Of a DNA stretch of 64,000 bases, positions 1 to 64,000 are shown piece by piece; positions within the stretch are counted from its first letter, which is position 1; every line of letters starts with the position of its first letter. Source of the stretch: Primulina eburnea. Taxonomy: Eukaryota > Streptophyta > Magnoliopsida > Lamiales > Gesneriaceae. The stretch spans positions 36,001 through 100,000 of the forward strand of contig NW_027330888.1 of NCBI RefSeq assembly GCF_022965805.1, read 5' to 3'. The notes beneath the pieces are model-generated. The model saw only the letters and a list, made by a program, of their open reading frames with translations. It did not search any database and was not told where the DNA came from. A program made the translations under genes and the position numbers.

Positions 1-3000
1 AAGACTTTATGGGCTAAACTTGGCACAAAATTGTTGTTTTCTACTACTTGTCATCCTCAAACGGATGGACAAACTGAAGTTGTCAATAGAACTTTGGGAA
101 CACTTTTGCGTGCTATTCTTAAAAAGAACTTGGATTGACATTTCTATGGACTTTATTTTGGGGTTGCCTAGGACTAAGAAGGGGAGGGATTCTATTTTTG
201 TTGTTGTGGATAGATTCTCTAAGATGGCACATTTTATAGCTTGTCATAAACCGATGATGCTTCAAACATTGCGGATTTGTTCTTTAGAGAAGTCGTTAGG
301 TTGCATGGCATGCCTAGGACTATTGTTTCTGGTCGCGATGTTAAATTCTTGAGTTACTTTTGGAAGACTTTATGGGCTAAACTTGGCACAAAATTGTTGT
401 TTTCTACTACTTGTAATCCTCAAACGGATGGACAAACTGAATTTGTCAATAGAACTTTGGGAACACTTTTGCGTGCTATTCTTAAAAAGAACTTGGATTG
501 ACACTTCTCTGGACTTTATTTTGGAGTTGCCTAGGCCTAAGAAGAGGAGGGATTCTATTTTTGTAGTTGTGGATAGATTCTCTAAGATGGCACATTTTAT
601 AGCTTGTCATGAAACCGATGATGCTTCAAACATTCCGGATTTGTTCTTTAGAGAAGTCGCTAGGTTGCATGGCATGCCTAGGACTATTGTTTCTCGTCGC
701 AATGTTAAATTTTTGAGTTACTTTTGGAATAATTTATGGGCTAAACTTGGCACAAAATTGTTGTTTTCTACTACTTGTCATCCTCAAACAGATGGACAAG
801 CTGAAGTTGTCAATAACTTTGGGAACACTTTTGCGTGCTATTCTTAAAAAGAACTTGGATTGACATTTCTATGGACTTTATTTTGGGGTTGCCTAGGACT
901 AAGAAGGGGAGGGATTCTATTTTTGTTGTTGTGGATAGATTCTCTAAGATGGCACATTTTATAGCTTGTCATAAAACCGATGATGCTTCAAACATTGCGG
1001 ATTTGTTCTTTAGAGAAGTCGTTAGGTTGCATGGCATGCCTAGGACTATTGTTTTCTGGTCGCGATGTTAAATTCTTGAGTTACTTTTGGAATACTTTAT
1101 GGGCTAAACTTGGCACAAAATTGTTGTTTTCTACTACTTGTCATCCTCAAACGATGGACAAACTGAAGTTGTCAATAGAACTTTGGGAACACTTTTGCGT
1201 GCTATTCTTAAAAAGAACTTGGATTGACATTTCTATGGACTTTATTTTGGGTTGCCTAGGACTAAGAAGGGGAGGGATTCTATTTTGTTGTTGTGGATAG
1301 ATTCTCTAAGATGGCACATTTTATAGCTTGTCATAAAACCGATGATGCTTCAAACATTGCGGATTTGTTCTTTAGAGAAGTCGCTAGGTTGCATGGCATG
1401 CCTAGGACTATTGTTTCTCGTCGCAATGTTAGATTTTTGAGTTACTTTTGGAATAATTTATGGGCTAAACTTGGCACAAAATTGTTGTTATCTACTACTT
1501 GTCATTCTCAAACGGGTGGACAAACTGAAGTTGTCAATAGAACTTTGGGAACACTTTTGCGTGCTATTCTTAAAAAGAACTTGGAATGACATTTATCTGG
1601 ACTTTATTTTGGAGTTGCCTAGGCCTAAGAAGAGGAGGGATTCTATTTTTGTAGTTGTGGATAGATTCTCAAAGATGGCACATTTTATAGCTTGTCATGA
1701 AACCGATGATGCTTCAAACATTACGGATTTGTTCTTTAGAGAAGTCGCTAGGTTGCATGGCATGCCTAGGACTATTGTTTCTCGTCGCAATGTTAAATTT
1801 TGAGTTACTTTTGGAATAATTTATGGGCTAAACTTGGCACAAAATTGTTGTTTTCTACTACTTGTCATCCTCAAACGAATGGACAAACTGAAGTTGTCAA
1901 TATAACTTTGGGAACACTTTTGCGTGCTATTCTTAAAAATAACTTGGATTGACATTTCTATGGACTTTATTTTGGGGTTGTTGTGGATAGATTCTCTAAG
2001 ATGGCACATTTTATAGCTTGTCATAAAACCGATGATGCTTCAAACATTGCGGATTTGTTCTTTAGAGAAGTCGCTAGGTTGCATGGCATGCCTAGGACTA
2101 TTGTTTCTCGTCGCAATGTTAAATTTTTGAGTTAATTTTGGAATAATTTATGGGCTCAACTTGGCACAAAATTGTTGTTTTCTACTACTTGTCATCCTCA
2201 AACGGATGGACAAACTGAAGTTGTCAATAGAACTTTGGGAACACTTTTCCGTGTTACTCTTAAAAAGAACTTGGATTGACATTTCTATGGACTTTATTTT
2301 GGGGTTGCCTAGGACTAAGAAGGGGATGTATTCTATTTTTGTTGTTGTGGATAGATTCTCTAAGATGGCACATTTTATAGCTTGTCATAAAACCGATGAT
2401 GCTTCAAACATTGCGGATTTGTTCTTTAGAGAAGTCGCTAGGTTGCATGGCATGCCTAGGACTATTGTTTCTGGGTCGCGATGTTAAATTCTTGAGTTAC
2501 TTTTGGAAGACTTATGGGCTAAACTGGCACAAAATTGTTGTTTTCTACTACTTGTCATCCTCAAACGGATGGACAAACTGAAGTTGTCAATAGAACTTTG
2601 GGAACACTTTTTGCGTGCTATTCTTAAAAAGAACTTGGATTGACATTTCTATGGACTTTATTTTGGGGTTGCCTAGGACTAAGAAAGGGGAGGGATTCTA
2701 TTTTTGTTGTTGTGGATAGATTCTCTAAGATGGCACATTTATAGCTTGTCATAAAACCGATGATGCTTCAAACATTGCGGATTTGTTCTTTAGAGAAGTC
2801 GTTAGGGTTGCATGGCATGACCTAGGACTATTGTTTCTGGTCGCGATGTTAAATTCTTGAGTTACTTTTGGAAAGACTTTATGGGGCTAAACTTGGCACA
2901 AAATTGTTGTTTTCTACTACTTGTCATCCTCAAACGGATGGACAAACTGAAGTTGTCAATAGAACTTTGGGAACACTTTTGCGTGCTATTCTTAAAAAGA

Positions 3001-6000
3001 ACTTGGATTGACATTTCTATGGACTTTATTTTGGGTTTGCCTAGGACTAAGAAGGGGAGGGATTCTATTTTGTTGTTGTGGATAGATTCTCTAAGATGGC
3101 ACATTTTATAGCTTGTCATAAACCGATGATGCTTCAAACATTGCGGATTTGTTCTTTAGAGAAGTCGTTAGGTTGCATGGCATGCCTAGGACTATTGTTT
3201 CTCTGTCGCGATGTTAAATTCTTGAGTTACTTTTGGAAGACTTTATGGGCTAAACTTGGCACAAAATTGTTGTTTTCTACTACTTGTCATCCTCAAACGG
3301 ATGGACAAACTGAAGTTGTCAATAGAACTTTGGGAACACTTTTGCGTGCTATTCTTAAAAAGAACTTGGATTGACATTTCTATGGACTTTATTTTGGGGT
3401 TGCCTAGGACTAAGAAGGGGAGGGATTCTATTTTGTTGTTGTGGATAGATTCTCTAAGATGGCACATTTTATAGCTTGTCATAAAACCGATGATGCTTCA
3501 AACATTGCGGATTTGTTCTTTAGAGAAGTCGCTTAGGTTGCATGGCATGCCTAGGACTATTGTTTCTCGTCGCGATGTTAAATTCTTGAGTTACTTTTGG
3601 AAGACTTTATGGGCTAAACTTGGCACAAAATTGTTGTTTTCTACTACTTGTCATCCTCAAACGGATGGACAAACTGAAGTTGTCAATAGAACTTTGGGAA
3701 CACTTTTGCGTGCTATTCTTAAAAAGAACTTGGATTGACATTTCTATGGACTTATTTTGGGGTTGCCTAGGACTAAGAAGGGGAGGAGATTCTATTTTTG
3801 TTGTTGTGGATAGATTCTCTAAGATGCACATTTATAGCTTGTCATAAAACCGATGATGCTTCAAACATTGCGGATTTGTTCTTTAGAGAAGTCGTTAGGT
3901 TGCATGGCATGCCTAGGACTATTGTTTTCTGGTCGCGATGTTAAATTCTTGAGTTACTTTTGGAAGACTTTATGGGCTAAACTTGGCACAAAATTGTTGT
4001 TTTCTACTACTTGTCATCCTCAAACGGATGGACAAACTGAAGTTGTCAATAGAACTTTGGGAACACTTTTGCGTGCTATTCTTAAAAAGAACTTGGATTG
4101 ACATTTCTATGGACTTTATTTTGGGGTTGCCTAGGACTAAGAAGGGGAGGGATTCTATTTTGTTGTTGTGGATAGATTCTCTAAGATGGCACATTTTATA
4201 GCTTGTCATAAAAACCGATGATGCTTCAAACATTGCGGATTTGTTCTTTAGAGACGTCGCTAGGTTGCTTGGCATGCCTAGGACTATTGTTTCTGGTCGC
4301 GATGTTAAATTATTGAGTTACTTTTGGAAGACTTTATGGGCTGAACTTGGCACAAAATTGTTGTTTTCTACTACTTGTAATCCTCAAACGGATGGACAAA
4401 CTGAATTTGTCAATAGAACTTTGGGAACACTTTTGCGTGCTATTCTTAAAAAGAACTTGGATTGACACTTCTCTGGACTTTATTTTGGAGTTGCCTAGGC
4501 CTAAGAAGAGGAGGGATTCTATTTTTGTAGTTGTGGATAGATTCTCTAAGATGGCACATTTTATAGCTTGTCATGAAACCGATGATGCTTCAAACATTCC
4601 GGATTTGTTCTTTAGAGAAGTCGCTAGGTTGCATGGCATGCCTAGGACTATTGTTTCTCGTCGCAATGTTAAATTTTTGAGTTACTTTTGGAATAATTTA
4701 TGGGCTAAACTTGGCACAAAATTGTTGTTTTCTACTACTTGTCATCCTCAAACAGATGGACAAACTGAAGTTGTCAATAACTTTGGGAACACTTTTGCGT
4801 GCTATTCTTAAAAAGAACTTGGATTGACATTTCTATGGACTTTATTTTGGAGTTGCCTAGGCCTAAGAAGAGGAGGGATTCTATTTTTGTAGTTGTGGAT
4901 AGATTCTCTAAGATGGCACATTTTATAGCTTGTCATGAAACCGATGATGCTTCAAACATTCCGGATTTGTTCTTTAGAGAAGTCGGTATGTTGCATGGCA
5001 TGCCTAGGACTATTTTTTCTCGTCGCAATGTTAAATTTTTGAGTTACTTTTGGAATAATTTATGGGATAAACTTGGCACAAAATTATTGTTTTCTACTAC
5101 TTGTCATCCTCAAACAGATGGACAAACTGAAGTTGTCAATATAACTTTGGTAACACTTTTGCGTGCTATTCTTAAAAAGAACTTGGATTGACATTTCTAT
5201 GGACTTTTTTTTAAGAAGGGGAGGGATTCTATTTTTGTTGTTTGGATAGATTCTCTAAGATGGCACATTTTATAGCTTGTCATAAAACCGATGATGCTTC
5301 AAACATTGCGGATTTGTTCTTTAGAGAAGTCGCTAGGTTGCATGGCATACCTAGGAACTATTGTTTCTGTCGCAATGTTAAATTCTTGAGTTACTTTTGG
5401 AATACTTTATGGGCTAAACTTGGCACAAAATTGTTGTTATTCTACTACTTGTCATTCTCAAACGGGATGGACAAACTGAAGTTGTCAATAGAACTTTGGG
5501 AACACTTTTGCGTGCTATTCTTAAAAAGAACTTGGAATTGACATTTCTATGGACTTTATTTTGGGTTGCCTAGGACTAAGAAGAGGAGGGATTCTATTTT
5601 TGTAGTTGTGGATAGATTCTCTAAAGATGGCACATTTTATAGCTTGTCATGAAACCGATGATGCTTCAAACATTACGGATTTGTTCTTTAGAGAAGTCGC
5701 TAGGTTGCATGGCATGCCTAGGACTATTGTTTCTCGTCGCAATGTTAAATTTTTGAGTTACTTTTGGAATAATTTATGGGCTAAACTTGGCACAAAATTG
5801 TTGTTTTCTACTACTTGTCATCCTCAAACGAATGGACAAACTGAAGTTGTCAATATAACTTTGGGAACACTTTTGCGTGCTATTCTTAAAAATAACTTGG
5901 ATTGACATTTCTATGGACTTTATTTTGGGGTTGTTGTGGATAGATTCTCTAAGATGGCACATTTTATAGCTTGTCATAAAACCGATAATGCTTCAAACAT

Positions 6001-8629
6001 TGCGGATTTGTTCTTTAGAGAAGTCGCTAGGTTGCATGGTATTCCTAGGACTATTGTTTCTCGTCGCAATGTTAAATTTTGAGTTACTTTTGGAATAATT
6101 TATGGGCTAAACTTGGCACAAAATTGTTGTTTTCTACTACTTGTCATCCTCAAACGGATTGACAAACTGAAGTTGTCAATAGAACTTTGGGAACACTTTT
6201 CCGTGCTTATTCTTAAAAAGAACTTGGATTGACATTTCTATGGACTTTATTTTGGGGTTGCCTAGGACTAAGAAGGGGAGGGATTCTATTTTTGTTGTTG
6301 TGGATAGATTCTCTAAGATGGCACATTTTATAGCTTGTCATAAAACCGATGATGCTTCAAACATTGCGGATTTGTTCTTTAGAGAAGTCGTTAGGTTGCA
6401 TGGGCATGCCTAGGACTATTGTTTCTGGTCGCGATGTTAAATTCTTGAGTTACTTTTGGAAGACTTATGGGCTAAACTTGGCACAAAATTGTTGTTTTCT
6501 ACTACTTGTCATCTCAAACGGATGGACAAACTGAAGTTGTCAATAGAACTTTGGGAACACTTTTGCGTGCTATTCTTAAAAAAGAACTTGGATTGACTAT
6601 TTCTATGGACTTTATTTGGGTTGCCTAGGACTAAGAAGGGGAGGGTATTCTATTTTTGTTGTTGTGGATAGATTCTCTAAGATGGCACATTTTATAGCTT
6701 GTCATAAAACGATGATGCTTCAAACATTGCGGATTTGTTCTTTAGAGAAGTCGTTAGGTTGCATGGCATGCCTAGGACTATTGTTTCTGGATCGCGATGT
6801 TAAATTCTTGAGTTACTTTTGGAAGACTTTATGGGCTAAACTTGGCACAAAATTGTTGTTTTCTACTACTTGTCATCCTCAAACGGATGGACAAACTGAA
6901 GTTGTCAATAGAACTTTGGGAACACTTTTGCGTGCTATTCTTAAAAAGAACTTGGATTGACATTTCTCTGGACTTTATTTTGCAGTTGCCTAGGCCTAAG
7001 AAGAGGAGGTATTCTATTTTTGTAGTTGTTGATAGATTCTCTAAGATGGCACATTTTATAGCTTGTCATGAAACCGATGATGCTTCAAACATTACGGATT
7101 TGTTCTTTAGAGAAGACGCTAGGTTGCATGGCATGCCAAGGACTATTGTTTCTCGTCGCAATGTTAAATTTTTGAGTTACTTTTGGAGTAATTTATGGGC
7201 TAAACTTGGCACAAAATTGTTGTTTTCTACTACTTGTCATCCTCAAACGGATGGACAAACTGAAGTTGTCAATATAACTTTGGGAACACTTTTGCGTGCT
7301 ATTCTTAAAAAGAACTTGGATTGACATTTCTATGGACTTTATTTTGGGGTTTTTGTGGATAGATTCTCTAAGATGGTACATTTTATAGCTTGTCATAAAA
7401 CCGATGATGCTTCAAACATTGCGGATTTGTTCTTTAGAGAAGTCGCTAGGTTGCATGGCATGCCTAGGACTATTGTTTCTCGTCGCAATGTTAAATTTTT
7501 GAGTTACTTTTGGAATAATTTATGGGCTAAACTTGGCACAAAATTGTTGTTTTCTACTACTTGTCATCCTCAAACGGATGGACAAACTGAAGTTGTCAAT
7601 AGAACTTTGGGAACACTTTTCCGTGCTATTCTTAAAAAGAACTTGAATTGACATTTCTATGGACTTTATTTTGGGGTTGCCTAGGACTAAGAAGGGGATG
7701 TATTCTATTTTTGTTGTTGTGGATAGATTCTCTAAGATGGCACATTTTATAACTTGTCATAAAACCGATGATGCTTCAAACATTGCGGATTTGTTCTTTA
7801 GAGAAGTCGCTAGGTTTCTTGGCATGCCTAGGACTATTGTTTCTGGTCGCAATGTTAAATTCTTGAGTTACTTTTGGAAGACTTTATGGGCTAAACTTGG
7901 CACAAAATTGTTGTTTTCTACTACTTGTCATCCTCAAACGGATGGACAAACTGAAGTTGTCAATAGAACTTTGGAACACTTTGCGTGCTATTTCTTAAAA
8001 AGAACTTGGGATTGACATTTCTATGGACTTTATTTTGGGTTGCCTAGGACTAAGAAGGGGAGGGATTCTATTTTGTTGTTGTGGATAGATTCTCTAAAGA
8101 TGGACACATTTTATAGCTTGTCATAAAATCGCATGATGCTTCAAACATTGCGGATTTGTTCTTTAGAGAAGTCGCTAGGTTGCATGGCATGACTAGGACT
8201 ATTGTTTCTTGATCGCGATGTTAAATTCTTGAGTTACTTTTGGAATACTTTATGGGCTAAACTTGGCACAAAATTGTTGTTTTCTACTACTTGTCATCCT
8301 CAAACGGAATGGACAAACTGAAGTTGTCAATAGAACTTTGGGAACACTTTTGCGTGCTATTCTTAAAAAAGAACTTGGATTGACATTTCTATGGACTTTA
8401 TTTGGGTTGCCTAGGACTAAGAAAGGGGAGGGGATTCCATTATTGTTGTTGTGGATAGATTCTCTAAGATGGCACATTTTATAGCTTGTCATATAAACCG
8501 ATGATGCTTCAAACATTACGGATTTGTTCTTTAGAGAAGTCGCTAGGTTGCATGGCATGCCAAGGACTATTGTTTCTCGTCGCAATGTTAAATTTTTGAG
8601 TTACTTTTGGAATAATTTATGGGCTAAAC
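1..8629 (+). repeat. Irregular, indel-rich left part of the array
   Basis: Mostly G-type monomers with scattered R-type and 327-bp forms and no clear HOR. Many monomers differ by single-base gains or losses, largely in short homopolymers: ccgatg preceded by two to four a, ggggag versus gggagg, gacttatggg versus gactttatggg. Examples lie near 250, 1055, 2475, 2520, 2695, 3065, 3750, 6480, 6590, 7975 and 8090-8210. These break the integrase frame repeatedly. Either this is an older, less homogenised flank of the array or the consensus was less well polished here. Confidence 0.7.
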
Positions 8630-11600
8630 TTGGCACAAAATTGTTGTTTTCTACTACTTGTCATCCTCAAACGGATGGACAAACTGAAGTTGTCAATAGA
8701 ACTTTGGGAACACTTTTGCGTGCTATTCTTAAAAAGAACTTGGATTGACATTTCTATAGACTTTATTTTGGGGTTGCCTAGGACTAAGAAGGGGATGTAT
8801 TCTATTTTTGTTGTTGTGAATAGATTCTCTAAGATGACACATTTTATAGCTTGTCATAAAACCGATGATGCTTCAAACATTGCGGATTTGTTCTTTAGAG
8901 AAGTCGCTAGGTTGCTTGGTATGCCTAGGACTATTGTTTCTTGTCGCGATGTTAAATTCTTGAGTTACTTTTGGAAGACTTTATGGGCTGAACTTGGCGC
9001 AAAATTGTTGTTTTCTACTACTTGTCATCCTCAAACGGATGGACAAACTGAAGTTGTCAATATAACTTTGGGAACAATTTATAGCTTGTCATAAAACCGA
9101 TGATGCTTCAAACATTGCGGATTTGTTCTTTAGAGAAGTCGTTAGGTTGCTTGGCATGCCTAGGACTATTGTTTCTGGTCGCGATGTTAAATTATTGAGT
9201 TACTTTTGGAAGACTTTATGGGCTGAACTTGGCACAAAATTGTTGTTTTCTACTACTTGTAATCCTCAAACGGATGGACAAACTGAACTTGTCAATAGAA
9301 CTTTGGGAACACTTTTGCGTGCTATTTTTAAAAAGAACTTGGATTGACATTTCTCTGGACTTTATTTTGGAGTTGCCTAGGCCTAAGAAGAGGAGGGATT
9401 ATATATTTGTAGTTGAGGATAGATTCTCTAAGATGGCACATTTTATAGCTTGTCATGAAACCGATGATGCTTCAAACATTACGGATTTGTTCTTTAGAGA
9501 AGTCGCTAGGTTGCTTGGCATGCCTAGGACTATTGTTTCTGGTCGCGATGTTAAATTTTTGAGTTACTTTTGGAAGACTTTATGGGCTAAACTTGGCACA
9601 AAATTGTTGTTTTCTACTACTTGTCATCCTCAAACGGAAGGACAAACTGAAGTTGTCAATAGAACTTTGGGAACACTTTTGCGTGTTATTCTTAAAAAGA
9701 ACTTGGATTGACATTTCTCTGGACTTTATTTTGGAGTTGCCTAGGCCTAAGAAGAGGAGGGATTCTATTTTTGTAGTTGTTGATAGATTCTCTAAGATGA
9801 CACATTTTATAGCTTGTCATGAAACCGATGATGCTTCAAACATTACGGATTTGTTCTTTAGAGAAGTCGCTAGGTTGCATGGCATGCCAAGGACTATTGT
9901 TTCTCGTCGCAATGTTAAATTTTTGAGTTACTTTTGGAATAATTTATGGGCTAAACTTGGCACAAAATTGTTGTTTTCTACTACTTGTCATCCTCAAACG
10001 GATGGACAAACTGAAGTTGTCAATATAACTTTGGGAACACTTTTGCGTGCTATTATTATAAAGAACTTGGATTGACATTTCTATGGACTTTATTTTGGGG
10101 TTGTTGTGGATAGATTCTCTAAGATGGCACATTTTATAGCTTGTCATAAAACCGATGATGCTTCAAACATTGCGGATTTGTTCTTTAGAGAAGTCGCTAG
10201 GTTGCATGGCATGCCTAGGACTATTGTTTCTCGTCGCAATGTTAAATTTTTGAGTTACTTTTGGAATAATTTATGGGCTAAACTTGGCACAAAGATGTTG
10301 TTTTCTACTACTTGTCATCCTCAAACGGATGGACAAACTGAAGTTGTCAATAGAACTTTGGGAACACTTTTCCGTGCTATTCTTAAAAAGAACTTCGATT
10401 GACATTTCTATGGACTTTATTTTGGGGTTGCCTAGGACTAAGAAGGGGATGTATTCTATTTTTGTTGTTGTGGAGAGATTCTCTAAGATGGCACATTTTA
10501 TAGCTTGTCATAAAACCGATGATGCTTCAAACATTGCGGATTTGTTCTTTAGAGAAGTCGCTAGGTTTATTGGCATGCCTAGGACTATTGTTTCTGGTCG
10601 CGATGTTAAATTCTTGATATACTTTTGGAAGACTTTATGGGCTGAACTTGGCACAAAATTGTTGTTTTCTACTACTTGTCATCCTCAAACGGATGGACAA
10701 ACTGAAGTTGTCAATATAACTTTGGGAACATTTTATAGCTTGTCATAAAACCGATGATGCTTTAAACATTGCGGATTTGTTCTTTAGAGAAGTCGCTAGG
10801 TTGCTTGGCATGCCTAGGACTATTGTTTCTGGTCGCGATGTTAAATTCTTGAGTTACTTTTGGAAGACTTTATGGGCTGAACTTGGCACAAAATTGTTGT
10901 TTTCTACTACTTGTCATCCTCAAACGGATGGACAAACTTAAGTTGTCAATAGAACTTTGGGAACACTTTTGCGTGTTATTCTTAAAAAGAACTTGGATTG
11001 ACATTTCTCTGGACTTTATTTTGGAGTTGCCTAGGCCTAAGAAGAGGAGGGATTCTATTTTTGTAGTTGTGGATAGATTCTCAAAGATGGCACATTTTAT
11101 AGCTTGTCATGAAACCGATGATGCTTCAAACATTACGGATTTGTTCTTTAGAGAAGTCGCTAGGTTGCATGGCATGCCTAGGACTATTGTTTCTGGTCGC
11201 GATGTTAAATTCTTGAGTTACTTTTGGAAGACTTTATGGGCTGAACTTGGCACAAAATTGTTGTTTTCTACTACTTGTCATCCTCAAACGGATGGACAAA
11301 CTGAAGTTGTCAATAGAACTTTGGGAACACTTTTGCGTGCTATTCTTAAAAAAAACTTGGATTGACATTTCTCTGGACTTTATTTTGGAGTTGCCTAGGC
11401 CTAAGAAGAGGAGGGATTCTATTTTTGTAGTTGTTGATAGATTCTCTAAGATGGCACATTTTATAGCTTGTCATGAAACCAATGATGCTTCAAACATTAC
11501 GGATATGTTCTTTAGAGAAGTCGCTAGGTTGCATGGCATGCCAAGGACTATTGTTTCTCGTCGCAATGTTAAATTTTTGAGTTACTTTTGGAATAATTTA

Positions 11601-13591
11601 TGGGCTAAACTTGGCACAAAATTTTTGTTTTCTGCTACTTGTCATCCTCAAACGGATGGACAAACTGAAGTTGTCAATATAACTTTGGGAACACTTTTGC
11701 GTGCTATTCTTAAAAAGAACTTGGATTGACATTTCTATGGACTTTATTTTGGGGTTGTTGTGGATAGATTCTCTAAGATGGCACATTTTATAGCTTGTCA
11801 TAAAACCGATGATGCTTCAAACATTGCGGATTTGTTCTTTAGAGAAGTCGCTAGGTTGCATGGCATGCCTAGGACTATTGTTTCTCGTCGCAATGTTAAA
11901 TTTTTGAGTTACTTTTGGAATAATTTATGGGTTTAACTTGGCACAAAATTGTTGTTTTCGACTACTTGTCATCCTCAAACGGATGGACAAACTGAAGTTG
12001 TCAATAGAACTTTGGGAACACTTTTGCGTGCTATTCTTAAAAAGAACTTGGATTGACATTTCTATGGACTTTATTTTGGGGTTGCCTAGGACTAAGAAGG
12101 GGATGTATTCTATTTTTGTTTTTGTGGATAGATTCTCTAAGATGACACATTTTATAGCTTGTCATAAAACCGATGATGCTTCAAACATTGCTTATTTGTT
12201 CTTTAGAGAAGTCGCTAGGTTGCTTGGCATGCCTAGGACTATTGTTTCTGGTCGCGATGTTAAATTCTTGAGTTACTTTTGGAAGACTTTATGGGCTGAA
12301 CTTGGCGCAAAATTGTTGTTTTCTACTACTTGTCATTCTCAAACGGATGGACAAACTGAAGTTGTCAATATAACTCTGGGAACAATTTATAGCTTGTCAT
12401 AAAACCGATGATGCTTCAAACATTGCGGATTTGTTCTTTAGAGAAGTCGCTAGGTTGCTTGGCATGCCTAGGACTATTGTTTCTCGTCGCAATGTTAAAT
12501 TTTTGAGTTACTTTTGGAATAATTTATGGACTAAACTTGGCACAAAATTTTTGTTTTCTACTACTTGTCATCCTCAAACAGATGGACAAACTGAAGTTGT
12601 CAATAGAACTTTGGGAACACTTTTGCGTGCTATTCTTAAAAAGAACTTGGATTGACATTTCTCTGGACTTTATTTTGGAGTTGCCTAGGCCTAAGAAGAG
12701 GAGGGATTCTTTATTTGTAGTTGAGGATAGATTCTCTAAGATGACACATTTTATAGCTTGTCATGAAACCGATGATGCTTCAAACATTACGGATTTGTTC
12801 TTTAGAGAAGTCGCTAGGTTGCATGGTATGCCTAGGACTATTGTTTCTCGTCGCAATGTTAATTTTTTGAGTTACTTTTGGAATAATTTATGGGCTAAAC
12901 TTGGCACAAAATTGTTGTTTTCTACTACTTGTCATCCTCAAACGGATGGACAAACTGAAGTTGTCAATATAACTTTGGGAACACTTTTGCGTGCTATTCT
13001 TAAAAAGAACTTGGATTGACATTTCTCTGGACTTTATTTTGGAGTTGCCTAGGCCTAAGAAGAAGAGGGATTCTATATTTGTAGTTGAGGATAGATTTTC
13101 TAAGATGGCACATTTTATAGCTTGTCATGAAACCGATGATGCTTCAAACATTACGGATTTGTTCTTTAGAGAAGTCGCTAGGTTGCATGGCATGCCTAGG
13201 ACTATTGTTTCTCGTCGCAATGTTAAATTTTTGAGTTACTTTTGGAATAATTTATGGGCTAAACTTGGCACAAAATTGTTGTTTTCTACTACTTGTCATC
13301 CTCAAACGGATGGACAAACTGAAGTTGTCAATATAACTTTGGGAACACTTTTGCGTGCTATTCTTAAAAATAACTTGGATTGACATTTCTATGGACTTTA
13401 TTTTGGGGTTGTTGTGGATAGATTCTCTAATATGGCACATTTTATAGCTTGTCATAAAACCGATGATGCTTCAAACATTGCGGATTTGTTCTTTAGAGAA
13501 GTCGCTAGGTTGCATGGCATGCCTAGGACTATTGTTTCTCGTCGCAATGTTAAATTTTTGAGTTACTTTTGGAATAATTTATGGGCTAAAC
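8630..13591 (+). repeat. HOR block: 1654-bp pentamer, three copies
   Basis: Using the anchor ttggcacaaaat, units begin at 8630, 10284 and 11938, and the next unit starts at 13592. The spacing is exactly 1654 bp each time. Each unit has monomer lengths in the order 364, 235, 364, 364, 327. The copies share the order but differ by scattered substitutions, so they are related HOR units and not identical recent copies. Confidence 0.85.
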
Positions 13592-14990
13592 TTGGCACAA
13601 AATTGTTGTTTTCTACTACTTGTCATCCTCAAACGGATGGACAAACTGAAGTTGTCAATAGAACTTTGGGAACACTTTTCCGTGCTATGCTTAAAAAGAA
13701 CTTGGATTGACATTTCTATGGACTTTATTTTGGGGTTGCCTAGGACTAAGAAGGGGATGTATTCTATTTGTGTTGTTGTGGATAGATTCTCTAAGATGGC
13801 ACATTTTATAGCTTGTCAAAAAACCGATGATGCTTCAAACATTGCGGATTTGTTCTTTAGAGAAGTCGCTAGGTTTCTTGGCATGCCTAGGACTATTGTT
13901 TCTGGTCGCGATGTTAAATTCTTGATATACTTTTGGAAGACTTTATGGGCTGAACTTGGCACAAAATTGTTGTTTTCTACTACTTGTCATCCTCAAACGG
14001 ATGGAAACTGAAGTTGTCAATATAACTTTGGGAACATTTTATAGCTTGTCATAAAACCGATGATGCTTCAAACATTGCGGATTTGTTCTTTAGAGAAGTC
14101 GCTAGGTTGCTTGGCATGCCTAGGACTATTGTTTCTGGTCGCGATGTTAAATTCTTGAGTTACTTTTGGAAGACTTTATGGGCTGAACTTGGCACAAAAT
14201 TGTTGTTTTCTACTACTTGTCATCATCAAACGAATGGACAAACTGCAGTTGTCAATAGAACTTTGGGAACACTTTTGCGTGCTATTCTTAAAAAGAACTT
14301 GGATTGACATTTCTCTGGACTTTATTTTGGAGTTGCATAGGCCTAAGAAGAGGAGGGATTCTATTTTTGTAGTTGTTGATAGATTCTCTAAGATGGCACA
14401 TTTTATAGCTTGCCATGAAACCGATGATGCTTCAAACATTACGGATTTGTTCTTTAGAGAAGTCGCTAGGTTGCATGGCATGCCAAGGACTATTGTTTCT
14501 CGTCGCAATGTTAAATTTTTGAGTTACTTTTGGAATAATTTATGGGCTAAACTTGGCACAAAATTGTTGTTTTCTACTACATGTCATCCTCAAACGGATG
14601 GACAAACTGAAGTTGTCAATATAACTTTGGGAACACTTTTGCGTGCTATTCTTAAAAAGAACTTGGATTGACATTTCTAAGGACTTTATTTTGGGGTTGT
14701 TGTGGATAGATTCTCTAAGATGGCACATTTTATAGCTTGTCATAAAACCGATGATGCTTCAAACATTGCGGATTTGTTCTTTAGATAAGTCGCTAGGTTG
14801 CATGGCATGCCTAGGACTATTGTTTCTCGTCGCAATGTTACATTTTTGAGTTACTTTTGGAATAATTTATGGGCTAAACTTGGCACAAAATTGTTGTTTT
14901 CTACTACTTGTCATCCTCAAACGGTTGGACAAACTGAAGTTGTCAATAGAACTTTGGGAACACTTTTCCGTGCTATTCTTAAAAAGAACT

Positions 14991-15354
14991 TGGATTGACA
15001 TTTCTATGGACTTTATTTTGGGGTTGCCTAGGACTAAGAAGGGGATGTATTCTATTTTTGTTGTTGTGGATAGATTCTCTAAGATGTCACATTTTATAGC
15101 TTGTCATAAAACCGATGATGCTTCAAACATTGCGGATTTGTTCTTTAGAGAAGTCGCTAGGTTGCTTGGCATGCCTAGGACTATTGTTTCTGGTCGCGAT
15201 GTTAAATTCTTGAGTTACTTTTGGAAGACTTTATGGGCTGAACTTGGCACAAAATTGTTGTTTTCTACTATTTGTCATCCTCAAACAGATGGACAAACTG
15301 AAGTTGTCAATAGAACTTTGGGAACACTTTTGCGTGCTATTCTTAAAAAGAACT
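14991..15354 (+). pseudogene. Representative G-type monomer (364 bp), dead integrase core
   Basis: Type example of the G form, starting at the Trp codon. Diagnostic bases: gacatttctatggac, ggggttgcctaggactaag, cataaaacc, attgcgg, ggtcgcgatg and aagactttatgg. In frame, the first catalytic Asp is codon 7 (S-M-D-F). Sixty residues later, where the family has the second Asp (S-D-R-D), the codon is GGT (S-G-R-D). Thirty-five residues after that is the third acidic residue, Glu (G-Q-T-E). The spacing D-x60-[G]-x35-E matches the intact D-x60-D-x35-E of the chromovirus at 45006-49436. The monomer is therefore a catalytically dead fragment of about 121 codons. It lacks the HHCC zinc domain and the C-terminal region that a real integrase would have. 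Confidence 0.85.
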
Positions 15355-15718
15355 TGGATTGACATTTCTCTGGACTTTATTTTGGAGTTGCCTAGGCCTA
15401 AGAAGAGGAGGGATTCTATTTTTGTAGTTGTTGATAGATTCTCTAAGATGGCACATTTTATAGCTTGTCATGAAACCGATGATGCTTCAAACATTACGGA
15501 TTTGTTCTTTAGAGAAGTCGCTAGGTTGCATGGCATGCCAAGGACTATTGTTTCTCGTCGCAATGTTAAATTTTTGAGTTACTTTTGGAATAATTTATGG
15601 GCTAAACTTGGCACAAAATTGTTGTTTTCTACTACTTGTCATCCTCAAACGGATGGACAAACTGAAGTTGTCAATATAACTTTGGGAACACTTTTGCGTG
15701 CTATTCTTAAAAAGAACT
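15355..15718 (+). pseudogene. Representative R-type monomer (364 bp), dead integrase core
   Basis: Type example of the R form. It differs from the G form at linked sites: gacatttctctggac, ggagttgcctaggcctaag, aagaggaggg, gtagttgttgat, catgaaacc, attacgg, cgtcgcaatg and aataatttatgg. In frame the motif that should be S-D-R-D reads S-R-R-N, so both aspartates there are changed. The step GGT to CGT suggests that R monomers descend from G-like monomers. The first Asp and the final Glu are kept. R monomers are common throughout the array and predominate beyond about 58.4 kb. Confidence 0.85.
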
Positions 15719-16045
15719 TGGATTGACATTTCTATGGACTTTATTTTGGGGTTGTTGTGGATAGATTCTCTAAGATGGCACATTTTATAGCTTGTCATAA
15801 AACCGATGATGCTTCAAACATTGCGGATTTGTTCTTTAGAGAAGTCGCTAGGTTGCATGACATGCCTAGGACTATTGTTTCTCGTCGCAATGTTAAATTT
15901 TTGAGTTACTTTTGGAATAATTTATGGGCTAAACTTGGCACAAAATTGTTGTTTTCTACTACTTGTCATCCTCAAACGGATGGACAAACTGAAGTTGTCA
16001 ATAGAACTTTGGGAACACTTTTCCGTGCTATGCTTAAAAAGAACT
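15719..16045 (+). pseudogene. Representative 327-bp monomer (37-bp deletion)
   Basis: This form lacks 37 bp between ggggttg and ttgtggatag, so the text reads ggggttgttgtggatag. The lost part encodes the [11 protein letters not shown] stretch. Short repeats of the ttg/gttg type at both edges point to a slippage or microhomology deletion. Its length is exactly 109 codons, so unlike the 364-bp forms it preserves the reading frame across the junction. The S-R-R-N change is present. It usually follows an R-type monomer and ends each HOR unit. Confidence 0.8.
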
Positions 16046-16642
16046 TGGATTGACATTTCTATGGACTTTATTTTGGGGTTGCCTAGGACTAAGAAGGGGA
16101 TGTATTCTATTCTTGTTGTTGTGGATAGATTCTCTAAGATGGCACATTTTATAGCTTGTCATAAAACCGATGATGCTTCAAACATTGCGGATTTGTTCTT
16201 TAGAGAAGTCGCTAGGTTTCTTGGCATGCCTAGGACTATTGTTTCTGGTCGCGATGTTAAATTCTTGATATACTTTTGGAAGACTTTATGGGCTGAACTT
16301 GGCACAAAATTGTTGTTTTCTACTACTTGTCATCCTCAAACGGATGGAAACTGAAGTTGTCAATATAACTTTGGGAACATTTTATAGCTTGTCATAAAAC
16401 CGATGATGCTTCAAACATTGCGGATTTGTTCTTTAGAGAAGTCGCTAGGTTGCTTGGCATGCCTAGGACTATTGTTTCTGGTCGCGATGTTAAATTCTTG
16501 AGTTACTTTTGGAAGACTTTATGGGCTGAACTTGGCACAAAATTGTTGTTTTCTACTACTTGTCATCCTCAAACGAATGGACAAACTGAAGTTGTCAATA
16601 GAACTTTGGGAACACTTTTGCGTGCTATTATTAAAAAGAACT
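16046..16642 (+). pseudogene. Representative fused pair: G-type monomer plus 235-bp deletion form
   Basis: A G-type monomer whose end is fused to the middle of the next one. The text runs from tttgggaaca directly into ttttatagcttgtc near 16380. About 129 bp are missing across the monomer boundary, including the junction TGA and the first catalytic Asp of the second unit. The microhomology aca(t) at the breakpoint fits a deletion. In other copies the same junction is aacaatttatagc (for example near 9072 and 28982) instead of aacattttatagc, so there are two sublineages. This copy also lacks 2 bp (ggatggaaactg), giving 233 instead of 235. Confidence 0.8.
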
Positions 16643-18276
16643 TGGATTGACATTTCTCTGGACTTTATTTTGGAGTTGCATAGGCCTAAGAAGAGGAGGG
16701 ATTCTATTTTTGTAGTTGTTGATAGATTCTCTAAGATGGCACATTTTATAGCTTGCCATGAAACCGATGATGCTTCAAACATTACGGATTTGTTCTTTAG
16801 AGAAGTCGCTAGGTTGCATGGCATGCCAAGGACTATTGTTTCTCGTCGCAATGTTAAATTTTTGAGTTACTTTTGGAATAATTTATGGGCTAAACTTGGC
16901 ACAAAATTGTTGTTTTCTACTACATGTCATCCTCAAACGGATGGACAAACTGAAGTTGTCAATATAACTTTGGGAACACTTTTGCGTGCTATTCTTAAAA
17001 AGAACTTGGATTGACATTTCTAAGGACTTTATTTTGGGGTTGTTGTGGATAGATTCTCTAAGATGGCACATTTTATAGCTTGTCATAAAACCGATGATGC
17101 TTCAAACATTGCGGATTTGTTCTTTAGATAAGTCGCTAGGTTGCATGGCATGCCTAGGACTATTGTTTCTCGTCGCAATGTTACATTTTTGAGTTACTTT
17201 TGGAATAATTTATGGGCTAAACTTGGCACAAAATTGTTGTTTTCTACTACTTGTCATCCTCAAACGGATGGACAAACTGAAGTTGTCAATAGAACTTTGG
17301 GAACACTTTTCCGTGCTATTCTTAAAAAGAACTTGGATTGACATTTCTATGGACTTTATTTTGGGGTTGCCTAGGACTAAGAAGGGGATGTATTCTATTT
17401 TTGTTGTTGTGGATAGATTCTCTAAGATGTCACATTTTATAGCTTGTCATAAAACCGATGATGCTTCAAACATTGCGGATTTGTTCTTTAGAGAAGTCGC
17501 TAGGTTGCTTGGCATGCCTAGGACTATTGTTTCTGGTCGCGATGTTAAATTCTTGAGTTACTTTTGGAAGACTTTATGGGCTGAACTTGGCACAAAATTG
17601 TTGTTTTCTACTATTTGTCATCCTCAAACAGATGGACAAACTGAAGTTGTCAATAGAACTTTGGGAACACTTTTGCGTGCTATTCTTAAAAAAAACTTGG
17701 ATTGACATTTCTCTGGACTTTATTTTGGAGTTGCCTAGGCCTAAGAAGAGGAGGGATTCTATTTTTGTAGTTGTTGATAGATTCTCTAAGATGGCACATT
17801 TTATAGCTTGTCATGAAACCGATGATGCTTCAAACATTACGGATTTGTTCTTTAGAGAAGTCGCTAGGTTGCATGGCATGCCAAGGACTATTGTTTCTCG
17901 TCGCAATGTTAAATTTTTGAGTTACTTTTGGAATAATTTATGGGCTAAACTTGGCACAAAATTGTTGTTTTCTACTACTTGTCATCCTCAAACGGATGGA
18001 CAAACTGAAGTTGTCAATATAACTTTGGGAACACTTTTGCGTGCTATTCTTAAAAAGAACTTGGATTGACATTTCTATGGACTTTATTTTGGGGTTGTTG
18101 TGGATAGATTCTCTAAGATGGCACATTTTATAGCTTGTCATAAACCGATGATGCTTCAAACATTGCGGATTTGTTCTTTAGAGAAGTCGCTAGGTTGCAT
18201 GACATGCCTAGGACTATTGTTTCTCGTCGCAATGTTAAATTTTTGAGTTACTTTTGGAATAATTTATGGGCTAAAC

Positions 18277-21200
18277 TTGGCACAAAATTGTTGTTTTCTA
18301 CTACTTGTCATCCTCAAACGGATGGACAAACTGAAGTTGTCAATAGAACTTTGGGAACACTTTTCCGTGCTATTCTTAAAAAGAACTTGGATTGACATTT
18401 CTATGGACTTTATTTTGGGGTTGCCTAGGACTAAGAAGGGGATGTATTCTATTTTTGTTGTTGTGGATAGATTCTCTAAGATGGCACATTTTATAGCTTG
18501 TCATAAAACCGATGATGCTTCAAACATTGCGGATTTGTTCTTTAGAGAAGTCGCTAGGTTTCTTGGCATGCCTAGGACTATTGTTTCTGGTCGCGATGTT
18601 AAATTCTTGATATACTTTTGGAAGACTTTATGGGCTGAACTTGGCACAAAATTGTTCTTTTCTACTACTTGTCATCCTCAAACGGATGGACAAACTGAAG
18701 TTGTCAATATAACTTTGGGAACATTTTATAGCTTGTCATAAACCGATGATGCTTTAAACATTGCGGATTTGTTCTTTAGAGAAGTCGCTAGGTTGCTTGG
18801 CATGCCTAGGACTATTGTTTCTGGTCGCGATGTTACATTCTTGAGTTACTTTTGGAAGACTTTATGGGCTGAACTTGGCACAAAATTGTTGTTTTCTACT
18901 ACTTGTCATCCTCAAACGGATGGACAAACTTAAGTTGTCAATAGAACTTTGGGAACACTTTTGCGTGTTATTCTTAAAAAGAACTTGGATTGACATTTCT
19001 CTGGACTTTATTTTGGAGTTGCCTAGGCCTAAGAAGAGGAGGGATTCTATTTTTGTAGTTGTGGATAGATTCTCAAAGATGGCACATTTTATAGCTTGTC
19101 ATGAAACCGATGATGCTTCAAACATTACGGATTTGTTCTTTAGAGAAGTCGCTAGGTTGCATGGCATGCCTAGGACTATTGTTTCTCGTCGCAATGTTAA
19201 ATTTTTGAGTTACTTTTGGAATAATTTATGGGCTAAACTTGGCACAAAATTGTTGTTTTCTACTACTTGTCCTCCTCAAACGGATGGACAAACTGAAGTT
19301 GTCAATAGAACTTTGGGAACACTTTTCCGTGCTATTCTTAAAAAGAACTTGGATTGACATTTCTATGGACTTTATTTTGGGGTTGCCTAGGACTAAGAAG
19401 GGGATGTATTCTATTTTTGTTGTTGTGGAGAGATTCTCTAAGATGGCACATTTTATAGCTTGTCATAAAACCGATGATGCTTCAAACATTGCGGATTTGT
19501 TCTTTAGAGAAGTCGCTAGGTTTCTTGGCATGCCTAGGACTATTGTTTCTGGTCGCGATGTTAAATTCTTGATATACTTTTGTAAGACTTTATGGGCTGA
19601 ACTTGGCACAAAATTGTTGTTTTCTACTACTTGTCATCCTCAAACGGATGGACACACTGAAGTTGTCAATATAACTTTGGGAACATTTTATAGCTTGTCA
19701 TAAAACCGATGATGCTTCAAACATTGCGGATTTGTTCTTTAGAGAAGTCGCTAGGTTGCTTGGCATGCCTAGGACTATTGTTTCTGGTCGCGATGTTAAA
19801 TTTTTGAGTTACTTTTGGAAGACTTTATGGGCTGAACTTGGCACAAAATTGTTGTTTTCTACTACTTGTCATCCTCAAACGGATGGACAAACTGAAGTTG
19901 TCAATAGAACTTTGGGAACACTTTTGCGTGCTATTCTTAAAAAACTTGGATTGACATTTCTCTGGACTTTATTTTGGAGTTGCCTAGGCCTAAGAAGAGG
20001 AGGGATTCTATTTTTGTAGTGGTTGATAGATTCTCTAAGATGGCACATTTTATAGCTTGTCATGAAACCGATGATGCTTCAAACATTACAGATTTGTTCT
20101 TTAGAGAAGTCGCTAGGTTGCATGGCATGCCAAGGACTAATGTTTCTCGTCGCAATGTTAAATTTTTGAGTTACTTTTGGAATAATTTATGGGTTAAACT
20201 TGGCACAAAATTGTTGTTTTCTACTACTTGTCATCCTCAAACGGATGGACAAACTGAAGTTGTCAATATAACTTTGGGAACACTTTTGCGTGTTATTCTT
20301 AAAAAGAACTTGGATTGACATTTCTATGTACTTCATTTTGGGGTTGTTGTGGATAGATTCTCTAAGATGGCACATTTTATAGCTTGTCATAAAACCGATG
20401 ATGCTTCAAACATTGCGGATTTGTTCTTTAGAGAAGTCGCGAGGTTTCATGGCATGCCTAGGACTATTGTTTCTCGTCGCAATGTTAAATTTTTGAGTTA
20501 CTTTTGGAATAATTTATGGGCTAAACTTGGCACAAAATTGTTGTTTTCTACTACTTGTCATCCTCAAACGGATGGACAAACTGAAGTTGTCAATAGAACT
20601 TTGGGAACACTTTTCCGTGCTATTCTTAAAAAGAACTTGGATTGACATTTCTATGGACTTTATTTTGGGGTTGCCTAGGACTAAGAAAGGGATGTATTCT
20701 ATTTTTGTTGTTGTGGATAGATTCTCTAAGATGGCACATTTTATAGCTTGTCATAAAACCGATGATGCTTCAAACATTGCGGATTTGTTCTTTAGAGAAG
20801 TCGCTAGGTTGCTTGGCATGCCTAGGACTATTGTTTCTGGTCGCGATGTTAAATTCTTGAGTTACTTTTGGGAGACTTTATGGGCTGAACTTGGCGCAAA
20901 ATTGTTGTTTTCTACTACTTGTCATTCTCAAACGGATGGACAAACTGAAGTTGTCAATATAACTCTGGGAACAATTTATAGCTTGTCATAAAACCGATGA
21001 TGCTTCAAACATTGCAGATTTGTTCTTTAGAGAAGTCGCTAGGTTGCTTGGCATGCCTAGGACTATTGTTTCTCGTCGCAATGTTAAATTTTTGAGTTAC
21101 TTTTGGAATAATTTATGGACTAAACTTGGCACAAAATTGTTGTTTTCTACTACTTGTCATCCTCAAACAGATGGAAAAACTGAAGTTGTCAATAGAACTT

Positions 21201-22182
21201 TGGGAACACTTTTGCGTGCTATTCTTAAAAAAAACTTGGATTGACATTTCTCTGGACTTTATTTTGGAGTTGCCTAGGCCTAAGAAGAGGAGGGATTCTT
21301 TATTTGTAGTTGAGGATAGATTCTCTAAGATGGCACATTTTATAGCTTGTCATGAAACCGATGATGCTTCAAACATTACGGATTTGTTCTTTAGAGAAGT
21401 CGCTAGGTTGCATGGCATGCCTAGGACTATTGTTTCTCGTCGCAATGTTAAATTTTTGAGTTACTTTTGGAATAATTTATGGGCTAAACTTGGCAAAAAA
21501 TTGTTGTTTTCTACTACTTGTCATCCTCAAACGGATGGACAAACTGAAGTTGTCAATATAAAACTTTGGGAACACTTTTGCGTGCTATTCTTAAAAAGAA
21601 CTTGGATTGACATTTCTCTGGACTTTATTTTGGAGTTGCCTAGGCCTAAGAAGAGGAGGGATTCTATATTTGTAGTTGAGGATAGATTCTCTAAGATGGC
21701 ACATTTTATAGCTCGTCATGAAACCGATGATGCTTCAAACATTACGGATTTGTTCTTTAGAGAAGTCGCTAGGTTGCATGGCATGCCTAGGACTATTGTT
21801 TCTCGTCGCAATGTTAAATTTTTGAGTTACTTTTGGAATAATTTATGGGCTAAACTTGGCACAAAATTGTTGTTTTCTACTACTTGTCATCCTCAAACGG
21901 ATGGACAAACTGAAGTTGTCAATATAACTTTGGGAACACTTTTGCGTGCTACTCTTAAAAATAACTTGGATTGACATTACAATGGACTTTATTTTGGGGT
22001 TGTTGTGGATAGATTCTCTAAGATGGCACATTTTATAGCTTGTCATAAAACCGATGATGCTTCAAACATTGCGGATTTGTTCTTTAGAGAAGTCGCTAGG
22101 TTGCATGGCATGCCTAGGACTATTGTTTCTCGTCGCAATGTTAAATTTTTGAGTTACTTTTGGAATAATTTATGGGCTAAAC
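18277..22182 (+). repeat. Mixed HOR stretch (2250-bp heptamer then 1656-bp pentamer)
   Basis: Anchors at 18277, 18641, 18875, 19239, 19603, 19838, about 20200 and 20527 give a variant heptamer with two 235-type monomers. The next unit, 20527-22182, is the pentamer order with a 2-bp gain at 21558 (atataaaactttg). That gain happens to join two frames into an open stretch of 282 codons (21126-21974). This is a transition zone between the heptamer block and the tetramer block. Confidence 0.7.
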
Positions 22183-25100
22183 TAGGCACAAAATTGTTGT
22201 TTTCTACTACTTGTCATCCTCAAACGGATGGACAAACTGAAGTTGTCAATAGAACTTTGGGAACACTTTTCCGTGCTATGCTTAAAAAGAACTTGGATTG
22301 ACATTTCTATGGACTTTATTTTGGGGTTGCCTAGGACTAAGAAGGGGATGTATTCTATTTTTGTTGTTGTGGATAGATTCTCTAAGATGGCACATTTTAT
22401 AGCTTGTCATAAAACCGATGATGCTTCAAACATTGCGGATTTGTTCTTTAGAGAAGTCGCTAGGTTTCTTGGCATGCCTAGGACTATTGTTTCTGGTCGC
22501 GATGTTAAATTCTTGATATACTTTTGGAAGACTTTATGGGCTGAACTTGGCACAAAATTGTTGTTTTCTACTACTTGTCATCCTCAAACGGATGGACAAA
22601 CTGAAGTTGTCAATATAACTTTGGGAACATTTTATAGCTTGTCATAAAACCGATGATGCTTCAAACATTGCGGATTTGTTCTTTAGAGAAGTCGCTAGGT
22701 TGCTTGGCATGCCTAGGACTATTGTTTCTGGTTGCCATGTTAAATTCTTGAGTTACTTTTGGAAGACTTTATGGGCTGAACTTGGCACAAAATTGTTGTT
22801 TTCTACTACTTGTCATCCTCAAACGGATGGACAAACTGAAGTTGTCAATAGAACTTTGGGAACACTTTTGCGTGCTATTCTTAAAAAGAACTTGGATTGA
22901 AATTTCTCTGGACTTTATTTTGGAGTTGCCTAGGCCTAAGAAGAGGAGGGATTCTATTTTTGTAGTTGTTGATAGATTCTCTAAGATGGCACATTTTATA
23001 GCTTGCCATGAAACCGATGATGCTTCAAACATTACGGATTTGTTCTTTAGAGAAGTCGCTAGGTTGCATGGCATGCCAAAGACTATTGTTTCTCGTCGCA
23101 ATGTTAAATTTTTGAGTTACTTTTGGAGTAATTTATGGGCTAAACTTGGCACAAAATTGTTGTTTTCTACTACTTGTCATCCTCAAACGGATGGACAAAC
23201 TGAAGTTGTCAATATAACTTTGGGAACACTTTTGCGTGCTATTCCTAAAAAGAACTTGGATTGACATTTCTATGGACTTTATTTTGGGGTTGTTGTGGAT
23301 AGATTCTCTAAGATGGCACATTTTATAGCTTGTCATAAAACCGATGATGCTTCAAACATTGCGGATTTGTTCTTTAGAGAAGTCGCTAGGTTGCATGACA
23401 TGCCTAGGACTATTGTTTCTCGTCGCAATGTTAAATTTTTGAGTTACTTTTGGAATAATTTATGGGCTAAACTTGGCACAAAATTGTTGTTTTCTACTAC
23501 TTGTCATCCTCAAACGGATGGACAAACTGAAGTTGTCAATAGAACTTTGGGAACACTTTTCCGTGCTATTCTTAAAAAGAACTTGGATTGACATTTCTAT
23601 GGACTTTATTTTGGGGTTGCCTAGGACTAAGAAGGGGATGTATTCTATTTTTGTTGTTGTGGAGAGATTCTCTAAGATGGCACATTTTATAGCTTGTCAT
23701 AAAACCGATGATGCTTCAAACATTGCGGATTTGTTCTTTAGAGAAGTCGCTAGGTTTCTTGGCATGCCTAGGACTATTGTTTCTGGTCGCGATGTTAAAT
23801 TCTTGATATACTTTTGGAAGACTTTATGGGCTGAACTTGGCACAAAATTGTTATTTTCTACTACTTGTCATCCTTAAACGGATGGACAAACTGAAGTTGT
23901 CAATATAACTTTGGGAACATTTTATAGCTTGTCATAAAACCGATGATGCTTCAAACATTGCGGATTTCTTCTTTATAGAAGTCGCTAGGTTGCTTGGCAT
24001 GCCTAGGACTATTGTTTCTGGTCGCGATGTTAAATTCTTGAGTTACTTTTGGAAGACTATATGGGCTGAACTTGGCACAAAATTGTTGTTTTCTACTACT
24101 TGTCATCCTCAAACGGATGGACAAACTGAAGTTGTCAATAGAACTTTGGGAACACTTTTGCGTGCTATTCTTAAAAAGAACTTGGATTGACATTTCTCTG
24201 GACTTTATTTTGGAGTTGCCTACGCCTAAGAAGAGGAGGGATTCTATTTTTGTAGTTGTTGATAGATTCTCTAAGATGACACATTTTATAGCTTGTCATG
24301 AAACCGATGAAGCTTCAAACATTACGGATTTGTTCTTTAGAGAAGTCGCTAGGTTGCATGGCATGCCAAGGACTATTGTTTCTCGTCGCAATGTTAAATT
24401 TTTGAGTTACTTTTGGAATAATTTATGGGCTAAACTTGGCACAAAATTGTTGTTTTCTACTACTTGTCATCCTCTAACGGATGGACAAACTGAAGTTGTC
24501 AATATAACTTTGGGAACACTTTTGCGTGCTATTCTTAAAAATAACTTGGATTGACATTTCTATGGACTTTATTTTGGGGTTGTTGTGGATAGATTCTCTA
24601 AGATGGCACATTTTATAGCTTGTCATAAAACCGATGATGCTTCAAACATTGCGGATTTGTTCTTTAGAGAAGTCGCTAGGTTGCATGGCATGCCTAGGAC
24701 TATTGTTTCTCGTCGCAATGTTAAATTTTTGAGTTACTTTTGGAATAATTTATGGGCTAAACTTGACACAAAATTGTTGTTTTCTACTACTTGTCATCCT
24801 CAAACGGATGGACAAACTGAAGTTGTCAATAGAACTTTGGGAACACTTTTCCGTGCTATTCTTAAAAAGAACTTGGATTGACATTTCTATGGACTTTATT
24901 TTGGGGTTGCCTAGGACTAAGAAATGGATGTATTCTATTTTTGTTGTTGTGGATAGATTCTCTAATATGGCACATTTTATAGCTTGTCATAAAACCGATG
25001 ATGCTTCAAACATTGCGGATTTGTTCTTTAGAGAAGTCGCTAGGTTTCTTGGCATGCCTAGGACTATTGTTTCTGGTCGCGATGTTAAATTCTTGATATA

Positions 25101-26052
25101 CTTTTGGAAGACTTTATGGGCTGAACTTGGCACAAAATTGTTGTTTTCTACTACTTGTCATCCTCAAACGGATTGACAAACTGAAGTTGTCAATATAACT
25201 TTGGGAACATTTTATAGCTTGTCATAAAACCGATGATGCTTCAAACATTGCGGATTTGTTCTTTAGAGAAGTCGCTAGGTTGCTTGGCATGCCTAGGACT
25301 ATTGTTTCTGGTCGCGATGTTAAATTCTTGAGTTACTTTTGGAAGACTTTATGGGCTGAACTTGGCACAAAATTGTTGTTTTCTACTACTTGTCATCCTC
25401 AAACGGATGGACAAACTGAAGTTGTCAATAGAACTTTGGGAACACTTTTGCGTGTTATTCTTAAAAAGAACTTGGATTGACATTTCTCTGGACTTTATTT
25501 TGGAGTTGCCTAGGCCTAAGAAGAGGAGGGATTCTATTTTTGTAGTTGTTGATAGATTCTCTAAGATGACACATTTTATAGCTCGTCATGAAACCGATGA
25601 TGCTTCAAACATTACGGATTTGTTCTTTAGAGAAGTCGCTAGGTTGCATGGCAAGCCAAGGACTATTGTTTCTCGTCGCAATGTTAAATTTTTGAGTTAC
25701 TTTTGGAATAATTTATGGGCTAAACTTGGCACAAAATTGTTGTTTTCTACTACTTGTCATCCTCAAACGGATGGACAAACTGAAGTTGTCAATATAACTT
25801 TGGGAACACTTTTGCGTGCTATTCTTAAAAAGAACTTGGATTGACATTTCTATGGACTTTATTTTGGGGTTGTTGTGGATAGATTCTCTAAGATGGCACA
25901 TTTTATAGCTTGTCATAAAACAGATGATGCTTCAAACATTGCGGATTTGTTCTTTAGAGAAGTCGCTAGGTTGCATGGCATGCCTAGGACTATTGTTTCT
26001 CGTCGCAATGTTAAATTTTTGAGTTACTTTAGGAATAATTTATGGGCTAAAC
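22183..26052 (+). repeat. HOR block: 1290-bp tetramer, three copies
   Basis: Anchors at 22183, 23473, 24763 and 26053 are exactly 1290 bp apart. Each unit has monomer lengths 364, 235, 364, 327, which is the pentamer order with one 364-bp R monomer removed. The copies share the tail variant gatatacttttgg in the first monomer. This is a direct example of HOR size change by gain or loss of a whole monomer. Confidence 0.85.
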
Positions 26053-26419
26053 TTGGCACAAAATTGTTGTTTTCTACTACTTGTCATCCTCAAACGGATG
26101 GACAAACTGAAGTTGTCAATAGAACTTTGGGAACACTTTTCCGTGCTATTCTTAAAAAGAACTTGGATTGACATTTCTATGGACTTTATTTTGGGGTTGC
26201 CTAGGACTAAGAAGGGGATGTATTCTATTTTTGTTGTTGTGGATAGATTCTCTAAGATGGCACATTTTATAGCTTGTCATAAAACCGATGATGCTTCAAA
26301 CATTGCGGATTTGTTCTTTAGAGAAGTCGCTAGGTTGCATGGCATGCCTAGGACTATTGTTTCTGGTCGCGATGTTAAATTCTTGAGTTACTTTTGGAAA
26401 ACTTTATGGGCTGAACTTG

Positions 26420-29400
26420 GCACAAAATTGTTGTTTTCTACTACTTGTCATCCTCAAACGGATGGACAAACTGAAGTTGTCAATAGAACTTTGGGAACAC
26501 TTTTCCGTGCTATTCTTAAAAAGAACTTGGATTGACATTTCTATGGACTTTATTTTGGGGTTGCCTAGGACTAAGAAGGGGATGTATTCTATTTTTGTTG
26601 TTGTGGATAGATTCTCTAAGATGTCACATTTTATAGCTTGTCAAAAAACCGATGATGCTTCAAACATTGCGGATTTGTTCTTTAGAGAAGTCGCTAGGTT
26701 GCTTGGCATGCCTAGGACTATTGTTTCTGGTCGCGATGTTAAATTCTTGAGTAACTTTTGGAAGACTTTATGGGCTGAACTTGGCACAAAATTGTTGTTT
26801 TCTACTACTTGTCATCCTTAAACGGATGGACAAACTGAAGTTGTCAATATAACTTTGGGAACAATTTATAGCTTGTCATAAAACCGATGATGCTTCAAAC
26901 ATTGCGGATTTGTTCTTTAGAGAAGTCGCTAGGTTGCATGGCATGCCTAGGACTATTGTTTCTCGTCGCAATGTTAAATTTTTGAGTTACTTTTGGAATA
27001 ATTTATGGGCTAAACTTCGCACAAAATTTTTGTTTTCTACTATTTGTCATCCTCAAACAGATGGACAAACTGAAGTTGTCAATAGAACTTTGGGAACACT
27101 TTTGCGTGCTATTCTTAAAAAGAATTTGGATTGACATTTCTCTGGACTTTATTTTGGAGTTGCCTAGGCCTAAGAAGAGGAGGGATTCTTTATTTGTAGT
27201 TGAGGATAGATTCTCTAAGATGGCACATTTTATAGCTTGTCATGAAACCGATGATGCTTCAAACATTACGGATTTGTTCTTTAGAGAAGTCGCTAGGTTG
27301 CATGGCACGCCTTGGACTATTGTTTCTCGTCGCAATGTTAAATTTTTGAGTTACTTTTGGAATAATTTATGGGCTAAACTTGGCACAAAATTGTTGTTTT
27401 CTACTACTTGTCATCCTCAAACGGATGGACAAACTGAAGTTGTCAATATAACTTTGGGAACACTTTTGCGTGCTATTCTTAAAAATAACTTGGATTGACA
27501 TTTCTATGGACTTTATTTTGGGGTTGTTGTGGATAGATTCTCTAATATGGCACATTTTATAGCTTGTCATAAAACCGATGATGCTTCAAACATTGCGGAT
27601 TTGTTCTTTAGAGAAGTCGCTAGGTTGCATGGCATGCCTAGGACTATTGTTTCTCGTCGCAATGTTAAATTTTTGAGTTACTTTTGGAATAATTTATGGG
27701 CTAAACTTGGCACAAAATTGTTGTATTCTACTACTTGTCATCCTCAAACGGATGGACAAACTGAAGTTGTCAATAGAACTTTATGAACACTTTTCCGTGC
27801 TATGCTTAAAAAGAACTTGGATTGACATTTCTATGGACTTTATTTTGGGGTTGCCTAGGACTAAGAAGGGGATGTATTCTATTTTTGTTGTTGTGGATAG
27901 ATTCTCTAAGATGGCACATTTTATAGCTTGTCATAAAACCGATGATGCTTCAAACATTGCGGATTTGTTCTTTAGAGAAGTCGCTAGGTTTCTTGGCATG
28001 CCTAGGACTATTGTTTCTGGTCGCGATGTTAAATTCTTGATATACTTTTGGAAGACTTTATGGGCTGAACTTGGCACAAAATTGTTGTTTTCTACTACTT
28101 GTCATCCTCAAACGGATGGAAACTGAAGTTGTCAATATAACTTTGGGAACATTTTATAGCTTGTCATAAAACCGATGATGCTTCAAACATTGCGGATTTG
28201 TTCTTTAGAGAAGTCGCTAGGTTGCTTGGCATGCCTAGGACTATTGTTTCTGGTCGCGATGTTAAATTCTTGAGTTACTTTTGGAAGACTTTATGGGCTG
28301 AACTTGGCACAAAATTGTTGTTTTCTACTACTTGTCATCCTCAAACGGATGGACAAACTAAAGTTGTCAATAGAACTTTGGGAACACTTTTCCGTGCTAT
28401 TCTTAAAAAGAACTTGGATTGACATTTCTATGGACTTTATTTTGGGTTACCTAGGACTAAGAAGGGGATGTATTCTATTTTTGTTGTTGTGGATAGATTC
28501 TCTAAGATGGCACATTTTATAGCTTGTCATAAAACCGATGATGCTTCAAACATTGCGGATTTGTTCTTTAGAGAAGTCGCTAGGTTTCTTGGCATGCCTA
28601 GGACTATTGTTTCTGGTCGCAATGTTAAATTCTTGATATACTTTTGGAAGACTTTATGGGCTGAACTTGGCACAAAATTGTTGTTTTCTACTACTTGTCA
28701 TCCTCAAACGGATGGACAAACTGAAGTTGTCAATATAACTTTGGGAACATTTTATAGCTTGTCATAAAACCGATGATGCTTCAAACATTGCGGATTTGTT
28801 CTTTAGAGAAGTCGCTAGGTTGCTTGGCATGCCTAGGACTATTGTTTCTGGTCGCGATGTTAAATTCTTGAGTTACTTTTGGAAGACTTTATGGGCTGAA
28901 CTTGGCACAAAATTGTTGTTTTCTACTACTTGTCATCCTCAAACGGATGGACAAACTGAAGTTGTCAATATAACTTTGGGAACAATTTATAGCTTGTCAT
29001 AAAACCGATGATGCTTCAAACATTGCGGATTTGTTCTTTAGAGAAGTCGCTAGGTTGCTTGGCATGCCTAGGACTATTGTTTCTGGTCGCGATGTTAAAT
29101 TATTGAGTTACTTTTGGAAGACTTTATGGGCTGAACATGGCACAAAATTGTTGTTTTCTACTACTTGTCATCCTCAAACGGATGGACAAACTGAATTTGT
29201 CAATAGAACTTTGGGAACACTTTTGCGTGCTATTCTTAAAAAGAACTTGGATTGACATTTCTCTGGACTTTATTTTGGAGTTGCCTAGGCCTAAGAAAAG
29301 GAGGGATTCTATTTTTGTAGTTGTGGATAGATTCTCTAAGATGGCACATTTTATAGCTTGTCATCAAACCGATGATGCTTCAAACATTCCGGATTTGTTC

Positions 29401-30000
29401 TTTAGAGAAGTCGCTAGGTTGCATGGCATGCCTAGGACTATTGTTCTCGTCGCAATGTTAAATTTTTGAGTTACTTTTGGAATAATTTATGGGCTAAACA
29501 TGGCACAAAATTGTTGTTTTCTACTACTTGTCATTCTCAAACAGATGGACAAACTGAAGTTGTCAATAAAACTTTGGGAACACTTTTGCGTGCTATTCTT
29601 AAAAAGAACTTGGATTGATATTTCTATGGACTTTAGTTGGGGTTGCTTAGGCCTAAGAAGAGGAGGGATTCTATTTTTGTAGTTGTGGATAGATTCTCTA
29701 AGATGGCACATTTTATAGCTTGTCATGAAACCGATGATGCTTCAAACATTACGGATTTGTTCTTTAGAGAAGTCGCTAGGTTGCATGGCATGCCTAGGAC
29801 TATTGTTTCTCGTCGCAATGTTAAATTTTTGAGTTACTTTTGGAATAATTTATGGGCTAAACTTGCCACAAAATTGTTGTTTTCTACTACTTGTCATCCT
29901 CAAACAGATGGACAAACTGAAGTTGTCAATATAACTTTGGGAACACTTTTGCGTTCTATTCTTAAAAAGAACTTGGATTGACATTTCTATGTACTTTATT
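26420..30000 (+). repeat. Segmental duplication inside the array, copy 1 of 3
   Basis: About 3.6 kb matching 32537-36110 at an offset of 6117 bp (6112 after an indel difference near 29440/35535). Shared private variants include gagtaacttttgg, the stop in catccttaaacgg, ggcacgccttggac, actttatgaacac, gggttacctagg and two consecutive 235-bp monomers (anchors 28902 and 29137). The edges are approximate because they were judged from where private variants stop matching. Confidence 0.75.
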
Positions 30001-30199
30001 TTGGAGTTGCCTAGGCCTAAGAAGAGGAGGGATTCTATTTTTGTAGTTGTGGATAGATTCTCTAAGATGACACATTTTATAGCTTGTCATAAAACCGATG
30101 ATGCTTCAAACATTACGGATTTGTTCTTTAGAGAAGTCGCTAGGTTGCATGGCATGCCTAGGACTATTGTTTCTCGTCGCAATGTTAAATTTTTGAGTT

Positions 30200-33175
30200 A
30201 CTTTTGGAATAATTTATGGGCTAAACTTGGCACAAAATTGTTGTTTTCTACTACTTGTCATCCTCAAACGGATGGACAAACTGAAGTTGTCAATATAACT
30301 TTAGGAACACTTTTGCGTGCTATTCTTAAAAATAACTTGGATTGACATTTCTATGGACTTTATTTTGGGGTTGTTGTGGATAGATTCTCTAAGATGGCAC
30401 ATTTTATAGCTTGTCATAAAACCGATGATGCTTCAAACATTGCGGATTTGTTCTTTAGAGAAGTCGCTAGGTTGCATGGCATGCCTAGGACTATTGTTTC
30501 TCGTCGCAATGTTAAATTTTTGAGTTACTTTTGGAATAATTTATGTGCTAAACTTGGCACAAAATTGTTGTTTTCTACTACTTGTCATCCTCAAACAGAT
30601 GGACAAACTGAAGTTGTCAATAGAACTTTGGGAACACTTTTGCGTGCTATTCTTAAAAAGAACTTGGATTGACATTTCTCTGGACTTTATTTTGGAGTTG
30701 CCTAGGCCTAAGGAGAGGAGGGATTCTATATTTGTAGTTGAGGATAGATTCTCTAAGATGGCACATTTTATAGCTTGTCATGAAACCGATGATGCTTCAA
30801 ACATTACGGATTTGTTTTTTAGAGAAGTCGCTAGGTTGCATGGCATGCCTAGGACTATTGTTTCTCGTCGCAATGTTAAATTTTTGAGTTACTTTTGGAA
30901 TAATTTATGGGCTAAACTTGGCACAAAATTGTTGTTTTCTACTACTTGTCATCCTCAAACGGATGGACAAACTGAAGTTGTCAATATAACTTTGGGAACA
31001 CTTTTGCGTGCTATTCTTAAAAATAACTTGGATTGACATTTCTATGGACTTTATTTTGGGGTTGTTGTGGATAGATTGTCTAAGATGGCACATTTTATAG
31101 CTTGTCATAAAACCGATGATGCTTCAAACATTGCGGATTTGTTCTTTAGAGAAGTCGCTAGGTTGCATGGCATGCCTAGGACTATTGTTTCTCGTCGCAA
31201 TGTTAAATTTTTGAGTTACTTTTGGAATAATTTATGGGCTAAACTTGGCACAAAATTGTTGTTTTCTACTACTTGTCATCCTAAAACGGATGGACAAACT
31301 GAAGTTGTCAATAGAACTTTGGGAACACTTTTCCGTGCTATGCTTAAAAAGAACTTGGATTGACATTTCTATGGACTTTATTTTGGGGTTGCCTAGGACT
31401 AAAAGGGGATGTATTCTATTTTTATTGTTGTGGATAGATTCTCTAAGATGGCACATTTTATAGCTTGTCATAAAACCGATGATGCTTCAAACATTGCGGA
31501 TTTGTTCTTTAGAGAAGTCGCTAGGTTTCTTGGCATGCCTAGGACTATTGTTTCTGGTCGCGATGTTAAATTCTTGATATACTTTTGCAAGACTTTATGG
31601 GCTGAACTTGGCACAAAATTGTTGTTTTCTACTACTTGTCATCCTCAAACGGATGGACAAACTGAAGTTGTCAATATAACTTTGGGAACATTTTATAGCT
31701 TGTCATAAAACCGATGATGCTTCAAACATTGCGGATTTGTTCTTTAGAGAAGTCGCTAGGTTGCTTGGCATGCCTAGGACTATTGTTTCTGGTCGCGATG
31801 TTAAATTCTTGAGTTACTTTTGGAAGACTTTATGGGCTGAACTTGGCACAAAATTGTTGTTTTCTACTACTTGTCATCCTCAAACGGATGGACAAACTGA
31901 AGTTGTCAATAGAACTTTGGGAACACTTTTGCGTGCTATTCTTAAAAAGAACTTGGATTGACATTTCTCTGGACTTTATTTTGGAGTTGCATAGGCCTAA
32001 GAAGAGGAGGGATTCTATTTTTGTAGTTGTTGATAGATTCTCTAAGATGGCACATTTTATAGCTTGTCATGAAACCGATGATGCTTCAAACATTACGGAT
32101 TTGTTCTTTAGAGAAGTCGCTAGGTTGCATGGCATGCCAAGGACTATTGTTTCTCGTCGCAATGTTAAATTTTTGAGTTACTTTTGGAATAATTTATGGG
32201 CTAAACTTGGCACAAAATTGTTGTTTTCTACTACATGTCATCCTCAAACGGATGGACAAACTGAAGTTGTCAATATAACTTTGGGAACACTTTTGCGTGC
32301 TATTCTTAAAAAGAACTTGGATTGACATTTCTATGGACTTTATTTTGGGGTTGTTGTGGATAGATTCTCTAAGATGGCACATTTTATAGCTTGTCATAAA
32401 ACCGATGATGCTTCAAACATTGCGGATTTGTTCTTTAGAGAAGTCGCTAGGTTGCATGGCATGCCTAGGACTATTGTTTCTCGTCGCAATGTTACATTTT
32501 TGAGTTACTTTTGGAATAATTTATGGGCTAAACTTGGCACAAAATTGTTGTTTTCTACTACTTGTCATCCTCAAACGGATGGACAAACTAAAGTTGTCAA
32601 TAGAACTTTGGGAACACTTTTCCGTGCTATTCTTAAAAAGAACTTGGATTGTCATTTCTATGGACTTTATTTTGGGGTTGCCTAGGACTAAGAAGGGGAT
32701 GTATTCTATTTTTGTTGTTGTGGATAGATTCTCTAAGATGTCACATTTTATAGCTTGTCATAAAACCGATGATGCTTCAAACATTGCGGATTTGTTCTTT
32801 AGAGAAGTCGCTAGGTTGCTTGGCATGCCTAGGACTATTGTTTCTGGTCGCGATGTTAAATTCTTGAGTAACTTTTGGAAGACTTTATGGGCTGAACTTG
32901 GCACAAAATTGTTGTTTTCTACTACTTGTCATCCTTAAACGGATGGACAAACTGAAGTTGTCAATATAACTTTGGGAACAATTTATAGCTTGTCATAAAA
33001 CCGATGATGCTTCAAACATTGCGGATTTGTTCTTTAGAGAAGTCGCTAGGTTGCATGGCATGCCTAGGACTATTGTTTCTCGTCGCAATGTTAAATTTTT
33101 GAGTTACTTTTGGAATAATTTATGGGCTAAACTTGGCACAAAATTGTTGTTTTCTACTATTTGTCATCCTCAAAC
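30200..33175 (+). repeat. Duplicated block, paralogue of the interrupted block at 39503-42478
   Basis: Matches 39503-42478 at a constant offset of 9303 bp, with shared private variants: taatttatgtgctaaac, cctaaggagagg, actaaaaggggatg and atgttacattt. At 33171-33175 it carries the uninterrupted CAAAC target that is split by the insertion in the partner block. It therefore serves as an empty-site control. Edges are approximate. Confidence 0.75.
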
Positions 33176-36110
33176 AGATGGACAAACTGAAGTTGTCAAT
33201 AGAACTTTGGGAACACTTTTGCGTGCTATTCTTAAAAAGAACTTGGATTGACATTTCTCTGGACTTTATTTTGGAGTTGCCTAGGCCTAAGAAGAGGAGG
33301 GATTCTTTATTTGTAGTTGAGGATAGATTCTCTAAGATGGCACATTTTATAGCTTGTCATGAAACCGATGATGCTTCAAACATTACGGATTTGTTCTTTA
33401 GAGAAGTCGCTAGGTTGCATGGCACGCCTTGGACTATTGTTTCTCGTCGCAATGTTAAATTTTTGAGTTACTTTTGGAATAATTTATGGGCTAAACTTGG
33501 CACAAAATTGTTGTTTTCTACTACTTGTCATCCTCAAACGGATGGACAAACTGAAGTTGTCAATATAACTTTGGGAACACTTTTGCGTGCTATTCTTAAA
33601 AATAACTTGGATTGACATTTCTATGGACTTTATTTTGGGGTTGTTGTGGATAGATTCTCTAATATGGCACATTTTATAGCTTGTCATAAAACCGATGATG
33701 CTTCAAACATTGCGGATTTGTTCTTTAGAGAAGTCGCTAGGTTGCATGGCATGCCTAGGACTATTGTTTCTCGTCGCAATGTTAAATTTTTGAGTTACTT
33801 TTGGAATAATTTATGGGCTAAACTTGGCACAAAATTGTTGTTTTCTACTACTTGCCATCCTCAAACGGATGGACAAACTGAAGTTGTCAATAGAACTTTA
33901 TGAACACTTTTCCGTGCTATGCTTAAAAAGAACTTGGATTGACATTTCTATGGACTTTATTTTGGGGTTGCCTAGGACTAAGAAGGGGATGTATTCTATT
34001 TTTGTTGTTGTGGATAGATTCTCTAAGATGGCACATTTTATAGCTTGTCATAAAACCGATGATGCTTCAAACATTGCGGATTTGTTCTTTAGAGAAGTCG
34101 CTAGGTTTCTTGGCATGCCTAGGACTATTGTTTCTGGTCGCGATGTTAAATTCTTGATATACTTTTGGAAGACTTTATGGGCTGAACTTGGCACAAAATT
34201 GTTGTTTTCTACTACTTGTCATCCTCAAACGGATGGAAACTGAAGTTGTCAATATAACTTTGGGAACATTTTATAGCTTGTCATAAAACCGATGATGCTT
34301 CAAACATTGCGGATTTGTTCTTTAGAGAAGTCGCTAGGTTGCTTGGCATGCCTAGGACTATTGTTTCTGGTCGCGATGTTAAATTCTTGAGTTACTTTTG
34401 GAAGACTTTATGGGCTGAACTTGGCACAAAATTGTTGTTTTCTACTACTTGTCATCCTCAAACGGATGGACAAACTAAAGTTGTCAATAGAACTTTGGGA
34501 ACACTTTTCCGTGCTATTCTTAAAAAGAACTTGGATTGACATTTCTATGGACTTTATTTTGGGTTACCTAGGACTAAGAAGGGGATGTATTCTATTTTTG
34601 TTGTTGTGGATAGATTCTCTAAGATGGCACATTTTATAGCTTGTCATAAAACCGATGATGCTTCAAACATTGCGGATTTGTTCTTTAGAGAAGTCGCTAG
34701 GTTTCTTGGCATGCCTAGGACTATTGTTTCTGGTCGCAATGTTAAATTCTTGATATACTTTTGGAAGACTTTATGGGCTGAACTTGGCACAAAATTGTTG
34801 TTTTCTACTACTTGTCATCCTCAAACGGATGGACAAACTGAAGTTGTCAATATAACTTTGGGAACATTTTATAGCTTGTCATAAAACCGATGATGCTTCA
34901 AACATTGCGGATTTGTTCTTTAGAGAAGTCGCTAGGTTGCTTGGCATGCCTAGGACTATTGTTTCTGGTCGCGATGTTAAATTCTTGAGTTACTTTTGGA
35001 AGACTTTATGGGCTGAACTTGGCACAAAATTGTTGTTTTCTACTACTTGTCATCCTCAAACGGATGGACAAACTGAAGTTGTCAATATAACTTTGGGAAC
35101 AATTTATAGCTTGTCATAAAACCGATGATGCTTCAAACATTGCGGATTTGTTCTTTAGAGAAGTCGCTAGGTTGCTTGGCATGCCTAGGACTATTGTTTC
35201 TGGTCGCGATGTTAAATTATTGAGTTACTTTTGGAAGACTTTATGGGCTGAACATGGCACAAAATTGTTGTTTTCTACTACTTGTCATCCTCAAACGGAT
35301 GGACAAACTGAATTTGTCAATAGAACTTTGGGAACACTTTTGCGTGCTATTCTTAAAAAGAACTTGGATTGACATTTCTCTGGACTTTATTTTGGAGTTG
35401 CCTAGGCCTAAGAAAATGAGGGATTCTATTTTTGTAGTTGTGGATAGATTCTCTAAGATGGCACATTTTATAGCTTGTCATCAAACCGATGATGCTTCAA
35501 ACATTCCGGATTTGTTCTTTAGAGAAGTCGCTAGGTTGCAGCCTAGGACTATTGTTTCTCGTCGCACTGTTAAATTTTTGAGTTACTTTTGGAATAATTT
35601 ATGGGCTAAACATGGCACAAAATTGTTGTTTTCTACTACTTGTCATTCTCAAACAGATGGACAAACTGAAGTTGTCAATAAAACTTTGGGAACACTTTTG
35701 CGTGCTATTCTTAAAAAGAACTTGGATTGATATTTCTATGGACTTTAGTTGGGGTTGCCTAGGCCTAAGAAGAGGAGGGATTCTATTTTTGTAGTTGTGG
35801 ATAGATTCTCTAAGATGGCACATTTTATAGCTTGTCATGAAACCGATGATGCTTCAAACATTACGGATTTGTTCTTTAGAGAAGTCGCTAGGTTGCATGG
35901 CATGCCTAGGACTATTGTTTCTCGTCGCAATGTTAAATTTTTGAGTTACTTTTGGAATAATTTATGGGCTAAACTTGCCACAAAATTGTTGTTTTCTACT
36001 ACTTGTCATCCTCAAACAGATGGACAAACTGAAGTTGTCAATATAACTTTGGGAACACTTTTGCGTGCTATTCTTAAAAAGAACTTGGATTGACATTTCT
36101 ATGTACTTTA
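32537..36110 (+). repeat. Segmental duplication inside the array, copy 2 of 3
   Basis: Partner of 26420-30000. Its right part (about 34.4-37.5 kb) also matches about 51.8-54.9 kb at an offset of 17388, which becomes 17394 after a 6-bp deletion near 35540. The chain of copies means that large blocks of the array were amplified more than once. Confidence 0.75.
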
Positions 36111-37493
36111 TTTTGGAGTTGCCTAGGCCTAAGAAGAGGAGGGATTCTATTTTTGTAGTTGTGGATAGATTCTCTAAGATGACACATTTTATAGCTTGTC
36201 ATGAAACCGATGATGCTTCAAACATTCCGGATTTGTTCTTTAGAGAAGTCGCTAGGTTGCATGGCATGCCTAGGACTATTGTTTCTCGTCGCAATGTTAA
36301 ATTTTTGAGTTACTTTTGGAATAATTTATGGGCTAAACTTGGCACAAAATTGTTGTTTTCTACTACTTGTCATCCTCAAACAGATGGACAAACTAAAGTT
36401 GTCAATATAACTTTGGGAACACTTTTGCGTGCTATTCTTAAAAAGAACTTGGATTGACATTTCTATGGACTTTATTTTGGGGTTGTTGTGGATAGATTCT
36501 CTAAGATGGCACATTTTATAGCTTGTCATAAAACCGATGATACTTCAAACATTGCGGATTTGTTCTTTAGAGAAGTCGCTAGGTTGCATGGCATACCTAG
36601 GACTATTGTTTCTCGTCGCAATGTTAGATTTTTGAGTTACTTTTGGAACAATTTATGCGCTAAACTTGGCACAAAATTGTTGTTTTCTACTACTTGTCAT
36701 CCTCAAACGGCTGGACAAACTGAAGTTGTCAATAGAACTTTGGGAACACTTTTGCGTGCTATTCTTTAAAAGAACTTGGATTGACATTTATCTGGACTTT
36801 ATTTTGGAGTTGCCTAGGCCTAAGAAGAGGAGGTATTCTATTTTTGTAGTTGTGGATAGATTCTCAAAGATTGCACATTTTATAGCTTGTCATGAAACCG
36901 ATGATGCTTCAAACATTACGGATTTGTTCTTTAGAGAAGTCGCTAGGTTGCATGGCATGCCTAGGACTATTGTTTCTCGTCGCACTGTTAAATTTTTGAG
37001 TTACTTTTGGAATAATTTATGGGCTAAACTTGGCACAAAATTGTTGTTTTCTACTACTTGTCATTCTCAAACAGATGGACAAACTGAAGTTGTCAATAAA
37101 ATTTTGGGAACACTTTTGCGTGCTATTCTTAAAAAGAACTTGGATTGACATTTCTATGGACTTTAGTTGGGTTTGCCTAGGCCTAAGAAGAGGAGGGATT
37201 CTATTTTTGTAGTTGTGGATAGATTCTCTAAGATGGCACATTTTATAACTTGTCATGAAACCGATGATGCTTCAAACATTACGGATTTGTTCTTTATAGA
37301 AGTCGCTAGGTTGCATGGCATGCCTAGGACTATTATTTCTCGTCGCAATGTTAAATTTTTGAGTTACTTTTGGAATAATTTATGGGCTAAACTTGCCACA
37401 AAATTGTTGTTTTCTACTACTTGTCATCCTCAAACAGATGGACAAACTGAAGTTGTCAATATAACTTTGGGAACACTTTTGCGTGCTATTCTT

Positions 37494-37915
37494 AAAAGAG
37501 AACTTGGATATAACATTTCTATGGTTTATTTTGGGTTGTTTGTGGATAGATTATCTAATAGGGCAAATTTTATAGCTTGTCATAAAACCGATGATGCTTC
37601 AAACATTGCGGATTTGTTCTTTAGAGAAGTCGCTAGGTTGCATGGCATGCCTAGGACTATTGTTTCTCGTCGCAATGTTAATGATTACTTTTGGAAGACT
37701 TTAGGCTAATTGGACAAGTTGTTTTATACTTTATCTCAACGGATTGGTCAATATAATTTGGACATTTTATAGGTCATAAACCGATGATGCTTCAACACGA
37801 TTGTTCTTAGGAATCGCTAGGTGTTGGCAAGGACTATTGTTTCTGTGTGTTAATTCTTGAGTACTTTGGAAGACTTATGGCTAATGGCACAAAATTGTCG
37901 TTTTCTTGTCATCCT
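37494..37915 (+). repeat. Degenerate satellite patch with dense small deletions
   Basis: About 420 bp that still align to the satellite in order but have lost many short pieces. Examples are ctttaggctaattggacaagttg, ttatactttatctcaacggattgg, cttcaacacgattgttcttaggaatcgctagg and gtgtgttaattcttgagtactttggaagacttatggc. Monomers on both sides are normal. The paralogous position at about 54.9 kb is also normal. Nearly all changes are losses, with few substitutions. This could be a decayed monomer pair, but dense scattered deletions are also what unpolished long-read consensus looks like. Confidence 0.7.
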
Positions 37916-38239
37916 CAAACGGATGGACAAACTGAAGTTGTCAATAGAACTTTGGGAACACTTTTGCGTGCTATTCTTAAAAAGAACTTGGATTGACATT
38001 TCTCTGGACTTTATTTTGGAGTTGCCTAGGCCTAAGAAGAGGAGGGATTCTATTTTTGTAGTTGTTGATAGATTCACTAAGATGGCACATTTTATAGCTT
38101 GTCATGAAACCGATGATGCTTCAAACATTACGGATTTGTTCTTTAGAGAAGTCGCTAGGTTGCATGGCATGCCTTGCTATTGTTTCTCGTCGCAATGTTA
38201 AATTTTTGAGTTACTTTTGGAATAATTTATGGGCTAAAC

Positions 38240-39370
38240 TTGGCACAAAATTGTTGTTTTCTACTACATGTCATCCTCTAACGGATGGACAAACTGAAGT
38301 TGTCAATATAACTTTGGGAACACTTTTGCGTGCTATTCTTAAAAAGAACTTGGATTGACATTTCTATGGACTTTATTTTGGGGTTGTTGTGGATAGATTC
38401 TCTAAGATGGCACATTTTATAGCTTGTCATAAAACCGATGATGCTTCAAACATTGCGGATTTGTTCTTTAGAGAAGTCGCTAGGTTGCATGGCATGCCTA
38501 GGACTATTGTTTCTCGTCGCAATGTTAAATTTTTGAGTTACTTTTGGAATAATTTATGGGCTAAACTTGGCACAAAATTGTTGTTTTCGACTACTTGTCA
38601 TCCTCAAACGGATGGACAAACTGAAGTTGTCAATAGAACTTTGGGAACACTTTTGCGTGCTATTCTTAAAAAGAACTTGGATTGACATTTCTATGGACTT
38701 TATTTTGGGGTTGCCTAGGACTAAGAAGGGGATGTATTCTATTTTTGTTTTTGTGGATAGATTCTCTAAGATGACACATTTTATAGCTTGTCATAAAACC
38801 GATGATGCTTCAAACATTGCGGATTTGTTCTTTAGAGAAGTCGCTAGGTTGCTTGGCATGCCTAGGACTATTGTTTCTGGTCGCGATGTTAAATTCTTGA
38901 GTTACTTTTGGAAGACTTTATGGGCTGAACTTGGCGCAAAATTGTTGTTTTCTACTACTTGTCATTCTCAAACAGATGGACAAACTGAAGTTGTCAATAT
39001 AACTCTGGGAACAATTTATAGCTTGTCATAAAACCGATGATGCTTCAAACATTGCGGATTTGTTCTTTAGAGAAGTCTCTAGGTTGCTTGGCATGCCTAG
39101 GACTATTGTTTCTCGTCGCAATGTTAAATTTTTGAGTTACTTTTGGAATAATTTATGGATTAAACTTGGCACAAAATTGTTGTTTTCTACTACTTGTCAT
39201 CCTCAAACAGATGGACAAACTGAAGTTGTCAATAGAACTTTGGGAACACTTTTGCGTGCTATTCTTAAAAAGAACTTGGATTGACATTTCTCTGGACTTT
39301 ATTTTGGAGTTGCCTAGGCCTAAGAAGAGGAGGGATTCTTTATTTGTAGTTGAGGATAGATTCTCTAAGA
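38240..39370 (+). repeat. Block duplicated from about 11.6-12.7 kb
   Basis: Matches 11611-12741 at an offset of 26629 bp. Shared private variants include ttgttttcgactacttg, tttttgtttttgtggatag, ttggcgcaaaattg and aactctggga. A related segment lies at about 20.2-21.3 kb (offset 8589). Edges are approximate. Confidence 0.65.
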
Positions 39371-42300
39371 TGGCACATTTTATAGCTTGTCATAAAACCG
39401 ATGATGCTTCAAACATTGCGGATTTGTTCTTTAGAGAAGTCGCTAGGTTGCATGGCATGCCTAGGACTATTGTTTCTCGTCGCAATGTTAAATTTTTGAG
39501 TTACTTTTGGAATAATTTATGGGCTAAACTTGGCACAAAATTGTTGTTTTCTACTACTTGTCATCCTCAAACGGATGGACAAACTGAAGTTGTCAATATA
39601 ACTTTGGGAACACTTTTGCGTGCTATTCTTAAAAATAACTTGGATTGACATTTCTATGGACTTTATTTTGGGGTTGTTGTGGATAGATTCTCTAAGATGG
39701 CACATTTTATAGCTTGTCATAAAACCGATGATGCTTCAAACATTGCGGATTTGTTCTTTAGAGAAGTCGCTAGGTTGCATGGCATGCCTAGGACTATTGT
39801 TTCTCGTCGCAATGTTAAATTTTTGAGTTACTTTTGGAATAATTTATGTGCTAAACTTGGCACAAAATTGTTGTTTTCTACTACTTGTCATCCTCAAACA
39901 GATGGACAAACTGAAGTTGTCAATAGAACTTTGGGAACACTTTTGCGTGCTATTCTTAAAAAGAACTTGGATTGACATTTCTCTGGACTTTATTTTGGAG
40001 TTGCCTAGGCCTAAGGAGAGGAGGGATTCTATATTTGTAGTTGAGGATAGATTCTCTAAGATGGCACATTTTATAGCTTGTCATGAAACCGATGATGCTT
40101 CAAACATTACGGATTTGTTTTTTAGAGAAGTCGCTAGGTTGCATGGCATGCCTAGGACTATTGTTTCTCGTCGCAATGTTAAATTTTTGAGTTACTTTTG
40201 GAATAATTTATGGGCTAAACTTGGCACAAAATTGTTGTTTTCTACTACTTGTCATCCTCAAACGGATGGACAAACTGAAGTTGTCAATATAACTTTGGGA
40301 ACACTTTTGCGTGCTATTCTTAAAAATAACTTGGATTGACATTTCTATGGACTTTATTTTGGGGTTGTTGTGGATAGATTCTCTAAGATGGCACATTTTA
40401 TAGCTTGTCATAAAACCGATGATGCTTCAAACATTGCGGATTTGTTCTTTAGAGAAGTCGCTAGGTTGCATGGCATGCCTAGGACTATTGTTTCTCGTCG
40501 CAATGTTAAATTTTTGAGTTACTTTTGGAATAATTTATGGGCTAAACTTGGCACAAAATTGTTGTTTTCTACTACTTGTCATCCTCAAACGGATGGACAA
40601 ACTGAAGTTGTCAATAGAACTTTGGGAACACTTTTCCGTGCTATGCTTAAAAAGAACTTGGATTGACATTTCTATGGACTTTATTTTGGTGTTGCCTAGG
40701 ACTAAAAGGGGATGTATTCTATTTTTATTGTTGTGGATAGATTCTCTAAGATGGCACATTTTATAGCTTGTCATAAAACCGATGATGCTTCAAACATTGC
40801 GGATTTGTTCTTTAGAGAAGTCGCTAGGTTTCTTGGCATGCCTAGGACTATTGTTTCTGGTCGCGATGTTAAATTCTTGATATACTTTTGCAATACTTTA
40901 TGGGCTGAACTTGGCACAAAATTGTTGTTTTCTACTACTTGTCATCCTCAAACGGATGGACAAACTGAAGTTGTCAATATAACTTTGGGAACATTTTATA
41001 GCTTGTCATAAAACCGATGATGCTTCAAACATTGCGGATTTGTTCTTTAGAGAAGTCGCTAGGTTGCTTGGCATGCCTAGGACTATTGTTTCTGGTCGCG
41101 ATGTTAAATTCTTGAGTTACTTTTGGAAGACTTTATGGGCTGAACTTGGCACAAAATTGTTGTTTTCTACTACTTGTCATCCTCAAACGGATGGACAAAC
41201 TGAAGTTATCAATAGAACTTTGGGAACACTTTTGCGTGCTATTCTTAAAAAGAACTTGGATTCACATTTCTCTGGACTTTATTTTGGAGTTGCATAGGCC
41301 TAAGAAGAGGAGGGATTCTATTTTTGTAGTTATTGATAGATTCTCTAAGATGGCACATTTTATAGCTTGTCATGAAACCGATGATGCTTCAAACATTACG
41401 GATTTGTTCTTTAGAGAAGTCGCTAGGTTGCATGGCATGCCAAGGACTATTGTTTCTCGTCGCAATGTTAAATTTTTGAGTTACTTTTGGAATAATTTAT
41501 GGGCTAAACTTGGCACAAAATTGTTGTTTTCTACTACATGTCATCCTCAAACGGATGGACAAACTGAAGTTGTCAATATAACTTTGGGAACACTTTTGCG
41601 TGCTATTCTTAAAAAGAACTTGGATTGACATTTCTATGGACTTTATTTTGGGGTTGTTGTGGATAGATTCTCTAAGATGGCACATTTTATAGCTTGTCAT
41701 AAAACCGATGATGCTTCAAACATTGCGGATTTGTTCTTTAGAGAAGTCGCTAGGTTGCATGGCATGCCTAGGACTATTGTTTCTCGTCGCAATGTTACAT
41801 TTTTGAGTTACTTTTGGAATAATTTATGGGCTAAACTTGGCACAAAATTGTTGTTTTCTACTACTTGTCATCCTCAAACGGATGGACAAACTGAAGTTGT
41901 CAATAGAACTTTGGGAACACTTTTCCGTGCTATTCTTAAAAAGAACTTGGATTGACATTTCTATGGACTTTATTTTGGGGTTGCCTAGGACTAAGAAGGG
42001 GATGTATTCTATTTTTGTTGTTGTGGATAGATTCTCTAAGATGTCACATTTTATAGCTTGTCATAAAACCGATGATGCTTCAAACATTGCGAATTTGTTC
42101 TTTAGAGAAGTCGCTAGGTTGCTTGGCATGCCTAGGACTATTGTTTCTGGTCGCGATGTTAAATTCTTGAGTAACTTTTGGAAGACTTTATGGGCTGAAC
42201 TTGGCACAAAATTGTTGTTTTCTACTACTTGTCATCCTTAAACGGATGGACAAACTGAAGTTGTCAATATAACTTTGGGAACAATTTATAGCTTGTCATA

Positions 42301-42473
42301 AAACCGATGATGCTTCAAACATTGCGGATTTGTTCTTTAGAGAAGTCGCTAGGTTGCATGGCATGCCTAGGACTATTGTTTCTCGTCGCAATGTTAAATT
42401 TTTGAGTTACTTTTGGAATAATTTATGGGCTAAACTTGGCACAAAATTGTTGTTTTCTACTATTTGTCATCCT

Positions 42474-42478
42474 CAAAC
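42474..42478. repeat. Target-site duplication, left copy (CAAAC)
   Basis: The satellite text catcctcaaac stops here and TGTAACGACC begins. The same CAAAC is repeated at 51156-51160, where the satellite resumes as caaacagatgg. The undisturbed satellite reads catcctcaaacagatgg (for example at 33165-33181), so exactly 5 bp were duplicated. This is the size expected for Ty3/gypsy integrases. Confidence 0.9.
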
Positions 42479-42868
42479 TGTAACGACCCATTACAGGCCC
42501 AGTGGACCGCCCATACGGCCCACTGCCCCGATCGACCCAAGGCTATCCCGATCTTGGGGTCCCTCTATGGGGCCTTTGTCCCTCACGGGCTTTCCATAGG
42601 CGTCGTATGGTTACTCATAGAACTTCTATAGTCCAGGCTATAGTTTGTGCCTTCCAAGAATGGAAGGCACAAACTTGGAAGGACCATTCCTGGAAGGCAC
42701 AAACTATAGCCTGGACTATAGAAGTTCTATGAGTAACCATACGACGCCTATGGAAAGCCCGTGAGGGACAAAGGCCCCATAGAGGGACCCCAAGATCGGG
42801 ATAGCCTTGGGTCGATCGGGGCAGTGGGCCGTATGGGCGGTCCACTGGGCCTGTAATGGGTCGTTACA
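42479..42868. repeat. Palindrome 1 (390 bp; 185-bp arms, 20-bp loop)
   Basis: The arms 42479-42663 and 42684-42868 are reverse complements with a single mismatch near the loop (ccaagaatgg versus ccaggaatgg). The ends are TGTAACGACCC and GGGTCGTTACA. The loop (42664-42683) is not symmetric, and a 15-bp direct repeat tggaaggcacaaact occurs at 42661 and 42691, suggesting slippage or template switching at the turn. The outer 130 bp or so of each arm match palindrome 2 with a few differences. The match then fades where palindrome 2 has its B box, so these arms look like shortened copies of the same unit. Confidence 0.92.
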
Positions 42869-42886
42869 ATAAAAGGCGCCTTTTAT
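42869..42886. other. Palindromic linker ATAAAAGGCGCCTTTTAT
   Basis: Eighteen bases joining the outer ends of the two palindromes. ATAAAA follows the TTACA end of palindrome 1. TTTTAT, its complement, precedes the TGTAAC start of palindrome 2. The centre GGCGCC is self-complementary. The same ATAAAA follows the other end of palindrome 2 (43372-43377), so ATAAAA belongs to the end of the repeated unit and GGCGCC marks the join between two units. Confidence 0.85.
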
Positions 42887-43128
42887 TGTAACGACCCATT
42901 ACAGGCCCAGTGGACCGCCCATACGGCCCACTGCCAACCGACCCAAGGCTATCCCGATCTTGGGCTCCCTCTATGGGGCCTTTGTCCCTCACGGGCTTTC
43001 CATAGGCGTCGTATGGTTACTCATAGAACTCTTAAGCCCATGAACTTAAGTATGTGCCTCCCCAGGATCGAACCCAAGATCACATGGATATATAGATACT
43101 TGGCACAATCCTGGTACCAATTGAGCTA
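42881..43128 (-). mobile_element. SINE-like unit with tRNA-type Pol III promoter, left arm
   Basis: Exact mirror of 43130-43377. The A-box-like site is at 43117-43128 and the B-box-like site at 43065-43074 (ggatcgaacc on the + strand). The two units are head to head with 1 nt between them. Such an arrangement would come from self-primed copying of one strand at its 5' end, not from two independent insertions, which would not share an exact breakpoint. Confidence 0.5.
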
Positions 43129-43371
43129 CTAGCTCAATTGGTACCAGGATTGTGCCAAGTATCTATATATCCATGTGATCTTGGGTTCGATCCTGGGGAG
43201 GCACATACTTAAGTTCATGGGCTTAAGAGTTCTATGAGTAACCATACGACGCCTATGGAAAGCCCGTGAGGGACAAAGGCCCCATAGAGGGAGCCCAAGA
43301 TCGGGATAGCCTTGGGTCGGTTGGCAGTGGGCCGTATGGGCGGTCCACTGGGCCTGTAATGGGTCGTTACA
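42887..43371. repeat. Palindrome 2 (485 bp; perfect 242-bp arms, 1-nt centre)
   Basis: The arms 42887-43128 and 43130-43371 are perfect reverse complements about the single base C43129. Counting the flanking TTTTAT and ATAAAA, the perfect arms are 248 bp (42881-43128 and 43130-43377). The centre reads gagctaCtagctc. Each arm runs from a tRNA-like head at the centre to a tail ending in GGGTCGTTACA-ATAAAA. There is no open frame of note. The arms show no divergence, so the palindrome formed very recently or is maintained by intrastrand conversion. Confidence 0.93.
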
Positions 43372-43377
43372 ATAAAA
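43130..43377 (+). mobile_element. SINE-like unit with tRNA-type Pol III promoter, right arm
   Basis: Reading outward from the palindrome centre there is an A-box-like TAGCTCAATTGG (43130-43141) and a B-box-like GGTTCGATCC (43184-43193, within cttgggttcgatcctgggg), 42 bp apart. These match the internal promoter elements of tRNAs and tRNA-derived SINEs. A further 180 bp or so with no resemblance to tRNA follows, ending GTTACA-ATAAAA. I do not see a full cloverleaf, so this is not called a functional tRNA gene. Alternatives are a small LTR-type element whose U5 end is GGGTCGTTACA, or an unrelated sequence with chance promoter boxes. Confidence 0.5.
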
Positions 43378-43383
43378 CTAAAA
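43372..43383 (-). other. Junction between palindrome 2 and 3' LTR (ATAAAA + CTAAAA)
   Basis: Twelve bases between the TTACA end of palindrome 2 and the end of the LTR. On the minus strand they read TTTTAG-TTTTAT after the LTR's ...TGTCACA. TTTTAG is identical to the 6 nt that separate the 5' LTR from the PBS (49568-49573). Minus-strand cDNA starts at the primer tRNA, so it would contain exactly those 6 nt before integrase trimming. The LTR end here is therefore untrimmed. Confidence 0.8.
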
Positions 43384-44965
43384 TGTGACACCCCGATCCT
43401 CTTTTAAAATAAATACGCAGCGGAAATAAAATTTTCTCTTTAAAATATACGGAAGGAGTTTCAAAATACATTTCATCAAATATCTTTACAAAATAAATAC
43501 ATGATCATTTAAATGACATAACAAAAACAAAACATCATTCCTATGATCATGCCAAAATCCTCCTTCCAACGGTGTATGCATATGACCCCCGATCTACAGT
43601 CAACGTCCCGAGGCACCACTCTGATCTGCATCACATGAAAATAACTGAAATGAGAATAAATCTCAGCAAGTGGAACTCTTATATAACAATGAACAATAAC
43701 TCTGTAAAACATCTCTTTGAAATCATAAATACCATCAACTCTGAACTGTAAACTCTGAATATCAATAATATAGCAATAGCATAAAATATGATGGTATTTC
43801 TCTTTTGCTCTGGGGATTGATATCAATAGTATCTCTGCTCTGGGGTTGCTCGTATCCCAAATCGATATAAATACCGATAACTCTGAGGGATATAAGCCTC
43901 TGGACGATGATCATCTAATATTGCATGCAATCTCTGACTATGTATTTATCAATCCGAAAACATTTAAACTCTTCTCTGGTTTTAACAATCACTTTGAACT
44001 CTATATATCTCTTTGTATTCCCTTTAATCAATAATGAGACATACAATGCCTCCAATACATATAACAATACATACTATGGATCAAATGAAAGGGAATAACA
44101 CAATAAACTCTTTGAAACACATACATATAAAATCATGTGAGCAAAAGGAATGAATTTCCACTTACAAACCACAACAAACACCTCAACTTAGCTCTTGATC
44201 ACCACCTACAACAAATAATCCACAAATAACACCAATATCAACTAAATATCCAAGATTACAAGCTAAATAATCCATAAATCCACTTAAACAACCAACCTAA
44301 ACAACTCTTAATTTACAACCTTAACAGAATCGCACCAAAAACTTACCCAAGCTTCCTAGCACCAAGGAGAACGTCGAACTCAAGTCGAAATTCTAAACAA
44401 ACGCTTGAATCGAAGATAGGAAGTGAAAGAAATGACCAAAAACCCTAGAAATGGAGAGAAAAGTCGAGAATGGAGGAGAAAAGAAAGGAAAAGCATGGCC
44501 AACCACTCCAAAAAGTAGCTTAAAAACTCGACCATACCTTCACCGCGGGTGCGCCAACACAAGGACCGCGGGTGCGCTATGGTTACGGCAATCTCAAAAA
44601 TTCTGGAACACGAACAGCGCGGGTGCGGCGACGCAAGCAGCGCGGGTGCGGTCTCTACCGCAGGGGCGGTCTCTACAACGCCGCGGGTGCGGTGTGCTCA
44701 CGGCACTCAAACTCCAAAAATAGCACAGTGCACCGCGGGGGCACTCCTCTAAGAGCGCGGGTGCACTCTACTCACGGCAAAACACTATTCCAAAGCAACT
44801 AAAATCGAACCGAAACGCTGAAACGAACAACCAACAACAACTAATACCTCAATAAATAATAACCAATAATACTAAAGCCCAAAACACAACTATAATCATC
44901 TAATCAAATATCCCAAATAACAAACAAAACTTAAATCGTACCGTACACCGGGCTCGGCTATTACA
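43384..44965 (-). repeat. 3' LTR of the chromovirus
   Basis: 1582 bp, the partner of 49574-51155 at a constant offset of 6190 bp. I found no difference between the two by reading matched lines. On the coding strand it starts next to the PPT (44965) and ends at 43384 with GGTGTCACA. Unlike a normal 3' LTR it is followed by the LTR-PBS spacer and palindrome 2 and not by target DNA. No protein-coding function is assigned to the short open frames inside it. Confidence 0.95.
44543..44764. repeat. GC-rich motif cluster in the 3' LTR, about eight copies
   Basis: Degenerate copies of ccgcgggtgcg start near 44543, 44566, 44617, 44640, 44658 (ccgcaggggcgg), 44681, 44733 (ccgcgggggcac) and 44755, spaced about 18-52 bp apart. 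The surrounding LTR is AT-rich, so this CpG-dense patch stands out. The same cluster is at 50733-50954 in the 5' LTR. It could be a protein-binding or enhancer array within U3; that is inference. Confidence 0.6.
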
Positions 44966-44980
44966 ATCTCCCCCCCTTAA
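44966..44980 (-). promoter_or_regulatory. Polypurine tract next to the 3' LTR
   Basis: On the coding strand this reads TTAAGGGGGGGAGAT, immediately before the LTR start TGTAATAG and only about 25 nt after the gag-pol stop. It is the primer site for plus-strand DNA synthesis and sets the U3 end of the cDNA. Confidence 0.88.
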
Positions 44981-45005
44981 GGGAATTTCGTCCGCGAAAT
45001 TGACG

Positions 45006-48000
45006 TCACGGCACGAACAACTCAGGATACTTCTCTCTCATCTCATCCTCTGGTTCCCACGTAGCCTCCTCTAACAAATGGTTCCTCCAAAGAACTTTGA
45101 CAATGCCGATCTCTTTGTTCCTCAGAACTCTAACTGTGCGATCCAAAATCTGAATCGGAATCTCTTGATACGTCAAATTCGGCGTCAAGTCCAATGGCTC
45201 GTGGCGAAGAACATGGGAAGGATCTGCAACATACTTCCTGAGCATCGATACGTGAAACACATTATGAACTCTGTCAAGATCTGGAGGTAGGGCTAATCTG
45301 TAGGCTCTGTCACCAACTCTGTCCAAAATCTCGAATGGACCAATAAATCTAGGACTCAACTTGCCCTTCTTACCAAATCTCATCACACCCTTGAGAGGTG
45401 CTATCTTCAGAAATACATGGTCGCCAACCTCGAACTGCAAAGGTCTACGACGAACATCTGCATAGCTCTTCTGTCTGGACTGGGCAGTCTTCATCCTTTC
45501 TCTGATAACAGCAACAACATCAGCAGTCTGCTGGACCAACTCTGGTCCCAACATCTTCCTCTCACCAACCTCGTCCCAATACAAGGGAGACCTGCACTTC
45601 CTGCCATAAAGTGCCTCATACGGTGCCATGCCAATCGTCGCCTGGTAGCTATTGTTATAAGTGAACTCAACCAAAGGCAACAAAGAATCCCAGTTACCTG
45701 GAAAGTCAATAGTACAAGCTCTGAGCATATCCTCAAGAATCTGAATGACTCTCTCTGACTGACCATCACTCTGAGGATGATAGGCTGTACTGAACGCTAA
45801 TCGCGAACCCATAGCTCTGTGCAAACTCTTCCAAAACTCTGAAGTAAATCTGGGGTCACGATCAGACACGATCGACACAGGAACACCATGAAGTCTGACA
45901 ATCTCTGCTATGTAGTCCTCGGCATACTGGTTCATCGAATACGTCGTCTTGACTGGAAGAAAGTGCGCTGACTTAGTCAATCTATCAACGATAACCCAAA
46001 TAGAATTGAAACCTCTCCGCACTCTGGGAAGACCAGTCACAAAATCCATCGTAATATGCTCCCACTTCCACTGAGGAATCGGCAACGACAACAATGTCCC
46101 AGCAGGTCTCTGGTGCTCAATCTTCACCTGCTGACAAGTAAGGCACTGAGAAATGAACACGGCAACATCCTTCTTCATACCTGGCCACCAGTAGAGTCGA
46201 CGAAGATCCTGATACATCTTCGTACTGCCTGGATGAATCGAATACGGCGCGGTATGAGCCTCTGTCAGAATATCTCTACGAATATCGTCGCCAGAAGGAA
46301 CACAAATACGACCTCTGAAAGTCACCAAACCATCACCATTCAAGGCAAACTCTGAATTACCTCTAATCTCTGCTCTATCTCTCAACTCTGTCAACTGAAC
46401 ATCAGTCGACTGCTCTCTACGAATCCTGTCCGTCAATGAAGATCGAATAACTAACGCTGAAAGACGAGCAATGGTGCCTGGAATCACCAGATCAATATCC
46501 TCTCTCTGCAAATCCATCAGTAACGGTCTCTGAATCAAAGAACTCAATGAAACACTCGACTTGCGGCTTAAAGCATCAGCCACAACATTCGCCTTCCCTG
46601 GGTGATAACTGATAGCTACATCGTAATCCTTGACAAGCTCTAACCACCTCCTCTGCCGCATATTGAGCTCTTTCTGCGAGAACAGATACTTCAAACTCTT
46701 GTGGTCTGTGAAGATCTCACACTTTTCGCCATACAGATAATGTCTCCAAATCTTAAGGGCGAAAACCACAGCTGCTAGCTCCAAATCGTGCGTCGGATAA
46801 TTCTTCTCATAATCCTTCAACTGGCGAGAAGCATAGGCAATGACCTTACCTCTCTGCATCAACACTGCACCGAGACCCTTCTTCGACGCATCAGTATAGA
46901 CAACAAAGTCCTCTGAACCACAAGGCAAAGAAAGAACAGGAGCCGTCGTCAATCTATCCTTCAACTCCTGAAATGCGCTCTGGCAATCTATAGACCACTC
47001 GAACTTCACAGTCTTCCTTGTCAGATTGGACAATGGCAGGGCAATCTTGGAAAAATCCAAAATGAAACGACGATAAAAACCCGCCAAACCAAGGAAACTG
47101 CGTACCTCTGAAACAGTCGTAGGAATAGGCCACTTCTGAATCGCCTCTATCTTCATCGGATCAACAGCAATGCCATCCCTCGAAACGACATGGCCTAGAA
47201 AAGAAATCTGATCCAGCCAAAACTCACACTTCTTCAACTTAGCAAACAACCTCCGCTCTCTCAGCAACTGGAGAACAACTCTGAGATGCTCTGAATGAAG
47301 CTCTCTGGTCTTGGAATAGATCAAGATATCGTCGATAAAGACAATGACGAAGCTATCCAAATACGGCTTGAACACACGGTTCATCAGGTCCATGAAAACA
47401 GAAGGGGCATTGGTCAAACCAAAAGACATCACGAGAAACTCATAGTGACCATACCTGGTCCTGAAAGCCGTCTTAGGGATATCAGACTCCCTAACCTTCA
47501 ACTGATAGTAGCCAGACCGAAGATCAATCTTCGAGAAAACAGTGGCACCCTGGAGTTGGTCAAATAGATCGTCAATCCGTGGCAACGGATACTTGTTCTT
47601 GATCGTCACTTTGTTGAGCTCTCTGTAATCGATACACAGACGCAAAGACCCGTCCTTCTTCTTAACAAATAGAACCGGAGCTCCCCAAGGCGAAGAACTC
47701 GGACGAATGAAACCCTTATCTAGAAGATCCTGCAACTGCGTCTTCAACTCTTTCATCTCGGTAGGAGCCATCCTATACGGAGCCTTAGAAATAGGAACCG
47801 TACCTGGAGCAAGATCAATAACAAACTCTACATCTCTATCCGGCGGCAAACCCGGAACATCATCCTCAAACACATCCGCAAACTCCCTCACCACATCAAT
47901 ATCATCAATATTCAACTTAATCAGTCTATCCATATCCACAACAGATGCCAGAAAAACATCACAACCTCTACACAAAAGCCTCTCAGCACCAAGACACGAA

Positions 48001-49436
48001 ATAAAAGGAAGGACCAGCGAAGTACCTGAGCTGGCGAGAACTCCTCCCTGGTCATCATCTGCAAAAGTCACCGACTTAGCAACGCAATCAATAACAGCAC
48101 GATAGGTCGACAGCCAATCCATGCCAAGAATAACATCAAAGGCAACCATCGGGATCACAATCAAATCAGCAAAGACCTCTCGATCAACAAAACGAACGGG
48201 GCACGCATACACTATGGAAGTCGGGCACAAAACATCTCCCGAAGGCAAAACAACACTAAGCTGAAGGGGAATAACAGAAGGAACTATACCCAAAGATCTC
48301 AAAAACAATTCAGACATAAAAGAATGAGTAGCACCAGTATCAATCAAAGTAGTAGCTACTCTGCCTGAAATCAAAATGGAACTAGAGATTACAGAAGAAT
48401 TACGATTAATACCTTCCTTAGTCATCGAAAAGATACGACCCTGCACCTTCTCCTGGCTAGCTCCCCTAGGACAATCTCTGGAAATATGGCCTGGCATGCC
48501 ACAACGATAGCAAGAACGAGAGCCAAATCTACACTCTCCACGATGGGGTCTGCTACACTTGGGACACAAAGATCTCTCAGAATCAGACGGAGCAACTGGC
48601 ACTGACGGTGGCCTAGGACTCTGATCCACCTTGCCCTTCCCCTTGAATCGATCTCTGCCACGCTGACCTGAACTCTGGCCTCTTTGAACATTAGCCTGGT
48701 GCCTCGCCTGTCTCTCCCTGGCGATATCCTTCTCGTCCTGCTCTGCTAGCAACGCCTTGGACACAATCTCCTTGAAAGTCACAGCCTTGGACATATTGAT
48801 ATCACGCCTGATCTCCGCTCTAAGGCCTCGAATGAAGTGAGCGCCTTTATCTTTATCACTGGTAGCAATGTACGGAGCAAAAAGGCAACCCTCCTCGAAC
48901 TTGAGAATATACTCGTCCACATTCAAGCTCCCCTGACGAAGCTCCAAGAACTCTGTGACCTTCCTCGCTCGCAGTGCATCAGGAAAGTACTTGTCGTAGA
49001 AAAGCTCAGTAAACTCAGACCACTTCAAAGTAGAAACATCAATGCCAACCTTGGTCGCATTCCACCACAAACGTGCAGCTTTAACCAGCATGAAAACAGC
49101 ACAACTGATACGGTCTCTGTCCTCATAGTGGAGATGATCAAAAATCGCCTCCAAAGCCTTGACCCACTCTACTGCAGCTAAAGGATCGGAGCTGCCTGGA
49201 AACTCGGGTGGATCCATCCTCTTAAACGCAGAAAAGATAGCATCAGAACCAACTGCTACTGGAGCAACCTGCCCCCTACCTTGGTCTCTGCCCTGGCCTG
49301 CTCCTTGCAGTCTAAGCAACTGCTGGATCTGCTCACTGTGAACCTTAGCCTGCTCCTTCAGTAACTTGCCGAACTCGTCGACAACTCTCAAGGACGAACT
49401 ATCCTCCCCCTCTGACGCCTTACGCTTAGGAGGCAT
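45006..49436 (-). CDS. gag-pol: Gag-Pol polyprotein of a Tekay/Del-like chromovirus
   Basis: Single uninterrupted ORF of 1476 codons making the structural and enzymatic proteins for retrotransposition. Gag occupies about residues 65-330, with a zinc knuckle C309-x2-C312-x4-H317-x4-C322 preceded by a CxxC...H...C cluster at 291-302. Protease: I-D-T-G-A at 365-369 and I-L-G-M-D-W at 436-441. Reverse transcriptase about 545-720, with D638 (S-K-I-D-L) and F-I-D-D at 700-703. RNase H about 844-955, with D849, E886, D911 and D954. Integrase: H1061, H1068, C1098, C1101, then D1131-x60-D1192-x35-E1228, then a GPY/F-type region near 1360-1375. The C-terminal chromodomain is at about 1424-1474. Gag and Pol are in one frame with no frameshift or stop between them, as usual for this clade. 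The start is the ATG at 49436 (M-P-P-K-R-K). All catalytic residues I could check are present. Confidence 0.95.
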
Positions 49437-49555
49437 CCTCTACTCTACAATGCTCACAAGATACCAATCAATACATAACAATAGATAGATGCAAAGAAAA
49501 CATACCCGGACAGTTGAAAGTAGACGAAGTCATATGCATTGGTCCGAAGAACACC
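49437..49555 (-). other. Untranslated leader between PBS and gag-pol, with a short uORF
   Basis: 119 nt with two ATGs before the gag ATG. The first (49539) opens a 23-codon frame ending with TGA at 49468-49470. Whether it is translated is unknown; a short upstream ORF could dampen or re-route initiation on the genomic RNA. No other feature is seen here. Confidence 0.5.
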
Positions 49556-49567
49556 GCTCTGATACCA
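49556..49567 (-). promoter_or_regulatory. Primer-binding site for initiator tRNA-Met
   Basis: On the coding strand this reads TGGTATCAGAGC, complementary to the 3' end of plant initiator tRNA-Met and the usual PBS of plant Ty3/gypsy elements. It is separated from the 5' LTR end by 6 nt (TTTTAG, 49568-49573). The same 6 nt reappear at the outer end of the 3' LTR. Confidence 0.92.
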
Positions 49568-49867
49568 CTAAAATGTGACACCCCGATCCTCTTTTAAAAT
49601 AAATACGCAGCGGAAATAAAATTTTCTCTTTAAAATATACGGAAGGAGTTTCAAAATACATTTCATCAAATATCTTTACAAAATAAATACATGATCATTT
49701 AAATGACATAACAAAAACAAAACATCATTCCTATGATCATGCCAAAATCCTCCTTCCAACGGTGTATGCATATGACCCCCGATCTACAGTCAACGTCCCG
49801 AGGCACCACTCTGATCTGCATCACATGAAAATAACTGAAATGAGAATAAATCTCAGCAAGTGGAACT

Positions 49868-49877
49868 CTTATATAAC
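49868..49877 (-). promoter_or_regulatory. Candidate TATA box in the 5' LTR
   Basis: On the coding strand this reads GTTATATAAG, about 300 nt before the PBS. A second TATA-like site (GATATATAG) is at about 50191-50199. Either could set the start of the genomic RNA and hence the U3/R border, which cannot be fixed from sequence alone. Confidence 0.3.
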
Positions 49878-50732
49878 AATGAACAATAACTCTGTAAAAC
49901 ATCTCTTTGAAATCATAAATACCATCAACTCTGAACTGTAAACTCTGAATATCAATAATATAGCAATAGCATAAAATATGATGGTATTTCTCTTTTGCTC
50001 TGGGGATTGATATCAATAGTATCTCTGCTCTGGGGTTGCTCGTATCCCAAATCGATATAAATACCGATAACTCTGAGGGATATAAGCCTCTGGACGATGA
50101 TCATCTAATATTGCATGCAATCTCTGACTATGTATTTATCAATCCGAAAACATTTAAACTCTTCTCTGGTTTTAACAATCACTTTGAACTCTATATATCT
50201 CTTTGTATTCCCTTTAATCAATAATGAGACATACAATGCCTCCAATACATATAACAATACATACTATGGATCAAATGAAAGGGAATAACACAATAAACTC
50301 TTTGAAACACATACATATAAAATCATGTGAGCAAAAGGAATGAATTTCCACTTACAAACCACAACAAACACCTCAACTTAGCTCTTGATCACCACCTACA
50401 ACAAATAATCCACAAATAACACCAATATCAACTAAATATCCAAGATTACAAGCTAAATAATCCATAAATCCACTTAAACAACCAACCTAAACAACTCTTA
50501 ATTTACAACCTTAACAGAATCGCACCAAAAACTTACCCAAGCTTCCTAGCACCAAGGAGAACGTCGAACTCAAGTCGAAATTCTAAACAAACGCTTGAAT
50601 CGAAGATAGGAAGTGAAAGAAATGACCAAAAACCCTAGAAATGGAGAGAAAAGTCGAGAATGGAGGAGAAAAGAAAGGAAAAGCATGGCCAACCACTCCA
50701 AAAAGTAGCTTAAAAACTCGACCATACCTTCA

Positions 50733-50954
50733 CCGCGGGTGCGCCAACACAAGGACCGCGGGTGCGCTATGGTTACGGCAATCTCAAAAATTCTGGAACA
50801 CGAACAGCGCGGGTGCGGCGACGCAAGCAGCGCGGGTGCGGTCTCTACCGCAGGGGCGGTCTCTACAACGCCGCGGGTGCGGTGTGCTCACGGCACTCAA
50901 ACTCCAAAAATAGCACAGTGCACCGCGGGGGCACTCCTCTAAGAGCGCGGGTGC
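50733..50954. promoter_or_regulatory. GC-rich motif cluster in the 5' LTR (possible U3 enhancer)
   Basis: Same eight-copy cluster as in the 3' LTR, offset by 6190 bp. It lies about 200-420 nt from the LTR start on the coding strand, upstream of both TATA-like sites, where U3 control elements are expected. A regulatory role is inferred from position and repetition only. Confidence 0.35.
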
Positions 50955-51155
50955 ACTCTACTCACGGCAAAACACTATTCCAAAGCAACTAAAATCGAAC
51001 CGAAACGCTGAAACGAACAACCAACAACAACTAATACCTCAATAAATAATAACCAATAATACTAAAGCCCAAAACACAACTATAATCATCTAATCAAATA
51101 TCCCAAATAACAAACAAAACTTAAATCGTACCGTACACCGGGCTCGGCTATTACA

Positions 51156-51160
51156 CAAAC
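51156..51160. repeat. Target-site duplication, right copy (CAAAC)
   Basis: Follows the TTACA end of the right-hand LTR and restores the satellite phase exactly. It pairs with 42474-42478, not with the bases next to the other LTR (taaaa at 43379-43383). Confidence 0.9.
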
Positions 51161-51807
51161 AGATGGACAAACTGAAGTTGTCAATAGAACTTTGGGAACA
51201 CTTTTGCGTGCTATTCTTAAAAAGAACTTGGATTGACATTTCTCTGGACTTTATTTTGGAGTTGCCTAGGCCTAAGAAGAGGAGGGATTCTATATTTGTA
51301 GTTGAGGATAGATTCTCTAAGATGGCACATTTTATAGCTTGTCATGAAACCGATGATGCTTCAAACATTACGGATTTGTTCTTTAGAGAAGTCGCTAGGT
51401 TGCATGGCACGCCTAGGACTATTGTTTCTCGTCGCAATGTTAAATTTTTGAGTTACTTTTGGAATAATTTATGGGCTAAACTTGGCACAAAATTGTTGTT
51501 TTCTACTACTTGTCATCCTCAAACGGATGGACAAACTGAAGTTATCAATATAACTTTGGGAACACTTTTGCGTGCTATTCTTAAAAATAACTTGGATTGA
51601 CATTTCTATGGACTTTATTTTGGGGTTGTTGTGGATAGATTCTCTAAGATGGCACATTTTATAGCTTGTCATAAAACCGATGATGCTTCAAACATTGCGG
51701 ATTTGTTCTTTAGAGAAGTCGCTAGGTTGCATGGCATGCCTAGGACTATTGTTTCTCGTCGCAATGTTAAATTTTTGAGTTACTTTTGGAATAATTTATG
51801 GGCTAAA

Positions 51808-54800
51808 CTTGGCACAAAATTGTTGTTTTCTACTACTTGTCATCCTCAAACGGATGGACAAACTAAAGTTGTCAATAGAACTTTGGGAACACTTTTCCGT
51901 GCTATTCTTAAAAAGAACTTGGATTGACATTTCTATGGACTTTATTTTGGGTTACCTAGGACTAAGAAGGGGATGTATTCTATTTTTGTTGTTGTGGATA
52001 GATTCTCTAAGATGGCACATTTTATAGCTTGTCATAAAACCGATGATGCTTCAAACATTGCGGATTTGTTCTTTAGAGAAGTCGCTAGGTTTCTTGGCAT
52101 GCCTAGGACTATTGTTTCTGGTCGCGATGTTAAATTCTTGATATACTTTTGGAAGACTTTATGGGCTGAACTTGGCACAAAATTGTTGTTTTCTACTACT
52201 TGTCATCCTCAAACGGATGGACAAACTGAAGTTGTCAATATAACTTTGGGAACATTTTATAGCTTGTCATAAAACCGATGATGCTTCAAACATTGCGGAT
52301 TTGTTCTTTAGAGAAGTCGCTAGGTTGCTTGGCATGCCTAGGACTATTGTTTCTGGTCGCGATGTTAAATTCTTGAGTTACTTTTGGAAGACTTTATGGG
52401 CTGAACTTGGCACAAAATTGTTGTTTTCTACTACTTGTCATCCTCAAACGGATGGACAAACTGAAGTTGTCAATATAACTTTGGGAACAATTTATAGCTT
52501 GTCATAAAACCGATGATGCTTCAAACATTGCGGATTTGTTCTTTAGAGAAGTCGCTAGGTTGCTTGGCATTCCTAGGACTATTGTTTCTGGTCGCGATGT
52601 TAAATTATTGAGTTACTTTTGGAAGACTTTATGGGCTGAACATGGCAAAAAATTGTTGTTTTCTACTACTTGTCATCCTCAAACGGATGGACAAACTGAA
52701 TTTGTCAATAGAACTTTGGGAACACTTTTGCGTGCTATTCTTAAAAAGAACTTGGATTGACATTTCTCTGGACTTTATTTTGGAGTTGCCTAGGCCTAAG
52801 AAAAGGAGGGATTCTATTTTTGTAGTTGTGGATAGATTCTCTAAGATGACACATTTTATAGCTTGTCATCAAACCGATGATGCTTCAAACATTCCGGATT
52901 TGTTCTTTAGAGAAGTCGCTAGGATGCATGGCATGCCTAGGACTATTGTTTCTCGTCGCAATGTTAAATTTTTGAGTTACTTTTGGAATAATTTATGGGC
53001 TAAACATGGCACAAAATTGTTGTTTTCTACTACTTGTCATTCTCAAACAGATGGACAAACTGAAGTTGTCAATAAAACTTTGGGAACACTTTTGCGTGCT
53101 ATTCTTAAAAAGAACTTGGATTGATATTTCTATGGACTTTAGTTGGGGTTGCCTAGGCCTAAGAAGAGGAGGGATTCTATTTTTGTAGTTGTGGATAGAT
53201 TCTCTAAGATGGCACATTTTATAGCTTGTCATGAAACCGATGATGCTTCAAACATTACGGATTTGTTCTTTAGAGAAGTCGCTAGGTTGCATGGCATGCC
53301 TAGGACTATTGTTTCTCGTCGCAATGTTAAATTTTTGAGTTACTTTTGGAATAATTTATGGGCTAAACTTGCCACAAAATTGTTGTTTTCTACTACTTGT
53401 CATCCTCAAACAGATGGACAAACTGAAGTTGTCAATATAACTTTGGGAACACTTTTGCGTGCTATTCTTAAAAAGAACTTGGATTGACATTTCTATGTAC
53501 TTTATTTTGGAGTTGCCTAGGCCTAAGAAGAGGAGGGATTCTATTTTTGTAGTTGTGGATAGATTCTCTAAGATGACACATTTTATAGCTTGTCATGAAA
53601 CCGATGATGCTTCAAACATTCCGGATTTGTTCTTTAGAGAAGTCGCTAGGTTGCATGGCATGCCTAGGACTATTGTTTCTCGTCGCAATGTTAAATTTTT
53701 GAGTTACTTTTGGAATAATTTATGGGCTAAACTTGGCACAAAATTGTTGTTTTCTACTACTTGTCATCCTCAAACAGATGGACAAACTAAAGTTGTCAAT
53801 ATAACTTTGGGAACACTTTTGCGTGCTATTCTTAAAAAGAACTTGGATTGACATTTCTATGGACTTTATTTTGGGGTTGTTGTGGATAGATTCTCTAAGA
53901 TGGCACATTTTATAGCTTGTCATAAAACCGATGATACTTCAAACATTGCGGATTTGTTCTTTAGAGAAGTCGCTAGGTTGCATGGCATACCTAGGACTAT
54001 TGTTTCTCGTCGCAATGTTAGATTTTTGAGTTACTTTTGGAATAATTTATGCGCTAAACTTGGCACAAAATTGTTGTTTTCTACTACTTGTCATCCTCAA
54101 ACGGCTGGACAAACTGAAGTTGTCAATAGAACTTTGGGAACACTTTTGCGTGCTATTCTTAAAAAGAACTTGGATTGACATTTATCTGGACTTTATTTTG
54201 GAGTTGCCTAGGCCTAAGAAGAGGAGGTATTCTATTTTTGTAGTTGTGGATAGATTCTCAAAGATTGCACATTTTATAGCTTGTCATGAAACCGATGATG
54301 CTTCAAACATTACGGATTTGTTCTTTAGAGAAGTCGCTAGGTTGCATGGCATGCCTAGGACTATTGTTTCTCGTCGCACTGTTAAATTTTTGAGTTACTT
54401 TTGGAATAATTTATGGGCTAAACTTGGCACAAAATTGTTGTTTTCTACTACTTGTCATTCTCAAACAGATGGACAAACTGAAGTTGTCAATAAAATTTTG
54501 GGAACACTTTTGCGTGCTATTCTTAAAAAGAACTTGGATTGACATTTCTATGGACTTTAGTTGGGTTTGCCTAGGCCTAAGAAGAGGAGGGATTCTTTTT
54601 TTGTAGTTGTGGATAGATTATCTAAGATGGCACATTTTATAACTTGTCATGAAACCGATGATGCTTCAAACATTACGGATTTGTTCTTTATAGAAGTCGC
54701 TAGGTTGCATGGCATGCCTAGGACTATTATTTCTCGTCGCAATGTTAAATTTTTGAGTTACTTTTGGAATAATTTATGGGCTAAACTTGCCACAAAATTG

Positions 54801-54900
54801 TTGTTTTCTACTACTTGTCATCCTCAAACAGATGGACAAACTGAAGTTGTCAATATAACTTTGGGAACACTTTTGCGTGCTATTCTTAAAAAGAACTTGG
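51808..54900 (+). repeat. Segmental duplication inside the array, copy 3 of 3
   Basis: Matches about 34.4-37.5 kb at offsets of 17388 then 17394 bp. Shared private variants include gggttacctagg, two consecutive 235-bp monomers, aaacatggca, gactttagttgggg, gtactttattttgg, gatgatacttcaaac and aaacggctggac. At its right end it is regular where the partner copy at 37494-37915 is degenerate. Confidence 0.75.
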
Positions 54901-57900
54901 ATATACATTTCTATGGACTTTATTTTGGGGTTGTTGTGGATAGATTCTCTAAGATGGCACATTTTATAGCTTGTCATAAAACCGATGATGCTTCAAACAT
55001 TGCGGATTTGTTCTTTAGAGAAGTCGCTAGGTTGCATGTCATGCCTAGGACTATTGTTTCTCGTCGCAATGTTAGATTTTTGAGTTACTTTTGGAATAAT
55101 TTATGGGCTAAACTTGGCACAAAATTGTTGTTTTCTACTACTTGTCATCCTCAAACGGATGGACAAACTGAAGTTGTCAATAGAACTTTGGGAACACTTT
55201 TGCGTGCTATTCTTAAAAAGAACTTGGATTGACATTTCTCTGGATTTTATTTTGGAGTTGCCTAGGCCTAAGAAGAGGAGGGATTCTATTTTTGTAGTTG
55301 TGGATAGATTTTCAAAGATGGCACATTTTATAGCTTGTCATGAAACCGATGATGCTTCAAACATTACGGATTTGTTCTTTAGAGAAGTCGCTAGGTTGCA
55401 TGGCATGCCTAGGACTATTGTTTTTCGTCGCAATGTTAAATTTTTGAGTTACTTTTGGAATAATTTATGTGCTAAACTTGGCACAAAATTGTTGTTTTCT
55501 ACTACTTGTCATTCTCAAACAGATGGACAAACTGAAGTTGTCAATAAAACTTTGGGAACACTTTTGCGTGCTATTCTTAAAAAGAACTTGGATTGATATT
55601 TCTATGGACTTTAGTTGGGGTTGCCTAGGCCTAAGAAGAGGAGGGATTCTATTTTTGTAATTGTGGATAGATTCTCTAAGATGGCACATTTTATAGCTTG
55701 TCATGAAACCGATGATGCTTCAAACATTACGGATTTGTTCTTTAGAGAAGTCGCTAGGTTGCATGGCATGCCAAGGACTATTGTTTCTCGTCGCAATGTT
55801 AAATTTTTGAGTTACTTTTGGAATAATTTATGGGCTAAACTTGGCACAAAATTGTTGTTTTCTACTACTTGTCATCCTCAAACGGATGGACAAACTGAAG
55901 TTGTCAATAGAAATTTGGGAACACTTTTGCGTGCTATTCTTAAAAAGAACTTGGATTGACATTTCTCTGGACTTTATTTTGGAGTTGCCTAGGCCTAAGA
56001 AGAGGAGGGATTCTATTTTTGTAGTTGTGGATAGATTATCTAAGATGGCACATTTTATAGCTTGTCGTGAAACCGATGATGCTTCAAACATTCCGGATTT
56101 GTTCTTTAGAGAAGTCGCTAGGTTGCATGGCATGCCTAGCACTATTGTTTCTCGTCGCAATGTTAAATTTTTGAGTTACTTTTGGAATAATTTATGGGCT
56201 AAACTTGGCACAAAATTGTTGTTTTCTACTCCTTGTCATCTTCAAACAGATAGACAAACTGAAGTTGTCAATAGAACTTTGGGAACACTTTTGCGTGCTA
56301 TTCTTAAAAAGAACTTGGATTGACATTTCTATGGACTTTAGTTGGGGTTGCCTAGGCCTAAGAAGAGGAAGGATTCTATTTTTGTAGTTGTGGATAGATT
56401 CTATAAGATGTCACATTTTATAGCTTGTCATGAAACCGATGATGCTTCAAACATTACGGATTTGTTCTTTAGAGAAGTCGCTAGGTTGCATGGCATGCCT
56501 AGGACTATTGTTTCTCGTCGCAATGTTAAATTTTTGAGTTACTTTTGGAATAATTTATGGGCTAAACTTGCCACAAAATTGTTGTTTCTACTCCTTGTCA
56601 TCCTCAAACAGATGGACAAACTGAAGTTGTCAATATGACTTTGGGAACACTTTTGCGTCCTATTCTTAAAAAGAACTTGGATTGACATTTCTATGGACTT
56701 TATTTTGGGGTTGTTGTGGATAGATTCTCTAAGATGGCACATTTTATAGCTTGTCATAAAACCGATGATGCTTCAAACATTGCGGATTTGTTCTTTAGAG
56801 AAGTCGCTAGGTTGCATGGCATGCCTAGGACTATTGTTTCTCGTCGCAATGTTAGATTTTTGAGTTACTTTTGGAATAATTTATGGGCTAAACTTGGCAC
56901 AAAATTGTTGTTTTCTACTACTTGTCATCCTCAAACAGATGGACAAACTGAAGTTGTCAATATAACTTTGGGAACACTTTTGCGTGCTATTCTTAAAAAT
57001 AACTTGGATTGACATTTCTATGGACTTTATTTTGGGGTTGTTGTGGATAGATTCTCTAAGATGGCACATTTTATAGCTTGTCATCAAACCGATGATGCTT
57101 CAAACATTCCGGATTTGTTCTTTAGAGAAGTCGCTAGGTTGCATGGCATGCCTAGGACTATTGTTTCTCGTCGCAATGTTAAATTTTTGAGTTACTTTTG
57201 GAATAATTTATGGGCTAAACTTGGCACAAAATTGTTGTTTTCTACTACTTGTCATCCTCAATCGGATGGACAAACTGAAGTTGTCAATAGAACTTTGGGA
57301 ACACTTTTCCGTGCTATTCTTAAAAAAACTTGGATTGACATTTCTATGGACTTTATTTTGGGTTGCCTAGGACTAAGAAGGGGATGTATTCTATTTTTGT
57401 TGTTGTGGATAGATTCTCTAAGATGGCACATTTTATAGCTTGTCATAAAACCGATGATGCTTCAAACATTGCGGATTTGTTCTTTAGAGAAGTCGCTAGG
57501 TTTCTTGGCATGCCTAGGACTATTGTTTCTGGTCGCGATGTTAAATTCTTGATATACTTTTGGAAGACTTTATGGGCTGAACTTGGCGCAAAATTGTTGT
57601 TTTCTACTACTTGTCATCCTAAAACGGATGGACAAACTGAAGTTGTCAATATAACTTTGGGAACATTTTATAGCTTGTCATAAAACCGATGATGCTTCAA
57701 ACATTGCGGATTTGTTCTTTAGAGAAGTCGCTAGGTTGCTTGGCATGCCTAGGACTATTGTTTCTGGTCGCGATGTTAAATTCTTGAGTTACTTTTGGAA
57801 GACTTTATGGGCTGAACTTGGCACAAAATTGTTGTTTTCTACTACTTGTTATCCTCAAACGGATGGACAAACTGAAGTTGTCAATATAAATTTGGGAACA

Positions 57901-60900
57901 TATTATAGCTTGTCATAAAACCGATGATGCTTCAAACATTGCGGATTTGTTCTTTAGAGAAGTCGCTAGGTTGCTTGGCATGCCTAGGACTATTGTTTCT
58001 GGTCGCGATGTTAAATTATTGAGTTACTTTTGGAAGACTTTATGGGCTGAACTTGGCATAAAATTGTTGTTTTCTACTACTTGTCATCCTCAAACGGATG
58101 GACAAACTGAATTTGTCAATAGAACTTTGGGAACACTTTTGCGTGCTATTCTTAAAAAGAACTTGGATTGACATTTCTCTGGACTTTATTTTGGAGTTGC
58201 CTAGGCCTAAGAAGAGGAGGGATTCTATTTTTGAAGTTGTGGATAGATTCTCTAAGATGGCACATTTTATAGCTTGTCATCAAACCGATGATGCTTCAAA
58301 CATTCCGGATTTGTTCTTTAGAGAAGTCGCTAGGTTGCATGGCATGCCTAGGACTATTGTTTCTCGTCGCAATGTTAAATTTTTGAGTTACTTTTGGAAT
58401 AATTTATGGGCTAAACTTGGCACAAAATTGTTGTTTTCTACTACTTGTCATTCTCAAACAGATGGACAAACTGAAGTTGTCAATAAAACTTTGGGAACAC
58501 TTTTGCGTGCTATTCTTAAAAAGAACTTGGATTGATATTTCTATGGACTTTAGTTGGGGTTGCCTAGGCCTAAGAAGAGGAGGGATTCTATTTTTGTAGT
58601 TGTGGATAGATTCTCTAAGATGGCACATTTTATAGCTTGTCATGAAACCGATGATGCTTCAAACATTACGGATTTGTTCTTTAGAGAAGTCGCTAGGTTG
58701 CATGGCATGCCTAGGACTATTGTTTCTCGTCGCAATGTTAAATTTTTGAGTTACTTTTGGAATAATTTATGGGCTAAACTTGCCACAAAATTGTTGTTTT
58801 CTACTACTTGTCATCCTCAAACAGATGGACAAACTGAAGTTGTCAATATAACTTTGGGAACACTTTTGCGTGCTATTCTTAAAAAGAACTTGGATTTACA
58901 TTTCTATGGACTTTATTTTGGGGTTGTTGTGGATAGATTCTCTAAGATGGCACATTTTATAGCTTGTCAAAAAACCGATGATGCTTCAAACATTGCGGAT
59001 TTGTTCTTTAGAGAAGTCGCTAGGTTGCATGGCATGCCTAGGACTATTGTTTCTCGTCGCAATGTTAGATTTTTGAGTTACTTTTGGAATAATTTATGGG
59101 CTAAACTTGGCACAAAATTGTTGTTTTCTACTACTTGTCATCCTCAAACGGATGGACAAACTGAAGTTGTCAATAGAACTTTGGGAACACTTTTGCGTGC
59201 TATTCTTAAAAAGAACTTGGATTGACATTTCTCTGGACTTTATTTTGGAGTTGCCTAGGCCTAAGAAGAGAAGGGATTCTATTTTTGTAGTTGTGGATAG
59301 ATTCTCAAAGATGGCACATTTTATAGCTTGTCATGAAACCGATGATGCTTCAAACATTACGGATTTGTTCTTTAGAGAAGTCGCTAGGTTGCATGGCATG
59401 CCTAGGACTATTGTTTCTCGTCCCAATGTTAAATTTTTGAGTTACTTTTGGAATAATTTATGGGCTAAACTTGGCACAAAATTGTTGTTTTCTACTACTT
59501 GTCATTCTCAAACAGATGGACAAACTGAAGTTGTCAATAAAACTTTGGGAACACTTTTGCGTGCTATTATTAAAAAGAACTTGGATTGATATTTCTATGG
59601 ACTTTAGTTGGGGTTGCCTAGGCCTAAGAAGAGGAGGGATTCTATTTTTTGTAATTGTGGATAGATTCTCTAAGATGGCACATTTTATAGCTTGTCATGA
59701 AACCGATGATGCTTCAAACATTACGGATTTGTTCTTTAGAGAAGTCGCTAGGTTGCATGGCATGCCAAGGACTATTGTTTCTCGTCGCAATGTTAACTTT
59801 TTGAGTTACTTTTGGAATAATTTATGGGCTAAACTTGGCACAAAATTGTTGTTTTCTACTACTTGTCATCCTCAAACGGCTGGACAAACTGAAGTTGTCA
59901 ATAGAACTTTGGGAACACTTTTGCGTGCTATTCTTAAAAAGAACTTGGATTGACATTTATCTGGACTTTATTTTGGAGTTGCCTAGGCCTAAGAAGAGGA
60001 GGTATTCTATTTTTGTAGTTGTGGATAGATTCTCAAAGATTGCACATTTTATAGCTTGTCATGAAACCGATGATGCTTCAAACATTACGGATTTTTTCTT
60101 TAGAGAAGTCGCTAGGTTGCATGGCATGCCTAGGACTATTGTTTCTCGTCGCACTGTTAAATTTTTGAGTTACTTTTGGAATAATTTATGGGCTAAACTT
60201 GGCACAAAATTGTTGTTTTCTACTACTTGTCATTCTCAAACAGATGGACAAACTGAAGTTGTCAATAAAACTTTGGGAACACTTTTGCGTGCTATTCTTA
60301 AAAAGAACTTGGATTGACATTTCTATGGACTTTAGTTGGGGTTGCCTAGGCCTAAGAAGAGGAGGGATTCTATTTTTGTAGTTGTGGATAGATTCTCTAA
60401 GATGGCACATTTTATAACTTGTCATGAAACCGATGATGCTTCAAACATTACGGATTTGTTCTTTAGAGAAGTCGCTAGGTTGCATGGCATGCCTAGGACT
60501 ATTATTTCTCGTCGCAATGTTAAATTTTTGAGTTACTTTTGGAATAATTTATGGGCTAAACTTGCCACAAAATTGTTGTTTTCTACTACTTGTCATCCTC
60601 AAACAGATGGACAAACTGAAGTTGTCAATATAACTTTGGAAACACTTTTGCGTGCTATTCTTAAAAAGAACTTGGATTTACATTTCTGTGGACTTTATTT
60701 TGGGGTTGTTGTGGATAGATTCTCTAAGATGGCACATTTTATAGCTTGTCATAAAACCGATGATGCTTCAAACATTGCGGATTTGTTCTTTAGAGAAGTC
60801 GCTAGGTTGCATGGCATGCCTAGGACTATTGTTTCTCGTCGCAATGTTAGATTTTTGAGTTACTTTTGGAATAATTTATGGGCTAAACTTGGCACAAAAT

Positions 60901-61616
60901 TGTTGTTTTCTACTACTTGTCATCCTCAAACAGATGGACAAACTGAAGTTGTCAATAGAATTTTGGGAACACTTTTGCGTGCTATTCTTAAAAAGAACTT
61001 GGATTGACATTTCTCTGGACTTTATTTTGGAGTTGCCTAGGCCTAAGAAGAGGAGGGATTCTATTTTTGTAGTTGTGGATAGATTCTCAAAGATGGCACA
61101 TTTTATAGCTTGTCATGAAACCGATGATGCTTCAAACATTACGGATTTGTTCTTTAGAGAAGTCGCTAGGTTGCATGGCATGCCAAGGACTATTGTTTCT
61201 CGTCGCAATGTTAAATTTTTGAGTTACTTTTGGAATAATTTATGCGCTAAACTTGGCACAAAATTGTTGTTTTCTACTACTTGTCATCCTCAAACGGCTG
61301 GACAAACTGAAGTTGTCAATAGAACTTTGGGAACACTTTTGCGTGCTATTCTTAAAAAGAACTTGGATTGACATTTATCTGGACTTTATTTTGGAGTTGC
61401 CTAGGCCTAAGAAGAGGAGGTATTCTATTTTTGTAGTTGTGGATAGATTCTCAAAGATTGCACATTTTATAGCTTGTCATGAAACCGATGATGCTTCAAA
61501 CATTACGGATTTGTTCTTTAGAGAAGTCGCTAGGTTGCATGGCATGCCTAGGACTATTGTTTCTCGTCGCACTGTTAAATTTTTGAGTTACTTTTGGAAT
61601 AATTTATGGGCTAAAC

Positions 61617-63724
61617 TTGGCACAAAATTGTTGTTTTCTACTACTTGTCATCCTCAAACGGATGGACAAACTGAAGTTGTCAATAGAAATTTGGGAACAC
61701 TTTTGCGTGCTATTCTTAAAAAGAACTTGGATTGACATTTCTCTGGACTTTATTTTGGAGTTGCCTAGGCCTAAGAAGAGGAGGGATTCTATTTTTGTAG
61801 TTGTGGATAGATTATCTAAGATGGCACATTTTATAGCTTGTCATGAAACCGATGATGCTTCAAACATTCCGGATTTGTTCTTTAGAGAAGTCGCTAGGTT
61901 GCATGGCATGCCTAGCACTATTGTTTCTCGTCGCAATGTTAAATTTTTGAGTTACTTTTGGAATAATTTATGGGCTAAACTTGGCACAAAATTGTTGTTT
62001 TCTACTCCTTGTCATCTTCAAACAGATGGACAAACTGAAGTTGTCAATAGAACTTTGGGAACACTTTTGCGTGCTATTCTTAAAAAGAACTTGGATTGAC
62101 ATTTCTATGGACTTTAGTTGGGGTTGCCTAGGCCTAAGAAGAGGAGGGATTCTATTTTTGTAGTTGTGGATAGATTCTCTAAGATGTCACATTTTATAGC
62201 TTGTCATGAAACCGATGATGCTTCAAACATTACGGATTTGTTCTTTAGAGAAGTCGCTAGGTTGCATGGCATGCCTAGGACTATTGTTTCTCGTCGCAAT
62301 GTTAAATTTTTGAGTTACTTTTGGAATAATTTATGGGCTAAACTTGCCACAAAATTGTTGTTTTCTACTCTTTGTCATCCTCAAACAGATGGACAAACTG
62401 AAGTTGTCAATATAACTTTGGAAACACTTTTGCGTGCTATTCTTAAAAAGAACTTGGATTTACATTTCTATGGACTTTATTTTGGGGTTGTTGTGGATAG
62501 ATTCTCTAAGATGGCACATTTTATAGCTTGTCATAAAACCGATGATGCTTCAAACATTGCGGATTTGTTCTTTAGAGAAGTCGCTAGGTTGCATGGCATG
62601 CCTAGGACTATTGTTTCTCGTCGCAATGTTAGATTTTTGAGTTACTTTTGGAATAATTTATGGGCTAAACTTGGCACAAAATTGTTGTTTTCTACTACTT
62701 GTCATCCTCAAACGGATGGACAAACTGAAGTTGTCAATAGAACTTTGGGAACACTTTTGCGTGCTATTCTTAAAAAGAACTTGGATTGACATTTCTCTGG
62801 ACTTTATTTTGGAGTTGCCTAGGCCTAAGAAGAGGAGGGATTCTATTTTTGTAGTTGTGGATAGATTCTCAAAGATGGCACATTTTATAGCTTGTCATGA
62901 AACCGATGATGCTTCAAACATTCCGGATTTGTTCTTTAGAGAAGTCGCTAGGTTGCATGGCATGCCTAGCACTATTGTTTCTCGTCGCAATGTTAAATTT
63001 TTGAGTTACTTTTGGAATAATTTATGGGCTAAACTTGGCACAAAATTGTTGTTTTCTACTCCTTGTCATCTTCAAACAGATGGACAAACTGAAGTTGTCA
63101 ATAGAACTTTGGGAACACTTTTGCGTGCTATTCTTAAAAAGAACTTGGATTGACATTTCTATGGACTTTAGTTGGGGTTGCCTAGGCCTAAGAAGAGGAG
63201 GGATTCTATTTTTGTAGTTGTGGATAGATTCTCTAAGATGTCACATTTTATAGCTTGTCATGAAACCGATGATGCTTCAAACATTACGGATTTGTTCTTT
63301 AGAGAAGTCGCTAGGTTGCATGGCATGCCTAGGACTATTGTTTCTCGTCGCAATGTTAAATTTTTGAGTTACTTTTGGAATAATTTATGGGCTAAACTTG
63401 CCACAAAATTGTTGTTTTCTACTACTTGTCATTCTCAAACAGATGGACAAACTGAAGTTGTCAATATAACTTTGGAAACACTTTTGCGTGCTATTCTTAA
63501 AAAGAACTTGGATTTACATTTCTATGGACTTTATTTTGGGGTTGTTGTGGATAGATTCTCTAAGATGGCACATTTTATAGCTTGTCATAAAACCGATGAT
63601 GCTTCAAACATTGCGGATTTGTTCTTTAGAGAAGTCGCTAGGTTGCATGGCATGCCTAGGACTATTGTTTCTCGTCGCAATGTTAGATTTTTGAGTTACT
63701 TTTGGAATAATTTATGGGCTAAAC
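61617..63724 (+). repeat. HOR block: 1054-bp trimer, two copies
   Basis: Anchors at 61617, 62671 and 63725 are exactly 1054 bp apart. Each unit is 364, 363 and 327 bp. The 363-bp monomer has gactttagttggggttgcc (1 bp shorter). Shared variants include cctagcactattg, ctccttgtcatcttcaaac, aagatgtcacattt and tttggaaacac. Junction TGA is TTA before the 327-bp member, so 223-codon open frames span two monomers (62118-62789 and 63172-63843). Confidence 0.82.
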
Positions 63725-64000
63725 TTGGCACAAAATTGTTGTTTTCTACTACTTGTCATCCTCAAACGGATGGACAAACTGAAGTTGTCAATAGAACTTT
63801 GGGAACACTTTTGCGTGCTATTCTTAAAAAGAACTTGGATTGACATTTCTCTGGACTTTATTTTGGAGTTGCCTAGGCCTAAGAAGAGGAGGGATTCTAT
63901 TTTTGTAGTTGTGGATAGATTCTCAAAGATGGCACATTTTATAGCTTGTCATGAAACCGATGATGCTTCAAACATTACGGATTTGTTCTTTAGAGAAGTC

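Follow-up and report, generated by a model that had tools for sequence, protein, structure and literature searches.

Palindromic DNA and a chromovirus within a single target-site duplication in Primulina eburnea: evidence for integration of a chimeric DNA

The window analysed here is a 64-kb stretch at the end of a contig (C358:36001-100000) in the 812-Mb assembly of Primulina eburnea. Outside one large insert, that is at positions 1-42473 and 51161-64000, the window is a tandem satellite with repeats of ~364, 327 and 235 bp. These repeats descend from the core of a retrotransposon integrase (PF00665, E 1.5e-6, which is under the curated cut-off). Similar integrase-derived sequence adjoins three palindrome arrays elsewhere in the genome (L005, L036 and L048). 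The insert is flanked by a target-site duplication, CAAAC, with its left copy at 42474-42478 and its right copy at 51156-51160, and the unit bounded by the two copies (42479-51155) measures 8,677 bp. The target site has 158 matches in the window at two or fewer mismatches, where shuffles expect none. The matches begin with CAAAC in 149 of the 158 cases (148 without the right-hand copy at 51156), and a second CAAAC immediately before the target site is found in none of the 148 satellite matches that remain when the right-hand copy is set aside. Since the five bases are doubled at the insert alone, 42479-51155 behaves as one insertion. Its outer ends are TGTAACG on the palindrome side and ATTACA on the chromovirus side. 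Re-reading confirmed what an earlier note on this DNA had stated about the locus, namely the coordinates of both CAAAC copies (the satellite sites carry a single copy), the TG...CA bounds of the whole unit as TGTAACG and ATTACA, and the mismatch of the flanks when the chromovirus or the palindromes are taken alone.

The larger part of the insert is a retrotransposon of 7,772 bp on the minus strand (43384-51155), whose two long terminal repeats (LTRs) are identical over 1,582 bp, so that the copy is young. In order of position, it comprises the 3' LTR at 43384-44965 (1,582 bp, the same as the 5' LTR by direct comparison), a polypurine-tract region beside it at 44966-44986 (AAGGGGGGGAGAT on the minus strand), an uninterrupted gag-pol open reading frame of 1,476 amino acids at 45006-49436, a primer binding site, TGGTATCAGAGC, read from the sequence at 49556-49567, the linker TTTTAG between the primer site and the 5' LTR at 49568-49573, and the 5' LTR itself at 49574-51155, all on the minus strand. 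We take the primer binding site TGGTATCAGAGC to be that for initiator tRNA-Met. The reading frame was searched against Pfam in four pieces, one border of which split the integrase core, and matched gag, zinc knuckle, protease, reverse transcriptase (RT), RNase H, integrase zinc-binding and Tf2-1-like SH3 domains. These matches, together with the LTRs, the primer site and the polypurine-tract region, give the element the characters of Ty3/gypsy. The name chromovirus is taken over from the earlier note; a chromodomain, sought at the integrase C terminus, was not matched in the four pieces at E 0.001, and SH3_Tf2-1 was. Given the minus-strand orientation of the element, it is the 3' LTR that borders the palindromes, and the insert ends on the right with the U3 end of the 5' LTR, which reads ATTACA on the plus strand.

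The remainder of the insert consists of two palindromes joined by their tails. Palindrome 1 (42479-42868, 390 bp) has arms of 185 bp with 20 nt between them and an imperfect centre; its outer end, TGTAACGACCC, the one used for integration, halts at TGTAACG directly beside CAAAC. The tail-to-tail junction ATAAAAGGCGCCTTTTAT at 42869-42886 is self-complementary and reads TTTT on either strand. Palindrome 2 (42887-43371, 485 bp) has perfect arms around a 1-nt centre, GAGCTA C TAGCTC, which is a head-to-head junction. The right-arm unit of palindrome 2 begins with an A box, TAGCTCAATTGG (43130-43141, plus strand; a mirror copy lies in the left-arm unit), followed 55 nt on by a B box, GTTCGATCC (43185-43193, plus strand), and its first TTTT falls in the tail. 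In the unit of palindrome 1 of the window, A and B boxes were not recognised. An untrimmed tail, ATAAAA, closes palindrome 2 at 43372-43377 (plus strand), and the same six bases also precede the internal spacer 42869-42886 from both sides. Two other identities were tried for this part of the insert and rejected: matches to microRNA genes by Rfam E-value all lie below the gathering score and arise from the hairpins themselves, and ARAGORN finds no genuine tRNA gene in the window.

At the internal junction between the two partners, the 12 bp between the palindromes and the LTR are ATAAAA plus CTAAAA, one linker from each partner, and CTAAAA (43378-43383; TTTTAG on the minus strand) is the untrimmed U5-side linker of the chromovirus, the same six bases that separate the 5' LTR of the element from its primer site (49568-49573). 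From base composition, the chance of finding CTAAAA at this fixed place is ~3e-4. As TTTTAG and then TGGTATCAGAGC follow the 5' LTR, minus-strand cDNA of this element begins with CTAAAA. It is established in retroviral and Ty3/gypsy biology that integrase normally trims the cDNA end to the CA of the LTR. The retention of both linkers at the internal junction therefore indicates that two untrimmed ends were joined before one integration, in which the two outer ends were trimmed. The substrates left to integrase after the join are the chromovirus U3 end TGTAATAGCC and the palindrome tail TGTAACGACC (outer letters), in agreement with the previous proposal that the 5' LTR end of the chromovirus and the palindrome end served as the two substrates, the outer right end being indeed the 5' LTR U3 end.

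The same genome was searched with the 906-bp query 42479-43384, which gave at least 165 matches, with 932 first-look candidates and 40 scored. The matches listed were grouped into 40 arrays, all of which were read, and the resulting family size is a lower bound. A script that compared the 5-bp flanks of every pair of outward tails for identity found perfect 5-bp duplications, with array ends GTTACA / TGTAAC, around 21 of the 40 arrays, among which two with common flanks (L003 and L004) count as one event. These two lie 14 kb apart on C684 with the same flanks, which is a local duplication including the insertion. One further duplication, GTTAT on either side of L039, was seen by eye at a variant end. 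Also among the 21 is L013 (371-2153), where an LTR fragment stands between two array parts within a single duplication, GTTAA. Tail-to-tail junctions are present in 28 arrays and head-to-head centres in 33 (of 40 each), including a mixed head-to-head palindrome in L003 with arms from different subfamilies. The palindromes are a mobile family, and the architecture is not unique to the window, as the palindromes form a family and the fusion recurs. A scan of viral contigs with the palindrome-end pattern gave no matches. Of the two observations that the earlier note had named as telling against its reading, palindromes alone with their own duplications do occur elsewhere (21/40 arrays), but a nested insertion was not found at the window locus.

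By the script, ten arrays have no clean 5-bp duplication (L007, L009, L012, L023, L031, L032, L036, L046, L047 and L048), and some arrays sit within LTR-element sequence. At L031 (1440-2180) a palindrome lies within a chromovirus LTR; it is flanked by a ~67-bp duplication and carries AT as two additional bases on one side, an arrangement more like end joining than an integrase product. At L007 (1-3665) a palindrome is placed between two large LTR pieces, both of which repeat LTR positions ~274-1576; this is possibly the product of autointegration or of a circle. L007 and L047 both adjoin LTR sequence and may be further chimeras.

Besides the window, four more loci carry a single 5-bp duplication over palindromes and LTR-element DNA together (L014, L008, L040 and L049), and the five loci lie on five contigs (C358, C7, C11, C16 and C6). 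At L014, the palindromes are fused, within a single duplication CGAGC, to a chromovirus with an LTR 97% identical to that of the window; what was read here is the near LTR with the beginning of the internal region, and the primer-site end together with the end of the far LTR. That element has its own linker, TTTAG, with one T fewer than the TTTTAG of the window, and TTTAG is again what stands outside its fused LTR. Linker length at the fusion thus follows that of each element: TTTTAG in the window, TTTAG at L014. L049 consists of palindromes and one LTR (duplication TTTCA). At L040, the 5' LTR, the primer site and ~144 nt of internal sequence are joined to the middle of a unit (duplication CTATA). 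L008 has two LTRs ~0.3 kb apart with a short internal region (duplication CATAC), and its own linker, TT, is present at the fusion, although at 2 nt this is little informative. The unit is joined through its tRNA-like head, with two or three bases between, at L014, L044, L049 and L008. As their units have different bodies, L014 and L044 are not simple copies. Other candidate fusions gave less: L016 adjoins chromovirus gag-region sequence, but its flanks GATTC / TATAA are mismatched, its far LTR end failing to match, and at L044 and L045 the far end was looked for and not found. Taken with the untrimmed CTAAAA, the four additional loci support the earlier reading of a single integration of chimeric DNA.

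The unit from which the arrays are built measures mostly 242 nt from head to tail (68 of 112 extracted units). The full A consensus is present in 57 of 74 distinct units, a figure biased by the choice of these units through a near-A-box head, and the full B consensus in 55 of the 74. TTTT occurs within only two of the 74, compared with 41% of mononucleotide shuffles, and AAAA within 16, but the 74 are related to one another and these counts are not independent. One inner-arm RNA folds better than 200 shuffles (z -4.9), partly owing to the palindrome centre. For the tail, AAAAGGCGCCUUUU, which ends in TTTT, the predicted energy of a hairpin is -0.2 kcal/mol, against -20.3 kcal/mol for a two-strand duplex. 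Tail-to-tail junctions join different body families in L063-L079 (for example L066, L070, L073 and L077), which indicates that the tail is more widely shared than the body. A variant tail with a T run was found at 17 sites, with the inverted tail again after the unit and sometimes of a different body family. A single-unit source gene was sought among these 17 pattern sites and rejected, as all still have the inverted tail after the unit. A direct LTR pair is absent from the architecture of the 40 arrays, the outer ends of which are inverted copies, and neither a primer site nor a polypurine tract was recognised by eye in the unit or the tail.

Given that CAAAC is duplicated once, that the internal junction keeps both linkers and that the fusion is found again elsewhere, the insert is probably the result of one integration of a chimeric DNA. 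The palindromes would be a non-autonomous retroelement, passengers of Pol III type that the reverse transcriptase and integrase of chromoviruses copy and insert; these enzymes and the manner of priming are inferred. The unit would be transcribed as a Pol III-type RNA with an A box, a B box and no internal terminator, ending in the self-complementary tail AAAAGGCGCCUUUU, and would be packaged along with chromovirus RNA. Two such RNAs could pair via their tails and prime on each other, giving the tail-to-tail junctions, and the cDNA ends at the tRNA-like head could join or snap back to give the head-to-head junctions. The tail-to-tail joins across unit families and the mixed head-to-head palindrome of L003 fit joining between molecules. 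Chromovirus integrase would then trim the outer tails to CA and insert the molecule with a 5-bp duplication. Where a palindrome had been linked to chromovirus cDNA, whether by template switching or by an end-to-end join, integrase would still use the outer ends and insert the whole as one unit. In the window, a full-length chromovirus cDNA would have received two palindromic passenger molecules at its U5 end, and the linear product would have been inserted in a single integration. Both routes to fusion may occur, end joining of finished cDNA at L001, with its flush linkers, and template switching at L040.

Among the alternatives, a DNA transposon of the foldback type that has TG...CA ends, makes 5-bp duplications and moves as DNA, its free ends having been attached to chromovirus cDNA by host end joining, fares best but is rather unlikely. 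The perfect inverted arms and the 5-bp duplications fit such an element, a reverse-transcription product of the unit was not observed, and the ~67-bp duplication of L031 looks like end joining. However, the junctions recur at both ends of a Pol III-like unit rather than at one pair of transposon ends, the A and B boxes and the scarcity of TTTT would be left unexplained, and L040 is joined in mid-unit and in the middle of the chromovirus leader, as expected of template switching. Successive entry of chromovirus and palindromes, with duplications lost or common by chance, is very improbable. While palindromes do insert alone with duplications of their own and several arrays lie within LTR-element sequence, neither partner has its own duplication at the window locus, untrimmed linkers would not be expected at the junction (CTAAAA at a fixed place, ~3e-4), and the single-duplication pattern is repeated at four more loci. 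Least credible of all is an assembly or library artefact linking unrelated molecules, since although the window belongs to an unplaced contig of 100,000 bp and palindromes are artefact-prone, an artefact cannot make a target-site duplication, and five loci on five contigs have one.

Read as a chromovirus-served retroelement, the palindromic family shares features with several known systems. Short interspersed elements (SINEs) are inserted by target-primed reverse transcription by LINEs, with variable, longer duplications and an A- or T-rich tail at the insert end. The palindromes resemble SINEs in the tRNA-derived Pol III head, the non-autonomous state and the T run in the tail. Unlike SINEs, they have the 5-bp duplications and TG...CA ends typical of integrase, form palindromic arrays and are fused to LTR elements, not to LINE tails. 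Two-LTR circle junctions of retroviruses and LTR retrotransposons are flush joins of untrimmed cDNA ends. The internal junction is likewise a flush join of untrimmed cDNA ends, but here the joined end comes from another element and the product was integrated via its outer ends.

Helenus (TRIMp3) elements are TRIMs whose LTR carries a tRNA-like Pol III promoter, and are thought to be mobilised by autonomous LTR retrotransposons (Kojima 2024, PMC10886601). The palindromes are similarly small and non-coding, with tRNA-type A and B boxes, and share the 5-bp duplication, which is described for Helenus in plants and fungi (PMC10886601) and found here at 21 of 40 arrays. In Helenus, however, a primer site and a polypurine tract lie between two direct LTRs (PMC10886601), whereas the 40 arrays consist of inverted units, head-to-head and tail-to-tail, and neither a direct LTR pair nor a primer site or polypurine tract was recognised in them. 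Among plants, that paper reports Helenus from a single species, Selaginella, and the terms 'palindrom', 'inverted' and 'strong-stop' have no occurrence in its main text (PMC10886601). Further, complex LTR insertions formed by template switching have been described in Triticeae (Sabot and Schulman 2007, PMC1950507). There too, one 5-bp duplication surrounds a fusion of two elements and was taken to prove a single integration of chimeric cDNA; the partners in that case are two copies of the same kind of LTR retrotransposon with an internal LTR in common (PMC1950507). Unlike the Triticeae case, the LTR element of the window is joined to a different, palindromic and LTR-less element, and both linkers are kept.

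In the open-access literature of PubMed Central, no earlier description of the element or of its terminal sequence was found. By the defining features tested, the palindromic element is neither a TRIM nor a SINE. The chances appear evenly balanced that it represents a new class of retroelement, palindromic and LTR-less, transcribed by Pol III, self-priming by its self-complementary RNA 3' end, inserted by the integrase of chromoviruses and sometimes joined to their cDNA, with the palindromes rebuilt via head and tail junctions in each cycle.

If this is true, the machinery of LTR retrotransposons would move an element devoid of LTRs and of a tRNA primer site, and the range of substrates accepted by integrase would be widened. 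The family would also offer a natural example of RNA priming through 3'-end pairing. The fusions would name the helper directly, which is usually hard for non-autonomous elements. They would, moreover, preserve untrimmed cDNA ends in the genome and make linker length a readout of chimera formation. Finally, long palindromes spread in this way would give rise to genome instability and to small RNAs.
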